Positions 1 through 64,000 of a DNA stretch of 64,000 nt are shown here, in pieces. How positions within the stretch are numbered: position 1 is the stretch's first letter; the number at the start of each line of letters is the position of its first letter. Source of the stretch: Tissierellales bacterium (lineage in GTDB: Bacteria; Bacillota; Clostridia; Tissierellales; VENL01); assembly GCA_028280805.1 (NCBI GenBank), contig JANQLB010000106.1, forward strand, positions 62,001 through 126,000. The letters are read 5' to 3'. The notes under the pieces are model-generated. The model was not told the DNA's origin and searched no databases. It was given only the letters and a program-made list of their open reading frames with translations. The translations under genes were made by a program, and so were the position numbers.

Positions 1-1061
1 ACTTTATTAATAAAGTTATACATGGGACTCATCTGCATACATCTTAAATCTTCCATACTTTCTATTTCTTTTCTATAACTGTCTAAATCAAAAGAGTTCA
101 TAGTTAAAATATTTCCAATATATCCTCCTGCTCCTGCTCCCAATGGTAAAGTATCTTCTGATTCATATCTTCTTACTATATATTTGTACCTGTCTCTTTT
201 TGGCTTAACTATCTTAGTTAACTCTAAAAATTCAAAACCATCATTTATAGTATTTTCTACAATACAGTTAAAAAACATTTTTTCTCTTTCAAAATTGTTT
301 GTATAATAATTTTGTGCATTTTTAATTTTTTTAGCTAAGTCAGCTTTTTCATTTACTATTAAAGAATATAGTGAAAAGCCTGCTAAATCTAAACTTTTAA
401 AAATCTCTATATCTTCTTTTACATCATTTAAATCTTCTTCCGGATAATTATATATGATGTCTATATTTACGTTAGAAAAGCCTGCTTTTTTTAGTTTATT
501 TAATTTCTCTATTACTATTTCTTTCTTTCCTCGTCTGCCTAATATATCTCTTCCTTTATCAGAAAAAGTCTGAACCCCTATACTAAATCTATTTACTCCT
601 TGTTCATTAAACATTGCTATCTTTTCATCAGTAAGGTCTGTAATACTACTTTCAATAGTTATCTCACAATGTTCAGTTAAAGGAAGATAATCCTTTATAG
701 CTTTAAGAATTTTTTCTAATTCCTCTTTATTAAGAGTTGTAGGTGTACCTCCTCCAAAGTAAACAGCATCATATTTACTGTCTTTGATATAATTATAGCT
801 ATTATAGTTCTTAATCTGCTTTACTATTAAATCTGCATAATCCGGTGAAGGAATTTTTAAATTTCTTCTCATGTTACAAAAAGTGCATATATTACTACAA
901 TAGGGAATATGAATATAAACTACACCTTTTTTATTTTTCGTATAGTTTTCACTTAACTGTCTGCTTAGAGTTTTACTGCCATTTACTAAATATTTAAAAT
1001 TCTCTCTAAAGTTATGATGTGACTTTAGTCTGGTAGTATATCTATTTTGATCTAATCTCAT
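1..1061 (-). CDS. HutW/HmuW-type radical SAM heme-degrading enzyme, 3' end outside window
   Basis: I translated this myself; 353 codons are visible with no stop before the left edge. A radical SAM CxxxCxxC cluster (C55, C59, C62, in YCSNICTFCNM) and the downstream YFGGGTPT motif match the HemN/HutW/ChuW family. HemN-like proteins can be coproporphyrinogen dehydrogenases, but placement as the last gene of a heme-uptake operon, 11 bases after a flavodoxin, points to the anaerobic heme-opening branch (HutW, ChuW, HmuW), which uses SAM-derived radicals to open the porphyrin and release iron. The start at 1061 is chosen because the upstream ATG at 1068 runs into a stop after eight codons. The role is inferred from family and context. 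Confidence 0.85.
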   Translation of the reverse strand, partial: MRLDQNRYTTRLKSHHNFRENFKYLVNGSKTLSRQLSENYTKNKKGVVYIHIPYCSNICTFCNMRRNLKIPSPDYADLIVKQIKNYNSYNYIKDSKYDAVYFGGGTPTTLNKEELEKILKAIKDYLPLTEHCEITIESSITDLTDEKIAMFNEQGVNRFSIGVQTFSDKGRDILGRRGKKEIVIEKLNKLKKAGFSNVNIDIIYNYPEEDLNDVKEDIEIFKSLDLAGFSLYSLIVNEKADLAKKIKNAQNYYTNNFEREKMFFNCIVENTINDGFEFLELTKIVKPKRDRYKYIVRRYESEDTLPLGAGAGGYIGNILTMNSFDLDSYRKEIESMEDLRCMQMSPMYNFINK

Positions 1062-1072
1062 CTGTCATCACC

Positions 1073-1582
1073 CTAATCTAACGAAGATAATAATTCTTTA
1101 AATATTCCTTGTGCTTCTTTTATGTCATCTTCATTGGGATGTTTACTTGCTTCTAAATGTCTTTTTCTTCTCTCTTCTGTCATAGCATGAGGGTGGTCCG
1201 GCGGCAATTTTTCAAATTTTTTAGTGAGATTAGGGTCTATTTTACCTTGACACAGAAACTCTGCTAAAACTTCGTTTTGAGGTTCAATAAGTTCTTTAAC
1301 TCTTATCATAGATTGTTTTGCATGTTCTGAGTCTGGATATGCTCCTAAAGTTCCAAAAAGACCTATCTTTTTACCTTTTATTGTTTTCATATAATTTATA
1401 GCTTTTTCATCCGCAGTACCTTTGTCTACCCAGAAACCTATAATTATTAAATCAAACTGTTCCGGATTAAGATTTTCTTCCACTGATGCCAGCGTACTAT
1501 CATCTGGTAATATTTTGTGTATTCCTTCTGCTACTTTTTTTGTATTCCCCGTTTTACTTGAATATGTTAATAATGTTTTCAT
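1073..1582 (-). CDS. HmuF/BilS-like flavodoxin
   Basis: 169 residues. The N-terminal TYSSKTGNTKKVAEGI is the flavodoxin FMN-phosphate loop. The GFWVDKGTAD and LFGTLGAYPDSEHA segments are, as I recall the family, typical of the HmuF/BilS group, which reduces linear tetrapyrroles rather than acting as a general electron carrier. It overlaps the upstream ATPase gene by four bases (ATGA) and is followed by the radical SAM heme enzyme, so it probably supplies electrons to that enzyme, reduces its product, or carries heme. GGGGGAG precedes the ATG. A conventional flavodoxin is the alternative; the charged C-terminal extension (about residues 120-165) argues against it. Confidence 0.85.
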   Translation of the reverse strand: MKTLLTYSSKTGNTKKVAEGIHKILPDDSTLASVEENLNPEQFDLIIIGFWVDKGTADEKAINYMKTIKGKKIGLFGTLGAYPDSEHAKQSMIRVKELIEPQNEVLAEFLCQGKIDPNLTKKFEKLPPDHPHAMTEERRKRHLEASKHPNEDDIKEAQGIFKELLSSLD

Positions 1583-2379
1583 ATTCTTTCTCCCCCTAAA
1601 TTATTTTTGTTAGGAATTATTATAGGATGACCATCTACTTCATCATAATAAATTCTTGATTCTACATTATAAACTTTTCTTATTAATTCTTTGTTTAATA
1701 TCTCCTTAGGATCACCGTCAGCTACTATTTGTCCTTCTTTTAGTACGATAACTCTATTACTATATTTTGATGCCTGATTTAAATCATGAAGAACCATTAC
1801 TACTGTCATATCAGATCTTTGATTTAACATTTTAACCAATTCTAATAATTCTAATTGATAAGAAATATCTAAATAAGTAGTTGGTTCATCAAGTAATAAT
1901 ATCTTTGGCTGCTGTGCTAAAGCTACTCCTAACCAGACTCTTTGTCTTTCTCCACCAGAAAGACAATTGATTTTCTTATACTGTAATTCCTCCAGGTTAG
2001 TATTTTTAATAACCCAGTCTATTATCTTTTCATCTTCCTGATCTTTAGTTTGATACCATTTTTTATGAGGTAATCTCCCGTAATATATTAAATCTCTGGC
2101 ACTTATATCAGCCGGATAAGTATTATGTTGAAGAAGAATAGAAACACTTGTAGAAACCTCTTTATTACTCATATGTGTTATATTATTTTTTCCTATATAA
2201 ACTATACCTTCTTGAGGCTCTAACAGTTTTGCTAAAGATTTTAAAACTGTTGATTTACCAGAGCCGTTAGGTCCTATTATAGAAACCATCTGTCCTTTTT
2301 CTATATCAATTGTAAAATCTTTTATAACAGTCTTTTTCCCGTATCCTAAACATAAATTAGATATTTTAACTGCATTCAC
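1579..2379 (-). CDS. Heme/Fe(III)-chelate ABC transporter ATP-binding protein
   Basis: 266 residues. Walker A GPNGSGKST (about 36-44), signature LSGGERQRVW, Walker B ILLLDEPTTYLD and the switch histidine in VLHDLNQ are all present, giving a complete FecE/HmuV-type ATPase. It starts with GTG behind GGGGGAGAAAAG, overlapping the permease stop by four bases, and its own stop overlaps the flavodoxin start, so the three genes are translationally coupled. It would energise import by the neighbouring permease. The substrate call (heme) comes from the IsdE-like binding protein and the heme-degrading genes in the operon. Confidence 0.92.
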   Translation of the reverse strand: MNAVKISNLCLGYGKKTVIKDFTIDIEKGQMVSIIGPNGSGKSTVLKSLAKLLEPQEGIVYIGKNNITHMSNKEVSTSVSILLQHNTYPADISARDLIYYGRLPHKKWYQTKDQEDEKIIDWVIKNTNLEELQYKKINCLSGGERQRVWLGVALAQQPKILLLDEPTTYLDISYQLELLELVKMLNQRSDMTVVMVLHDLNQASKYSNRVIVLKEGQIVADGDPKEILNKELIRKVYNVESRIYYDEVDGHPIIIPNKNNLGGERI

Positions 2380-3350
2380 CTTTTCTCCCCCTTTCTTAAG
2401 AGATATAGAAAGAAAGGTCCTCCTATTACTGCCATTATAGTTCCCACCGGAAGCTCTATAGGCTTTGCTACTATCCTGGCGAAAGTATCTGCCAAAAGCA
2501 GCATAGTAGCTCCTCCAATCATACTAAGAGGCAGTAAATACTTATAGTCTGAACCTATAACTAATCTGCTTATATGCGGTACAACTAATCCAACAAATCC
2601 AATTATTCCAACTATAGAAGTAGATATTCCTGCAAGAAAAGCTCCTAATAAAGAGATTAACACTCTGGTCCTGTTTACGTTAATACCTAAGTTAACTGCT
2701 TTTTCGTCAGATAGTAAAAGAATATTGGATGTCCTTATACAAAAAAACGATAATATCAATCCTATTATACTGTACACTAAAATCATATTCAAATCATTCC
2801 AGCTTCTGCCCGAGATACTTCCGTTTACCCACATCAGTATCCCCTGAATTCTGTCACTGTTTAATACTGAAATCAAAGAAGTAGCTCCTCCGAGCATAGC
2901 ATTTATTGCAACTCCAGATAAAATTATTCTTATCGGCTTTATTCCGTCTTTCCATGCTAGAATAAATATTAAAAAAGTTGCAAAAACTCCCCCCAAAAAC
3001 GCAAATAGGGGAACTAAATACGTATATTGGGGGATAATTAACATTATAGTTATTGCACCTAAGCTTGCACCAGACGAAACTCCTATAATTCCGGGGTCAG
3101 CTAAAGGATTTTTCATAACCGACTGTAAAAGTGCACCTGCAACAGCTAAATTAGAACCGACCAGTGCAGCTATTAAAACTCTAGGCAGTCTAATATCAAA
3201 TATTATTGACTTATTTATAACATCTCCTTTATCAAACAAGAAATTAAATATTTCTTTTAAGGGAATATTTACACTTCCCATTGAAACAGCAAAAAATACA
3301 GTTATAATAAATAGTAGTATAGAAATTAAAATAATTAATGCTTTTTTCAT
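2376..3350 (-). CDS. Heme/Fe(III)-chelate ABC transporter permease (FecCD/IsdF type)
   Basis: 324 residues of mostly hydrophobic sequence with about 9-10 membrane segments, as in BtuC/FecCD permeases. The family stretches LPRVLIAALVGSNLAVAG (near residue 55), NPLADPGIIGVSSGASLGA and GFVGLVVPHISR (near residue 255; ATPase-contacting loop) are intact. It lies between the IsdE-like binding protein and the ATPase. GGTGG precedes the ATG. It forms the membrane channel of the importer; a siderophore substrate cannot be excluded from this protein alone. Confidence 0.92.
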   Translation of the reverse strand: MKKALIILISILLFIITVFFAVSMGSVNIPLKEIFNFLFDKGDVINKSIIFDIRLPRVLIAALVGSNLAVAGALLQSVMKNPLADPGIIGVSSGASLGAITIMLIIPQYTYLVPLFAFLGGVFATFLIFILAWKDGIKPIRIILSGVAINAMLGGATSLISVLNSDRIQGILMWVNGSISGRSWNDLNMILVYSIIGLILSFFCIRTSNILLLSDEKAVNLGINVNRTRVLISLLGAFLAGISTSIVGIIGFVGLVVPHISRLVIGSDYKYLLPLSMIGGATMLLLADTFARIVAKPIELPVGTIMAVIGGPFFLYLLRKGEKR

Positions 3351-3386
3351 GTTTCAACCACCGATTAATTTATTTTTTAAATATGC

Positions 3387-4349
3387 TTAATATAGCATTT
3401 CAGCTAGGCTTTCTATTGCTTCCACTAATCTTATATTTCCCGAAACTCCAAAATATTTATTATCTAGATTATAAACTTTATCATTCTTAATAGCTTCAAA
3501 ATTATTCCATATTTCATTGTCTGCAAATTCTTTTTCAAACATCTTTTTACTTTCTTCCGGGTTAGCATGAGTTAATATAAGTATAGCATGCGGCTGAGTT
3601 TTTAAAGCATTTTCCATACTTATAGGCATATAAGCCTCATTAAAATCTCCTATTTCCTCGGTAATATTTACTCCGTCTAATTTATTAACTAAACTCCCTA
3701 CAAACGATTTATCAGTTGCAAACATAATACTTTCTGGTGTTCCAAATAAAATCATAACTTTTGGATTTTCTTTACCTTCTGAATCTTTTAAAATAGATGA
3801 AACTTTTCCGTTTACTTTATCTATAAAGCCTTTAGCTTCTGTTTCTTTTCCAAAAGCATTTCCAAGCATTTCTATTGAATTTAAAATATCATCATAAGAA
3901 TTATTGTTAACAAAAAGTGATTCTATATTGCTGTCTTTTAAGCTTTTTTCTAATCTTGGCTGTAAAGAAGATACAGAAACAAATATATCCGAGTTTAAAG
4001 ATTTTACTATTTCAATATCCGGGTTCATAGGTTGGCCTATCCTTTCTGCATTATCGCAGCTTTCCGGTAACGTATATCTGCTGTTTGGTACTCCTACCAT
4101 TTCTACACCCAGCAGATCTAACATTTCTACTACTGCAACAGTACCTCCTATAACTCTCTGTGGATATTCTTTGTCTTTTTCTTCATTTTCTTCTTCTTCA
4201 TTTTCTTTTTTGTTTCCTTCTGCTTCTTCGTTCTCGCCTTGTTGTAAGACTTGATTGTCACCCTCTTGTGAAACCTCATCTGAATTACAACCTACACTCA
4301 TTACTAATATTAATGCTAAGCATAAAAATAAAATTAATTTACTTTTCAT
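3387..4349 (-). CDS. isdE: IsdE-like heme-binding lipoprotein
   Basis: 320 residues. The first 21 residues form a lipoprotein signal ending in the lipobox VGC, so the mature protein should be membrane-anchored outside the cell. A very acidic, Glu/Lys-rich linker (about 25-62) precedes the binding fold. From VIGGTVAVVEMLDLLGVEMV onward (IGQPMNPDIEIVKSLNSD, VMILFGTPESIMFATDKSF, a C-terminal VYNLDNKYFGVSGN) it follows the layout I recall for IsdE heme-binding proteins. It is the first gene of the operon, with AAGGAGG eight bases before ATG, about 85 bases downstream of a Fur-box-like site. The acidic linker is longer than I would expect. Confidence 0.88.
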   Translation of the reverse strand: MKSKLILFLCLALILVMSVGCNSDEVSQEGDNQVLQQGENEEAEGNKKENEEEENEEKDKEYPQRVIGGTVAVVEMLDLLGVEMVGVPNSRYTLPESCDNAERIGQPMNPDIEIVKSLNSDIFVSVSSLQPRLEKSLKDSNIESLFVNNNSYDDILNSIEMLGNAFGKETEAKGFIDKVNGKVSSILKDSEGKENPKVMILFGTPESIMFATDKSFVGSLVNKLDGVNITEEIGDFNEAYMPISMENALKTQPHAILILTHANPEESKKMFEKEFADNEIWNNFEAIKNDKVYNLDNKYFGVSGNIRLVEAIESLAEMLY

Positions 4350-4403
4350 ATAAACATCCTCCTTAGATATTGTTACTATTATAATTTAGTTAAATTTTTT
4401 ATC

Positions 4404-4530
4404 TGAATTTTATTATTCATTATTTTGCAATGATGATAATGAATATCATTTTCACTATAATTATAAATTATATTTACTTATGTTTCTTTAAATATATTCC
4501 ACTTTTTTTTAACTATTTTATGAAGTTTAA
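4404..4530. repeat. Duplicated promoter block, copy 1
   Basis: About 127 bases here recur in the same orientation at 8175-8300 with roughly ten mismatches and one short indel. The block carries a Fur-box-like site and lies upstream of isdE. Weaker similarity continues on the right (4540-4565) into bases that match the ribosome binding site and first codons of the AraC gene at 8328, so this copy seems to hold a relic of that gene's start. Confidence 0.9.
4435..4453. promoter_or_regulatory. Fur box upstream of isdE
   Basis: GATAATGAATATCATTTTC matches 16 of 19 positions of the classical Fur consensus palindrome. It lies about 82 bases before the isdE start, so iron repression of the heme operon is expected. 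Confidence 0.8.
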
Positions 4531-4602
4531 ACATCCTTATAAGAAAAGATAGTTAAAGTAAAATTATTTGACTTATCAAAAAAAGTTACTAAATAAAAAA
4601 TA

Positions 4603-6336
4603 CTAACTCACTTTATTTATTATTTGTTTAAAGCTTTTTGAACTGTTCATTAATTCTTTTAAAGTACCTTCTTCAGCTACAGAGCCATTTTCTAAAACTA
4701 ATATTCTGTCACATAACTTAATTGTTGATAAATTATGTGCAATAACTATTGTAGTTTTATCCTCCATTAAAGTAATCAAACTCTCATTAACTATTTTTTC
4801 GTTTATAGAATCTAAATTAGAAGAAGATTCATCTAGAATAAGAATAGAAGCATCTTTTAGTAAAGCTCTTGCAATAGATATTCGTTGTTTTTCTCCACCT
4901 GATAATTTTGTTCCTCTCTCTCCAACTTTTGTATCGTATCCATCTGGAAGACTAGATATTAGTTCATGAATTGATGCTTTATTAGCAGCAGTAAAAATTT
5001 CTTGGTCTGAATAATTGTGTCCAAGTTTAATATTGTCTTTGATACTTCTTCTAAGTAAATAAACATCTTGTGAAACTGTTGAAATTTGTCTTCTTACACT
5101 TTCTCCATCAATATCTTGTAAGTCTACTCCTCCAATGCTGATTCTACCTTCATCTGGCTGCCAAAACTTCATTAATAACTTACCACATGTAGTTTTCCCT
5201 GCACCAGATGAACCGATAATTGCTATCTTTTCTCCAGCTTTGACTGTGAAACTTACATTATTTAAAGCATTTTTATCTTGTCCGGGATAACGAAAAGTAA
5301 CGTTTTCAAATTGAACTACCGGCTCTAGTATTATATTGTATGATTTAGCATTTTCCTCATTTACATAAGATTTTTCTTTAAGAATATCATCTACTCTTTT
5401 TGCTGATGAAAAAATAAGTCCAAACTGTGATGACATACTCATAATTTCAGAAATTGGTGCAAATATAGCTCCTGATAAAATAACTGCAACCATATACCAT
5501 TCTATAGTTATTAATCCATTTGAAAATAAAGCAGCAGAAGTAACAAGTACCGAAAGCATTGACATCGCTATAAATATTCTTATAAAAAAAACTTCTGTTC
5601 CTTTTCTTTTAGAATATCTTATATTTGCATCCTCATATTCAGATGCTGTAACTTTAAATTTATTAATATAACTATCTTTCCAATTAAATGCTATAATGTC
5701 CTTTAATCCTTGAATACCATCTACACTTACAGCCTTAATATCTGAATGTTTATCTCTAACTTCATTTCCTTGTATATCTGCTTTTTTCTTAAAAATCTGT
5801 GGTATAAAGATAACTATACATACCCAAGGTATAACAGCTACCGCTATAAAGGGATGGATGTTCCATAAGAAAGCTATAGTTCCAATAGGTATAATAATAG
5901 ATAAAAGGAATACTCCTACCACATGAGCATAAAACCACTCTAATAATTCAACATCATTCATTGTAGTACTTATTAACTTTCCTGTTCTTTTTGTAGATAA
6001 ATTAGATGGAGATAATCTTTCAATTGCTTCAAAAAGAAGCACCCTGAATTTAGATAAGATTCTATATGCTATATCATGTGATATCATACAGTCCAAGTAA
6101 CTAAATATCCCTCTTAGTGCTGCTATTACAGCTATAAGAATAATAAAGCCAGCTTCAATTGTACCTCCCGATCCTACATGTCCAATCATATATGCAGTAA
6201 GTGCTGCACTTACTATGGGAATAATTCTATATATGCCTCCACAGATTAAATAAAGTACCATCTCCCATATAAATTCTTTAACATAGGTTAATAATTTGAC
6301 TACATAAAATAATCTATAATTATTATACTTTTTCAT
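4603..6336 (-). CDS. ABC transporter, fused permease/ATPase (second half of heterodimer)
   Basis: 577 residues. An N-terminal six-helix type IV (exporter-fold) membrane domain (about 20-320) is followed by an ATPase with Walker A GSSGAGKTT (near 380), signature LSGGEKQRIS and Walker B ILILDESSSNLD. The Walker B has Ser after Glu instead of the usual Pro. The start overlaps the preceding ABC gene by four bases, so the pair surely forms a heterodimer. The architecture resembles Fur-regulated pairs such as YbtPQ and IrtAB, which move siderophores, but exporter-fold pairs also export drugs and peptides. The Fur box at 8206 ties it to iron or heme. Confidence 0.88.
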   Translation of the reverse strand: MKKYNNYRLFYVVKLLTYVKEFIWEMVLYLICGGIYRIIPIVSAALTAYMIGHVGSGGTIEAGFIILIAVIAALRGIFSYLDCMISHDIAYRILSKFRVLLFEAIERLSPSNLSTKRTGKLISTTMNDVELLEWFYAHVVGVFLLSIIIPIGTIAFLWNIHPFIAVAVIPWVCIVIFIPQIFKKKADIQGNEVRDKHSDIKAVSVDGIQGLKDIIAFNWKDSYINKFKVTASEYEDANIRYSKRKGTEVFFIRIFIAMSMLSVLVTSAALFSNGLITIEWYMVAVILSGAIFAPISEIMSMSSQFGLIFSSAKRVDDILKEKSYVNEENAKSYNIILEPVVQFENVTFRYPGQDKNALNNVSFTVKAGEKIAIIGSSGAGKTTCGKLLMKFWQPDEGRISIGGVDLQDIDGESVRRQISTVSQDVYLLRRSIKDNIKLGHNYSDQEIFTAANKASIHELISSLPDGYDTKVGERGTKLSGGEKQRISIARALLKDASILILDESSSNLDSINEKIVNESLITLMEDKTTIVIAHNLSTIKLCDRILVLENGSVAEEGTLKELMNSSKSFKQIINKVS

Positions 6337-8063
6337 GCCGAATGTTCCTCCTGATTTTTCATTAAATCACAATATAACAAATTAGTATTTAATAATTCAC
6401 TGTGAGTTCCTTGACTGTGTACTTTTCCTCCTTTTAACACTACTATAGAATCAGCAAAGCTAACAGTCTGAGATTTATGGCTGACTATTAATACTATCTT
6501 ATCTTTTGATATTTTCTTTAAAGCATCTTGTACATATGATTCATTTTTTCCATCTAATGCAGAAGAAGGTTCATCAAGAATTATAATAGGTGAATCTTTT
6601 AAAAAACATCTTGCAAGTGATATTCGCTGCTTTTGTCCACCTGATAAAGTCATTCCTCTTTCTCCTACAAACGAATTGTATCCATTTGGAAGACTCATAA
6701 TATAATCATGTATTTTAGCATTTTTAGCAGCTCTTTCTACCTCTTCTTTACTTGCATTTGGATTTCCTATAAGTATATTTTCCATTATTGTTCCATAAAA
6801 CATATATGGGTCTTGCCATACAACTGAAATTTTACTTCTATATAATTCTTCACTTAAATTTTCAATAGGGCAATCGTTTATAAATATTTTACCAGTCCAT
6901 GGAGTAACAAATCCCATTATTAAATTAATTAAAGTTGATTTTCCTTCTCCTGATTTACCGACTATTGCTGTGATTTTATTCCTATCAAAAATCAAATTAA
7001 CGTCCTTTAGTACACACTTACTCTCATAGCCGAAACTAACATTTTCCATTTTAATTTTTTGAACTTTTTCAATAGCCTTAGTTTTAGAAGCAGTAAAAAT
7101 TTTCATTTCTTCTTTTACTTTTAGTAGTTTTAATATAAAGTTTGAAGCAGAAACTCCTCTAAACCCTAAGTGCCATGTATTTATTAATGAAAATATGGGC
7201 GAAAAACAACTTGAAATCAAGAAAAGAATAATAAAAATTCTATGACTCTCAATAGTACCATTACTTGCTAAAAAAGCAGTTAATGCAACTGCAAAACTAC
7301 TTCCAATTGCTGCTGAAAACTGTAAAAATCCCGATTCTATTTGCGAGACAGCTAAATGCTCCATTGTATTTTTATGAATTGCTAGAGATTTATTTATGAC
7401 TTCTTGTCTTATATTGCTGCTTGCGTTAAATGATTTTATAGTTTCCATTCCTTGAAAAACATCAAGTAAATGTGCTGACAAATCAGAGTATTTTTTCCAG
7501 TCTTCATTACCTCTTTCCTTCATAAGCTTTATCCAAAAATTAGGAAGTGACAATACTCCTAGAATTCCTATTAAAGAAACTATTCCAATTAGTGTGTTTA
7601 CATAAAATAAATATGTTACAAGAATAACAGATCCTAGAACTGTAGATATAAGATGTGGTAAATAAGTAGAAAAATAAGGTGCTAAAGCTTCTACATAAGA
7701 ACTCATTATTGTTGAAACATGTCCGGTATTTCCGCTATTAAAATATGATGGTCCTATATCAAATATCTTTTTAAACAACTTTATACGTAAATCTGTTTTT
7801 ATAAGCGATCCAAGCTTTGCATCAAAATAACTATCATATTTTCCTAATAGTGCGTTTAAAATTATTAGGAAAATAATAACTCCAATATAAGTAAATATAG
7901 TATTTTGTTTGATTTTTCCATTAAGTATTTCTCTTAAAAAAAATGCAATACATAAATAATGTCCTGCATTTATGCACCAGATAAAAAACTGAATAGCAGT
8001 TTTTTTAGCTATTGGTTTATAACTACCTATTGCTAAAGATAAAATTTTAAAATTAATTAACAA
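6333..8063 (-). CDS. ABC transporter, fused permease/ATPase (first half of heterodimer)
   Basis: 576 residues from the start used here. The exporter-fold membrane domain is followed by Walker A GKSGEGKST, signature LSGGQKQRIS and Walker B IIILDEPSSALD with a standard catalytic Glu. An in-frame TTG at 8084 has no ribosome binding site; AAAGGAG sits eight bases before the TTG at 8063, which I take as the start (MLINFKILS). It is the first gene of the pair, downstream of repeat copy 2 and its Fur-box-like site. Export of heme-breakdown product or import of a metallophore are both guesses. Confidence 0.88.
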   Translation of the reverse strand: MLINFKILSLAIGSYKPIAKKTAIQFFIWCINAGHYLCIAFFLREILNGKIKQNTIFTYIGVIIFLIILNALLGKYDSYFDAKLGSLIKTDLRIKLFKKIFDIGPSYFNSGNTGHVSTIMSSYVEALAPYFSTYLPHLISTVLGSVILVTYLFYVNTLIGIVSLIGILGVLSLPNFWIKLMKERGNEDWKKYSDLSAHLLDVFQGMETIKSFNASSNIRQEVINKSLAIHKNTMEHLAVSQIESGFLQFSAAIGSSFAVALTAFLASNGTIESHRIFIILFLISSCFSPIFSLINTWHLGFRGVSASNFILKLLKVKEEMKIFTASKTKAIEKVQKIKMENVSFGYESKCVLKDVNLIFDRNKITAIVGKSGEGKSTLINLIMGFVTPWTGKIFINDCPIENLSEELYRSKISVVWQDPYMFYGTIMENILIGNPNASKEEVERAAKNAKIHDYIMSLPNGYNSFVGERGMTLSGGQKQRISLARCFLKDSPIIILDEPSSALDGKNESYVQDALKKISKDKIVLIVSHKSQTVSFADSIVVLKGGKVHSQGTHSELLNTNLLYCDLMKNQEEHSA

Positions 8064-8174
8064 TTTTTTCACTCCTTTATTCAATAATAAAAAACTGGTA
8101 TTTAATCAACAATAATCTTTCACTAACCATTTATTAATGATTGATAATAAATTATAGTTTTTTAAATTTTTATT

Positions 8175-8300
8175 TGAATTCTATTATTTATTATTTTATA
8201 ATATTGATAATGAATGTCATTTTCACTATAATTATAAATTATATCTGCTTATGTTTCTTTAAATATATTCCACTTTTTTAAATTATTTTATGAAGTTTAA
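8175..8300. repeat. Duplicated promoter block, copy 2
   Basis: Direct repeat of 4404-4530. Here it fills the divergent space between the ABC pair (minus) and the AraC regulator (plus), so it probably drives both. Confidence 0.9.
8206..8224. promoter_or_regulatory. Fur box between ABC pair and AraC gene
   Basis: GATAATGAATGTCATTTTC matches 15 of 19 Fur consensus positions and differs from the isdE box by one base. It would place both divergent units under iron control. Confidence 0.75.
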
Positions 8301-8327
8301 CTCTAATTAAACGAAAGGATGGTAAAA

Positions 8328-8999
8328 GTGAATTCATTGCTTTTAGAAGAAGAGTTGATAAGTAAAATAGATGTAGTAGATAAAAAATTAATATTAATAA
8401 TTTATAAAAAACTATATGATTGTTTTATTTCAAATGATTTAGGAAATGGTTTACAAATAAGGTCTGTTAAAAACCATCTTATATTACTTAACCAATCTTT
8501 ATATAACCATTTTTATGATAAAGAAATTTGTAAAAATTACTTATATGATATAAGGAACAAATTTATATGTAAAATTGAAAAAATAAATGAAGAAGCCAAA
8601 TTATATAAACTTGGTCAAAAAATAATAATAAAGTACTCTAATGTTTTAACAGAAAAGTGTTACTACGCAAGAAGTCCAATTATCTGTAAAGCCATAACAT
8701 ATATTAATAATCATATAGATGATGACTTAAGTCTTGAAAAAGTTGCAGATTCAATTCATGTAAGTAAAAACTATCTGTCCAGCATATTTGTTAAAAATAT
8801 AGGATATAGCTTTTCCAGCTATATTAATAAAATAAAAATAGAAAACAGCAAGTTAAAGCTTAGACATACCACAAAATCTATATTAAATATATCAATGGAA
8901 TGCGGATTTAATAGTCAGACCTATTTCTGCTCTATTTTTAAAAAATTTACCGGAATAACTCCTAATGAATATAGAAAAAAACAGTTAATAAAGTACTGA
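8328..8999 (+). CDS. AraC-family transcription regulator
   Basis: 223 residues. The C-terminal 100 residues are a standard AraC/XylS double helix-turn-helix: AITYINNHIDDDLSLEKVAD begins the first and ISMECGFNSQTYFCSIFKKF with GITPNEYRK ends the second. The N-terminal 110 residues are helical and charged and match no ligand domain I recognise. The start is taken as GTG 8328 because AAAGGATGG lies directly before it; the in-frame ATG at 8319 is inside that ribosome binding site. It diverges from the ABC pair across a shared Fur-box region and likely regulates it, perhaps activating with heme or siderophore present, as YbtA-type regulators do. Confidence 0.88.
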   Translation: MNSLLLEEELISKIDVVDKKLILIIYKKLYDCFISNDLGNGLQIRSVKNHLILLNQSLYNHFYDKEICKNYLYDIRNKFICKIEKINEEAKLYKLGQKIIIKYSNVLTEKCYYARSPIICKAITYINNHIDDDLSLEKVADSIHVSKNYLSSIFVKNIGYSFSSYINKIKIENSKLKLRHTTKSILNISMECGFNSQTYFCSIFKKFTGITPNEYRKKQLIKY

Positions 9000-9038
9000 C
9001 TATGGCATGTTTAAACTTACAAATATTTTTAAAAAATA

Positions 9039-9076
9039 AAGAAGAAACGATTATAGACTTTACATAATTTCTTCTT
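9039..9076. terminator. Possible terminator after AraC gene
   Basis: A nine-base inverted repeat (AAGAAGAAA / TTTCTTCTT) with a 20-base loop lies 40 bases after the stop, followed by an AT-rich run. The stem is weak. Confidence 0.3.
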
Positions 9077-9159
9077 AATTTTACTTACTTTTCATTTAAT
9101 TATAATTCTCGTATTTATTTAATTATATATTTTATGAGCTTGTCTAATTTAATTACATT

Positions 9160-9657
9160 CTAATCCTTATTGTATAATATTATTTTTTTATTTCCTTCTT
9201 GTTTAATGAAAAATTCTACATCATTTGAACATACACGATTTTTAACTTCCATAAAATCTATATCTTTTCTATTAACAGTAATATCAAGTAAAACTTCTCC
9301 TTTTCTTGTAAAAACCAGTTTGTGAAACAAATCACCATCCAATGGATGTTTACCAAAAAAGGTCTTTTCAAATAAATATCTTAAATATGTATTTGAGGTT
9401 GTCCACTTTGTACCTACTATTTCTTCCATTTCAGTTTTACTAGTATAAGGTGCAATAATATACATTTTATCCCATTTGAAATTTGTTACTTCTCGCATCT
9501 TAAATTGTTCATTATCTTGGGTAATTTTGTAAAGATTATCTTTGAAATCATTATAATATATATTTTCTATTCTTGTAATTCTAAAATTAATGTAATCAGC
9601 TACTACTAGAATAAGTGGTATTAATAGTATTAATAACAATATTTTTCTTCTTTTCAA
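9160..9657 (-). CDS. Membrane-anchored protein of unknown function
   Basis: 165 residues. One hydrophobic segment (residues 5-22) follows MKRRK, so the remainder is probably outside the membrane, tethered by its N-terminus. There are only a single cysteine and no recognised motif. The start is TTG behind AGGAGAG. It is a stand-alone gene: the AraC gene converges on it from one side and the recR terminator lies upstream on the other. I do not recognise the family. Confidence 0.65.
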   Translation of the reverse strand: MKRRKILLLILLIPLILVVADYINFRITRIENIYYNDFKDNLYKITQDNEQFKMREVTNFKWDKMYIIAPYTSKTEMEEIVGTKWTTSNTYLRYLFEKTFFGKHPLDGDLFHKLVFTRKGEVLLDITVNRKDIDFMEVKNRVCSNDVEFFIKQEGNKKIILYNKD

Positions 9658-9741
9658 TGTTGTCTCTCCTATCTATAAAAAGTTTTCTATTTTACTAATA
9701 CTAACTAGTAAATTTTTTATTATACTCTAGTAAATCTTCTG

Positions 9742-9790
9742 AAAAAAACATGCTCTTAAAGATATCTTTAATTCTTTAAAGGCATGTTTT
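9742..9790 (-). terminator. Terminator of the dnaX-ybaB-recR operon
   Basis: Interrupted inverted repeat AAAACATGC (9745-9753) / GCATGTTTT (9782-9790) with an inner seven-base stem. On the minus strand it is followed by a T run, 40 bases after recR. Confidence 0.8.
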
Positions 9791-9831
9791 TAAAGAAACT
9801 TAATTTGTTGGATACAAGTTTTAAACAAAAT

Positions 9832-10431
9832 CTATAACTCTCTTCTACCTTCTAATGCCTTAGAAAGTGTCACTTCATCAGCATATTCTAAATCTCCGCC
9901 TACTGGTAATCCATAAGCTATTCTGGTTACCTTTATTCCCATAGGCTTTAATAGTTTAGAGATATACATGGCAGTAGCCTCACCTTCTATGGTTGAATTA
10001 GTTGCCAAAATTACTTCCTCTACCGGCTCTTTCTGAATTCTTTGAAGCAGCTCCTTTATTTTTATATCTTCAGGACCTATGCCTTCCATAGGGGAAATAC
10101 TACCATGAAGAACGTGATATAGACCATCAAACTCTTTAGTTCTTTCCATGGCTGCCATATCTCTAGGGTCTTCTATTACGCATATTAAATCTCTTTTTCT
10201 GTTTTTGCTACTGCATATAATACATAAGTCTTTATCAGTTAGATTACTGCAAATGTTACAGTATTTAATATTCTTTTTTGCATATATTATTGATTGTGCA
10301 AGACTTTTTGCATCTTCGTTATTCATATCCAATACATGAAAAGCTAATCTTTGTGCAGTTTTCTTACCAATTCCGGGTAGCTTTGAAAATTCTTCAATTA
10401 ACTTAGCTACAGGCATGGCAAAATACTCCAT
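9832..10431 (-). CDS. recR: Recombination mediator RecR
   Basis: 199 residues, full length for RecR. A helix-hairpin-helix ([11 protein letters not shown], 18-28) binds DNA, four cysteines (C58, C61, C70, C73) form the zinc finger, and a Toprim domain begins at [10 protein letters not shown] (84-93). With RecF and RecO it loads RecA on gapped DNA; recF is also in this window. It is last in the dnaX-ybaB-recR order, the normal Firmicute arrangement, and starts at the ATG behind GAAGGACG. Confidence 0.97.
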
Positions 10432-10461
10432 ATTTTCACGTCCTTCAATTAAACTTTATCT

Positions 10462-10800
10462 TTAAAATAATCCCGGTATATTCATTCCTCCAGTAATTTT
10501 CGACATCTCAGATGTAACCATTTCATCTGCTTTTCTTAGAGCTTCATTAGTTGCAGCTAAAATTAAATCTTGCAGCATTTCAACATCATCAGGGTCAACA
10601 GCATCAGGGTCTATGGTAATATTGATTACCTCTTTTTTACCGTTAGCTTTTATTGTAACTACCCCACCACCGGCACTAGCTTCTACTTCTCTTTCTTCTA
10701 GCTGTTTTTGCATATCTGCCATTTGTTTTTGCATTTTCTGTACCTGCTTCATCATTCCACCCATATTTCCCATTCCTTTAGGAAAATTACCTTTTGCCAT
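10462..10800 (-). CDS. YbaB/EbfC nucleoid-associated protein
   Basis: 112 residues, the usual family length. A Met/Gly-rich start, a Gln-rich helix ([20 protein letters not shown]) and the core [20 protein letters not shown] are diagnostic. The family forms DNA-binding dimers that coat the nucleoid; its link to RecR and DnaX is by conserved neighbourhood. The gene lies 30 bases before recR and 60 after dnaX, with GGAGG before ATG. Confidence 0.95.
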
Positions 10801-10860
10801 TTATATCATCCTCCTTAAATATTTAAAGTTTATTAAAAGTTTTCTTTAAACTCAGCAAAT

Positions 10861-12558
10861 CTACTCAATTTCAACCAAATCTTCTCCAAAAACACTTTTA
10901 ACCTTTTTTATTAATTCATTGTCTTTATGATTATTTCCTTCATTTTTTATTGTAGCTTTTTCACTGTTCATAATAAATCTTATACTAATATCTGTATTTA
11001 AATATTTATTGACAGTTGCTTGAACATATTCTTTATTTTGCTGCTTATTTATAGCTTCCTTATGAAATCCAAAGTTATCTTCATAAGAAATAATCAGTGT
11101 ATTATTCTCTAGAGCTATAGGTTTTCCTTCAATCAATAAAGCATGACTACTGATTTTATCTTTCTTAATATGTTTTAATATATCTGTCCATCTACTTTGA
11201 ACTGTATCAATAGTTATATCGTTTTTTCCTACATTATCTTTTGATATTGTATTATTAACTTTATTTTTGCCTTTAATAATCTTTTCATCAGAAATATCAT
11301 TATTTTTTTTACTGTTTAATTTTGATGCATTTACCTTATAGTCATTTTTTTGATTGTCGACTTTATAATTACTTTCATTTAAGTCACTTAATTTAATATC
11401 TAAGTTATCACTGCTTATAGACTTTTCTAATCTTTCCAGTCTGTGGGATAGTTCCTCTAAAGATAAATTAAAAGTATTACTACACAACTTAATAATACAT
11501 ATCTCTAATACAATTCTGGGCTGTGACGACCATTTACTTTGATTTTCAGCTTCTGATAGTATGTTTATATACATAATAATATCAGATATACTTACATTTT
11601 CAGCCTGCTCAGCTAAATTATCTATAAACTCTTTTGACCCTTCTACTATGTTTTCAACATCAGAAGCTGATTTAACTATCATTAAATTTCTTAGATGTAA
11701 TATTAAATCTTTAATAAATTGATTGACATCTTTTCCATACTGTACAATTTCGTTTATAATTTCAAGCGATTTATTGACATCTTTATCAATTATATTTTGT
11801 GTAATGTTAAGTATAACATCAGTATTGACAGTGCCTAATATAGATATGATATTTTCATAAGTTATTTTTTCATCTGTAAATGAAATACATTGATCCAATA
11901 TGCTAAGAGCATCTCTCATTGCACCATCTGCATTTTGAGCAATTAAGTATAGTCCTCGTTCCTCTACTTCTACATTTAGCTTTTTACAGATATTTTTCAT
12001 ATTTTCTATTATTTTTTTTATACTTATTCTTTTGAAATCAAATCTTTGACATCTAGACTGAACTGTGTTTGGAAGTTTCTGAGGTTCAGTAGTTGCCAAT
12101 ATAAACAAAACATGACTGGGAGGCTCTTCTAAAATTTTTAATAAAGCATTAAATGCTCCTTTTGATAACATGTGAACCTCATCAACTATATATACCTTGT
12201 ACTTACTCTTAGATGGATGATATTTTGCTTTTTCTCTTAGGTCCCTAATGTCTTCAACGCTATTATTAGAAGCTGCATCCATTTCTACTACATCCATGAT
12301 ACTTTCATCAAGTATTCCTTTACAAATTTCACAATCATTACAAGGGTTACCATCATTGTTATCTAGACAATTAACAGCTCTGGCAAATATCTTTGCTGCT
12401 GATGTCTTACCTGTACCTCTAATACCTGTAAAAAGATAGGCATGGGCTATGTTACGACTCTTTAATTGGTTTTTTAACGTAGTTGTTACATGCTCCTGAC
12501 CTAAAAGATCATCAAAGGATTTTGGTCTAAACTTTCTATATAAAGATTGATAAGTCAT
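10861..12558 (-). CDS. dnaX: DNA polymerase III subunit gamma/tau
   Basis: 565 residues. The AAA+ clamp-loader part has Walker A GIRGTGKT (45-52), a zinc module (C64, C73, C76, C79), Walker B DEVH (126-129) and the SRC sensor (168-170). The tau-like C-terminal half (about 380-565) is Lys/Asn-rich and of low complexity. It loads the beta clamp (DnaN, also in this window) onto primed DNA. I saw no clear slippage heptamer, so there is no evidence here for a separate gamma form. AAGGTGATTAA precedes ATG. Confidence 0.97.
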   Translation of the reverse strand: MTYQSLYRKFRPKSFDDLLGQEHVTTTLKNQLKSRNIAHAYLFTGIRGTGKTSAAKIFARAVNCLDNNDGNPCNDCEICKGILDESIMDVVEMDAASNNSVEDIRDLREKAKYHPSKSKYKVYIVDEVHMLSKGAFNALLKILEEPPSHVLFILATTEPQKLPNTVQSRCQRFDFKRISIKKIIENMKNICKKLNVEVEERGLYLIAQNADGAMRDALSILDQCISFTDEKITYENIISILGTVNTDVILNITQNIIDKDVNKSLEIINEIVQYGKDVNQFIKDLILHLRNLMIVKSASDVENIVEGSKEFIDNLAEQAENVSISDIIMYINILSEAENQSKWSSQPRIVLEICIIKLCSNTFNLSLEELSHRLERLEKSISSDNLDIKLSDLNESNYKVDNQKNDYKVNASKLNSKKNNDISDEKIIKGKNKVNNTISKDNVGKNDITIDTVQSRWTDILKHIKKDKISSHALLIEGKPIALENNTLIISYEDNFGFHKEAINKQQNKEYVQATVNKYLNTDISIRFIMNSEKATIKNEGNNHKDNELIKKVKSVFGEDLVEIE

Positions 12559-13020
12559 TTAATCACCTTAACCTTTTATAATTACAATATGTTGATTTGT
12601 CCTTAAATTATGTTTAAGAAAATTAATGTTTAATATTATCTCCTAAAATACGTTATTCTTTATTTGTAAGTATTTCCCGTATAACAAATATATTATAACA
12701 AATAAAAGGACTTTCTACCAGTACTAAGTATTTCAGTATATTGGTTTGAATAGAAAAAAACTATTAAAACTCTTTACGATACAATAATATTTTTTTAATG
12801 CTATTTTATTTAATCCTTCTTTATTTATGTTACTGACTCAAAAGTCAGTATTAAGTTTTTGATTTAATGAGAATTGTTTGTTGAAATTCAAAGTTTTAGC
12901 AATTTTAGTGCAATAATTTTTACTTTATATACAAATCTATAATACATACTTATACATCATAATAATAAAGCCCTCTTTTTTCTATAATATTTAATTTTTG
13001 TATTTTAATTTGTACAACTT
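12559..13020. other. Non-coding AT-rich stretch between dnaX and SRP RNA
   Basis: I see no gene in these 460 bases. There is one short perfect hairpin, TACTGACT (12831-12838) / AGTCAGTA (12843-12850), followed on the plus strand by a weak T run. The dnaX promoter must lie near the left end but I could not fix it. Confidence 0.5.
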
Positions 13021-13053
13021 AAAAAAAGCCATGATTAATCATGACTTTTTTTA
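13021..13053 (-). terminator. Terminator of SRP RNA
   Basis: A palindromic stem around CATGATTAATCATG flanked by A and T runs. On the minus strand it lies directly after the SRP RNA 3' end and ends in seven or more T. Confidence 0.85.
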
Positions 13054-13054
13054 A

Positions 13055-13320
<266 letters not shown>

Positions 13321-13330
13321 AAACTTTATA

Positions 13331-13424
13331 TGGCGGAGAGAGGGGGATTTGAACCCCCGAGACGGTTATCCCCGCCTACCCGCTTTCCAGGCGAGCGCCT
13401 TCAGCCAGACTCAGCCATCTCTCC
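13331..13424 (-). tRNA. tRNA-Ser(GGA)
   Basis: 94 bases including an encoded CCA. Acceptor GGAGAGA pairs with TCTCTCC, the anticodon loop CTGGAAA gives anticodon GGA, a long variable arm marks a type II tRNA, and the T arm has GGTTCAAATC. It is co-transcribed with the SRP RNA. Confidence 0.97.
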
Positions 13425-13494
13425 TAAACATATGTCTATATTTTAATATTGCCACTAATAAATACTGTATGCTAATAATAGTCAACAGATTTAT

Positions 13495-13523
13495 ATTATA
13501 ACTAAATAGCACTGTTATGTCAA
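13495..13523 (-). promoter_or_regulatory. Consensus promoter of tRNA-Ser and SRP RNA
   Basis: Minus strand TTGACA (13523-13518), a 17-base spacer, then TATAAT (13500-13495): a perfect housekeeping promoter 70 bases before the tRNA. A weaker TTGACT lies just downstream. Confidence 0.88.
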
Positions 13524-13524
13524 G

Positions 13525-13563
13525 TCTCTTAGCCCATTCCATTTTATGTAACAGGCTAAGAGA
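13525..13563 (-). terminator. Hairpin after the DUF948-like gene
   Basis: Perfect ten-base inverted repeat TCTCTTAGCC / GGCTAAGAGA, 18 bases after the stop at 13581. No T run follows; instead the -35 of the tRNA/SRP promoter abuts it, so it may insulate that promoter rather than act as a standard terminator. Confidence 0.45.
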
Positions 13564-13580
13564 TATTTAACTATTTCACA

Positions 13581-14051
13581 TTATGTTTGAGTTTTATTTG
13601 AGCGTGAAAAAAAGTCACTTACACCTTTTATAATCTCTATAGCTATCTTTACATATGAAGCAATTCCTTTTGTTCCAACTTTTAGCGTTGCGACAGTTTC
13701 ATTTATACCATCTGTTATCCCAGTAATTGTGGTACTTACCTTTTCAATATTTTCTTTTGCTTCACCCGTAATTAATGTAACACTGTCAATAATATCTGGC
13801 ATAGCGTTGCTCACATTGTTTATTCCCTCATCAACATTATTAGTAATATTTTCAACATTGTCTACAATGATTGGTAGTGAAGAAATAGTTTTTTCAATAT
13901 TCTGTTCATTTGTCTCTATAACTTTATTAATGTTTTTTAATGTTTTATTAAAATTCCTTATAGCCAAAATTATATATATACCTAAAGTCATAACTAAAAC
14001 AAATAGTAGAAAAATTCCTATACTTTGAAAAGAAATCGTAAAATCTAACAA
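13581..14051 (-). CDS. DUF948/YtxG-like membrane protein
   Basis: 156 residues. One N-terminal membrane helix (about 9-31) is followed by a long, heptad-like helical region rich in Asn, Ile and Val (NINKVIETNEQNIEKTI...), as in DUF948/YtxG proteins. It starts at TTG behind AGGAGG. It sits 59 bases after a YtxH-type gene; in Bacillus the ytxGH pair is a general-stress unit, which fits the pairing here. Function in the family is not well defined. Confidence 0.75.
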   Translation of the reverse strand: MLDFTISFQSIGIFLLFVLVMTLGIYIILAIRNFNKTLKNINKVIETNEQNIEKTISSLPIIVDNVENITNNVDEGINNVSNAMPDIIDSVTLITGEAKENIEKVSTTITGITDGINETVATLKVGTKGIASYVKIAIEIIKGVSDFFSRSNKTQT

Positions 14052-14109
14052 TTGATTACCTCCTAGTTTAATTTTCTTGTATTGTTTATAATTTTAATAT
14101 AAACTAAGT

Positions 14110-14415
14110 TTACTGTTTGTCCGATTTTTCCTCAGAGTTTTTAGAGCTTGAATATGTAAATTTCATTTTTTTAGGAATTATATCTTTATTGTTTTTAATA
14201 TTTTTTGTAATTGAATTAGTAGCTTGTTTAAATTTTTCAGCTACCTTTTTTGTGCTCCTTTCTAATTCTTGTCTTGATTCTTTACCAGACTTAGGTGCAA
14301 TTAATATTCCTGCTGCAACACCTATAATTACTCCAAAAAGTATTCCAGCTCCTACTTTTTTAAAACTATTCTCACTTTTATGATTGTTTTTTTCTAAGTT
14401 ATTTTTATTTGACAT
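14110..14415 (-). CDS. YtxH-domain protein
   Basis: 101 residues. A glycine-rich membrane segment GAGILFGVIIGVAAGILIAP followed by KSGKESRQEL is the YtxH signature, followed by a basic tail. AAGGGGTG precedes ATG. It probably forms one unit with the DUF948-like gene, and a stress role by analogy with ytxH is an inference. Confidence 0.85.
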   Translation of the reverse strand: MSNKNNLEKNNHKSENSFKKVGAGILFGVIIGVAAGILIAPKSGKESRQELERSTKKVAEKFKQATNSITKNIKNNKDIIPKKMKFTYSSSKNSEEKSDKQ

Positions 14416-14554
14416 TTTATCACCCCTTAAAAGTATTATATCAATATTATACCAATCTTAAATAGATATATCACTTTTTTATTTTTTATATTACTGTTTT
14501 TTAACAAATTTATTTATTAATTTGACATAATACTATTATTTAGGAAATTAAAGT

Positions 14555-14719
14555 AAAAAAAAGATAGAACAGATATGGGGGGATCTGTTCTATCGGGTAG
14601 ATAAATAAGCTAAAATTGGGGGATATATTTGTATATATTGGATATATACAATATATGCCTAAAATATTATATTAAGGGACAAAAGCTTAATAACTAAAAT
14701 AAATCTTAAGCTTTAACAA
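14555..14719 (-). ncRNA. Candidate C-rich small RNA with intrinsic terminator
   Basis: No open frame explains this stretch, yet the minus strand holds three perfect hairpins in a row: AAAGCTTAA/TTAAGCTTT (14714-14682), TTGTATATAT/ATATATACAA (14651-14629), and a 12-base stem GATAGAACAGAT/ATCTGTTCTATC (14594-14563) followed by eight T. The terminator loop is CCCCCCAT, and a single-stranded CCCCC lies between hairpins two and three (14622-14618). C-rich loops of this kind occur in Gram-positive small RNAs that pair with Shine-Dalgarno sequences. The 5' end is estimated from a promoter-like sequence; the terminator is certain, the rest is inference. Confidence 0.6.
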
Positions 14720-14725
14720 TTTCAT

Positions 14726-14753
14726 ATTATCATATTTTGTCGTATTTTGTCTA
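14726..14753 (-). promoter_or_regulatory. Putative promoter of the small RNA, with Spo0A-box-like repeats
   Basis: Minus strand TAGACA (14753-14748), 16 bases, GATAAT (14731-14726). The region overlaps two TTTTGTC motifs (14735-14752) close to the Spo0A box TGTCGAA; a further TTTTGTCGAA lies near 14880-14890. The assignment is tentative. Confidence 0.4.
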
Positions 14754-14927
14754 GTATTTTTTAAATTTTATTAAAATTTTTTATTTTTAATAAAATATTT
14801 ATACGCATTAATCATGCTTTACTACTGATTATTTAAAGGTTTTGACTAGTCTTGTTATGTAAAAAACAGCACCGCAATTATTCGACAAAAAAAGACAAAC
14901 GGTTTTAATATATTAAATTTTTTATAA

Positions 14928-15830
14928 TTAAGCATTTGAGGATGTAATATTTTTACTAACATTAACATCTGTTGTTTTATATGGTTTATTCATAGGAAAC
15001 CATACTGTAAATACTGTACCTACTTCTTCAAAACTTTCAACATTAATTTTACCATTATTCTTTTCAATCATCCTCTTTACTATGCTTAATCCATATCCTC
15101 TTTCATTCTGATTGCCTTTAGTAGTAAAACCTTTTTCAAAAACTTTATCATATAACTCAGGAGATAATACTGGATAAGAGTTCCCTATAGAAATCACATA
15201 GTAATCACCTGATTCAAAAATATCTATCATTAAATATTTATAACCTGTTCTGCACTGTTGTAATTCATATATAGCATTATCAATTAGATTAAATAATATT
15301 TTACAAGCATCTACTGAACTCATTTTCAGATACTGTAAATCACACCTTATATCTAAATCAACAAAAATTCCCTTATTTTCTGCAATAGCACATTTTCTGA
15401 ATAAAATAGCAGCTATTTCAATGTTCTTAATTTTTGAAATTGAAAATACTTCTTCAACTCTTTCTGATATGCTGAAAATATAATCTAAAGCTTTATCATT
15501 TTTCTGTAGTTGAAGCATTCCTGCTACTACATTTAAATGATTTCTAAAATCATGTTTTTGTGCTTGAAGAGCAGTAATTACTTCCTTAGAATTATCAAGT
15601 TTAATGCTGCTATCTTTTTGATTTTTTAGAAGCCTCATTATATAATATATTGATATAACTCCTGCTACAGTCAATATATTAATCATAACAATAACAAAAA
15701 AAGGATAATTGTAATTTTTAATACAATTCTCTAATGAATTGACTAAAGATTTATTGAATAATAATATTACAGATATATTCTGTATTAAAATTATTAATAT
15801 ACATATATATGCTTTAGTTTGCATTTTCAT
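14928..15830 (-). CDS. Sensor histidine kinase, SPOB/GHKL type, orphan
   Basis: 300 residues. Two membrane helices (about 8-27 and 43-66) leave only a short outer loop. The Spo0B-type dimerisation helix with phospho-acceptor H93 (QKHDFRNHL) follows, then a GHKL ATPase with N box ILFNLIDNAIYEL and G box GYGLSIVKRM. The form resembles AgrC-like and CitA-like kinases. No response regulator and no intact AgrB/AgrD-type genes lie nearby, so its partner is unknown. TAGGTG precedes ATG. Confidence 0.85.
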   Translation of the reverse strand: MKMQTKAYICILIILIQNISVILLFNKSLVNSLENCIKNYNYPFFVIVMINILTVAGVISIYYIMRLLKNQKDSSIKLDNSKEVITALQAQKHDFRNHLNVVAGMLQLQKNDKALDYIFSISERVEEVFSISKIKNIEIAAILFRKCAIAENKGIFVDLDIRCDLQYLKMSSVDACKILFNLIDNAIYELQQCRTGYKYLMIDIFESGDYYVISIGNSYPVLSPELYDKVFEKGFTTKGNQNERGYGLSIVKRMIEKNNGKINVESFEEVGTVFTVWFPMNKPYKTTDVNVSKNITSSNA

Positions 15831-15903
15831 ATAAACACCTACAATTCAAAAGTAGTTTTATAGTCATACAAGTTTTAACCTTTCTTTATTCAAGAAAAAA
15901 TAT

Positions 15904-16023
15904 ATGCACGGAATAACTTTAAGTACTAAATTTACCATGAAACTTATATATATTCTTTCATGTATATTTCTTATTTTAACTTTGGTATCTATAGGTATAC
16001 AACATCATAATAAAAAATACTAA
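15904..16023 (+). CDS. Possible 39-residue membrane peptide
   Basis: A short frame divergent from the kinase gene encodes MHGITLSTKFTMKLIYILSC followed by a single hydrophobic helix and the end IQHHNKKY. A second possible start is the internal ATG at 15937. The ribosome binding site is poor (AAGAAAAAA), so this may be chance. If real, a one-helix peptide beside an orphan sensor kinase could modulate it. Confidence 0.25.
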   Translation: MHGITLSTKFTMKLIYILSCIFLILTLVSIGIQHHNKKY

Positions 16024-16398
16024 TCAATTGTAATATACTCATTTAATGTTTTCTCTGCTTTGTTATAGATATTATCTATATAACAAAGTAAAAGTATAAA
16101 ATAAATGTATGAATGATAAGGAAATCTAATTTATTATATAGATTTTTGTTAACTTAAATATTAGAAACCCATATATTACTGGTATTAAAACCATTTTCTC
16201 ACTATCTATAACAAGTCATATAATACCTAGTGTTGATCTAAAAAATGGGTTGTAAAAAAATAAATTATACATATTTCTACATAATTTGACCTCCTTAAAT
16301 ACTATCTTCACACTTATTACTCATTACTATATTATCATAAAAACAATAATATATCATGTATCAACAATAACCAACATACTTTTTATTTTAATAATTAA
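16024..16398. other. Non-coding stretch with hairpin and start-stop element
   Basis: No intact gene. A ten-base perfect inverted repeat CTTTGTTATA/TATAACAAAG lies at 16058-16088. On the minus strand a strong AAGGAGG (near 16290-16296) is correctly spaced before ATG at 16282, but the next codon is TAG. This is either a start-stop element or the ruined start of a lost gene upstream of the kinase. Confidence 0.4.
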
Positions 16399-16431
16399 TA
16401 AAAAAGAACTGTTTTATATCAAACAGCTCTT
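16399..16431 (-). terminator. Terminator of sleL-like gene
   Basis: Stem AAGAGCTGTTT / AAACAGTTCTT with a six-base loop and a T run on the minus strand, 25 bases after the stop. Confidence 0.85.
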
Positions 16432-16455
16432 AAATACTTTATATCTTAAATAAAT

Positions 16456-17739
16456 CTACAGTACTTTCTCTACATCATAAAGAGAATTTAATACTAACCA
16501 GTTTTGTGGAAAAAATCTATTTATAGTCCAATAACTTACTCCTCCAAGATCATAAAGATATGCTAATCCCAGTTTTGCTCTAATACTTCTTGCATCCTCA
16601 AACCATACCTCGTGTTCAACCCCATTATCATCAAAATATTTAAAATTAGGAGATTGAGCTTGGTAGTCATACTCAATGCTAGCTCTAACTCTGTTTGCTA
16701 AATCCACAGCACCAGTATTTGTTAAAGTTCTGGCTGCAGTACCAGGGGTATAAGGCAGTGTCCAGTCATATCCATAGTTTGGAATCCCTAAAAAAATTTT
16801 TTGGCTTGGAATCTCCGTTACAGCATAGTCAATAACCTTCCTTACCTCATTTAAAGGTGCAACCGGTAATGGTGGTCCAAACGTATACCCCCATTCATAA
16901 GTCATTATTATTACATGATCAACTATATCTCCATGCACAGGATAGTCATGTGCCTCATACAATAATCCTTGTTGGTCCGCCGATATTTTAGGAGCAACAG
17001 CAGTACTTAATATATATCCTTCTTCACTTAACCTTTGACTTATAGTTCTTAGAAAATTATTATAATCCTCCCTATTCTCAGGATAAATAAATTCAAAGTC
17101 AATATCTAGACCGTAATAGTTCTTCTCTCTTAAAGTTGTCATCACATTTTCTATTAATGTATTTTGTACCTCTTGATTTGTTAGTATAGTTTGAGCTAAA
17201 TCACTGCTAAATCCACCTGTTTCCTCATCTATATTTGTTATAACCATGATGGGAGCTACTCCTGCATTTCTGGCAGCCTCAATTACTGGAGTATCTTCTA
17301 TACTTTTCAAACTTCCATCAGGTCTAACTTCATAGCTAAAAATACTTAAATATGTTAAGTAAGGAAGTGTTTTTCTTAAAACTTCCATATCAATATTGGG
17401 AAAAGCATATCCATTTACTTGGATTGTTCCAAGTTTTCTTGTTCTTGGGGGAATAGTAATTATCTGACCGGGAAAAATCTGCATTGGACTGGTTATTTGA
17501 GGGTTGACTTCTAAAATATCTTCAACGTTAACTCCATAGTCTCTAGCTATAGAATAAAGTGATTGCCCCTGCACTACTGTATGCTGCCTTGTTCCTTCAA
17601 TTATAACTAATGTTTGACCGGGTGTTATTTGGTTTGGTGATTCTAGTTCATTATCTTCAATTATTGACTCAGGGGATACCCTGTATAATTGTGCAATGGT
17701 ATAAATACTTTCTCCTGGATTTACCACATGAATAATCAA
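16456..17739 (-). CDS. sleL: LysM-GH18 spore cortex-lytic enzyme, SleL/YaaH-like
   Basis: 427 residues. Two N-terminal LysM repeats (about 2-45 and 50-95; HVVNPGESIYTIAQLYRVSP and HTVVQGQSLYSIARDYGVNV) bind peptidoglycan. A glycoside hydrolase 18 domain follows, with the catalytic acid in GLDIDFEFIYPENRED. SleL/YaaH enzymes cut cortex peptidoglycan at muramic-lactam sites during germination, which would make the organism a spore former. The start is TTG 17739: the ATG at 17757 begins ATGAAAGGAGG, which is the ribosome binding site of the TTG. No secretion signal is seen, normal for a spore-coat-deposited enzyme. Confidence 0.9.
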   Translation of the reverse strand: MIIHVVNPGESIYTIAQLYRVSPESIIEDNELESPNQITPGQTLVIIEGTRQHTVVQGQSLYSIARDYGVNVEDILEVNPQITSPMQIFPGQIITIPPRTRKLGTIQVNGYAFPNIDMEVLRKTLPYLTYLSIFSYEVRPDGSLKSIEDTPVIEAARNAGVAPIMVITNIDEETGGFSSDLAQTILTNQEVQNTLIENVMTTLREKNYYGLDIDFEFIYPENREDYNNFLRTISQRLSEEGYILSTAVAPKISADQQGLLYEAHDYPVHGDIVDHVIIMTYEWGYTFGPPLPVAPLNEVRKVIDYAVTEIPSQKIFLGIPNYGYDWTLPYTPGTAARTLTNTGAVDLANRVRASIEYDYQAQSPNFKYFDDNGVEHEVWFEDARSIRAKLGLAYLYDLGGVSYWTINRFFPQNWLVLNSLYDVEKVL

Positions 17740-17871
17740 AAGTAATCCTCCTTTCATCTCTACTAATTTAATATATGCAGTTCTGATGAAATAAGGAACA
17801 AAATGAGCAAATAGCTTTTAGGTTTAATTTTTAATTATTTTACTAAATTATTTGGCTTTTTTAAAAACAAT

Positions 17872-17917
17872 AAAAAAACGTAGCCCTAAATTACTTTTTT
17901 AGGTCTACGTTTTTTTA
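17872..17917. terminator. Bidirectional terminator
   Basis: AAAAAAACGTAG-CCTAAA / TTTAGG-CTACGTTTTTTT, a long interrupted stem with A and T runs on both ends, just after the flavin reductase gene. Confidence 0.88.
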
Positions 17918-17932
17918 TTTATCGTTTAATAA

Positions 17933-18442
17933 TTAATCTTCTTTAACATATGAAGCTACAATCTCACCATAATATAGTACATGGAAATTATTATTAGGGT
18001 AATATTTCTCTTTAATTTCTTTTGATAATGTTGCAGGCTCCATAGCTTGCTTATAAACAATTTTACACTCATAGTGCAATTCACATTCACCAACTATAGG
18101 TGTAGATACTACTTTTCCTTTCTCTGGAGTTATGTTACACTTGATAAACTTATCTATATCTCTTCCAGATTCTGTTCCACAAATTCCTAAAGCTTGTGTT
18201 AAATCATTTTTTAAAGGTACACTTACTGTGAATTCATTAGAGTTTTCAAGTAAATCATAAGTATGTCTTGAATATCTTACTTCAACAGTAAATATCGGCT
18301 TATTCCAAATTATACCAATGTTTCCCCATGCTATAGTCATAGTATTAATTTTATCTCCGCTCTTAACAGTTAGAAAAGCTCCTTTTTTAAGCTGAGATAA
18401 CATTTTATCTGAATACTCGTAAAATAAAATATCTTTTTTCAT
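17933..18442 (-). CDS. Flavin reductase-like / flavoredoxin-family protein
   Basis: 169 residues. The split-barrel FMN-binding pattern is visible in FLTVKSGDKINTMTIAWGNI, the typical flavoredoxin opening, and in VEVRYSRHTYDLL. These proteins bind FMN and pass electrons or reduce flavin. An in-frame ATG at 18469 lacks a ribosome binding site, while TAAGGAGG lies eight bases before the ATG at 18442, so the shorter form (MKKDILFYEY) is used. It begins 20 bases after the TraB-family gene and is probably co-transcribed. Confidence 0.85.
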   Translation of the reverse strand: MKKDILFYEYSDKMLSQLKKGAFLTVKSGDKINTMTIAWGNIGIIWNKPIFTVEVRYSRHTYDLLENSNEFTVSVPLKNDLTQALGICGTESGRDIDKFIKCNITPEKGKVVSTPIVGECELHYECKIVYKQAMEPATLSKEIKEKYYPNNNFHVLYYGEIVASYVKED

Positions 18443-18461
18443 AACATTAACCTCCTTACAA

Positions 18462-19634
18462 TTAACCAAATATATTCTCTATAAAGAGTCTTATAACCTC
18501 TGCTCCACCTATTGCAGTTCCTAAGACACTACCGATATTTGTAAGAGCTACAACCAACAGTATTCTAGTGACTTTATTTCTCCAAAAGCCTTTTATAGTA
18601 TATATATCCTCTGAAAGCTTTTCTAAATCTTCTACTTTAGGCTTTCTAATAAAGGCTTCAACTATTCCAGAAAACCATCCAGCTGCTAAGGCAGGATTTA
18701 GAGAGCTTATAGGAGATACGACAAAAGCTGTAAGAATTGAAAGCGGATGAGCAAAAGCAAGTATAGCTCCTAATGATGATAATGACCCATTCCAAATTAT
18801 CCAGCTAAGAGTCTGGTCAATTCCAATGTCTCGGTTAGAATAAAAAGTATATGCGATTATAGCAATAATTATAGCAGGTATAATCCACTTTATAATTTTT
18901 GATATATTTGACTTAGGTGGAACTTTATTTAGCTCATATAAATTTTGATCTTTTCTTATCTCTTCTTTAACTCCCGGAACATGTCCTGCTCCTAATACAG
19001 CAACTACCTTTTTGCCTGAAGCTGTTTTAATCTTATGTGATAAATACTTATCTCTTTCGTCTATCAAAGCTACCTTAAGTTTAGGAAAAGACTTCCCTAA
19101 TTCACTTAACATAGAAGTAAGCATATCTTCTGATTTTAATTTTTCTAATTCTTCTTCTGTTATTTCTTCATCGCTAAAAATACTAAAAAAAAGTTGAAAG
19201 AAAAGTTTTATTTTACCCAGAAACCCTATTGTTCTCCAAGCTCTAGTAAAAGTAATGTTTATATCTCTGTCTGCTAAGATTAATTCTGCTCCTGTTTCCT
19301 TAGCAGATGTTATGCCTTGAATCATTTCCTGCCCCGGTTGTATACCAAATTGTCTAGCAATTTTCTTTTGAAAAGAAGACATAACTAAATTAACTAATAA
19401 CAGAGAAGCTTTCTTTTCTTTTATAACTTTAAATATATCCATCTGTTTCCATTTAGATCCTTGAGATATTGCTTTATATCTCTGTTTATCAAGCTCTACA
19501 CATACCGAATCTGGTTTTTCTTCTTCAATTACTCTTTTAACTTCCTCAGCACTTTTTTTAGATACATGAGCTGTGCCTATTATAATGATTTCCTTGTCAT
19601 TAATTTGAATTTTATCTATATTTTTTTCAGTCAT
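18462..19634 (-). CDS. TraB/PrgY-family membrane protein
   Basis: 390 residues. The N-terminal TIKI/TraB-type domain has GTAHVSKKSAEEV (20-32), CVELDKQRY and a later GAGHVPGV, the conserved His/Glu positions of the family. The C-terminal third carries about four membrane helices (AIIIAIIAYTFYS onward). Enterococcal PrgY/TraB dampen peptide pheromone signalling and related proteins may be metalloproteases. No conjugation genes are nearby, so a specific role cannot be given. GAAGGGAAATA precedes ATG. Confidence 0.88.
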   Translation of the reverse strand: MTEKNIDKIQINDKEIIIIGTAHVSKKSAEEVKRVIEEEKPDSVCVELDKQRYKAISQGSKWKQMDIFKVIKEKKASLLLVNLVMSSFQKKIARQFGIQPGQEMIQGITSAKETGAELILADRDINITFTRAWRTIGFLGKIKLFFQLFFSIFSDEEITEEELEKLKSEDMLTSMLSELGKSFPKLKVALIDERDKYLSHKIKTASGKKVVAVLGAGHVPGVKEEIRKDQNLYELNKVPPKSNISKIIKWIIPAIIIAIIAYTFYSNRDIGIDQTLSWIIWNGSLSSLGAILAFAHPLSILTAFVVSPISSLNPALAAGWFSGIVEAFIRKPKVEDLEKLSEDIYTIKGFWRNKVTRILLVVALTNIGSVLGTAIGGAEVIRLFIENIFG

Positions 19635-19892
19635 TATTTCCCTTCTTTCTTTAGCATAAAAATATTAATAATGTATAAAGTATATCATAATATTATTTTT
19701 ATATCTATTATACATTCAATCAAGTAACATTATGTTAAGATTTTAATATAATACAAAAATATAGTTCATCTATAGTATGTCAATTATTATTAATTATTGG
19801 TTACAGTTCCACAATTCAACAAACACTTAAGAAATCCTTTTTATTTTTTAACTACATATTTAATTATTATTTTAATTTAGTGCTTTAGTCCC

Positions 19893-19921
19893 TTGATTTA
19901 AACAATAATGTATAATAAAAT
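19893..19921 (+). promoter_or_regulatory. Promoter of the metallo-hydrolase gene
   Basis: TTGATT (19893-19898), 17 bases, TAAAAT (19916-19921), about 45 bases before ATG 19967. The rest of the 330-base gap from 19635 shows nothing recognisable. Confidence 0.55.
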
Positions 19922-19966
19922 TATAAGTATAAAAAATTGTCAAGTAATTTTTAAAGGAGTGATAAT

Positions 19967-20704
19967 ATGTCTATAAACAAGGCTTACATAACTCATTTAT
20001 TCCATAGCAGTTTTTTGGTTGAAACAAATAATAATCTTTTAGTTTTTGATTATTTTGACTACGCATCACACTATATAATTAAGTCTAGTAAAATTTTAAC
20101 TCCTGAATTTTTCTCTGATAAACAAAATGTTTATGTATTTGTAAGTCACAGTCATAAAGATCACTATGATCCTTTAATATTTAAGTGGGAGGAAGCTAAC
20201 CCAAAAATTAATTACATATTAAGTAATGATATAAAGATTGAAAAGAAAAAACCTAATTATCACATTGTAGATAAATATGAGTCATTTTCTATAGAAAATA
20301 TAAAAATATCTACTTTTGGCTCAACAGATTTAGGAGTTTCTTATCTAATTAAGGTTGATGGAATAACAATTTTTCATGCCGGTGATTTAAATTGGTGGTG
20401 TTGGAAAAACGATACTATAGAAGATCAACAAAAAGAAGAAAAAGATTTTAAAGAAGAACTTGATAAAATAAAGGAGAAAAAGATTGATATTGCTTTTGTT
20501 CCTGTAGACCCAAGACTTGATGAGAATTATTACTTAGGTGGAGAGTATTTTGCAAAAACTATTATGCCTAAACTTCTTGTACCAATGCACTTTAGTGATA
20601 AGTTCTATATTCCAAAGAAGTTTAAGAAAAAAATACAGCATTTAGATGTAAAAGTAGCACCTATTACTGAAAGAAAAAGAAATTTTATATATGAAACAAA
20701 ATAA
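19967..20704 (+). CDS. MBL-fold metallo-hydrolase
   Basis: 245 residues. The metal-binding HSHKDH (61-66), a later FHAGDLNWW and PMHFSDKFY give the histidines and aspartate of a metallo-beta-lactamase-fold hydrolase of the UlaG-like L-ascorbate-6-phosphate-lactonase/YqjP type. The substrate is not evident. A monocistronic gene, with AAAGGAG eight bases before ATG and its own promoter and terminator. Confidence 0.88.
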   Translation: MSINKAYITHLFHSSFLVETNNNLLVFDYFDYASHYIIKSSKILTPEFFSDKQNVYVFVSHSHKDHYDPLIFKWEEANPKINYILSNDIKIEKKKPNYHIVDKYESFSIENIKISTFGSTDLGVSYLIKVDGITIFHAGDLNWWCWKNDTIEDQQKEEKDFKEELDKIKEKKIDIAFVPVDPRLDENYYLGGEYFAKTIMPKLLVPMHFSDKFYIPKKFKKKIQHLDVKVAPITERKRNFIYETK

Positions 20705-20712
20705 ATATTATA

Positions 20713-20742
20713 TAACCCCGTAAATATATGTTCACGGGGTTA
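20713..20742. terminator. Convergent terminator
   Basis: Perfect TAACCCCGT / ACGGGGTTA stem with a 12-base loop between two convergent genes. Confidence 0.85.
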
Positions 20743-20755
20743 ATTACTTATATGT

Positions 20756-22081
20756 TTAAGATAATTTTTTTCTTATTTCTGCTTGTTTTCCACAAGATAA
20801 TTTTCCTTCCTTACATGTACCAAATATACAGGAAGGTAAAGCTTTTTCATATAATATCTCAGATAATTTTCTTAAGATTATAAGTTTCTTAGTTGATAAT
20901 TCTCTAATTTCCCACTGAGAATTTAAACAAATTCTTTCACTTAGCATAGATATATCCATTCTCGCATTTGTAGATATTACTAATTTTGTGGCGTCTGCAT
21001 TTAACAAAAAATATAGAGCTTTATCTAATCCATACTTTTGTAGAATAAAAACCCTAAAATTCTTTATCTCATTTATGAGTTGTAAGTATTTCTCATAAAA
21101 TTCAGAGTTCTTTATAGAAGGGGGAACTATTGGTGTCCTATCTTTTTCATTTATTAAAGTTATAAATGGTTCTCTATAATTATTAGAAAGCCTATGTCTT
21201 ATTTGCTGGTGATATGTTACCATACTACATAACATCCCAAAGGTTGTCCTAGCCTGTTCAGCTATACTATCATGCCCATAGCTTAAAACCCTCTTAGCTA
21301 CACCTTTAGCTTTGTTTACAGCTTCATCTTCCCAAATCTTTAAAGTATCAGATGGAGTTCTAAATTGAGTGCTGGTTAATGCTCCTAATCCAACCTTCAT
21401 ATCCAAATCGTCAAAAGTTTCTAATAAAACAACTGGTTGTTCAAACGTAATTTTATCTAAATAATCTTGATAAAAATCTTGAACTAGGTTATCACACTTA
21501 GCATTTGATGTAGGTAAGTTTAAAAATATGTTTTTTAGTGTATCCGGTATGTATTTATCTATTTCAGATTTAATATCTGAAAAAATATATCTATATCTTT
21601 TATCCATAATAAGATTATATAAGTCAAATAGTTTATCTGCTGTCATTGCACAATATACGTTTGTTTTAGTTGCTAATGGCAATATATATCTAGCATCTTC
21701 TATAGGAATTTTGTGCTTATAGTTTTCTAATTTAGGTCTTCCTTTAAATTTTCCTTCATTTAATTCTGACATTTCTTTGTATGTTTCAAAAAGGTTATCA
21801 AGTAAATATTTAGCTTTTTTACTATCAACAGTATCTAAACTAGGTAAAGTATAGAAAGCCTCACCCATTGTTACATATCTTTGACTCTGCTGAACATATG
21901 AGTCCTTAAGCTCACATAATAATGTACTCTGAATACGGTTTATATCCTCTAAAGAAAATGATACGTTTATGGTTTTTAATATTTCTATAATAATTTCTTT
22001 ATTTAAATCTTGAATATTTTTTTCTTGAAGCCATTTTTCAACTTTGTTAAGTCCAGTATGCTCAAAATTACTTATCTTCAC
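20756..22081 (-). CDS. Two-copy ThyX-like (flavin-dependent thymidylate synthase) protein
   Basis: 441 residues, about twice the usual ThyX length (200-250). The C-terminal half keeps the ThyX outline: YGHDSIAEQARTTFGM, then QQIRHRLSNNYREPF and NARMDISMLSERICLNSQWE. The RHR is present, but the spacing and serine of the classical RHR-x7-S motif are altered. The N-terminal half holds a second, weaker ThyX-like copy (VQQSQRYVTMGEAFYTLP) without RHR. ThyX methylates dUMP using FAD and methylene-folate; whether this form does so is uncertain. It begins at GTG behind AAGGGGG. Confidence 0.8.
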   Translation of the reverse strand: MKISNFEHTGLNKVEKWLQEKNIQDLNKEIIIEILKTINVSFSLEDINRIQSTLLCELKDSYVQQSQRYVTMGEAFYTLPSLDTVDSKKAKYLLDNLFETYKEMSELNEGKFKGRPKLENYKHKIPIEDARYILPLATKTNVYCAMTADKLFDLYNLIMDKRYRYIFSDIKSEIDKYIPDTLKNIFLNLPTSNAKCDNLVQDFYQDYLDKITFEQPVVLLETFDDLDMKVGLGALTSTQFRTPSDTLKIWEDEAVNKAKGVAKRVLSYGHDSIAEQARTTFGMLCSMVTYHQQIRHRLSNNYREPFITLINEKDRTPIVPPSIKNSEFYEKYLQLINEIKNFRVFILQKYGLDKALYFLLNADATKLVISTNARMDISMLSERICLNSQWEIRELSTKKLIILRKLSEILYEKALPSCIFGTCKEGKLSCGKQAEIRKKLS

Positions 22082-22218
22082 AAGATTTCCCCCTTATTCA
22101 TTTTTTATATTTTCAATTATATCATATTTATAAAATTTTGATTAAGTACTTTATATTCCATTGAAAAACTAATTAGTTAGAATAAACTTGAATTTAATAC
22201 AAATATCAAATAATAGAT

Positions 22219-22480
22219 TTTTCATGTGATGGTGAAAAAAGTCCCATTCATATACTGAATGCATGGACAAAGGATTTTTTCATAAAGAAATAAAGGATTT
22301 TAAGAAAAATGGACTGGATAGTAATTTTAAAGATATAGAGTGTAGTAAAAAGAAGGTTAGAGAAAAAGGGTACGGAAGAATAGAAAAACGAGAATACTTT
22401 CAGACAAGTTATATATACTGGTTTACAGAAAAGAATAAATGGAAAGGTTTGACTAGTGTAGGTTGAGTAAAAATATGAAA
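22219..22480 (+). pseudogene. Degraded ISAs1-family transposase
   Basis: Two frames carry pieces of an ISAs1 transposase. SCDGEKSPIHILNAW lies just before a frame change near 22260; GYGRIEKREYF and TEKNKWKGLTSVG lie in the 22263-22466 frame, after which stops interrupt. The catalytic middle is missing. It marks the left side of the TetR/amidohydrolase segment. Confidence 0.75.
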
Positions 22481-22741
22481 AGATTTAAAGCAGCAATGGA
22501 TGAAAAATTTTTAGAAACAATCATAAATAACATGTAGAAAATAACAGGCTGTGTTGTAAGTAAGGAAGACAAAAAGTAAAATGCTTAAAATACCAAAATA
22601 CCTAAATAATCCTCAATATAATAAAATTTGCACAAAATGTTTTTCATTGTTTGCCTTAAATTATATTGAAATTTCAACATGTTTGTAGAACACTCGAAAA
22701 ATAAATTCCTATATATTATAATATATAGCTAAAATTTATTC

Positions 22742-22770
22742 TTGACTTACTTAAAAATATGGCATAAAAT
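22742..22770 (+). promoter_or_regulatory. Promoter of the TetR gene
   Basis: TTGACT (22742-22747), 17 bases, TAAAAT (22765-22770), 45 bases before the start. Confidence 0.65.
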
Positions 22771-22777
22771 AACATTA

Positions 22778-22801
22778 TGAACAAAATTTCATTGTCGTTC
22801 A
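22778..22801. promoter_or_regulatory. Possible TetR self-operator
   Basis: TGAAC and GTTCA form an imperfect inverted repeat between the -10 and the ribosome binding site, where autorepressors often bind. Confidence 0.4.
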
Positions 22802-22814
22802 CACGGAGGAGATT

Positions 22815-23429
22815 ATGCCTAAAGCATTTAATAGTGATCAACTAAATTATATAAGAACAAAATTGCTTAATATTGGTAAAAACATGTTTGAGCAACAGGG
22901 ATTTAATAATTTTGGAATTAGGGATTTAGTTAAAGAAGCTGGGATATCTATTGGTATGTTTTATAAGTTCTTTAACAGTAAAGAAGATTTTTTTATGAAA
23001 ATAGTTAATATTGAAAAACAAAGAATCCGTAAGAGCATAGTTAAAGAAGTAATGCAGTTTAAAGAAGAGCCGGTTAAGGCTTTAAAGAGTTTTTACTATA
23101 TAGTGGTTAAAGAGCTTTATGATAACCCCTTAATGAAAACTATTTTATTTAATGAAGAATATAGTGCAGTTAAAGAGCAGTTATCTGAAACAGATTTAAT
23201 AAGCGATAGAGAACAATCACTACAACCCTTTTTAGACCTAATGAATTATTGGAAGTCTAAAAATCTAATATTAGATGTAAATAATGAACTAGTTCTGGGT
23301 AGCTTGCGTTCTTTAGTATACTTAAATTTTCATAAAGATGAAATTGGGTTAGATAAATTTGATAGCATAATTGAATTTTTAATAAATCAGGTTTGTGGTT
23401 ATTTAGAGGGAGATTTTAATAATACATAA
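22815..23429 (+). CDS. TetR/AcrR-family regulator
   Basis: 204 residues. The N-terminal helix-turn-helix is typical (NFGIRDLVKEAGISIGMFYKFFNSKEDFF, about 32-60 in two parts); the C-terminal 130 residues are the variable ligand/dimer domain. CGGAGGAG precedes ATG. It precedes an amidohydrolase gene by 360 bases on the same strand, and both lie between decayed insertion sequences, suggesting that they arrived together. The ligand is unknown. Confidence 0.9.
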   Translation: MPKAFNSDQLNYIRTKLLNIGKNMFEQQGFNNFGIRDLVKEAGISIGMFYKFFNSKEDFFMKIVNIEKQRIRKSIVKEVMQFKEEPVKALKSFYYIVVKELYDNPLMKTILFNEEYSAVKEQLSETDLISDREQSLQPFLDLMNYWKSKNLILDVNNELVLGSLRSLVYLNFHKDEIGLDKFDSIIEFLINQVCGYLEGDFNNT

Positions 23430-23792
23430 AGTATTTTCAGATTTAATTGAAAATAATAGATACTAGTTATTTTTCTTTTTCTAATAAAAAAGCCACAAGT
23501 ATAAACATATTTTTATATATTATCGGACAAGCCTATAGTTATTTGCCAACTTGCACGAATAACATGGGAGTATGCTCAGTTCTACAAAAAAATAAAAGCA
23601 TTTGAACTAATAATAAGGTTTTTTCGGTGGCAGGTAAGTCAGACAAACTAGTTGAGTATAACACTGTTTAAAGCTAAGAGAATTTTTTAACAGAAGTATA
23701 ATATTTATTATGATGCAGGACATATTGACTGTAATTGAAGCCAAGCCTATGCTAAAAAAGCTATTAAGACTATAAGCAAAAGAGGTGGAAAA
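23430..23792. other. Non-coding or relic stretch
   Basis: There is no intact gene between the TetR and amidohydrolase genes. Several frames look like broken coding sequence (TWEYAQFYKKIKAFE near 23567; YDAGHIDCN near 23710), perhaps transposase debris, but I cannot name it. AGAGGTGG before 23793 is the next gene's ribosome binding site. Confidence 0.4.
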
Positions 23793-24836
23793 ATGAATAA
23801 ACAAGTTATTTTACAAAGGCATCCAGAGTTAGAGCTGACAGAATGGGGTGATTTTAAAATACGTAATAGTTTAGTAAAGAACTATAAAATTATAGATATA
23901 CACTGCCATCTGTTTTTAGGCATAAAGCAATGCTTTAAGGGGTTACCCATAAAAGAGGACAATGACTTAAATACCTCTCTGTTTAGCAAAAGTTGCTTTC
24001 CCTACTCAGTAAAGAGCTTTAACTTAAATGAGGTATATTTTACAGAACAGCCTACCAACTTAAGAGGTAAAATAGTTGCCAAACATAAGTTATTATTTGG
24101 TGGTTTTGTAGTTAAAAATGCTACAAAACAAAGGCTGTTAAGAGATATGCAAGTTAATAATATTAGCAAAAGTATAGTTTTACAGACTAACCCCGCTAAC
24201 TTTATCTTTAGCAAAGAAACCAATAATGCGTTAATAACAGACAAACTTGATACCTTTGGCTCAATTCATCCATTAGATAATAATATTAAAGCTAACATAA
24301 ACAAGTATATGGAAAATGGAATTAAAGGCTGGAAGATAAACCCCCATTCTATGGGTGTATCTATTGATAATCCAGAATTCATAAAGCTGATAAAGCAGCT
24401 AGCTGAAACAGAGCTACCTATTTTATCTTGTAGTGGTCAAGTTATGCCGAACTTTATGCTAAAATCTTGGGTTGTATCTAAAAAGCAAGAACGTGAATCT
24501 GCAACTCAAAACATACATAAGTTTAATAAAGCTATAGCTATGTTACCAAAAACTAAATTTATACTTGCCCACGGTGGTTTATTCGAGACAGAAGAACTAA
24601 TAAAGTTAATGAAAAAGTATAGTAATGTTTATACAGATATAAGTACACAACCTCCTCAAAATATAAAAAGTATAATTGAAGCTGTAGGCCCTAATAGAGT
24701 TTTATATGGCACAGATTACCCATTTTTTAATCAATCTTTTTCAATCTTAGCTGTATTAAAAGCTACAGAAAATGTATTACACAGAAAGCAAATCTTCGCA
24801 CAAAATACAGAAAGCTTGCTAAAATTAAGTAACTAA
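23793..24836 (+). CDS. Amidohydrolase-2-family metal-dependent hydrolase
   Basis: 347 residues. HxH metal motif in IIDIHCHLF (H37, H39), a histidine in INPHSMG, FILAHGG and the terminal metal aspartate in YGTDYPFF follow the order of the amidohydrolase_2 (TIM-barrel) family, which includes decarboxylases and amide/lactone hydrolases. A roughly 70-residue insertion follows the HxH strand (FKGLPIKEDNDLNTSLFSKS onward). The substrate is unknown. GAGGTGG precedes ATG. Confidence 0.85.
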   Translation: MNKQVILQRHPELELTEWGDFKIRNSLVKNYKIIDIHCHLFLGIKQCFKGLPIKEDNDLNTSLFSKSCFPYSVKSFNLNEVYFTEQPTNLRGKIVAKHKLLFGGFVVKNATKQRLLRDMQVNNISKSIVLQTNPANFIFSKETNNALITDKLDTFGSIHPLDNNIKANINKYMENGIKGWKINPHSMGVSIDNPEFIKLIKQLAETELPILSCSGQVMPNFMLKSWVVSKKQERESATQNIHKFNKAIAMLPKTKFILAHGGLFETEELIKLMKKYSNVYTDISTQPPQNIKSIIEAVGPNRVLYGTDYPFFNQSFSILAVLKATENVLHRKQIFAQNTESLLKLSN

Positions 24837-24893
24837 AAGACATAAAAATGAAACTGATAATATGAACTCTGAAATTCAAGAACTGAAACGGCT

Positions 24894-25490
24894 ATGAAAG
24901 ATTTTAAAAATAAAATGATGTATGAAAGTTATTTAGTTATTATTCGTTATCTAAAGGGTTACAGTAATAAGGCTGCGTCTGAGGAGCTTGGTTTATGTCA
25001 GTATACAGAAGACACCTACATTAGAAAGTACAAAAAAGAAGGTTTTTTAAATCTAAATTTAAAATACAGCCCTGAGGTACTCTATCGTTTAAACCTTAGT
25101 TATACTAAAAAAATCTACACTCTTAAAAAAGCAGACCTTGAAAAACAACAAGCCTTTAAGGAAGATTTTGAGATTTTAAAAATGTTTTAGAAATCTATCC
25201 TAATGGGAAAATCGTAATATTACTAGATAATTCAAGAATTCATCATCCAAGTTTCTTAAACCAATCTTAGATGAACACAAGGACAAATTAGAATTCGTTT
25301 TTTTACCACCCTGCAAGAGTTAAATCTTGTAGAGGGTGTATGGGATGGCTCAAGTCAAAAATTATAAATAATGTTTTTACTCTGATTTTAGAAAAATCAA
25401 AATAGCTGTATGGAAATTTATAAATTACATTAATCAACAACCTCATAGAATTATAAACCGTATTTATGTTCCAATGTAAAATCTTTATTG
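24894..25490 (+). pseudogene. Degraded IS630-family transposase
   Basis: The first 98 codons hold the helix-turn-helix start (IIRYLKGYSNKAASEELGL). After a stop at 25190, other frames continue with catalytic-core debris: NGKIVILLDNSRIHHPSFLN (about 25203-25262), then a WGWLK/INNVF-like end and INQQPH. A central part is deleted and several stops are present, so it is dead. It bounds the TetR/amidohydrolase segment on the right. Confidence 0.78.
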
Positions 25491-25527
25491 AAAACTATAT
25501 ATCCTTTAATTTTTTATTTATCATGGC

Positions 25528-26700
25528 TCAACTAGATGTTGAGCCATGTCTTAAGCTATTTTTTTCTTTAAAACTAGTTTTTATAATAATTAAAGGAATT
25601 AGACCAATAAAGGTAAAGACTGCAAAAAATAAATAGACTGTATGGATACCTAAATAATCAAGAATAATGCCACTAATAAACTTACACACCATTCCACCAA
25701 AACCCATACTAATTGAAGTATAGACAGCCATTGCTGTTGCTCTTGATTCCTCTTTTGTATTTTCTTTGATAAACTGTGCTGCACCAACTATATACGTTCC
25801 AAAAGATATACCCTGAATCATGAAAAAAATCAATACCAAAGTAGGAGAAGGACTAGTGCTGTACCATAAAAATCTGAGTATGGATATTATTGCTGAGAAA
25901 ATAAGTATGTTTTCTATTCCCCACTTTCTTATGCCTATATAAGTCCATTTCATAAAAGGAGCTTCACTACCGGCAAATAGTAAAAACGCAATACCGATAC
26001 CAGTGATTGTGCCTCCAAGGTTTTCATATAAAAGCCCGAAAAAAATATTATTTCCATCAATTGATCCGCTAATAAAAAATGTACTAATTAAGAAAATTAA
26101 ATATTTCTTATTTTTTACTAGTTGACCAACCCCTTGAATGTGACGACCTACATAAGGTGAACTTTTTACGTTAATGGGTTTAATAAAAAATAAAGTCATA
26201 ATATAAGAGATAGATAAGATAATAAATATCCATTTCAGTCCATATCTATCTGCTATTATTCCTGAAATTAATACAGCCATGGCAAATCCAACAGCACCCC
26301 ATTGTCTGATTTTCCCATAATCTGTATCTGAATTAACAGCGATAGTTTCAATAATAGGACTTATACCACTCATAAATAAATATAATACTGCAAATATTAA
26401 AATTACAAAATAATATCCTTTGAACAATGGAATTAAGCTAGATATGACAATTGTTATCAAAATTATCATGATAAGTATCTTTTTTGTTTTTTGAGTCTTA
26501 TCACACATAATTCCCCAAAACGGCTGTACTATAATTGATATTAGAGATGTTAATGACACAATAATTCCAATTTCCGTTCCATCTAACCCTATGCTTTTTA
26601 GATATTGAGATAGTAATGGCAGTATTGAACCAATTGCAAAAAATCCAAAGTAAAATAACCCTATGTAATTTTTATATGTTTTCTGCATTTTATAACACAT
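25528..26700 (-). CDS. MFS transporter, MFS_1-like (HcaT/LacY-type)
   Basis: 390 residues with about 12 hydrophobic segments. An acidic/basic loop after helix 2 (WGIMCDKTQKTKK) is the family's loop 2-3 signature, and DRYG repeats it later. The layout resembles the phenylpropionate/nucleoside proton symporter group; the substrate is unknown. Two starts are possible: ATG 26700, which overlaps the AAAGGA, and ATG 26688 (MQKTYKN), 12 bases after it. Confidence 0.82.
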   Translation of the reverse strand: MCYKMQKTYKNYIGLFYFGFFAIGSILPLLSQYLKSIGLDGTEIGIIVSLTSLISIIVQPFWGIMCDKTQKTKKILIMIILITIVISSLIPLFKGYYFVILIFAVLYLFMSGISPIIETIAVNSDTDYGKIRQWGAVGFAMAVLISGIIADRYGLKWIFIILSISYIMTLFFIKPINVKSSPYVGRHIQGVGQLVKNKKYLIFLISTFFISGSIDGNNIFFGLLYENLGGTITGIGIAFLLFAGSEAPFMKWTYIGIRKWGIENILIFSAIISILRFLWYSTSPSPTLVLIFFMIQGISFGTYIVGAAQFIKENTKEESRATAMAVYTSISMGFGGMVCKFISGIILDYLGIHTVYLFFAVFTFIGLIPLIIIKTSFKEKNSLRHGSTSS

Positions 26701-26828
26701 TCCTTTCTACTTAAGTATTAAAAGGTTATAGTCAATATATCTTTAAAAATAATATCACATAATATTTTATCACTAAAAAAATATATATCAATTATATTTC
26801 TACTACTTTTTAATAAGGTAAAATAAAA

Positions 26829-26848
26829 AGACCCCTTATAAGAGGTCT
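26829..26848 (-). terminator. Terminator of nitroreductase gene
   Basis: AGACCYCTTATAAGRGGTCT stem with T run on the minus strand, 15 bases after the stop. Confidence 0.85.
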
Positions 26849-26862
26849 GATTTTTCTGATTA

Positions 26863-27426
26863 CTACATCATTTTATTGCTTTCATTTTCTGTGTAAGCTT
26901 CTCCCCAAATATTTAAGTATACATGTTCTCTGACATCTTTCTTTGGTTTGCTTTTTGGATTTTGTGCAGTTTCCCCTACCGGAGTCATAGCTACAACACG
27001 ATAGTTATTTGGTATATTTAAAGTCTGACGAACTTTATCTTCATCAAGTGAAGCTATCCAGCATGTTCCATAGCCTTCATTAGTTGCAGCTAAAACAAAA
27101 TGTTCCATAGCTATAGAGCCATCAACTAGATAATATTCTTTACCCTGAATATTTCCCGATTGAGAAGGGTCTGCAACAACTACAGCCGTTAATGGTGCTT
27201 CTTTTATAGCTTTAGCTGCCTCATCTGTATCATTGATTATTGATTGTGACAAAATATCTTTTTCATTTTCATCATCTACCAGTATAAGCTTATATGAAGT
27301 GTTATTTTTCCATGAAGGGGACATCATAAGGGCATTAATCATTCTAGCTATACTATCTTTGTTTAATGAAGTATTCTTGAACTCTTTTATACTTTTTCTG
27401 TTTTTTATTACTTCATAAAATTGCAT
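26863..27426 (-). CDS. Nitroreductase-family FMN protein
   Basis: 187 residues. NRKSIKEFKNTSLNKD (FMN-phosphate Arg loop), APLTAVVVADPS, MEHFVLAATNEGYGTCWIAS and PVGE are the nitroreductase landmarks. These are dimeric FMN enzymes that reduce nitro compounds, quinones or flavins. The frame is open to 27483, but AAGGAG lies nine bases before the ATG at 27426 (MQFYEVIKNRKS), the natural family start. Confidence 0.9.
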   Translation of the reverse strand: MQFYEVIKNRKSIKEFKNTSLNKDSIARMINALMMSPSWKNNTSYKLILVDDENEKDILSQSIINDTDEAAKAIKEAPLTAVVVADPSQSGNIQGKEYYLVDGSIAMEHFVLAATNEGYGTCWIASLDEDKVRQTLNIPNNYRVVAMTPVGETAQNPKSKPKKDVREHVYLNIWGEAYTENESNKMM

Positions 27427-27541
27427 ACCATCACTCTCCTTGAAATATATTATGCTCATATATAGAGAGATTAATGTAAACAATTTTTTATTGATAACTT
27501 ATTAAGTTTATTTTGTATAAACGTCTATAATTATGTATTAC

Positions 27542-27991
27542 TTATCTGTTTCTTAATTTCCTAAAGAAATTTTTAACTATTTTAGAACAATCCTCTTCAA
27601 GTATTCCAAATTCAACTTTAACTTTATGATTAAACTTTGGGTTTTCTGTTATATTAATAATTGAACCACATGCACCCATTTTAATGTCTCTAGCACCAAT
27701 TACCAGTCTATTAAGCCTAGAATTTATTATTGCACCTGCACACATAGGACATGGTTCTATAGTCACATACATAGTGCAGTCTATTAATCTCCAACCTCCT
27801 AAATTTCTGCTAGCATCTCTAATTGCAATAATCTCTGCATGAGATGTAGGATCTTTACTATTTTCTCTTAGATTATAACCTTTTCCAATGACCTTATTAT
27901 CTTTAACAATAACTGCTCCTATAGGAACTTCATCTAATTGCAATGCTTTATATGCTTCATTTAAAGCTAATTTCATAAAATATTTATCCAT
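27542..27991 (-). CDS. tadA: tRNA adenosine(34) deaminase
   Basis: 149 residues. Zinc ligands H51 and C81/C84 (PCPMCAGAI) and catalytic E53 (HAEIIAI) are present, with GAVIV and GGWRL typical of TadA. It converts A34 of tRNA-Arg(ACG) to inosine and is normally essential. Confidence 0.95.
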   Translation of the reverse strand: MDKYFMKLALNEAYKALQLDEVPIGAVIVKDNKVIGKGYNLRENSKDPTSHAEIIAIRDASRNLGGWRLIDCTMYVTIEPCPMCAGAIINSRLNRLVIGARDIKMGACGSIINITENPKFNHKVKVEFGILEEDCSKIVKNFFRKLRNR

Positions 27992-28284
27992 TTTACCACA
28001 ATCCTTTAGTTATATATGATTAAAGTTAGACTACTTTTATCCGATAGCTTACAATTCTAATACTCCCACTTATATAAGTTATTAATACGTTTGCTATTGA
28101 TTTCTAATTTTATTTTTACAACCATTAACTTAATATAATAAGTTTAACTCAATAATAAATAACTATCAACTATTCCCTAATAAAAAAGCACTCAAACAAT
28201 ATTTCAGATATAATTTAAATTTAAGAGGTCGTACACTCACCAAAGTTTTAACACAATAATCCGAGACTAAAGTTCCGGTTAACG
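27992..28284. other. AT-rich intergenic stretch
   Basis: Upstream region of tadA. I see no gene, clear promoter or structured RNA. Confidence 0.5.
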
Positions 28285-28314
28285 TGAAAAAAGAGATAGC
28301 TTTCGCTATTTCTT
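28285..28314 (-). terminator. GAAA-tetraloop terminator
   Basis: AAGAAATAGC GAAA GCTATCTCTT plus six T on the minus strand. A second hairpin stop lies 100 bases upstream, so it may end another short transcript. Confidence 0.7.
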
Positions 28315-28409
28315 TAAATATTATAGAAGAGTAAAATAAATAAAAATTTCAATTAATTAAAAGAACAGTTGGTTTGCTGAGAAGATTTTAGTAGTATAAT
28401 AGAGCAAAA

Positions 28410-28456
28410 AATAGAATCTCCACCTTGAATTTAATCAATAAACCAAGTTGGAGATT
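28410..28456 (-). terminator. Terminator downstream of opp operon
   Basis: AATCTCCACCTTG / CAAGTTGGAGATT, 13 bases with one mismatch, then TCTATTTTTT on the minus strand. Confidence 0.7.
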
Positions 28457-28538
28457 GTTAAAAAATATAATTTATTCACTATTGTAGTTACTATAGATGT
28501 TTACTTTTTAACATGAAATTATATATCTAGTAAACTGC

Positions 28539-28622
28539 CAACCACTTTCGCCTAATATCTTAGAAGTTGCGTGCGTCTTATAGTATCTTGTACTAGATAG
28601 AGCTATGTCTTCGATGGTTGGG
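28539..28622. other. Unidentified element closed by CCAACCA/TGGTTGG
   Basis: This segment is visibly richer in G+C than the flanks and is bounded by a seven-base inverted repeat. The minus strand also reads as a short open fragment (IEDIALSSTRYYKTHATSKI then LGESGWQFTRY) with a stop near 28513. It could be a structured RNA or gene debris; I cannot decide. Confidence 0.3.
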
Positions 28623-28641
28623 AAATTTCTTTAGCAATAAG

Positions 28642-29019
28642 TTAAATAATTATGCTTATGATAAGGGATATAATAATATATACACCCCCTACAAGTAATA
28701 TATTTACACCTTTACCTTTCATATTATGTTTTACACTCTTTATATCATTATATTTTTTATAATCATTGAATGTTCTTAAATAATTTTCATTATCTTTATC
28801 TTTACAAAACATTCTTTTAGTTAAATATCTAATACTATAAAATATATCAGTCACACCACTTACAATAATTAGCCCTGGAAAGAAGTAAGCAATACCCATG
28901 AAGAAAAATACATTAGATATATTCATCAAACTTGTATCAAAATCATATATTAAATACATTAATAGTAACATTATCGTAACTGATAAAGCTATTGTGAACA
29001 TAAGTCTCTTTAGATTCAT
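28642..29019 (-). CDS. DUF3899-like membrane protein
   Basis: 125 residues with three or four membrane segments (about 7-25, 35-58 and 105-125) and a charged loop KRMFCKDKDNENYLRTFNDY. Its form and position at the end of an oligopeptide ABC operon match DUF3899 proteins. Its start overlaps the oppF stop by one base (TAATG). Function is unknown; a role in the transporter's assembly or regulation is only suggested by position. Confidence 0.75.
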   Translation of the reverse strand: MNLKRLMFTIALSVTIMLLLMYLIYDFDTSLMNISNVFFFMGIAYFFPGLIIVSGVTDIFYSIRYLTKRMFCKDKDNENYLRTFNDYKKYNDIKSVKHNMKGKGVNILLVGGVYIIISLIISIII

Positions 29020-30137
29020 TAATCTTTCAACTCTTTTCTGTATTTTTCCATCTCTTCTGAATTAGCGAGAACAAAATGTCCCTCTTTTATCTCTTGGAAA
29101 ACTGGTTTTTCTTTTGAATAATCATGAGCAGACTGTGCTTCATAAATTCCTCTTTTCCTTTGTTTTTCGTAGTTTGGATCAGGTAATGGAACTGCAGAAA
29201 GCAATGATTTAGTATAAGGATGTAATGGATTTTTAAATAACTCATCAGCTGGTGCAAGCTCAACCATGTTTCCAAAATACATGACTCCCACTCTATCACT
29301 AATATACTTAATTACAGATAAATCATGTGCAATAAAAAGTATAGTTATTCCAAATTTCTTACGTAGTTCATTTAAAAGGTTGATTATCTGAGCCTGAATT
29401 GATACATCTAATGCACTGATTGGCTCATCTGCTATCAAGAAATCTGGATTAATAACTAAAGCTCTTGCAATACCAATTCTCTGACGTTGACCACCACTGA
29501 ATTCATGAGGATATCTATTTGCATGTTCAGGAACTAACCCAACAGTTTCTAAAACTTCATTAACTCGTTTAATAATTACAGCTTCTTTCTTCTCACCTGC
29601 AATTCTCAACCCTTCAGCAATAATCTCTTTAACAGTCATTCTTGGGTTAAGAGATGCGATAGGGTCTTGAAAAATCATCTGCATCTTTTTCATTAACTGA
29701 TAATGAGAATTTTCGTTATCACGCTTTTTTCTTCTTATTTCTTTTCTGTTAAACTTAATAGCTTGTTTTGCATCTAGTTTCTTTATATAATCATTTTCGG
29801 TTCTAAGGATTTTTTTTGCCTTACTGATAGCTTCAACATTTGAACTAATACCTTCTGTTATAGTCTGTCCTAAAAACTTAATTGTTCCATCTGTTGGTTT
29901 GTGAAGCTTTATCAAGGTTCTACCCATAGTCGTTTTTCCACAACCAGATTCACCAACCAGACCGAAAACTTCACCTCTATAAATATCAAAACTTACACCA
30001 TCAATAGCTTTAACTACTAGCTTTCGTTTGCCAAAACCTGATTTAAAGTGTTTTTTAACATTCATAACACTAACTACAGGTACAGCTTCACTCTGTTTTA
30101 TCTCATTTTTATTATAATTATATAAGCTGTTTTCCAT
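29019..30137 (-). CDS. oppF: Oligopeptide ABC transporter ATPase OppF
   Basis: 372 residues. Walker A GESGCGKTT (62-70), Q loop FQDPIASLNPRMT (156-168), signature EFSGGQRQR (212-220) and Walker B FLIADEPISALD (about 233-244), with the HPYTKSLLSAVP tail of peptide ATPases. A Lys/Arg-rich insertion of about 50 residues (roughly 95-148) lies between Walker A and the Q loop. It overlaps oppD by 20 bases, with AAAGGAG before its ATG. Confidence 0.93.
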   Translation of the reverse strand: MENSLYNYNKNEIKQSEAVPVVSVMNVKKHFKSGFGKRKLVVKAIDGVSFDIYRGEVFGLVGESGCGKTTMGRTLIKLHKPTDGTIKFLGQTITEGISSNVEAISKAKKILRTENDYIKKLDAKQAIKFNRKEIRRKKRDNENSHYQLMKKMQMIFQDPIASLNPRMTVKEIIAEGLRIAGEKKEAVIIKRVNEVLETVGLVPEHANRYPHEFSGGQRQRIGIARALVINPDFLIADEPISALDVSIQAQIINLLNELRKKFGITILFIAHDLSVIKYISDRVGVMYFGNMVELAPADELFKNPLHPYTKSLLSAVPLPDPNYEKQRKRGIYEAQSAHDYSKEKPVFQEIKEGHFVLANSEEMEKYRKELKD

Positions 30138-31536
30138 CTGTAATAAGCTCCTTTGTCATTTCTTTCATTCTTTCTATTCTTTCATCAAGCATAAACGGCT
30201 TTTCAATCTTTGGACTGTCTTTATGCAAAAGCCAAGAAGCAGCATAGTGTGTATCAGATATTTTAAACATAGGGGGCTGCTCTTCAAAATCTATTTTCAT
30301 AGCATATTCACTTCTAAGAGCAAATGCATCACCCTTAGGAGGAAATCTCATATCTGGAGGTGTTCCAGGTATTGCTATTAGTTTATCCTTAGAAGTTAAA
30401 TCAGGCATTGAGCCAAGTAATGCCCAAGTATATGGATGTCTTGGGTCGTAGAACACTTCTTCACAAGTACCTATCTCTTGAATCTTACCAGCATACATAA
30501 CGGCTATTCTATCTGCCATATTAGCAACAACACCTAAGTCATGAGTTATAAATATAACTGTTAATCTACGTTCTTCCTTTAAACTGTTTATAAGCTCCAG
30601 TATCTGAGCTTGAATAGTCACGTCTAAAGCTGTTGTTGGTTCGTCACATATTAATATGTCCGGATTAGCTGTCAAAACTATAGCAATAACTATACGCTGA
30701 CGCATACCTCCAGAAAATTGAAATGGATACTGCTTAAACCTTTTTTCAGGCTCTGGGATTCCAACCTCTTGCATAACCTTTATAGCTTGAACTTTGGCTT
30801 GCTTTTTAGTAACTTTTTTGATACGCCTAAGTTCTTCTTTTTTGCTAGATACTTTCTCTTTAACAACCTTTAGGTCAAGACCATCAGCATTTTTACGAAT
30901 GTCTTTTATCTCTTCTAGATATTTAGCCTTTTGCTCTTTGTATTCCTTCATAACTACTTTAGTAGCTTTTTTCTTGGCTTTTTTCATGATTTTTTTAGCT
31001 GTTGGTAGCTCCTTTTTTAATTTTTTAATCTCTTTTTTTAGATCTTTATAGGGTAATTTATTCTTTTTGTTTTCTAGAACCTTCTTTTTTAAAATCCTTA
31101 TATCTCGCTTGATTACAAAATACGCAATTCTTTCTTTGTTGTATAGCTTTGCTATTTTATTCTTAAGATGATGTCCATTTAGTATCAAACTTTCAGTAAT
31201 CTGTTTTCCAATTCTCATTATAGGGTTTAAGCTTGACATAGGATCTTGGTAAATCATTCCTATCTTCCTGCCACGTATTTCATGATACTGATCTTCTGTT
31301 ATCTTTAGAAGATCTTCACCATCATACATGATTTTTCCATTTTCAACTATCTTGTTTCCAGCTAATATTCCCATAATTGCTCGAGCAGTAACGGACTTAC
31401 CTGAGCCGGACTCTCCAACTATTGCTAGTGTTTCACCTTCGTTTAAGTCAAAACTAATGTTTCTTACTGCTTTAACTTGCCCAGTAGGTGTTTTAAATGA
31501 AATAGTTAAATTTTCTACTGTTAATTTCTTATTCAT
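30118..31536 (-). CDS. oppD: Oligopeptide ABC transporter ATPase OppD with helical insertion
   Basis: 472 residues, about 130 longer than usual. Walker A GESGSGKS (41-48), Q loop YQDPMSSLNP (96-105), signature FSGGMRQR (274-281), Walker B ILICDEPTTALD (294-305) and the C-terminal HPYTWALLGSMPDL peptide-family tail are intact. Between the Q loop and the signature lies a very basic, coiled-coil-like insert (about 124-245). It is in frame and flanked by normal sequence, so it is a domain feature and not an error. It overlaps oppC by one base. Confidence 0.93.
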   Translation of the reverse strand: MNKKLTVENLTISFKTPTGQVKAVRNISFDLNEGETLAIVGESGSGKSVTARAIMGILAGNKIVENGKIMYDGEDLLKITEDQYHEIRGRKIGMIYQDPMSSLNPIMRIGKQITESLILNGHHLKNKIAKLYNKERIAYFVIKRDIRILKKKVLENKKNKLPYKDLKKEIKKLKKELPTAKKIMKKAKKKATKVVMKEYKEQKAKYLEEIKDIRKNADGLDLKVVKEKVSSKKEELRRIKKVTKKQAKVQAIKVMQEVGIPEPEKRFKQYPFQFSGGMRQRIVIAIVLTANPDILICDEPTTALDVTIQAQILELINSLKEERRLTVIFITHDLGVVANMADRIAVMYAGKIQEIGTCEEVFYDPRHPYTWALLGSMPDLTSKDKLIAIPGTPPDMRFPPKGDAFALRSEYAMKIDFEEQPPMFKISDTHYAASWLLHKDSPKIEKPFMLDERIERMKEMTKELITDGKQLI

Positions 31537-33431
31537 TAATCCTCAACCCCTCTCAGTGATGGGTTAAATGCATCTCTTAATGCATTTCCAAACATATTAA
31601 ATGTAATCATCAATATTGAAACAACTATAGAAGGAAATACGGTCAAATATGGATGGTTAAATAAAAAATTCCTTCCATCAGATAACAATACACCTATTGA
31701 TACACCAGAAAACGTGAATCCAAAAACGTTGAATGATTGCCCATGTCCAATACCAAATCCCAGAAATGATAAAGCAGCCTCTAAGAATATTACTAAAGGT
31801 ATTGAAAGCACGCTTGCTGTAATGATTGTACCAATACCATTAGGTAAAATGTGCCTGAATATTAAGCGTAAATCTCTAGCACCCATTGTCCTAGATGCAA
31901 GAACATACTCTCTCCGTTTATATCTATAAAACTGCATTCTAGTTACACTGGCAATACCTATCCAACCAGTTATCACCAGTGTTAGTATTAATGTTGTAAT
32001 ACCTGGATCAAATAGAACAACCATTATAGACAAAACAATTAACCATGGAATTCTACTCATAACCTCTGCAAAACGCTGCATTAACATATCAACATTTCCA
32101 CCATAATATCCAGAAACAGCACCATACAGAATACCAATAGTTACATTTATCAAGGTAACTATTGCGCCTATTAAAAGTGATGTTCTCAAACCTACCCAAA
32201 CTAATGAGAATAAATCTCTGCCTGCTAGAGTTGTTCCAAACAAATAGTATGGCAAATCATCATATCCTAGGTACGAAGCATAATCAAGATAGACCTCATA
32301 TGAAGAATAACTTTGCCCACCAACTTTAATTGAATCATTCTTTCTTACAACTTCACGAATTGGAAACCCTTCACTAAAAAACCATCCATCAGGATTATCA
32401 GGATTGGGAATTACCTCTACCTTATCTCCCCACTCTGCTAATAGTTTTTCATATTCAACTGAAGAAAAAGCAGATTCATAAGTTAAATCAAATGCTGATA
32501 AATACTTATTGTATCTAAAGGATGCTAAAATCATTTCACTATTTTGCCTCTGATATAAGCCCTTACCATCAACTATTTTGTATACAGATAACTGGTATCC
32601 TTCATCAAATAAAATAGGTTCATTACTACTATCATCAAATAATGATATGCTAGTAATTGCAGCATAATATCCTTTATTATCTGAGCTATAGCGTATACGT
32701 AGTTTAGATATAACATCAGCATACAAATCTTCATTTAACTCAAATACTTTAACTTGATGCTTACCGGTTTCAGTTATAGTTTCAATAACTGTATAGTCAC
32801 CACCAAAATCTGTTTGTAACAGAACTTCTATTTTACTATTAGAACTACTATCTAATTCAAAAACATCTATTTCAATATAAGCATTGTTAGCTATAGATAA
32901 ATTATAAAATTCATTAGATTCAACAGTCATTGAAGTTGAGTCGTAATTCAATCTTAGAACTGATTGACCATTTAAAATTAATGGTGATTTTTCTAAGCTT
33001 TCTACACGTTTATTTGTAAGAGTATCCATATATAAGGCTTTTTCGTTATATCCCTTAGGTAAATACAATCCCGTTTCTTCATCCTTTTTTGATAAATCAA
33101 CAGCTCTATCTTCTATAAACACAGTACCATCCATAATTCCAAATTTCTCTAATATAGGAACTCTTGGAGGTAAGAAAGAAACCTTTTCATCAATTTTAAT
33201 ATATTCTTTATTTGATATTATAGGCATAAGAATAGAGCATATAATTAAAACTAATAATATTGTTGATGCAATTAAGTTTACTTTATTTTTTCTAAACCTC
33301 ATCCAAACATCTTTCATATAGCCTATTGGCTTACCTTGGATTTTCTGTTCATATAGTTTTTGACCCTTTTGCACAAATTCAAATTTTTGCTTTGGGATAT
33401 CTTTATTTATAATATTTTTTTCATTATACAT
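31536..33431 (-). CDS. oppC: Oligopeptide ABC transporter permease OppC with large outer domain
   Basis: 631 residues against about 300 for classical OppC. After the first membrane helix (about 53-73), some 340 residues form an outer domain before the permease core, which starts near GTTLAGRDLFSLVWVGLRTS and carries the ATPase-contacting loop YVLASRTMGARDLRLIFRHI. Part of the outer domain (about 145-270) is beta-rich with paired Asp/Ser strands, resembling a jelly-roll or lectin-like fold; this is my reading only. It joins oppB and oppD with one-base overlaps. Confidence 0.92.
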   Translation of the reverse strand: MYNEKNIINKDIPKQKFEFVQKGQKLYEQKIQGKPIGYMKDVWMRFRKNKVNLIASTILLVLIICSILMPIISNKEYIKIDEKVSFLPPRVPILEKFGIMDGTVFIEDRAVDLSKKDEETGLYLPKGYNEKALYMDTLTNKRVESLEKSPLILNGQSVLRLNYDSTSMTVESNEFYNLSIANNAYIEIDVFELDSSSNSKIEVLLQTDFGGDYTVIETITETGKHQVKVFELNEDLYADVISKLRIRYSSDNKGYYAAITSISLFDDSSNEPILFDEGYQLSVYKIVDGKGLYQRQNSEMILASFRYNKYLSAFDLTYESAFSSVEYEKLLAEWGDKVEVIPNPDNPDGWFFSEGFPIREVVRKNDSIKVGGQSYSSYEVYLDYASYLGYDDLPYYLFGTTLAGRDLFSLVWVGLRTSLLIGAIVTLINVTIGILYGAVSGYYGGNVDMLMQRFAEVMSRIPWLIVLSIMVVLFDPGITTLILTLVITGWIGIASVTRMQFYRYKRREYVLASRTMGARDLRLIFRHILPNGIGTIITASVLSIPLVIFLEAALSFLGFGIGHGQSFNVFGFTFSGVSIGVLLSDGRNFLFNHPYLTVFPSIVVSILMITFNMFGNALRDAFNPSLRGVED

Positions 33432-34507
33432 TATTTCCTACCCCCCATTCGAATTCTTGGATCAATTATTCCATACGTAACATCAACTATTAATATAGCA
33501 AAAAGTGCAATAGAAGTATAAAAAGCTGATAAACTCAATAGCAGATTATAATCATAAGCATTTCTGGTAAGTGATCTTAAGAATATTTGACCAGTTCCTG
33601 GTATAGAATAGATCCTCTCCATTATAACTGTCCCGCCTAATATTCCAACAAAGGAAAATATTATGGTTGGTACTAATGGTACCATTGAATTTCTCATGGC
33701 ATGTCTAATGACAGCTTGACGTCTGGTTAAACCTTTAGTTCTAGCAAGAAGTAGGAATTCTGAAGTCAACACCTCAGTAAGCTCAGCTCTAGTTATTCTT
33801 GTTAATCCTGCCACTGGACCAAAAGTCAAAGCTAATACGGGTAATATTAGTCCACGAAACCTAAGTGCTGCAACTGCATCTTTTGCAGGAAAGATTGATG
33901 GTAACCATTCCAAATAGTAACCAAATATCATAACAAGCATAATAATAATAACGAAGTTAGGTATGGATATCATTATCATTACAGCTATTGATATAAAATT
34001 GTCAATAATTTTATCCTTATTTAATGCAGCAATTATACCAAGAGTTAAACCTATAGGAATATAGAACAATAGGGCTATAACATTTAAAGCCATAGTTGTA
34101 GGTATTCGTTCTTTTAGTATATCAAAGACAGGTTTTCCTACTGCTACTCTAGTTGAAAGCCCCCAGTCCCATCTCGTAACAATGTTTTTTATCCATTTAA
34201 AATACTGTTCACTTACCGGAACTGGTTCAAAAGCTCGTATAAAATCTCCCTTATCTTCATAATAAGAACTTCTAATTGCTTCTCCTGTTGCTATCTTTTT
34301 TCTGATTTCTTCCATCTCTTTAGCTTCAGTAACTAACCTAAACTCCATATATCCATCATAAACCTGTTTGTTAAAGTACATGCTTTTTTCTTCCTCAGTG
34401 GGAGGTGGATAAGAAGGTGCTAACTTCGTCACAGCAAAGTTTATTGATAAAATAGTAAACAATAAGATAAAAATCCACACTATTCTTATTAATATATATC
34501 TAAACAT
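33431..34507 (-). CDS. oppB: Oligopeptide ABC transporter permease OppB
   Basis: 358 residues. The first helix (about 5-27) is followed by a roughly 90-residue outer segment, then five more helices. LLARTKGLTRRQAVIRHAMRNSMVP is the loop that contacts the ATPases, and RIYSIPGTGQIFLRSL is typical of OppB/DppB. GGAGGCAGG precedes ATG. Confidence 0.95.
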   Translation of the reverse strand: MFRYILIRIVWIFILLFTILSINFAVTKLAPSYPPPTEEEKSMYFNKQVYDGYMEFRLVTEAKEMEEIRKKIATGEAIRSSYYEDKGDFIRAFEPVPVSEQYFKWIKNIVTRWDWGLSTRVAVGKPVFDILKERIPTTMALNVIALLFYIPIGLTLGIIAALNKDKIIDNFISIAVMIMISIPNFVIIIMLVMIFGYYLEWLPSIFPAKDAVAALRFRGLILPVLALTFGPVAGLTRITRAELTEVLTSEFLLLARTKGLTRRQAVIRHAMRNSMVPLVPTIIFSFVGILGGTVIMERIYSIPGTGQIFLRSLTRNAYDYNLLLSLSAFYTSIALFAILIVDVTYGIIDPRIRMGGRK

Positions 34508-34631
34508 TTTACCTGCCTCCTTTCATATAGTGATTAGTGAAAATAAAACAAACCTGCATAATTTTAATGTAGTTTATATAGATTTCTATTTATAAATGCA
34601 TATGGTAAAATTTTATATAGAAAAGTGAATT

Positions 34632-34668
34632 TTTTATAAAAAGGACAGAAGAAATAATTCTGTCCTTT
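34632..34668 (-). terminator. Attenuating hairpin between oppA and oppB
   Basis: Perfect 11-base stem AAAGGACAGAA / TTCTGTCCTTT with a seven-base loop and T-rich end on the minus strand. It probably lets oppA mRNA outnumber the downstream permease genes. Confidence 0.85.
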
Positions 34669-34689
34669 CCATTTTAAACTTCTATATTT

Positions 34690-36984
34690 TTATTGTTCTT
34701 CTTCTTTTACTTCTGCTCCATCAACTATTTCAATTTCACCAGTTAATGCTGAATAAATAGCATCAAATGACCATATTTCTTTAACTAACTCACCTTCCAT
34801 ATTCATGTATAAAACAGTAATCTCTGGTACAGAAGTATCAACACCCCAGTTTATAGTAAATCCACCTCTGTTGTCTGATGAGAAAATGTCTAAGAATCCA
34901 GCTGCATCTAATACTGATCCCCTGATTCCACCAAGTGCAGTATCAAACTCACCAATCATCATGTGATCATAATATATTCCTGGAAAATCTTTTGGCATAA
35001 CATCTACAATAACTTTGATATTGTGTTTTTCACTCATAAATGCTTCTTCCATAGCATCTTTAAGGTAAGATGCCATTAACTCTTGAGTTTCGCTTCCGCT
35101 GAAATAATAAAACTCAATTGTAATCTCATCACCACTATTATAAACACCTTCACCAACTAAAGAATCAAGTGCTTGATCAAAATAAGCTCTTGCAGCGTCT
35201 AAGTTATAACCATGAGTTGAAGGCGAAAGGTCAGAACCTACTGCCATACCTTGTGGAGTATCTCTATAAGGTATACCTGTCTCAGCTTCAACTACATAAG
35301 CATTTGAAAACAAATGCATCTGTGTCTGCGAAGTTTTCATAACTTCTTCAGCAAGTTTCTTTCTGTCTATAGCATGGAAGAGACCCATCTTGAAGTCGTG
35401 ATTTGCTAAAATTGGTTCTGGCTCCCATTGACTTTCTGGGAATTGTTCAATTTGATTCTCTCTTGTACCAAAACCATTAATATTTATTCTGAAAGTTGTT
35501 GCTCCAGGAATTCGTTTTAAACCAGGATGATTCTTATATTCTTCATAATGTGCTGCAGGTAATACAACTGCATCAAGTTTTCCTGCTACAAATTCTTGGA
35601 ATTCCATCTCTGCCTCACTAATAATATATATATTTCTTCCTGTGTAGAAAAATCTATCAGCGTCGTGATATAGGTCATTCTTCTTCATTCTTACAACTTT
35701 ATCACTCTCGTAATAGTCAACATAGTAAGGACCATGATATGCAATTGATTTTTCATCAATGCCATATCTTTCACCTAAAGCTTCATATAGCTCAATGTTA
35801 ATTGGAGTCAAAATATAACTAGCTAAGCCATACTTAACATTCCATTGTGACTGCTCATCAACATAATGAAATTCAATAGTATTGTCATCAATCAATTTGA
35901 TACCTACATCTTCCCACTCAGCTGTTCCGTCAACATACTCCTGAGCGTTAAAAATTTTATGTGTACTTGTACAAAAGTCTCCACCGCCGCTTATAGCTCT
36001 AAACCATTTTTCTGTTAAAGCAATCTTATAAGTCTCATAAAAATCAGTAGCATTAATACTTGTATCTGTTATCATCGATGTATCAGTATTTTCGTTAAAC
36101 TTCCATTCAAGACCATCTCTAATTTTAATTTGCCATTTTCTTGATACTACTTTACCATTTGGTAATTCACGACCTTCTATAGATATTGGATCCTCAGATG
36201 CCATGGATGGCACAAGAGCATATCCACTCTTATCCTCATTAAACTCATATCTATACACAAAGTCATAATAATCATCCATAAGGTCGCCTGTTGTAGCATC
36301 ATCACTTTTCCACTGATTCCATTCTGAAGGATTTTCTCGTTCACCTATTCTATATGTGTACTCACCTGCATTACCTTTTTCCCCATCTTCCATCAATACA
36401 TTACTATCATCAGCAGCCATAGTCGAATACACTACACCAAAACCTAAGATCGGTAAATTAGTCTCACTAGCAAGCTGCATTCTGCTAGAAAAAAGATTAA
36501 ATCCTGCATTTGCGAATAATGGGACACCTCCATGCTGATTATGTAACAGATAGTCTTCAGCAGCTGCCATAAAAGTATGTCTTGTATCAGCTGAAGCAAA
36601 CTTGAAGTTGTAAGTGCCATTTGCTAAAACAGCTTCAACGCTTGTAACTGTTACAACTCTAGTAACTGATAAATCAGTACCTTTTAATTTGTAAGTTAAC
36701 TCATACTCACCTGATTTAAGAGTATCAACTTCGCCTGTAACTTCAATATTAGACGTTGCATCTTTACCATCTGTACCTTTTGCTGATACACCTTCAAGAG
36801 GATCAAACTCTGACAGCTCCTCTATAGAAATGTTATCAGCACCTATAATTGTAGCTTCTTTTTCAGGTGTTTCATCAATTTCTTCCTCGTCTACCGGTTC
36901 AGTGTCATTGCATGCTGTAAATACGCTAATACACATCACTAAAACTAATAAAACTGATAAAATCTTACATAATTTACTTTTCAT
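34690..36984 (-). CDS. oppA: Oligopeptide-binding lipoprotein OppA
   Basis: 764 residues, longer than the usual 540-600. The signal ends in a lipobox (VFTAC, C25). A small Ig-like DUF5011-type domain (about 55-120, ending LSVTRVVTVTS) precedes the SBP family 5 fold (LNPSS-like binding region, YESDKVVRMKKNDLYHDADR near 435, AIDRKKLAEEVM near 550). The extra N-terminal domain probably spans the wall. First gene of the operon, with AGGGGGAAG before ATG. Confidence 0.92.
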   Translation of the reverse strand: MKSKLCKILSVLLVLVMCISVFTACNDTEPVDEEEIDETPEKEATIIGADNISIEELSEFDPLEGVSAKGTDGKDATSNIEVTGEVDTLKSGEYELTYKLKGTDLSVTRVVTVTSVEAVLANGTYNFKFASADTRHTFMAAAEDYLLHNQHGGVPLFANAGFNLFSSRMQLASETNLPILGFGVVYSTMAADDSNVLMEDGEKGNAGEYTYRIGERENPSEWNQWKSDDATTGDLMDDYYDFVYRYEFNEDKSGYALVPSMASEDPISIEGRELPNGKVVSRKWQIKIRDGLEWKFNENTDTSMITDTSINATDFYETYKIALTEKWFRAISGGGDFCTSTHKIFNAQEYVDGTAEWEDVGIKLIDDNTIEFHYVDEQSQWNVKYGLASYILTPINIELYEALGERYGIDEKSIAYHGPYYVDYYESDKVVRMKKNDLYHDADRFFYTGRNIYIISEAEMEFQEFVAGKLDAVVLPAAHYEEYKNHPGLKRIPGATTFRININGFGTRENQIEQFPESQWEPEPILANHDFKMGLFHAIDRKKLAEEVMKTSQTQMHLFSNAYVVEAETGIPYRDTPQGMAVGSDLSPSTHGYNLDAARAYFDQALDSLVGEGVYNSGDEITIEFYYFSGSETQELMASYLKDAMEEAFMSEKHNIKVIVDVMPKDFPGIYYDHMMIGEFDTALGGIRGSVLDAAGFLDIFSSDNRGGFTINWGVDTSVPEITVLYMNMEGELVKEIWSFDAIYSALTGEIEIVDGAEVKEEEQ

Positions 36985-37030
36985 CTATTTACTTCCCCCT
37001 TTTTGTATTATAGTTTGCTGCAAGGGCTAA

Positions 37031-37560
37031 ATATCTTGGTATTACTTAATTTTGTATGAAATTCATGATGAAACCCCTCATTCCTATTACAAAATTTTTA
37101 AAGTTGACATTAGTAACTTTTATTCTCACAACAAGCAGCTTTCATTTACTTCTTTAGAGGTTATCAATAAAATTACCAAACTCTTAGCCACCGAGAGTTC
37201 TAAGTTTGTTAACAATCTTGCTATTTTAACTTGCTTTGATTATTCTTTCTTGGAATACATCATTGATGAAAATTGCAATTACAACCCTAATGCTAAAAAA
37301 TTTAAGAAGTCTAATAATGAAGTTGATTCTACTTATTACTCTAATGTCAATAAATTTAAAATGAAATTTGTTAGAAATCTCGAAAACCTTTATAGTGATA
37401 GAAAGGTTGAAGACTTTCTATACAGAAATACTGACATAGCGGCAGCTTCACCTTCAACCTGACTGCATTTCTAATCAATCGATTATTTCAAGATTTCGTT
37501 CCGCTCACCTTATACCCCTAAAATCTATTGCTATTTTCTATTTTATTGTGCTTGTTGCCG
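37031..37560 (+). pseudogene. Degraded DDE transposase (IS1182-like)
   Basis: A 136-codon open stretch (TTG 37052 to 37462) has no ribosome binding site. Its end LYSDRKVEDFLYRNTDI is continued after a frameshift by LQPDCISNQSIISRFRSAHL (about 37457-37516), the N-terminal R-K-x-E ... P ... I-x-x-FR pattern of IS1182-type transposases. The catalytic domain is absent. The family call is moderate; that the gene is broken is clear. Confidence 0.55.
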
Positions 37561-38081
37561 TCACCAATGAAGTTGTAAGTCAAATCAAAATACCTTATCC
37601 TTGCAACAACCTAGTATTATATCTTTTCATCATCATAAAACTTATTTGATTCAATTATTAATTTGCCTCTGTTTGTCTTGTTTTTTAATTCCGAAAAGAT
37701 ATTATTAATAAAAAACTTTATCCTTTCTATTAAGATATTTATGACAGTTATTAATTATGATAGTTATTAACTTAAGTTATGTAATTTAATAAACTGAATT
37801 GGTATTAAAAGATTTTTTTAACTAAAAAACTAAAATTATCCATATAAAAAGATACAAATATCCTTCTTAAAAGAAAATAAATTTTTTAATAGCTGAAGAA
37901 GTTATATGATTAACTTGAGTTGTAAAAACTTCATATTGGAATGAGTTGTAAGAATTGTTAATGCTTAGAACAGCTAAACGTTTACTTTTTATTATGTTTT
38001 GAGGTTGTATAAGTATATTTGCACAATTCTATTGATTAAGTTAAGATTACAAAAAAAATACTTCCTCAAATGGAAGATTTA
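37561..38081. other. Non-coding AT-rich stretch
   Basis: No gene recognised. It separates the transposase relic from the tRNA fragment and may be the outer flank of the island. Confidence 0.4.
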
Positions 38082-38114
38082 TGGTGAACCTGAGAGAATT
38101 TGAACTCCCGACAT
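38082..38114 (-). repeat. Decayed copy of the tRNA-Arg(CCT) 3' end (likely att remnant)
   Basis: Over about 32 bases this matches the 3' end of tRNA-Arg at 41273-41304 (CCA, acceptor 3' strand, T arm) with four mismatches, in the same orientation. The remaining 5' two thirds of a tRNA are missing. Elements that integrate in a tRNA 3' end leave such a copy at their far side. Confidence 0.75.
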
Positions 38115-38168
38115 CCTTCTTACCAATTGAATAAATTAGTTTAAAAAATGTCGGTTAACTATTATATT

Positions 38169-38210
38169 AGCAACACATGTAGGTTAATACTTACCCATTG
38201 ATGTGTTGCT
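38169..38210. other. Inverted repeat inside the island edge
   Basis: Perfect ten-base arms AGCAACACAT / ATGTGTTGCT with a 22-base, partly self-pairing loop. No T run follows, so it is not a typical terminator. It lies between the tRNA fragment and the membrane-protein gene. Confidence 0.5.
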
Positions 38211-38371
38211 GACATATAGTTTTTCCTTTACAACTCACAGTTATAATATTCTATAAAAAACAGATAATTCCTCAAAAAAGGAAAAAAAATATCTTTAGCT
38301 ATCTCCTTTAAAACGATTACTAAATCAGGCTTTGATATATAAAAATGATTTTTACTATTTATGTTATGTTT

Positions 38372-39919
38372 TTATTTAGGAATTTCAATAATGCTAAAAG
38401 CTTCAATTATAACGTTTAAATGAATAAAAGCTAAGATTGTAATTACTATTAATACGGCATTTACTACAATTGATGAGTACCAAAATTTATTAAATGTCTT
38501 TATATACTCATAAATTTGCGTGTCTTCAAATTTTGGCAGATCACTATCAAAAATATTCTTTCGTAATCTTTCTATATCTTTTTTTGAATAATCTTTGATA
38601 TATTTTATTTTAATTTTTGAGAAGCTTAGATAATAAACACTATAAATTACTACGTAACTAATAAAAGCAATTAGTAAAAAAAACAGTAAATTAATATTTG
38701 TATTTTGTACAAACCCAATAATGAAAGTAAATACAGTTCCTAAGAAAGTAAGCAAATTTCTATTCAAATTATTCACAGTATTACCAATTTGATTAGATAT
38801 TTCATTCGATTCATTTTGAATCAAATCTAATATCTTCTGTCTGACATTGAAATATTGTTCAACATTCTCTTTCAAATACATTTCAAAATTATTTACAACA
38901 GTTTTATATATTTCTTTTGATTTTGATAAAAGTAATTTATAAGAATTAACTCCACAATCCTCGCATATAATTATAGTTATTAGATTTCTCAGAATGCTAA
39001 GCTTATCAGAGTTGTAACCTGTGTAAGCCCACTTATATATTTCGAACAAATACTCAACTTCATTTTGATTATAAGACTCTTCATCTAAAAGTCTAATAGG
39101 TATTCTTTTGTTACCATTTATAATGCATAAAGTCTCATTGTTCTCTGTATATATATAATTTGATATAAATGAAATAATTAAATTTACTGCATTTTTTAAG
39201 AAGTAGCTTTTAAGTAATTTTTCTCCTTTAATACTCTCAAAGTCCATAAAAAAATGATCAGGACTAATCCATTTAGTACCTTCTAACCAATTAACTTGCT
39301 TGAATCTCCATTTCATTAACAGTTCATGCTCTCGTGTAGAGTATTCTTTAGTAAATGTATCTATTAACTCTGATGTTACGTTATTGCCAGCTAACATTGT
39401 AAATTTATTACTCACTGTATTTTGTAAATCGAGAGCTAGAAAAATAGTTTGTTTACCATCCTTAAAAACTTCTTTTTCTAATTCAGAAATATTAAAACTA
39501 CTTAACCACTCTAGTAAATTACAACTGTATAAAAATGGGTAAAAATTACATTCTTGAATTGAAATTGATAACTCTGAGTGATTTGAATAAAAATCTATTT
39601 TATCTAATGTGAATTTAACATTAACATATCCAAATGGCTCAAATACATCCTTAATATACTCCTTGATATTATCCAGATTAAATCCATTCTTAATACTTAT
39701 TGGTCTTTGTAATGATTTATCATTACTTAAAGTTATATTAAATGCTGTCCTCAAAGTATTGAATATTTCTTGATAATCATGCTTTAGCAAACATTCAATC
39801 TCTGATATGTCACTAATTCTTTTACTGAATTCAATTTTATATTCATTTTCTTTTAAATCTTTACTAGACCATTTTACAGCTTTTAAAAAATTTTCTAAAC
39901 ATTTAACAAAAGAAGTCAT
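38372..39919 (-). CDS. Membrane protein of unknown family, partner of NA37-like gene
   Basis: 515 residues. The first 370 are soluble-looking, with no motif I recognise. The last 130 hold three hydrophobic helices: LLTFLGTVFTFIIGFV (about 388-404), INLLFFLLIAFISYVVIYSV (about 410-430) and SSIVVNAVLIVITILAFIHL (about 482-502). A charged, Lys-rich loop lies between helices 2 and 3. A large sensor-like part joined to terminal membrane helices is a common plan in antiphage effectors, but this is analogy. It starts 23 bases after the NA37-like gene with GGGAG before ATG, so the two form an operon. Confidence 0.7.
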   Translation of the reverse strand: MTSFVKCLENFLKAVKWSSKDLKENEYKIEFSKRISDISEIECLLKHDYQEIFNTLRTAFNITLSNDKSLQRPISIKNGFNLDNIKEYIKDVFEPFGYVNVKFTLDKIDFYSNHSELSISIQECNFYPFLYSCNLLEWLSSFNISELEKEVFKDGKQTIFLALDLQNTVSNKFTMLAGNNVTSELIDTFTKEYSTREHELLMKWRFKQVNWLEGTKWISPDHFFMDFESIKGEKLLKSYFLKNAVNLIISFISNYIYTENNETLCIINGNKRIPIRLLDEESYNQNEVEYLFEIYKWAYTGYNSDKLSILRNLITIIICEDCGVNSYKLLLSKSKEIYKTVVNNFEMYLKENVEQYFNVRQKILDLIQNESNEISNQIGNTVNNLNRNLLTFLGTVFTFIIGFVQNTNINLLFFLLIAFISYVVIYSVYYLSFSKIKIKYIKDYSKKDIERLRKNIFDSDLPKFEDTQIYEYIKTFNKFWYSSIVVNAVLIVITILAFIHLNVIIEAFSIIEIPK

Positions 39920-39942
39920 AATAACACTCCCAAAATATAATC

Positions 39943-41004
39943 TTATTTGATATATTTGTCAGTATATCTCACATTTTTAATTAAAATATTTGCTCTAGAT
40001 TTATCCTTATATGGATAAGTTATATCAAAGTTTTCATTTTTGCTTTTTTCTTCTGATTCCGTTTCATTTAAAAAAATTATGATCCCTACATCTGTAGTTA
40101 TTTTTCTTCTTTTAATTCTTTCGAGTACCCAGTTCTGATCAATGTCAAATTCCATATCTATAGTTTTTCTTCTCATGAATTCTATAAATCTTTCCTTCAT
40201 TTCTTCATTATCTCCAAAGGTAGTATCGGCAAAACTTGCTAAATTGATTTTTTCATCTGCTTTTAGAATACTTATAACTTTTTCTTTTAACTCGTTGTTT
40301 TTTTCTAAGTCATCTTTAAAATTATCATCAATAAACAAAGCTGCATATGTGCTAAAATTTCTTGTATTCTCTCTATCAGTTATAGCAAGCCTGCAATGAA
40401 GAAATTTTTTTGCAAAGTAGTCAGCTACTTCTGCTTCATCTTTATACTTACTAGCTTGTCTATCTAATAATATTATATCATATTCACTATCCGCTTCATA
40501 TTTTTTATAAAAAACACACTTTTGTAATTTTTGTTTAGAGTTAGGAATTCCAGTTCCATGGGCTACTATGTCAACCCTTTTTTTTCCATCTATTTCAATG
40601 ATTTTTGAAGTTAAATTTTCGTTAAAATCCAGCTTAAGTAATGCTATATTATGATTGTTTTGATGAGTCATCTTACATACCACTAAATAAGCAGGTTTTA
40701 TATTTTTACCACTCATTGCGTCATATAAATAGTTTGCTATTTCTATAGAAGAAGTAATAAAGCATTCTTCATTATCAATTAGTTTTTGGCAATGAGATTG
40801 CACTACATTTACATCCCCTTCAAACTTCGCTAATCGAACATTGTCTGAATTTAAAGAATTCAAAATATGTCTTCTCAATAATCTTATTGTTTTATCAGAT
40901 AAATGCATAACCATATCTGATAGAATTTTTATATTTTCTTTATTATTTAGTATATGCATTATCGCATTATTGATGATAATGTCCTCTTCATTTTTTATGT
41001 ACAT
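39943..41004 (-). CDS. NA37/NdpA (YejK)-family nucleoid-associated protein
   Basis: 353 residues. The layout matches Firmicute members of pfam NA37: an opening on IINNAIMHILN with LSDM, AYLVVCKMTHQNNHNIALLKLDF, the centre KQKLQKCVFYKKYEADSEYD followed by ILLDRQA, then VADYFAKKFLHCRLAITDRE. E. coli YejK binds DNA and interacts with topoisomerases. Here it is the first gene of a two-gene cassette beside a tRNA, not a chromosomal housekeeping context. AAAGGGGG precedes ATG. I think it is the DNA-sensing half of the pair, which is inference. Confidence 0.8.
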   Translation of the reverse strand: MYIKNEEDIIINNAIMHILNNKENIKILSDMVMHLSDKTIRLLRRHILNSLNSDNVRLAKFEGDVNVVQSHCQKLIDNEECFITSSIEIANYLYDAMSGKNIKPAYLVVCKMTHQNNHNIALLKLDFNENLTSKIIEIDGKKRVDIVAHGTGIPNSKQKLQKCVFYKKYEADSEYDIILLDRQASKYKDEAEVADYFAKKFLHCRLAITDRENTRNFSTYAALFIDDNFKDDLEKNNELKEKVISILKADEKINLASFADTTFGDNEEMKERFIEFMRRKTIDMEFDIDQNWVLERIKRRKITTDVGIIIFLNETESEEKSKNENFDITYPYKDKSRANILIKNVRYTDKYIK

Positions 41005-41014
41005 GAGAATCCCC

Positions 41015-41097
41015 CTTTAGTACTTTTTTTATTTATTGTAGCATAATATAAATGAAAAGTATGTCAATATCTGTCGATTGGCATTCAAGTACTAAAG
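41015..41097 (-). promoter_or_regulatory. Cassette promoter flanked by an 11-base inverted repeat
   Basis: CTTTAGTACTT (41015-41025) and AAGTACTAAAG (41087-41097) are exact reverse complements, each centred on palindromic AGTACT. Between them the minus strand has TTGACA (41067-41062), 16 bases, TATGCT (41045-41040). The paired sites bracket the promoter as operators of an autoregulated unit would. Confidence 0.6.
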
Positions 41098-41198
41098 ATC
41101 GCAGCGTAAATTTTTATTTTATACACACTAACTTACACTTTAGCAAAGAAAAAGAAATGAACAAAAAAGCTATATGAAGGCTCTGTGAAACAGAAAAA

Positions 41199-41230
41199 CA
41201 GCCCATAGAAATTATTTTATAATTGGGCTG
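41199..41230 (-). terminator. Terminator of tRNA-Arg
   Basis: CAGCCCA / TGGGCTG stem, then TTTTT on the minus strand, 43 bases after the tRNA. It lies inside the putative island border. Confidence 0.7.
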
Positions 41231-41272
41231 CTGTCTTATTGATGTCAAAATATATATTTAATCTTGCAAATG

Positions 41273-41349
41273 TGGTGCACCCGAGAGGATTTGAACCCCC
41301 GACACATGCCTTAGGAGGGCACTGCTCTATCCTGCTGAGCTACGGGTGC
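41273..41349 (-). tRNA. tRNA-Arg(CCT)
   Basis: 77 bases with encoded CCA. Acceptor GCACCCG pairs with CGGGTGC, anticodon loop CTCCTAA gives CCT, T arm GGTTCAAATC. Its 3' end is duplicated at 38082, which makes it a likely integration site. Confidence 0.97.
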
Positions 41350-41446
41350 AAATAGTATTAAATATCTAAATTATATATTGTTTGTTAAACATTGTCAATA
41401 TAATGACTAGAATTTTACTTGTTTTAGCTGCTCTATATTTAAAATA

Positions 41447-42649
41447 TTATCTTCCAAATAAATTTCCAATATTAATTTTTAATACAAAGTTTTGCAAGAC
41501 TCTAAATAATCTTGTAAAAAAATTTGCTCTTTTTACATCTCTTTTTACTATTAAATCAACCTCTTGTATTTTATCATTATGATTAATTAAAACTCTACCT
41601 ACTTTTTCACCTTTGGATATAGGTGATGTTATTTCTTCATTTAATTCTACTTTAATACTAACAGTATCTTCTAATTTTTTAATCTTAAATATATCATTCT
41701 TTGGAAAAACTTCCAAATGAGGGTTTACAGCATCAACGATTTCTAATTCTGATAATGGAACATCCTTTGATAATACATGTTCCTTTTTATAATTATCCAT
41801 TACGTAATTGATGATTTTTTTATTTATTTCTTTTCTTTCTTGTTCACTTTTAGCTCCCATAGCTATAGATATTATCCTAAAACTTTGATCATTTTTATCA
41901 TTTTTTGGTATTCTTAAAGTTGATACTAAACAATATCCGGCTTTATCAGTATATCCTGTCTTTAAGCCATCTACTAAAGGTATTTCTTTTAATAAAGGAT
42001 TTCTATTTTCTTTGTAGTATTGTCTTTTACTAATATTAATTTCAGTTCTATCTGTAATTTCTAGTATTTGAGGATATTTAGAAATTATATGTCTAGACAA
42101 TTTAAATATATCATTAACACTCATCATATTTTGAATTTTTTTACCTTCTTTTGTAACGACCGGCATACCTGAAGAATTATAATATACTGCACTCTTAATA
42201 CCTAATGTTTTAGCTTTATCATTCATCATTTTGACGAACTCTTCTTCACTGCCTGTAATATGTTCAGCTATAGCTACACAAGCATCATTACCTGATGCTA
42301 TTATAATTGCATCTAATAAAGTTTCTAATTTAACCTTTTCACCTTTATAAAGTCTAAATGTAGCTCCACCTACTTTAGTTGGATTAATCCCTATATTTAC
42401 TATGTCATCCATGCTAATATCTGTACTAGATATAACATCCATAGCTACTAAATAAGTCATAAGTTTAGTTATACTTGCAATCTCAATTTTTTTGTCTATA
42501 TTGTACTCATATAATATTTCTTCAGTATCATATTCTCCAATCATTAAAGCAGTTAAATTTTCTTTAAGGTTTATGTCATCACAAAATCCTATACTTAAAT
42601 TACCTAATATAATAATTAAAAATAATGTTATAGTAATTATTTTTTTCAT
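41447..42649 (-). CDS. D-alanyl-D-alanine carboxypeptidase (PBP5/DacF-like)
   Basis: 400 residues. A signal peptide (1-23) is followed by the active-site SITK (S59, K62), SGN (119-121) and KTG (230-232), the complete serine DD-peptidase S11 set, and then the PBP5 C-terminal beta domain. The last 20 residues (FFTRLFRVLQNFVLKINIGN) look amphipathic, as in membrane-tethering PBP5 tails. It trims peptidoglycan pentapeptides outside the membrane. The DacF/DacB choice is open. Confidence 0.93.
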   Translation of the reverse strand: MKKIITITLFLIIILGNLSIGFCDDINLKENLTALMIGEYDTEEILYEYNIDKKIEIASITKLMTYLVAMDVISSTDISMDDIVNIGINPTKVGGATFRLYKGEKVKLETLLDAIIIASGNDACVAIAEHITGSEEEFVKMMNDKAKTLGIKSAVYYNSSGMPVVTKEGKKIQNMMSVNDIFKLSRHIISKYPQILEITDRTEINISKRQYYKENRNPLLKEIPLVDGLKTGYTDKAGYCLVSTLRIPKNDKNDQSFRIISIAMGAKSEQERKEINKKIINYVMDNYKKEHVLSKDVPLSELEIVDAVNPHLEVFPKNDIFKIKKLEDTVSIKVELNEEITSPISKGEKVGRVLINHNDKIQEVDLIVKRDVKRANFFTRLFRVLQNFVLKINIGNLFGR

Positions 42650-42702
42650 CAGTATCCTCCAGCAAAAAGTTACGTTTTAATTTTATTAAATTTTTATCTT
42701 TT

Positions 42703-44259
42703 TTACCTAGAATAAAGCCATTTATCTACCAGATTAGAAAAATCGTCACCTGTAATTTCTTCACACACATCTATAAAATCATCTGTTGCTGCATTTAAGA
42801 ATCTAAATCTATTGTAGTATTCTTTAAATATACTGTATAAAGTTTCTTCTCCGTATATTTCTTTTATTTCGTGAATAAACATAGCACCTTTATTATATGT
42901 TAAAGAAGCATAATCCGTCCAGTTGTTAAATTCACTTAAAGGTTTCAAAATCACTTCATCATCTAAATACTCCTTTGTATAATCGTATGGTCCTTTAGTT
43001 CTTTCATTATAATACATCTGTGCTGTTTTTTCACTATACTTTTCATCCATATATATAACCTCTGAATAAGTAGTAAGTGATTCATCTAACCAAGCTTCGT
43101 CTATTGAATCATTACCAACAACATTATACCACCATTGATGTCCGGTTTCGTGAACTATTACTGTTCGCAGATAGTTCCTATAAGAATCATTATAGTATTT
43201 CTCACCTATAAAAACTATACCCGGATACTCCATTCCACTTGGAAAATTTGTTGCTACTACGGAGTATTGTCCATAAGGATACTTACCAAAAATCTGATTA
43301 AATATCTTAATTGAGTCATAAGCTGTATTAGCTGCAAAATTATTTATAGAGTTATCATCTAGAAAATAATTCTTTACTAAAGTACCATCTACATCCTTCT
43401 GTACTATATTAAAATGTTCACTGGCAACCCATGCAAAATCTCTCATTAACTTTGCTTCTATTCTCCAAGTTTTATAATCTCCATTGACTTCCTCTGAAAG
43501 AATATTTCCTGATGATGCTATTATAAACTCTTTAGGTGCTTTAATTGTTACATAATAGTTGCTTGTATCACTATAAAATGGGTCACCTACACTATAATAA
43601 GGGTCTAAGTTCCACCCTTCATCATCATAAACCGCAGCTATCGGATACCAATTACCTAAATTATAAGTTTTTTCACCATATCCAAACCTGTCTTCACTAG
43701 AAGGAAGTTTAACAGTATAACTCATATCAATATTTATTTTTTCACCAGGTTTTAAAGACTGTTTTAAAGGTATTTTCAAAATTGTATTTCCAACACCACT
43801 TATAACATAATTATTAATGATTTTATCTTCAACTGATATATTATCTATATCTATATATCCAGGTTCAAATCCATTTGGAAAAGACGATTCAAAACTGTTA
43901 AATAAAATAGGTGCTGTTTCTTGTTCTTTAAAGGCATTAGGATATATGTGAAAATAAATACTATCTAAATTTAATTCCTCATTATTGAAATAATCTATAC
44001 TTTGAGATGCTGTATATGTTCTATCATCTGGATTAAAGTCAACTGAAATTTCATATCTGTTTAATTTATCAATATTTAAGTTGTTATAGTCATCAACAAT
44101 TAAAGTTTGATATTTATTATTATTTTGGTTTGTTATAGTACTTTCATCATTAGGAAGATTAATATCGTCAGGTATATTAACTTCTCCCTGACATCCTATA
44201 AGAAAAGTGAAAATTATAACAATTATTAATATACTTGATAAATATTTTTTATTTACCAT
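42703..44259 (-). CDS. M1-family metallopeptidase, lipoprotein
   Basis: 518 residues. A lipobox (LIGC, near C23) implies membrane anchoring outside the cell. Zinc motif HETGHQWWYNVVGNDSIDE with the third ligand in AWLDESLTTY is typical M1, and PSGMEYPGIVF replaces the GAMEN exopeptidase motif. It likely cleaves peptides for uptake, which suits the oligopeptide importer in this window. ATG 44259 behind GAGGTG is preferred to the TTG three bases earlier. Confidence 0.9.
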   Translation of the reverse strand: MVNKKYLSSILIIVIIFTFLIGCQGEVNIPDDINLPNDESTITNQNNNKYQTLIVDDYNNLNIDKLNRYEISVDFNPDDRTYTASQSIDYFNNEELNLDSIYFHIYPNAFKEQETAPILFNSFESSFPNGFEPGYIDIDNISVEDKIINNYVISGVGNTILKIPLKQSLKPGEKINIDMSYTVKLPSSEDRFGYGEKTYNLGNWYPIAAVYDDEGWNLDPYYSVGDPFYSDTSNYYVTIKAPKEFIIASSGNILSEEVNGDYKTWRIEAKLMRDFAWVASEHFNIVQKDVDGTLVKNYFLDDNSINNFAANTAYDSIKIFNQIFGKYPYGQYSVVATNFPSGMEYPGIVFIGEKYYNDSYRNYLRTVIVHETGHQWWYNVVGNDSIDEAWLDESLTTYSEVIYMDEKYSEKTAQMYYNERTKGPYDYTKEYLDDEVILKPLSEFNNWTDYASLTYNKGAMFIHEIKEIYGEETLYSIFKEYYNRFRFLNAATDDFIDVCEEITGDDFSNLVDKWLYSR

Positions 44260-44407
44260 CAAATCACCTCATTAAATTTTTCATTATAAACATATACTAT
44301 AGTAATTACTCTTATATCTGATATATATACGTTAAATTTATTATGTATATTATTTTATGTCATGTCAATAATATAAATATTATATTTTGGGACAAGGGGG
44401 TAGAAAA

Positions 44408-44599
44408 ATGAACCAATTAGATATTTTAGCACAATTAAGTGATATGAAAGATGTTGACTACAGGAATACACTAGCATTAGCCAGCATTATTGAAGTTCTT
44501 GTAGACAAGGGTATCATTAATAGAGTCGATATTGCTAAAAAGGCTCAAGAGCTAGATTCTATGTCAATAGAAGAAATAAAAATAAGTCGAATGAGTTGA
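44408..44599 (+). CDS. Small protein of unknown function
   Basis: 63 residues, helical and mixed charge (MNQLDILAQLSDMKDVDYRN at the start). The strong AAGGGGG seven bases before ATG 44408 and the immediate terminator argue that it is real. It has its own transcription unit between two convergent or divergent large genes. I know no function. Confidence 0.7.
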   Translation: MNQLDILAQLSDMKDVDYRNTLALASIIEVLVDKGIINRVDIAKKAQELDSMSIEEIKISRMS

Positions 44600-44605
44600 A
44601 AAATA

Positions 44606-44630
44606 TACCGGGAAATCCCGGTACATTTTT
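44606..44630. terminator. Convergent terminator
   Basis: TACCGGGAAATCCCGGTA hairpin followed by ATTTTTATT, between the small gene and the UPF0182 gene. Confidence 0.88.
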
Positions 44631-47421
44631 ATTCCTCTATATTATCCTCTATATATTTATTCAATTGATTTAAAGTACTTTCTAATTCATTTATATATCT
44701 TCCATACTCAGACCATTGTCCATTTTGAGATGCCTGTGTTGCTAGTCTGAATAGTTCATTTGCTGTCTGAATAAGCTCTTTTATTTTATCATCTAAATCA
44801 TCAGTATCAGTATCAACTTCATCTATTACACCATTTTCATCTTGTTCTTGGTCAATTTCACCGAATATTTTTGAGAGGGCAGCATCTAGCGTTTCTTCCA
44901 TAACTATTCTATCTTCATACGCTACTATAACTCTTTTAACCTCTGGCAGACTATTTTCATTATCAGACATTAAGTATATAGGTTCTACATATATTAATGA
45001 ATCTTCAATAGGTATTACAATTAAATTTCCTCTTAAGACAGCCGAGCCTTTTTGATCCCATAATGATAACTGTGGTGATATAACAGAATCTTGGTCTATT
45101 CTAACCTCAACCTGCATTGGACCACGAACGGTTTTGTTCTTTGGAAACTTATATAATATCAGCTCACCATAGTTTTCACCATCATTTTTTGCTACAAATA
45201 ATGCAGTCATATTATCCTTACCTTTTGGAGTAAATGGTTTAGTAAGTAAAAATTCTGCTTTTTCTTGCCTAGGGAGATTAAACATAACATAGTTTGCCTC
45301 AACATCTAAAACTTCAGTCATATATCTTTCTTTTGCAATATCCCATGAATCTTCCTTACCAAAAAACACTTTTGGATTGTTCATGTGATATATTCTGTAA
45401 ATTTGTGCTTGAATGTCAAAAAGCTCATGAGAATATCTTAAATGTTCTCTTATACCCTCGGGAATATCTTCTTTATCTTGTAATAGATCGGGAAATATTT
45501 TTTGATAAGTCATAATAATTGGATCATTCTCATCAACTACATAATAATTAACATCTCCATTATAAGCATCTACTACAACTTTAACTGAGTTTCTAATATA
45601 ATTAATACTTTTTTCTCCATATGGTTCTGAATATGGATACCTTGAACTGCTTGTATAACCCTCTATAATCCAGTAAAGTTTACCATCAGTTTGATTAATT
45701 ACTAAGTAAGGGTCTAAGCTGTAATCAATAAACGGTGCTATCTTTCTAACTCTATCGTTAATATTTCTGTTAATTACTATCCTACTATCTGATGTAATTT
45801 GAGGAGATATTAATATATTAATATCTCTTTCTTTAATAGAAAATAGCAACCTGTTTAATCCATTTAACTGAACACCTGCCGTACCTGCATATGTTGTATA
45901 TTCATTATCCGATCCTTTGGGATAATCAAATTCTTTTTCTTCAGTATTTAATACAACAAAATTATTAGTTAATTCTCCAAAGTATATTTCAGGACGTTCT
46001 ATTTTCAAATCTGTGTTTGTTATTGGTGGAATATCCTTAACCAGTAGTTGAGGCTGACCTTCAGGTGTTATAGAATTAACAGGTGATAAAGTAAAACCAT
46101 AACCGTGTGTATAAGTAAGATGTAAGCTAATCCAATTCTTCGCTTGTTCATCTAACCTTTCCTGATCCAGTTCTCTTGCCGATAAAAATACTTGTGTGTA
46201 TTCTCCGTTTATTGTATAACGTCCTACATCTACGTCATGGAATCTATAATATGGTCTGATTCCTTGTAGCTGAAAATAAACCTGTTGAATTGGTCTATAA
46301 TCATTTATTCTTATGTTTTTTATTGTTTCTTCATTATTCAAAATATCTTCTTTAGTTAAGTCTTGTGTAACTGGAAAATTTTCTTGTATTACATTATCTA
46401 AACCATAAGCTTGTTGAGTATATTCTATATTGTAAGTTAAATAAGGTAACTCCTTAGATATTTGGTCAGGTTCAACAACAAACTTTTCTACAGCAACACC
46501 GGCTGCTCCACCAATGATAGATATAAGTATAAGGAGAATTGGTCCAACTAAAACAGTTTTCATATTTCTTTTAATTATTCCTGCAATAAATAAAATACCA
46601 GAAAGCAATGCCCCAATAGCCATTATTCTATACTGCCATAGTGTAACATGAACATCTGTGTAACTTGCACCAAATACTTTTCCTCTTATTGAATAAAGTA
46701 AATCATATGTTCTTAAATAATAGTTAATGGCAATAATTAAAAATATTAAAAGCCCTGCTATTCCAATCTGAGTTACAGCTTGTTTAAACAATTTTTTACT
46801 AAAAATTTTGCTTATATCAATCTGTTTTCCATTGGAAAGTTCTTGAAAATCAAAAACATTATCACTTTTGTTAGTAGGTCTTCTTAAAGTCAATAATATT
46901 AGATACAATGCTACAGTTGTAGCTATAAAAATAAATACTAACACCAGCAGTAAGTTCATAATTTCTTTTATTAAAGGTAATATAAATATGTAAAATGATA
47001 TATCATTATTAAATATCGGGTCGGTAACATTAAAATCTGTAGAGTTAGTAAATTGAAGTATACTAAACCATAGATTACCAGCAAATATTGAAGAAATAAA
47101 AATTGATAATAATGCTGAACCTAATGCTAAAAAGATGTTTAGTAACTTTTCTCCTTTTTTATCAGATATTATCCCGGCATTTTTATAATAATTTTTCTTA
47201 ACCATTCTCAGATAAAAGTTAATTAAGAAAAATAAAATAAAAAACGCAGGTATACCAATTGTTAACTGAGTTACCAATTTAGTTAAAAATGTTTCTGTAT
47301 AACCTAGTTCATCAAACCATTTATAATCAGTAATAAAATTAATTATGGTTGAAAATGAACTGATAAAAAATATTATAATAATTATCCCTAAAATCATAAA
47401 ATATTTTGTCGTTTTTTTCAC
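44629..47421 (-). CDS. UPF0182 family membrane protein
   Basis: 930 residues. About seven membrane helices occupy the first 310 residues; the outer remainder holds family landmarks such as YTHGYGFTLSPVNSI and SRYPYSEPYGEKSINYIRNS with KVVVDAYNG. The acidic C-terminus (DEVDTDTDDLDDKI) is typical. The start is GTG 47421 (MKKTTKYFMI), because AAAGGAGAGG lies before it and would be coding if the ATG at 47439 were used. Function of the family is unknown. Confidence 0.9.
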   Translation of the reverse strand: MKKTTKYFMILGIIIIIFFISSFSTIINFITDYKWFDELGYTETFLTKLVTQLTIGIPAFFILFFLINFYLRMVKKNYYKNAGIISDKKGEKLLNIFLALGSALLSIFISSIFAGNLWFSILQFTNSTDFNVTDPIFNNDISFYIFILPLIKEIMNLLLVLVFIFIATTVALYLILLTLRRPTNKSDNVFDFQELSNGKQIDISKIFSKKLFKQAVTQIGIAGLLIFLIIAINYYLRTYDLLYSIRGKVFGASYTDVHVTLWQYRIMAIGALLSGILFIAGIIKRNMKTVLVGPILLILISIIGGAAGVAVEKFVVEPDQISKELPYLTYNIEYTQQAYGLDNVIQENFPVTQDLTKEDILNNEETIKNIRINDYRPIQQVYFQLQGIRPYYRFHDVDVGRYTINGEYTQVFLSARELDQERLDEQAKNWISLHLTYTHGYGFTLSPVNSITPEGQPQLLVKDIPPITNTDLKIERPEIYFGELTNNFVVLNTEEKEFDYPKGSDNEYTTYAGTAGVQLNGLNRLLFSIKERDINILISPQITSDSRIVINRNINDRVRKIAPFIDYSLDPYLVINQTDGKLYWIIEGYTSSSRYPYSEPYGEKSINYIRNSVKVVVDAYNGDVNYYVVDENDPIIMTYQKIFPDLLQDKEDIPEGIREHLRYSHELFDIQAQIYRIYHMNNPKVFFGKEDSWDIAKERYMTEVLDVEANYVMFNLPRQEKAEFLLTKPFTPKGKDNMTALFVAKNDGENYGELILYKFPKNKTVRGPMQVEVRIDQDSVISPQLSLWDQKGSAVLRGNLIVIPIEDSLIYVEPIYLMSDNENSLPEVKRVIVAYEDRIVMEETLDAALSKIFGEIDQEQDENGVIDEVDTDTDDLDDKIKELIQTANELFRLATQASQNGQWSEYGRYINELESTLNQLNKYIEDNIEE

Positions 47422-47518
47422 AATTTCCTCTCCTTTCAATTAAAATAAAAAACTAGGATGGTTTAATGTTTATTACATTATACTACCCTAATTTGTTTTT
47501 TTCAAATCTTAGTAAAAA

Positions 47519-48313
47519 TCAACTATTATAAATCCTTTTTAGTTCACTTCTAAACTTCTTAATAACTTTTTTTTCTATTCTTGAAACAGTCATTTGAGAT
47601 ACACCCATCTCATTAGCTATATCTATTTGAGTTTTATTTTTTAAATATCTTTCTTTTAATACTATTTTTTCTCTATCATCTAATTCATCTATAACTTTAA
47701 GAATAAAATCTTTATTTTCAATCTTAGTAAAATACTTATCATCTTCACCAATTAACTCAGATAAACTCAAATCATTATCTTCTCCATTAGAATCAATAGA
47801 TATATCTAATGATCTAGGAGTATAAACCTTACTTGCTTCCATTGCCTCTAAAACTTCTTCTGAAGTGCATTGTAGGTATTTTGCTATATCATCAACTGTA
47901 GGAGATTTTTGTAATTGCTGACTTAAAATTAATTTAGCATTGTTAATTTTCTTTGAAAGCTCTTGTATACGTCTAGGAACTCTAATTGACCATCCTTTAT
48001 CTCTAAAATATTTCTTAATTTCACCTATTATTGTAGGGGTTGCAAAACTTGAAAATTTAAATCCTTTATCTATGTCATATCTATCAACTGCATATATAAG
48101 TCCAACACAAGCAATCTGATAAATGTCGTCAATATCTATACCTTTATTAGCATATTTTTTTGACAATATTTCAGCAATATATAAGTGTCTTTCTATTAAC
48201 TCATCTCTAATTAAAATTTCTTTGGAGTTTCTATACATTTCAAACAGCTTTTCTGTATCAATTTTTTTTATATCTATTAAACTTTCTCTATTATTTAAAA
48301 GATTATCTGTCAT
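47519..48313 (-). CDS. SigB/SigF-family RNA polymerase sigma factor
   Basis: 264 residues. Region 2 (YDIDKGFKFSSFATPTIIGEI then KKYFRDKGWSIRVPRR), region 3 and region 4 with the helix-turn-helix TQIDIANEMGVSQMTVSRIE are all present. It overlaps the anti-sigma gene by four bases in the order rsbV-rsbW-sigma. This order suits both stress SigB and forespore SigF (spoIIA); the separate, degenerate anti-sigma factor makes a stress-type role a little more likely, but I cannot decide. Confidence 0.9.
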   Translation of the reverse strand: MTDNLLNNRESLIDIKKIDTEKLFEMYRNSKEILIRDELIERHLYIAEILSKKYANKGIDIDDIYQIACVGLIYAVDRYDIDKGFKFSSFATPTIIGEIKKYFRDKGWSIRVPRRIQELSKKINNAKLILSQQLQKSPTVDDIAKYLQCTSEEVLEAMEASKVYTPRSLDISIDSNGEDNDLSLSELIGEDDKYFTKIENKDFILKVIDELDDREKIVLKERYLKNKTQIDIANEMGVSQMTVSRIEKKVIKKFRSELKRIYNS

Positions 48314-48717
48314 TTGACAACATCCTTTATTTCTTTAATCATTATAATTTCTATAAAATCATTATCCTTATTAAAACCTACTTCATCCATTAGAGATTCA
48401 ATGATAAATAATCCTAGTATATTTTCTTTACATTCTTTTAATTCAGTATTAGATCTACTTCCTGTTACTTTTATAGATAATTTGGTATCAAATAAATTGT
48501 ATTCAATATTAAAATTTTCATTGTTAAGCTTACTTTTTAACAAAAAAGTACACGCTTCGGCTGTAGCAACTTTTATATCGTCTATTTCTTCAATATTAAA
48601 TCCAATTTTATTAGCTAAAGCAGATGTAGTTAGCCTAATAACACTAACGTATTCTGGTTTATTTGGTATGCTCATTTTGATATTATCTTTAATAATTGAA
48701 CTTTTTGTATCTGTCAT
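48310..48717 (-). CDS. RsbW-like anti-sigma factor with degenerate ATP site
   Basis: 135 residues. IPNKPEYVSVIRLTTSALAN, VATAEACT and GLFIIESLMDEV align with RsbW/SpoIIAB. The N box, normally EACTN, reads EACTF (Phe at 58), and the D-x-G G1 box is replaced by TGSRSN (85-90). Those residues hold Mg-ATP, so kinase activity on the antagonist is doubtful, although sigma binding may remain. Coupled to both neighbours. Confidence 0.85.
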   Translation of the reverse strand: MTDTKSSIIKDNIKMSIPNKPEYVSVIRLTTSALANKIGFNIEEIDDIKVATAEACTFLLKSKLNNENFNIEYNLFDTKLSIKVTGSRSNTELKECKENILGLFIIESLMDEVGFNKDNDFIEIIMIKEIKDVVK

Positions 48718-48723
48718 TTGATC

Positions 48724-49041
48724 TCACTCCTTAATCACAAAAACCTTGTTCAAACCTGTAATATCAAAAAGTTTATTAATATTAGGCTTAATGTTTTTTA
48801 ATGTTATTTTATATCCCTCTTCCTTTAACTTCTTTAAGGCACTTATTAAAACTCCTAAGCCTGTACTGTCAATATAATCTAAGTCATTTCCATCAATAAC
48901 TAAATCTGCTTTCTTTTCCTCAATTAGTTCATTTAACAATTCTTTAAATTTAGGTGATGTATATATATCTATTTCACCAACAGGATTTATAACCCAAACT
49001 CCCATTTTTTCATCATACTTCTTAATAACACTTAAAGCCAC
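48724..49041 (-). CDS. Anti-sigma factor antagonist (RsbV/SpoIIAA type)
   Basis: 105 residues, a STAS domain. The phospho-serine motif DSTGLGVLISALKKL is intact. It starts at GTG behind GAGGAGG and ends seven bases before the rsbW-like gene. Normally the unphosphorylated form pulls the anti-sigma off the sigma factor; here the cognate kinase looks inactive. Confidence 0.92.
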   Translation of the reverse strand: MALSVIKKYDEKMGVWVINPVGEIDIYTSPKFKELLNELIEEKKADLVIDGNDLDYIDSTGLGVLISALKKLKEEGYKITLKNIKPNINKLFDITGLNKVFVIKE

Positions 49042-49163
49042 AATACTACCTCCTCTATTATATAATCATAATGTTTTTTACCCGTAAACAAGATTTTTAT
49101 TCAATCTCTAATATTACTTACTTATTTTTTTACAAAAATATTATACCATATTAAAAATTAATT

Positions 49164-49194
49164 TAAAATAGGGTGCAGATGCAGCCCTATTTTA
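49164..49194 (-). terminator. Terminator of gyrA
   Basis: TAAAATAGGG / CCCTATTTTA perfect stem immediately after the gyrA stop. Confidence 0.8.
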
Positions 49195-49195
49195 G

Positions 49196-51637
49196 TTATT
49201 CTCCACTATTATCATCAGTTACAACCGTTGCTAATGAAACAACATTGTCATCTTTATGTAATCTCATTAAACTTACGCCTTTAGTATATCTTCCCATACG
49301 AGATATTCCTGAAACTTGAATTCTGATTATTGTACCTGATTGGCTAATTATCATTATTTCATTAGTTTCATCTACAACTTTTGCTCCTACCAATTTACCC
49401 GTTTGATCTTTTACGTTATAAGTTTTTATACCTTTTCCACCTCTTATTTGAGTTCTATACTCTTCTAAAGATGTCCTTTTTCCTTGTCCTTTCTGGCTGA
49501 TAACAAGTAAATCCTTACCTTCTTCTACAAGACTCATACCAACTACTTTATCTTCTTTAGCTAAGCTTATACCTTTAACACCAATAGAGTTTCTGCCCAT
49601 ATCTCTTACATCTTCTTCATTAAATCTGATAGACATTCCATGTGAAGTCACTAATATAATATCTTTATCTCCATTAGTACGCTTAACACTTATTAATTCA
49701 TCATCGTCCTTAATATTAATAGCTATAAGCCCATTTTTTCTTATAGTACTGTATTCATCCAATACAGTTTTCTTAACAATACCATTTTTAGTAGCAAAAA
49801 CTAAATAACCATGTTCATCATCAAAATTCTTAATAGGAATAACCGCTGTAATTTTTTCCCCTGATTCCATTTGTAAAAGATTAATAATGGCTGTGCCTTT
49901 TGCTTGTCTTTTAGCTTCTGGAATCTCATAAGCCTTTATAGTATATACCTTGCCATAGTTAGTAAAGAAAAGTAAATTATCATGTGTTGAAGTAATATAT
50001 AAATGTTCAACAAAATCCTGTTCTCTGGTTGTAAGAGCAGAAATCCCCTTACCTCCTCTATTTTGTATTTTGTAGGTATTTTCAGGTAATCTCTTAACAT
50101 ATCCAAAATGCGTTAATGTTATTGCTACTTTTTGTTCTTCTATCATATCTTCAACATTTATTTCATCTTCTGACGCTCTTATTTCTGTTCTTCTATCATC
50201 TTTATATCTTTCTTTTATTTCTAAAAGTTCTTCTCTAACTATATTGTATATTAGTCTTTCATTTGACAATATTTCTCTTAGTTTATTTATTAATTTAATT
50301 ACTTCTTCGTATTCATTTTCAATTTTCTCTCTTTCAAGCCCGGTCAGTCTTTGAAGTCTCATATCTAAAATAGCTTGTGCTTGTTTTTCACTTAACCCAA
50401 ATTGACTCATTAAGCCACTCTTAGCTTCCTGAGTATTTTTAGAACCTCTAATTAGTTTAATTACAGCATCTATATGGTCTAAAGCTATTTTTAATCCTTC
50501 AAGAATATGTGCTTTATCTTCTGCCTTATTTAAGTCATTTTGAGTCCTTCTTATTATAATTTCTTTTTGATAATCAAGATAATATCTAATAACTTGTCTT
50601 AGATTAAGTACCTTCGGTTCATCTTTTACAAGGGCAATTATAATTATACTGAAAGTATCTTGAAGTTGTGTGTGTTTATATAGATTATTTAAAACTACAT
50701 TGGGATTTGCATCCTTTTTTAACTCTATTACAATCCTCATTCCATTTCTATCTGATTCATCTCTTAAATCTGATATACCTTCAACCTTCTTATCTCTAAC
50801 TAAAGAAGCGATTTTCTCTATTAATTTAGCTTTATTAACTTGATAAGGAATTTCTGTTACAATAATTCTGTCTCTATTATTCTTATGCTCCTCTATGTTA
50901 ACCTTTGCTCTAACTATAACTCTGCCTCTACCCGTTTTATATGATTTTCTTATATTGTCCTTACCCATTATTATTCCACCGGTAGGGAAATCCGGACCTT
51001 TTATAATATTAACAAGCTCATCCATTGTTATATCAGGATCATCTATCATTTTAACTATTCCGTCTACTACTTCGGAAAGATTGTGAGGAGGTATAGAACT
51101 TGCCATTCCCACAGCTATACCGGAAGAACCGTTTACTAATAAATTAGGGAATCTACTAGGTAAAACCTTAGGTTCTTTTAAAGTTTCATCAAAGTTAAGT
51201 TTATAATCTACAGTTTCCTTATCTATATCTCTGAGCATTTCCGAAGCTAATTTAGTCATTCTTACTTCAGTGTAACGCATTGCTGCTGCTCCATCACCAT
51301 CAACTGACCCAAAATTACCATGACCATCTACTAATAAATATCTAGTCGAGAAATCTTGTGCTAATCTAACCATAGCATCATAAACAGCTTTCTCTCCATG
51401 TGGATGATATTTACCAAGTACATCCCCAACAATACGGGCAGATTTTCTATGAGGTTTACTAGGTACTAATCCTAATTCATTCATGGAATAAAGAATTCTT
51501 CTATGAACCGGCTTAAGACCATCTCTAACATCAGGTAAAGCTCTGCTGACAATTACTGTCATAGCATAATCAAGATAGGATTTTTTCATTTCTTCAGCTA
51601 TATCTATTGATATAATTTTTTCCTCTTGGTTACTCAA
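49196..51637 (-). CDS. gyrA: DNA gyrase subunit A
   Basis: 813 residues. The active-site tyrosine is Y122 ([10 protein letters not shown]), and the C-terminal beta-pinwheel repeats, including the GyrA box QIRGGKG, are present. In the quinolone-binding segment [15 protein letters not shown] the usual Ser/Thr at position 83 is Lys. It begins at TTG behind GGAGGAC. With GyrB it introduces negative supercoils. Confidence 0.97.
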
Positions 51638-51682
51638 TTTAATGTCCTCCTTAGCCTTAATTATATCTTAAGGTTTATTATA

Positions 51683-53593
<1,911 letters not shown>

Positions 53594-53608
53594 CTAGAGT
53601 CCTCCAAT

Positions 53609-53899
53609 CTATATATTTTTGTTAAATTCAGCTCTTTTTGATAAAGTTATAGAAGATATATTGGATGTATATATTATACTTTTTCTTATATTAGAACCGT
53701 CTATCTTATCTTTTTCCACTTTTTCAGTAATAATATAAGATTTAATTCCTTCATTAACAATATTATATATAAACCCTTCTTCGTTTGCTATCTCAAAAAA
53801 GTCCTTAGTATCTTGAGATTTTAAAGCAGTTTCTGCATCAATGATTGCAATAATATCTTTTATGGGAACTACAAAATCCTTTCCAAGATGTAAAAACAT
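53609..53899 (-). CDS. RemB/YaaB-like DUF370 protein
   Basis: 96 residues. MFLHLGKDFVVPIKDIIAI is the diagnostic start of the RemB (YaaB) family, always found between recF and gyrB in Firmicutes. Bacillus RemB affects matrix gene expression. A longer frame to 53941 runs into recF, but AAAGGAG lies nine bases before the ATG at 53899. Confidence 0.9.
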   Translation of the reverse strand: MFLHLGKDFVVPIKDIIAIIDAETALKSQDTKDFFEIANEEGFIYNIVNEGIKSYIITEKVEKDKIDGSNIRKSIIYTSNISSITLSKRAEFNKNI

Positions 53900-53915
53900 C
53901 ACAATACACTCCTTT

Positions 53916-55034
53916 TTAATTCTCGTAATCAGATAACACATTACCTTTATTTATATAATATATACTTTTATTACTTTTATTAAAGTTATTAATTTCAATA
54001 TCATCTGTAGAAGTTATTATCGTTTGTATATCTTTAAATGTAGATATTAAATATTTCCTTCTATTTTCATCTAGTTCTGATAATACGTCATCTAATAATA
54101 AGACAGGATATTCCTTGGTTTCTGCTTTTATAAGTTCAATTTCTGCTAATTTTAAAGATAAAGCAGCGGTCCTCTGCTGTCCTTGAGAACCAAATACTCT
54201 AATATCTATATCGTTTACCAATATTTGCATATCATCCCTATGAGGTCCATGTGTAGTAGTTCCACGTTCAATATCCATCTCAACATTAGATTTTAAAGTT
54301 TCAATAAATGCATTATTGACCTCATCATAATTATAAGTAGCAATGTCTATAGAAGATAAATACTTTAATTGAAGCTCTTCTATATTTCCTGTTATCTTAC
54401 TATGTATTTCTCGGGAAATACTACATAAATCCTTTAAAAACTCAAATCTTTTATTTAATATCTCTGATCCAATACTAGATAGTTGAATATCCCAAACATC
54501 TAATAGTTTTTTTTTGTTTTTTTCATATTGTATTATTTTAAGCAAGTTATTTCTCTGATTTAAAACCTTATTATATCTATTAATATTATATCTATATCTA
54601 GGGTTGATTTGAGATATTTCATTATCTAAAAAAAGCCTTCTTTCACTAGGACCTTCTTTTACTAGTTTCAAATCTTCCGGAGAAAAAACAACTACATTAA
54701 AAATGTCAAATAAATCTATCATTTTGTCAACTTCAACACCATTAACTCTTACTCTTTTGCTTTTTCCTCTTTCCAATTTTATTTCTATTTTTTTATTAAA
54801 CCCTTCTTTAACAATATCAATTCCTATATATGCTTTATCTTTATCTAAATTAATTAGTTCCTTTTCTCTATTGGTTCTATAAGATTTTCCAGAGGAACAA
54901 ATATAAATAGATTCCAATAAATTAGTTTTCCCTTGAGCATTATTACCTAGGAAAATATTTAACTTATTATTTAGTTTTATATCTAGTTTCTTGTAATTAC
55001 GAAAGTTTATTAGTTTAATGCTATCTACGTACAC
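53916..55034 (-). CDS. recF: DNA replication and repair protein RecF
   Basis: 372 residues. Walker A GNNAQGKTN, the SMC-like signature FGSQGQQRTAALSLKLA and Walker B VLLLDDVLSELDENRR are complete. The start is GTG 55034 (MYVDSIKLINFRNY), eight bases after GAGGAG; GTG 55043 overlaps that site. RecF helps load RecA at gaps with RecR and RecO. Confidence 0.96.
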   Translation of the reverse strand: MYVDSIKLINFRNYKKLDIKLNNKLNIFLGNNAQGKTNLLESIYICSSGKSYRTNREKELINLDKDKAYIGIDIVKEGFNKKIEIKLERGKSKRVRVNGVEVDKMIDLFDIFNVVVFSPEDLKLVKEGPSERRLFLDNEISQINPRYRYNINRYNKVLNQRNNLLKIIQYEKNKKKLLDVWDIQLSSIGSEILNKRFEFLKDLCSISREIHSKITGNIEELQLKYLSSIDIATYNYDEVNNAFIETLKSNVEMDIERGTTTHGPHRDDMQILVNDIDIRVFGSQGQQRTAALSLKLAEIELIKAETKEYPVLLLDDVLSELDENRRKYLISTFKDIQTIITSTDDIEINNFNKSNKSIYYINKGNVLSDYEN

Positions 55035-55263
55035 ATATAGCACTCCTCATAGGATTTTTGAATTATTATAAAACTTAATTTATTCAAGAGTGTTTTAAGT
55101 ATTTAAAATCGCTAAGCGACTTGTATATATTTTTTATTTTGAAATTGGATGCCTATATATATTAAAAATTCAAGAAGTACAATATGAAATCCATATTATT
55201 ATACTATAGACTATTATATAATTTTTATCAACTTAGAGCCAAAATATATATAATTAAAGTTAT

Positions 55264-55476
55264 TTATATAATGATAAAGCTTCCATAACCCTCAATTACT
55301 ATTTTATCATTTCTTTTTATTTTTTTCCCCCTTTGAAGGCATATTTCATCATTAACTTTTATAAGACCATCTTTTATAATTATTTTACTATGACCTCCTG
55401 TTTGAGCTATTCCAGCATATTTCAATAACTGGTCTAATCTTATAAAATCAGTTTCAATTTTAATTTCCTTTTCCAC
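55264..55476 (-). CDS. S4-domain protein YaaA-like
   Basis: 70 residues. The RNA-binding S4 motif spans IRLDQLLKYAGIAQTGGHSK to GLIKVNDEICLQRGKKI. Its dnaN-yaaA-recF position is conserved in Firmicutes; a ribosome-assembly role is proposed for the family. The 220-base gap to recF holds only a small hairpin (TCGCTTAGCGA, near 55110). Confidence 0.9.
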   Translation of the reverse strand: MEKEIKIETDFIRLDQLLKYAGIAQTGGHSKIIIKDGLIKVNDEICLQRGKKIKRNDKIVIEGYGSFIII

Positions 55477-55506
55477 AATATCATCTCCTAATATTTAAAA
55501 ATTAAA

Positions 55507-55524
55507 GACACCTCACAAGGTGTC
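55507..55524 (-). terminator. Attenuator between dnaN and yaaA
   Basis: GGACACCT/AGGTGTC stem with TTTAATTTTT on the minus strand, 12 bases after dnaN. Confidence 0.75.
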
Positions 55525-55535
55525 CAGATATATAA

Positions 55536-56642
55536 TTAACTTTCATTAGCCAATCTAGTTGGTAAAATTAAATATATATAATTCTCATTTCCAACAGGCT
55601 TTATAATACATGGACTTACGTTACTGATAAAATTCATTTCAACTTCTTCACTATCTATTACTTTAATACCTTCAAGAATATATTTTGAATTAAAGCCTAT
55701 TTTCAAACCATTTCCTTCTAAGTCGATTGATACTTTTTCATGTATATTTCCTATTTCTGAATTGGATGTTATTATTAAATTATCATCAGATATATCTAAC
55801 TTTACTCGATTATTTTTACCTTCTCTTGCCAATAATGATGCTCTTTCAATACTTTCCTGTATATCTTTAGTATTTACTTTTACTTTTGAATTGTATTGAT
55901 TTGTAATAATGTCTTTATAATTTAAGAATTGACCTTCAATTAATCTTGAGATAATTACGGTATTTCCTAAATCAAATAAAACATGGCTGGAGGTAAATTT
56001 AATATGTATATCAGAATCACTGTCGTCTAATATTTTATTAAGCTCATTCAAAGTCTTACTTGGGATTACAACCTTAATTTCACTATCACAATTAATATTT
56101 ACTTTCTTTAAGGCCAATCTGTATCCATCTAAAGCTACCAAAACAGCTTCTTGATTGCTAACTTCTAATAATGCGCCTGTTAATATTTGTCTTATTTCAT
56201 CTTGAGCAGTTGCAAAAACAGTTTGCCTTATCATAGTTTTAAGTAAATCCTTTGCGATACTGAAAGATACATTATCTAGAATTTTTGGAAGTTTTGGATA
56301 TTCAACTGCACGTTGACCTATGATATCAAACTTAGAGTTTCCACATTTAATATTAACAATATTATTATCTTTAATTTCTAACTCTACATCCATATCCGGA
56401 AGTTTTCTTATCATATCTCCAAATACTCTTGAAGTTATAACTATACTACCCTCTTCAAATACTTGGCAGTTTATAGTTGATTCTATTCCAATTTCTAAAT
56501 CAGTTGCTGTTAATTTAATTTTATTATTTTTTGCTTCTAATAATATTCCGCTTAAAATTGGTAAAGTACCTTTTGAAGAAATACCTTTCTGAACAATATT
56601 AATACTTTTTGCTAGCTCTTTTTGATCAATTTTTACTTTCAA
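55536..56642 (-). CDS. dnaN: DNA polymerase III beta sliding clamp
   Basis: 368 residues with three clamp repeats. KGISSKGTLPILSGILLEA, RLIEGQFLNYKDII and the C-terminal YLILPTRLA are typical. It starts at TTG; AGGGGG lies upstream, and a DnaA-box-like TTATTCACA (56652-56644) sits between the two, so DnaA could affect its translation or transcription. Confidence 0.97.
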   Translation of the reverse strand: MKVKIDQKELAKSINIVQKGISSKGTLPILSGILLEAKNNKIKLTATDLEIGIESTINCQVFEEGSIVITSRVFGDMIRKLPDMDVELEIKDNNIVNIKCGNSKFDIIGQRAVEYPKLPKILDNVSFSIAKDLLKTMIRQTVFATAQDEIRQILTGALLEVSNQEAVLVALDGYRLALKKVNINCDSEIKVVIPSKTLNELNKILDDSDSDIHIKFTSSHVLFDLGNTVIISRLIEGQFLNYKDIITNQYNSKVKVNTKDIQESIERASLLAREGKNNRVKLDISDDNLIITSNSEIGNIHEKVSIDLEGNGLKIGFNSKYILEGIKVIDSEEVEMNFISNVSPCIIKPVGNENYIYLILPTRLANES

Positions 56643-56877
56643 TTGTGAATAACCCCCTCTGGATATAATTTAATAATAATATTTATAAAACTTAGTAGTA
56701 GTAGTAGTAGTTCTTGTTGATATGTGGATAAGTAAAGATAAAGTTTTAATCATCAAATTTTCCACTGTTAATAAAATGTGTATTATATCTATATATTTAT
56801 CCACATAATTATAATCATAAATAAGATAAATGAAAAGTATTAAAGTTATTAACAATTAATCAACAGAAAATTATTAA
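56643..56877. other. Origin region between dnaA and dnaN (unwinding element)
   Basis: On the minus strand this 235-base gap holds, in order, DnaA box TTATCCACA (56805-56797), a second TTATCCACA (56731-56723), six TAG/CTA repeats (56710-56693) and an AT-rich stretch. The same order in B. subtilis is the incC region, where DnaA opens the origin. Confidence 0.88.
56693..56710 (-). other. DnaA-trio repeat
   Basis: Six uninterrupted TAG triplets on the plus strand, 12 bases from a perfect DnaA box and next to AT-rich DNA. DnaA-trios (3'-GAT-5') guide DnaA filaments onto single-stranded DNA; the match in sequence, orientation and position is close. Confidence 0.8.
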
Positions 56878-58218
56878 TTAATCTCCTTTAATCTCATTTA
56901 TCATATCATCAATTTTTTGTTTAAAATCTGAATCATTTTTTATGTCATTAGTTATTTTTTCATACGCATGTATAACGGTAGTATGATCTCTTCCTCCAAA
57001 TTCATCACCAATCTTAGGAAGAGACATATCAGTTAATTCTCTACATAAATACATGGCTATTTGTCTTGGATAGGCAATAGATCTGGTTCTTTTCTTTGAA
57101 ATAAGGTTTTCTATTTTTACGTTAAATTTTTTAGAGATAATTTCTTTAATTAGTTTAACATTAACCTCTTTAGGTTTATTTTCGGAGATAATATCTTTAA
57201 GTGCTTCAGATGCTAATTCTATTGTTATCTCTTTATTAGTAAGAGATGAATAAGCAATAATGCGTATTAAAGCACCTTCAAGCTCTCTTATATTAGATTT
57301 GATTTTTGTAGCAATATAATGGGTTACATCGTTAGGAACGTGAATATTCTCAACGTTTGCCTTTTTTCTTAAAATTGCAATTCTGGTTTCTAAATCTGGA
57401 GCTTGTATATCTGCTATAAGTCCCCATTCAAACCTTGATCTTAATCTATCTTCTAAAGTTGGTATTTCCTTAGGAGGTCTGTCACTTGAAATAATAATCT
57501 GTTTATTTGCTTCGTAAAGAGCATTAAATGTATGGAAAAATTCTTCTTGTGTTCTTTCTTTCCCTGCAATAAACTGAATATCATCAATTAAAAGTATATC
57601 TACATTTCTGTATTTATTTCTAAACTGGATATTTTTATCATCTCTTATTGAATTAATTAGTTCATTTGTAAATTTTTCAGAAGATACATACACTACCTTT
57701 GAATTTTGATTTTGATTTAGATTATAATGACCTATTGCATGCATTAAATGCGTTTTACCTAATCCAACTCCTCCATATATAAACAATGGATTATAAGCCT
57801 GAGCGGGAGCTTCAGCTACAGCTAAAGAACCAGCATGGGCAAATCTATTGCTGTTACCTATAACGAAAGCATCAAAAGTGTATTTAGGATTAAGCTGAGA
57901 TCGGAATGATGAATTATCAGAGTTTTGGACATCATTATTAGTTTGTCCAAAGTGTTTTGATATTTCTTCACCCGGTATAGTAAATTTAATCTCATAATCT
58001 TTTCCTTTTATCTGTTTCACTGCATTTTTTATTAAAGTCATATATCTTGATTCTAATATTCCTTTTGTAAATTCATTTGGTGCACCTAAAATAATAGTAT
58101 TATCATTTATAGTTATAGGTTCAATAGTCTTTAGCCATGTATTGAAACTTACTTCAGTTAGTTCAGTTTTTATTAAGTTTAAAGAATCGTTCCAAATATT
58201 TAATAAATCTGAATTCAT
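56878..58218 (-). CDS. dnaA: Chromosomal replication initiator DnaA
   Basis: 446 residues. Domain I ([20 protein letters not shown]), Walker [10 protein letters not shown], Walker B LLIDDIQF, and the DnaA-box-reading helix-turn-helix [20 protein letters not shown] 58218 (MNSDLLN) follows GGGAGG by six bases, so the in-frame ATG at 58233, which overlaps that site, is rejected. Confidence 0.98.
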
Positions 58219-58318
58219 ATTAAATCCTCCCATTAAATAAAATTATTGTCAATTTATAAAAATTTATAACTCTTTTCTCAAATTATAATAAAAGAATATA
58301 TACTAATTATCAACATAT

Positions 58319-58681
58319 TTGTCCACAAAAAAGAAAAAAAAAGAGTAAATAAATGGTATAATAAATATAAACAAGGATAGTATAAAAACTGTAGATAACA
58401 AATTAATATAAATTAAAAGTAATTAAGATTACATAAGTTATACACAGTATTAATTTAATATGTATTGTGGAAAAAAAATTAGTTTAATTCTATAATTTAA
58501 GAAAAAAATTATAAGTTAAAATTATGGTTATACACATTTTTATCCACAACTTGTGAATAAAAATATAGTTGTGTAAAAACAATCCACATAGTAAGATTAT
58601 ATTATCAGAAAAAAATAAAATTATCAACAATTACATCAACATATCCACAATTATAACAGCATGTTTAGAAATTTATCAACA
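58319..58681. other. Origin of replication, DnaA-box cluster upstream of dnaA
   Basis: Perfect TTATCCACA at 58540-58548, TTATACACA at 58438-58446 and 58528-58536, reverse TGTGAATAA at 58552-58560 and TGTGGAAAA at 58466-58474, TTGTCCACA at 58319-58327, ATATCCACA at 58641-58649, and two TTATCAACA (58621, 58673). The rest of the 58219-58834 gap is AT-rich. It corresponds to the incA/incB part of a bipartite origin. Confidence 0.92.
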
Positions 58682-58699
58682 GGCAAAAAATATAAATTC

Positions 58700-58728
58700 T
58701 TGACATAAACAGTTGATATGACTATAAT
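58700..58728 (+). promoter_or_regulatory. Consensus promoter of rpmH
   Basis: TTGACA (58700-58705), 17 bases, TATAAT (58723-58728): perfect. It lies immediately beside the last DnaA-box-like site, so DnaA binding could affect it. Confidence 0.88.
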
Positions 58729-58834
58729 CATTAGTAGTGTCTATTTTTTTTCTATTTTAAAATTTCAATAAGACATTAAACATTATTATATATGTTTAAC
58801 ATATATAGAGAAATTGAAGGGGGTGTAGTTAAAA

Positions 58835-58969
58835 ATGAAAAGAACTTATCAGCCTAAAAGAAGACAAAGAAAGAAAGAGCATGGGTTTAGAAAGAGAATG
58901 AAAACTAAGTCAGGAAGAAATATACTTCAAAGACGCAGAAAAAAGGGCAGAAAAAAATTGTCAGCATAA
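58835..58969 (+). CDS. rpmH: Ribosomal protein L34
   Basis: 44 residues, read directly from the sequence: [20 protein letters not shown] at the start and a Lys/Arg-rich end KKLSA. Length and composition are those of bL34. GAAGGGGGTG precedes ATG. First gene of the rpmH-rnpA-yidD-yidC-jag operon. Confidence 0.98.
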
Positions 58970-58988
58970 GGCCGCTAAATGTGGCCTT
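58968..58988 (+). terminator. Attenuator between rpmH and rnpA
   Basis: AAGGCC / GGCCTT stem with TTTTT, directly at the rpmH stop. It reduces read-through from the highly expressed L34 gene. Confidence 0.75.
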
Positions 58989-59028
58989 TTTGTAAAATTA
59001 AGATGATTTTAAGGAGCCAAAACCTAAT

Positions 59029-59370
59029 ATGTATAGTAATGAAAGTTTAAAAAGTAATAAAGATTTTAGAAGAGTATATGATAAAGGAAAATCCTTTGCT
59101 AATAAGTATTTAGTGATGTTTTATATAAAAAATAACTTTGAGTTTAATAGGGTTGGCTTTTCTATTTCAAAGAAGTTAGGGAAAGCAGTTATAAGAAATA
59201 AGATAAAAAGAAGAATGAAAGAAAGCTATAGATTAAACTCCTGTAAATTTGAAAAAGGGTATGATATAATTTTTTTGGCAAGGATGAATGCAAAATCTAC
59301 TGATTTTGATAAAATTGAAAGTGCAGTTTTACATTTAGGAAAATTAGCGGGGTTAATAAAAAAAAGGTGA
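59029..59370 (+). CDS. rnpA: Ribonuclease P protein component
   Basis: 113 residues. FRRVYDKGKSFANKYLVMFY and the RNR-type motif RNKIKRRMKESYR (about 63-75) are typical. It binds RNase P RNA to process tRNA 5' ends. AAGGAG precedes ATG. Confidence 0.97.
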   Translation: MYSNESLKSNKDFRRVYDKGKSFANKYLVMFYIKNNFEFNRVGFSISKKLGKAVIRNKIKRRMKESYRLNSCKFEKGYDIIFLARMNAKSTDFDKIESAVLHLGKLAGLIKKR

Positions 59371-59376
59371 ATAATT

Positions 59377-59586
59377 GTGAAGAAAATAGTAATAATTTTA
59401 ATCAAGTTTTATCAAAGTAAAATTTCAGCTTTTACACCTAGGAGATGTATATTTTATCCAACCTGTTCAGAGTATTCTTTACAGGCGGTAAAAAAATACG
59501 GTTTGATAAAAGGTTTATTAAAAGCTATATGGAGATTACTAAGATGCAATCCTTTTAACCCTGGAGGATATGATCCACTAAAATAA
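59377..59586 (+). CDS. yidD: Membrane protein insertion efficiency factor YidD
   Basis: 69 residues. [32 protein letters not shown] and [12 protein letters not shown] define the family, with its three conserved cysteines. It starts at GTG, six bases after rnpA. Confidence 0.96.
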
Positions 59587-59605
59587 CGAGGGGGTTAGTG
59601 TAATA

Positions 59606-60460
59606 ATGGATATTTTTGCAAAGCCGTTAGCTGCTTTACTTAAAATTATATTTGATTTTGTTAATGGTATTGGTCTTGATTCAACAATTATATCAGCATA
59701 TGCAATTGCTCTAATTTTAACGACGATAATTTTTAAGCTTATATTATTGCCATTAGGAATCAAACAAGCTAAATCAATGAGAAAGATGCAGGAGATACAA
59801 CCACAACTTAAAGAAATTCAGAAAAAATATAAGAATGATCCTCAGACTCAGCAGGCAAAAACAATGGAGTTGTATAAAAAATATAATGCAAATCCATTTA
59901 GTACATGTTTGCCTTTGTTGATACAAATGCCAATAATTATTGGGATGTTTAGAGTTCTAAGGCAGGCATTTCCGACTATTAATGAGTCAACTGGTCAGCT
60001 TGTTCAGGGATATGTATTTCCCATCACTGGTGATACTCTGACCTTAGTTCAAGACAAATTAACGAGTGTTGCCCAAGGGGTTGAAACTATAACGCCTGAA
60101 ATTTTAGCTAATTTAAATAACATATTAGCTCAGTATATTCCGGATATATCTTCAAATTTCTTTTGGTTAACGAATTTAAAAGATCCTGATCCAGTTTTAT
60201 GGGGATTGCCGCTTTTAGCAGGTTTAACAACATTTTTCCAATCTAAAATGATGAATAGTAATAGACCAAAGTCCGTAGAAGATAAATCTCAACAAACTCA
60301 GAAGATTATGAATATGGTTTTTCCTGTTTTAATATTTATGATGTCAAGATCTTTCCCAGCAGGTCTGGCTTTATATTGGGTAGTGGGGAATATATTTACT
60401 ATCGTCCAGCAGTACTTTACCAATAAAGCTATGAGTAATGTTAAGGAGGAATCTAAATAA
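59606..60460 (+). CDS. yidC: Membrane insertase YidC/Oxa1
   Basis: 284 residues with five membrane segments. The conserved cytoplasmic hairpin (MRKMQEIQPQLKEIQKKYKN) and NPFSTCLPLLIQMPIIIGMF are present; the C-terminal LYWVVGNIFTIVQQY closes the core. It lacks the lipobox of Bacillus SpoIIIJ. GAGGGGG precedes ATG. Confidence 0.96.
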   Translation: MDIFAKPLAALLKIIFDFVNGIGLDSTIISAYAIALILTTIIFKLILLPLGIKQAKSMRKMQEIQPQLKEIQKKYKNDPQTQQAKTMELYKKYNANPFSTCLPLLIQMPIIIGMFRVLRQAFPTINESTGQLVQGYVFPITGDTLTLVQDKLTSVAQGVETITPEILANLNNILAQYIPDISSNFFWLTNLKDPDPVLWGLPLLAGLTTFFQSKMMNSNRPKSVEDKSQQTQKIMNMVFPVLIFMMSRSFPAGLALYWVVGNIFTIVQQYFTNKAMSNVKEESK

Positions 60461-60461
60461 A

Positions 60462-61100
60462 ATGAAATCTGTTGTTAAAACTTCTAAGACTGTTGAAGAA
60501 GCTATTCAACAGGCCTTAGATGAATTAGGTGTTAATAGAAAAGATACATCTATAGAAATATTGGAAGAACCCAGCAAAGGATTATTTGGATTCATAGGTA
60601 CAAAAGAAGCGAAAGTACGTGTAACTGTAGTTCACGATCCGGTAGAAACAGTAAAGAATTTTATGAATTCAATTTTGAATAAAATGAATATAAACGGTAA
60701 TGTTAATATATTAAAAGAAGAATCAATGTTAAACGTAGATATTCAAGGACTAAACGATTCTGATATGGGTATTATTATTGGAAAAAGAGGCAGTACATTA
60801 GATTCTATTCAATATTTACTTAGTTTAGCTGCAAATAAAGATAGTGAGGACTATACCAGAATATTTTTAGATGCTCAGAATTATAGAAAGAGAAGAGAAG
60901 AAACTCTTATAATGCTGGCTAAAAGAATGGCTTCTAAGGTTAAGTCCAGTAGAAGAAGGCTTAAATTAGATCCTATGAATCCCTATGAGAGAAGAATAAT
61001 TCATTCAACTCTTCAAAAAGACCCAGATGTTCAGACTCACAGTGAAGGTGAAGAGCCATATAGAAAAGTAATTATAGAATATAAAAGGAAATTTAGATAA
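60462..61100 (+). CDS. jag: KhpB/Jag RNA-binding protein
   Basis: 212 residues. Jag_N domain (TVEEAIQQALDELGV...PSKGLFGFIG), a KH domain (IIGKRGSTLDSIQYLL) and a C-terminal R3H domain (NPYERRIIHSTLQ). ATG 60462 follows the yidC stop by one base; the frame extends upstream to 60438 but that codon overlaps the ribosome binding site AAGGAGG. Binds RNA with KhpA. Confidence 0.93.
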   Translation: MKSVVKTSKTVEEAIQQALDELGVNRKDTSIEILEEPSKGLFGFIGTKEAKVRVTVVHDPVETVKNFMNSILNKMNINGNVNILKEESMLNVDIQGLNDSDMGIIIGKRGSTLDSIQYLLSLAANKDSEDYTRIFLDAQNYRKRREETLIMLAKRMASKVKSSRRRLKLDPMNPYERRIIHSTLQKDPDVQTHSEGEEPYRKVIIEYKRKFR

Positions 61101-61122
61101 ACCCAGTATAAAAACTGGGTTT
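61099..61122 (+). terminator. Terminator of rpmH-jag operon
   Basis: AAACCCAGT / ACTGGGTTT perfect nine-base stem that begins within the jag stop codon, followed by a T-rich tail. Confidence 0.85.
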
Positions 61123-61145
61123 ATGTTTGTATAAGATGTAATTTT

Positions 61146-61153
61146 GGTATAAT
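61146..61153 (+). promoter_or_regulatory. Extended -10 promoter of mnmE
   Basis: TGGTATAAT (TG-N-TATAAT) without a good -35, about 65 bases before mnmE. Confidence 0.55.
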
Positions 61154-61217
61154 AAAAACGAAAACGACTATATAAATATAAAAACTAAAATTAAGATACA
61201 TAAATGAGGTGAAAAAA

Positions 61218-62600
61218 TTGGATATGAATACCATTGCAGCCATAGCTACAGCTCCGGGAGAGGCTGGTATTGGGATTGTAAGAATTAGCGGGAAAAGGGC
61301 TGTAGAGATTGGAGATAAGATTTTTAAAGGTAAAAGAATAAGTAAACTAAGTGATAGTAAACAGAGATATTTAAATTATGGTTATATAGTAGATCCTAAG
61401 AGTGGTGAAAAGATAGATGAAGTTTTAATTGTGTATATGAAAGAGCCATATACATATACGACAGAGGATATAGTTGAAATAAACTGTCATGGAGGAATAA
61501 TTTCTGTTAGAAGAATATTAGAAATTGTTTTAGAAAATGGTGCAACAATGGCAGAGGCAGGGGAGTTTACAAAGAGAGCATTTTTAAATGGAAGGATTGA
61601 TTTAAGTCAGGCAGAAGCTGTTATTGATTTGATAAGTGCAAAGACTGATATTAGCTTTAATGTGTCCTTAAACCAGCTTGAAGGAAGTTTATCTAAAGAA
61701 ATTTCAGTATTAAGAAATAAAGTTTTAGAAATGCTTGCTCATATTCAAGCATCTATAGATTTTCCTGAACATGATGAAGAATATGCTACATATCAACAAC
61801 TAAAGGAAAATGGAGAGTATATATTATTAAAGATTCAACAATTATTAGATACGGTTTATGCAGGTAAAATCTTAAGAGAAGGACTTAAAACAGTAATTCT
61901 TGGAAAACCAAATGTGGGGAAATCGTCTCTTTTAAATAGAGTACTTAGAGAAAACAGGTCAATAGTTACTGACATACCCGGTACGACTAGAGATATAATA
62001 GAAGAGTATGTAAATATTAAAGGGATACCTTTAAAAATTGTTGATACTGCAGGTATTAGGGAAACTGATGATATTATAGAGAGAATAGGTGTAGATAGAG
62101 CAAAGGCTTTAATAGACAAATCTGATTTAATAATTGCTGTTTTCGATGCTTCATCTAATTTAACTAAAGAAGATATGGAGATTATAAAATTAGCTTCTTA
62201 TAAAAAATCTATTGTATTATTAAATAAGACTGACTTAAACAATAAGATATGTAGTCAAGATATAAAAAAACATCTACCTGATACGAAAATAATAAATACA
62301 TCTATGATTACAGGAACAGGTATAGAAATACTAGAAAACACCTTAAAAGATATGTTTTTTACAGGAGAGATTAAAATAAAAGAAGATGTTATAGTAAATA
62401 ATGTTAGACATAGAGATCAGCTATTGAAAGCAAAAGAAAATATAGAAGATGCCTTAAGTGCAGTAATATCTGAGTTATCATATGATTTAATAGAAGTAGA
62501 TTTAAAAAATTGTTGGGAAAATTTAGGGCAAATAACAGGAGAGACAATAGGAGAAGATTTAATTGATAAAATTTTTCAGGATTTTTGTATTGGAAAATAG
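61218..62600 (+). CDS. mnmE: tRNA modification GTPase MnmE
   Basis: 460 residues. N-terminal folate-binding domain, G domain with [28 protein letters not shown] and NKTD, and the C-terminal FCIGK carrying the catalytic Cys. With MnmG it makes the cmnm5 modification of U34. GAGG at 61206-61209 favours TTG 61218; GTG 61209 overlaps it and ATG 61224 is also possible. Confidence 0.96.
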
Positions 62601-62623
62601 ATTTAGAAACAAGGAGGATTATA

Positions 62624-64000
62624 ATGAAGGGTTCTCAAATATACGATGCAGGTAATTTTGATGTAATAGTAGTTGGAGCAGGTCATTCTGGATGTGAAGC
62701 AGCACTAGCCTCAGCTAGAATGGGTATGAATTCACTAATACTAACTATGAGCTTAGATTCTGTGGCATTAATGCCATGTAATCCTGCAATCGGAGGAACA
62801 GGTAAGGGACATCTTGTTAGAGAAATTGATGCTTTAGGCGGGGAGATGGGTAAAAATATTGATAAAACTTTTATTCAAAGTAGAATGTTAAATACATCTA
62901 AAGGACCAGCAGTACATTCACTTAGAGCTCAAGCAGATAAAAATAAATATTCATATTCTATGAAAGAAATTCTTGAAAGTGAAAAAAATGTTACTCTTAA
63001 GCAAGGTGAAGTAACCGGTTTTTTAGTTAAAGAGAGGAAAGTGACCGGGATTATTACAAGGACTGGTGCTAGATTTAATGCAAAAACGGTTATTTTATGT
63101 ACCGGAACATATCTTAGGGGTAAGATATATATAGGAGAAGTCAATTACTGGGGTGGACCTAATGGATTATCACCAGCTATGTATTTAACTGAACATTTAG
63201 AAGAGTACGGTATTAAAGTAAGAAGGTTTAAAACAGGTACGCCTGCAAGGATTCATATGGATAGTATTAATTTTAGTAAAATGGATATTCAACCCGGAGA
63301 TAAAGATATAGTACCTTTTTCTTTTATGAATGAGAATCTTACTAAGGATCAAGTTCCTTGTTATCTAACTTATACTAATTTAGAAACACATAAAATTATT
63401 ATGAATAATTTAAGCAGGTCTCCAATGTATACAGGACATATGGAAAGTACCGGACCAAGATACTGTCCTTCTATAGAGGATAAGGTTGTAAGATTTTCGG
63501 ATAAAAATAGACATCAAATTTTTGTTGAACCAGAGGGTTTGGATACTAAAGAAATGTATGTTCAGGGGATGAGTACAACACTGCCGTCAGAGGTACAGAT
63601 AAAAATGCTGAGAACTGTTGAGGGACTGGAAAATGTTGAAATTATGAGAGAAGCATATGCTATTGAATATGATTGTATAGACCCTACTACGCTCAAAAGG
63701 TCTTTGGAGCATAAAGAGATAGAAGGTTTATTTTTTGCAGGGCAGGTAAATGGATCTTCAGGTTATGAGGAAGCAGCAGCTCAAGGTATAATAGCAGGCA
63801 TTAATGCTTCACTTAAGCTTCAAAATAAAGAACCGCTAATTTTAGACAGATCACAAGCTTATATTGGAGTTTTGATTGATGATTTAGTTACTAAAGGAAC
63901 TAATGAGCCTTATAGAATGATGACTTCAAGGTGTGAATATAGATTAACTTTAAGACAGGATAATGCAGATTTAAGATTAACAGAAATAGGACATAGTGTA
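62624..64000 (+). CDS. mnmG: MnmG (GidA), 3' end outside window
   Basis: 459 codons of about 630 are present, open to the window edge. FAD-binding [53 protein letters not shown] and [16 protein letters not shown] are intact. It partners MnmE directly upstream; AAGGAGG precedes ATG. Confidence 0.97.

Follow-up and report, generated by a model that had tools for sequence, protein, structure and literature searches.

In the window, that is, the whole 64,000-nucleotide stretch of DNA analysed here, the minus strand between 14755 and 14555 carries a free-standing unit composed of a promoter, a predicted transcript of about 166 nt, an intrinsic terminator and runs of C (table 1). The unit also occurs in two relatives of the source genome (G000), a Thermohalobacteraceae MAG of the Tissierellales (G001) and the cultured Sporosalibacterium faouarense (G002), both named through a named-genome scan. 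All three genomes belong to the Thermohalobacteraceae, and the conservation comparison rests on n = 3 independent family genomes from three genera. In each of them the unit precedes ytxH and a DUF948 gene on the same strand. On its other side, a V-ATPase subunit gene (assigned by reading open reading frames) precedes it in G001 and G002, and in the window a Spo0B-type histidine kinase (SPOB_a plus HATPase, 14928-15830) lies directly upstream, a gene absent at that place in both relatives. In other families of the order, the ytxH loci searched had no C-rich unit accompanied by the tandem boxes. Downstream of the DUF948 gene the window holds a bacterial large SRP RNA together with a tRNA gene (13056-13424), a pair also seen in the relative L036.

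Table 1. Features of the unit and its surroundings in the window (positions of the window).
Feature	Position	Strand	Remark
Promoter-operator block ACTAGACAAAATACGACAAAATATGATAATAT	14724..14755	-	30-bp core: G002 identical, G001 with one change
Tandem 0A-like boxes TTTTGTCGTATTTTGTC, 10 bp apart	14735..14751	+	Over -35 and spacer
-35 hexamer TAGACA	14748..14753	-	Promoter scan
-10 hexamer GATAAT	14726..14731	-	Promoter scan
Predicted small RNA, about 166 nt	14555..14720	-	Start inferred from -10
5' hairpin P1	14682..14714	-	Folding; not evidently conserved in relatives
C-motif 1 CCCTTAA (CCCCTTAA in both relatives)	14672..14678	-	Comparison of three copies
Central hairpin P2, immediately before C-motif 2	14623..14657	-	Folding and relatives
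C-motif 2 CCCCCAA (CCCCAA in G002, CCCCCAA in G001)	14616..14622	-	Comparison of three copies
Terminator hairpin, CCCCCC loop	14563..14594	-	G002 likewise with C6 loop, G001 with U-rich loop
T8 tail of terminator	14555..14562	-	Sequence, terminator scan
TTAAGGGG (ytxH ribosome site), complement of C-motif 1	14423..14430	-	Possible target
ytxH (YtxH family), conserved neighbour	14110..14415	-	PF12732, 1.9e-15
DUF948 (ytxG-like) gene, conserved neighbour	13581..14051	-	E 3.8e-07, below family cut-off
Perfect 0A-type site TTTTGTCGAA	14881..14890	-	Upstream of unit

The most conserved part is the promoter. When 60 related genomes were searched at the DNA level, two of them matched clearly, G002 with 30/30 identity and G001 with 29/30, in each case over the first 30 bases of the unit; the 26-bp core promoter is found exactly, in one copy per genome, in all three family genomes examined, and this near-invariance holds although the neighbouring YtxH proteins share only 35-39% identity. 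The 26-mer is absent from the order's 246 remaining genomes with up to three mismatches allowed, a class-wide search of 391 sampled genomes added just one weak match (2 mismatches, L363), and the unit had no match in plasmid and viral collections. To judge by its hexamers, TAGACA-16-GATAAT at 14753-14726 with 10 of 12 consensus positions, the promoter is of near-consensus sigma-A type. Since promoter-scan matches of such quality are no commoner in real sequence than in shuffles, the case for it lies in its conservation and not in its score. The TTTTGTC repeats that the preliminary description had placed in front of the unit are present, but they do not lie ahead of the promoter: they are the promoter itself, covering the TAGACA -35 and the spacer.

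The predicted RNA

The structure first described can be read directly on the minus strand: three inverted repeats, a 12-bp terminator stem (GATAGAACAGAT-CCCCCCAT-ATCTGTTCTATC) followed by T8, a C6 loop and a CCCCC upstream of it. RNA folding also yields three hairpins. The transcript taken alone (14720-14555) folds with a z-score of -7.31, and the stretch 14555-14753 with one of -5.9, none of 200 shuffles being equally stable. A terminator scan over 13500-15900 returned a single terminator-like site, that of the unit. The C6 loop is predicted to be 100% unpaired in G000 and is open in both genomes that carry it (G000 and G002), while the openness of the two C-motifs varies. In motif 1, the probability that the C-run is unpaired is 0.78 in G000 (CCC, 14678-14676), 0.99 in G001 and 0.00 in G002, so that it is open in two of three genomes; in motif 2 it is 0.15 in G000, 0.85 in G002 and 0.01 in G001, open in one. 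The second CCCCC (14622-14618), earlier taken to be unpaired, is thus predicted to be free over its whole length only 15% of the time.

Outside the promoter the three copies have diverged, yet the order of elements is the same in all: (C)CCCTTAA, a hairpin, CCCC(C)AA, an A/U-rich stretch and the terminator. The pairing of P2 is retained through altered sequence, as GTATATA..TATATAC in G000, AGTATA..TATACT in G002 and ATATAC..GTATAT in G001. A MAFFT alignment of the whole unit puts motif 1 of G001 in the wrong place. Within the family genomes, the arrangement CCCTTAA..CCCCAA..T5 occurs at this locus only; an order-wide search for CCCTTAA..CCCCAA..TTTTT gave matches in 46 of 249 genomes, those outside the family looking, from the listed sequences, like coding sequence or chance. 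Two single-base runs of at least five on one strand within 166 nt are rare as well (27 windows among 23,032 sampled, the locus itself supplying some of these). Rfam searches at gathering and permissive thresholds placed no family near threshold for the unit or for its related loci.

It is the relatives that decide for a small RNA gene: the promoter-operator is near-identical in three genera, and the body has drifted around C-motifs, a central hairpin and a terminator that were kept, with no coding frame common to the copies, the reverse of the pattern (a frame conserved, hairpins and C tracts not) that the preliminary description had named as refuting. The preliminary call of a small RNA gene is in this respect well sustained by promoter, strong fold, terminator and conservation. 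Conservation of these elements, and of the place beside ytxH and DUF948, is shown by sequence and marks the unit as a stand-alone gene of the family Thermohalobacteraceae. We hold it highly likely that 14755-14555 (minus strand) is a real small regulatory RNA gene and, very probably, one previously undescribed, in salt-loving spore-forming anaerobes.

The tandem boxes and Spo0A

Direct repeats spaced by 10 bp are a generic feature of response-regulator sites. The conserved block has just this form, a direct repeat with a 10-bp period (GACAAAATAC GACAAAATAT; on the opposite strand TTTTGTCGTA TTTTGTCTAG), and the exact tandem is found at a single place in G000 and in G001 and at four places in G002, of which this is one. 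The core of the Spo0A box is TGTCGAA, contacted at G2, C4 and G5 (PMC3485338). Box 1, TGTCGTA, agrees with it in six of seven positions and keeps all three contacts; box 2, TGTCTAG, agrees in five of seven and keeps G2 and C4, without the G5 contact base. Both are invariant across the three genera, although, the boxes overlapping the core promoter, promoter function could account for part of that conservation. Spo0A and SpoIIGA are encoded in all three genomes, and an 0A-type site lies upstream of spo0A (TTTGTCGAAT in G000 and G002, ATTTATCGAAT in G001), within a region (L104:933-942, L105:962-971, L106) that has a conserved stretch GGAAATAAATA.CATTTGTCGAATG in G000 and G002; boxes of the 0A type are therefore plausible for the family. 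Upstream of spoIIGA (L108, L109, L110), all three genomes share a TTTTTCGACTTCA..TGACA..TATAATAGTC promoter that resembles the Spo0A-activated spoIIG promoter. Thus, what had been called a promoter with Spo0A-like boxes has the right form (a tandem at 10 bp, unchanged across three genera whose genomes encode Spo0A), while the boxes stay putative and the second lacks G5. The further, perfect TTTTGTCGAA site upstream of the unit was not found at the corresponding place in G001 and G002. Counted genome-wide, TTTTGTCGAA falls 5- to 7-fold short of its reversed control (12 against 69 in G000, 3 against 22 in G001, 7 against 38 in G002), as if there were avoidance of strong 0A boxes or of the TCGA word within TTTTGTCGAA.

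A near-identical promoter, TAGACAAAATTCGACAAAATATGATA, which reads a perfect TGTCGAA in the same frame on its opposite strand, occurs in Anoxybacillus (L050:5326-5550, L044:1536-1650, L035, L051). There it precedes a different short hairpin unit with terminator (GTCCATAGAATAGTA.GTTTCCCTTGCG..CGCAAGGG-T7), of which L050 carries two tandem copies, beside a tRNA. This unit, which has no Rfam match, is possibly another Spo0A-linked small RNA.

In the preferred reading, the operator is a tandem 10-bp response-regulator site whose boxes are most likely 0A boxes. One could instead start from a real RNA whose operator belongs to some other response regulator using 10-bp direct repeats and whose role is unrelated to sporulation. 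The generic nature of such repeats, the departure of box 2 from TGTCGAA, and perfect TTTTGTCGAA sites in G000 that do not lie mainly before sporulation genes all speak for this alternative, to which we give a minor but substantial share of probability. It has to contend with the TGTC core retained in both boxes and G5 in one, with the conserved 0A-type site before spo0A, and with Anoxybacillus, where a Bacillus-like 0A box is expected and where the same promoter carries TGTCGAA in that frame. On balance we lean slightly towards control of the RNA by Spo0A. Spo0A~P would more naturally act as a repressor, because the boxes cover the -35 and spacer of a normally spaced promoter, and the RNA is probably repressed by it.

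Targets and rival explanations

The preliminary description had the RNA aimed at GGGGG Shine-Dalgarno sites and listed genes of the window that have them. Such sites are real, but they are not special to those genes: 34/410 (8%), 51/365 (14%) and 22/241 (9%) of the genes sampled in the three genomes have one (approximate counts, the background statistics coming from partial stretches of genomes and the gene starts from a simple script). Being common in all three, they make that list a general genome feature. With accessibility included, 20 start regions of G000 pair with the real RNA at or below -10 kcal/mol, against 32-102 for its 11 dinucleotide shuffles. All shuffles pair better, and a broad aim at GGGGG sites finds no support beyond composition; the greater structure of the real RNA likely explains its fewer pairings, and a narrow set of targets could still be accommodated. 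Exact UUAAGGGG sites precede the starts of 25, 19 and 46 candidate genes in the three genomes, among which there is one clear orthologous pair. This pair (L302, L343) is a lactate-permease-like gene, so identified by reading of its sequence, with a TTAAGGGGG ribosome site in G000 and G002. spo0A itself has a GGGGG ribosome site in all three genomes and is a plausible target by eye, but its pairing rank (96/410 and 25/365) is not above background.

The neighbouring operon offers a more specific lead. It holds one (T)TAAGGGG ribosome site per genome, before ytxH in G000 (TTAAGGGG) and G001 (TAAGGGGG) and before DUF948 in G002 (TTAAGGGGG), whereas TAAGGGG sites precede about 2% of the genes sampled in the three genomes. 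This pattern was noticed after the fact. Its joint probability is near 1e-4 when both genes of each operon are counted and no correction is made for how the motif was chosen. By duplex energy the operon genes with TAAGGGG rank only 81/410, 31/365 and 7/241. In B. subtilis, stress and transition-state sigma factors control the ytxGHJ operon, which would be in keeping; a literature search on sigma-factor control of ytxGHJ gave no confirmation. We treat the ytxH/DUF948 operon as a lead, a tentative target that is less likely than not. That the RNA acts through pairing of its C-motifs we regard as reasonably likely.

Could the unit do without a regulatory RNA at all? Its position, same-strand and upstream of ytxH in all three genomes, would suit a cis-acting leader or attenuator of that operon in place of a free RNA; yet a strong terminator ends it, ytxH has a promoter-like site of its own (14474-14446), and in G002 an additional 99-aa gene sits between the RNA and ytxH, all of which leaves the leader improbable. 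Alternatively, only a strong promoter and terminator may be under conservation, with an RNA body that is functionless or acts by transcriptional interference alone. We consider this unlikely too, if a little less so. The poor conservation of the body, start-region pairing not above that of shuffles and UUAAGGGG sites without a conserved regulon are what such a body would give, but CCCTTAA, CCCCAA and the hairpin between them were kept while the remainder drifted, and the three copies fold with z of -7.3 in G000 and of -3.9 and -2.9 in the relatives. A short peptide product, for which every copy has some short TTG frame, was rejected as very improbable: the frames reach at most 10-29 codons (the longest per copy being 13, 13 and 29), have no ribosome site, differ between copies and share no sequence common to the three. 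A trans-acting RNA remains the preferred reading.

Proposed mechanism and known systems

Overall, we suggest that a sigma-A-type promoter transcribes a non-coding RNA of about 166 nt that would end at the intrinsic terminator. Since the boxes cover the -35 and spacer, and the promoter needs no activator, Spo0A~P would bind both and block RNA polymerase. The RNA would then be made in growing cells and, Spo0A~P repressing its promoter, be shut off once cells begin the transition towards sporulation. For as long as the RNA is there, its C-motifs would pair, probably with Hfq (encoded in all three genomes, the RNA having the U-rich tail of its T8 terminator), with a restricted group of G-rich ribosome sites, those of the (U)UAAGGGG(G) type, and keep translation low, the ytxH/DUF948 operon being the best single candidate. 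We put the model of a C-rich trans-acting RNA expressed from a sigma-A-type promoter under a tandem 0A operator and repressed by Spo0A~P somewhat above even. More speculatively, the RNA may form a double-negative switch that frees mRNAs with G-rich ribosome sites, ytxH/DUF948 first, at the onset of sporulation, and the similar operator-promoter on a different Anoxybacillus RNA may reflect a Spo0A-small RNA module that recurs in Firmicutes; we would not yet bet on this extension.

To our knowledge, the regulatory RNAs described in Tissierellales are few, and a single pathogen is the main source of what is known on how Spo0A and small RNAs are linked in clostridia. The locus is a compact, harmless and directly testable case, with a single promoter, its two boxes, a single RNA and, next to it, a named operon, and the tandem-box promoter common to Anoxybacillus is a search handle for further such RNAs. 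In RoxS/RsaE of Bacillus and Staphylococcus, short C-rich motifs of the CCCCUUUG type block ribosome sites; our RNA shares the use of short C-rich motifs, but these are CCCUUAA and CCCCAA, its promoter control is different and it has no Rfam family match. Compared with known Spo0A-regulated promoters (PMC3485338), the likeness lies in tandem TGTC boxes at 10 bp, with G2, C4 and G5 kept in one, and the difference in putative boxes that lie on top of a non-coding RNA's core promoter. In Clostridioides difficile, SpoX and SpoY act on the spo0A mRNA (PMC10267692) and show that small RNAs work around Spo0A in clostridia. They are alike by description, being small RNAs tied to Spo0A in a clostridial spore-former with Hfq, whereas here spo0A is no standout predicted target. 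The closest working analogue is IsrR of Staphylococcus, a 174-nt RNA with a sigma-A promoter, a terminator and repressor boxes conserved across the genus, whose three C-rich regions are directed at G-rich Shine-Dalgarno sites, G-runs being the mark of such sites in its AT-rich genome (PMC9410917). Near-equal length, a sigma-A promoter with conserved boxes, a terminator and C-rich regions are common to both, a likeness of features; IsrR is Fur-controlled with verified targets (PMC9410917), while the operator here is 0A-like and the targets are candidates. With its own promoter and terminator around a non-coding transcript, and C-motifs conserved across species, the unit is by its sequence best read as a C-rich trans-acting RNA that would work like RoxS, FsrA and IsrR.
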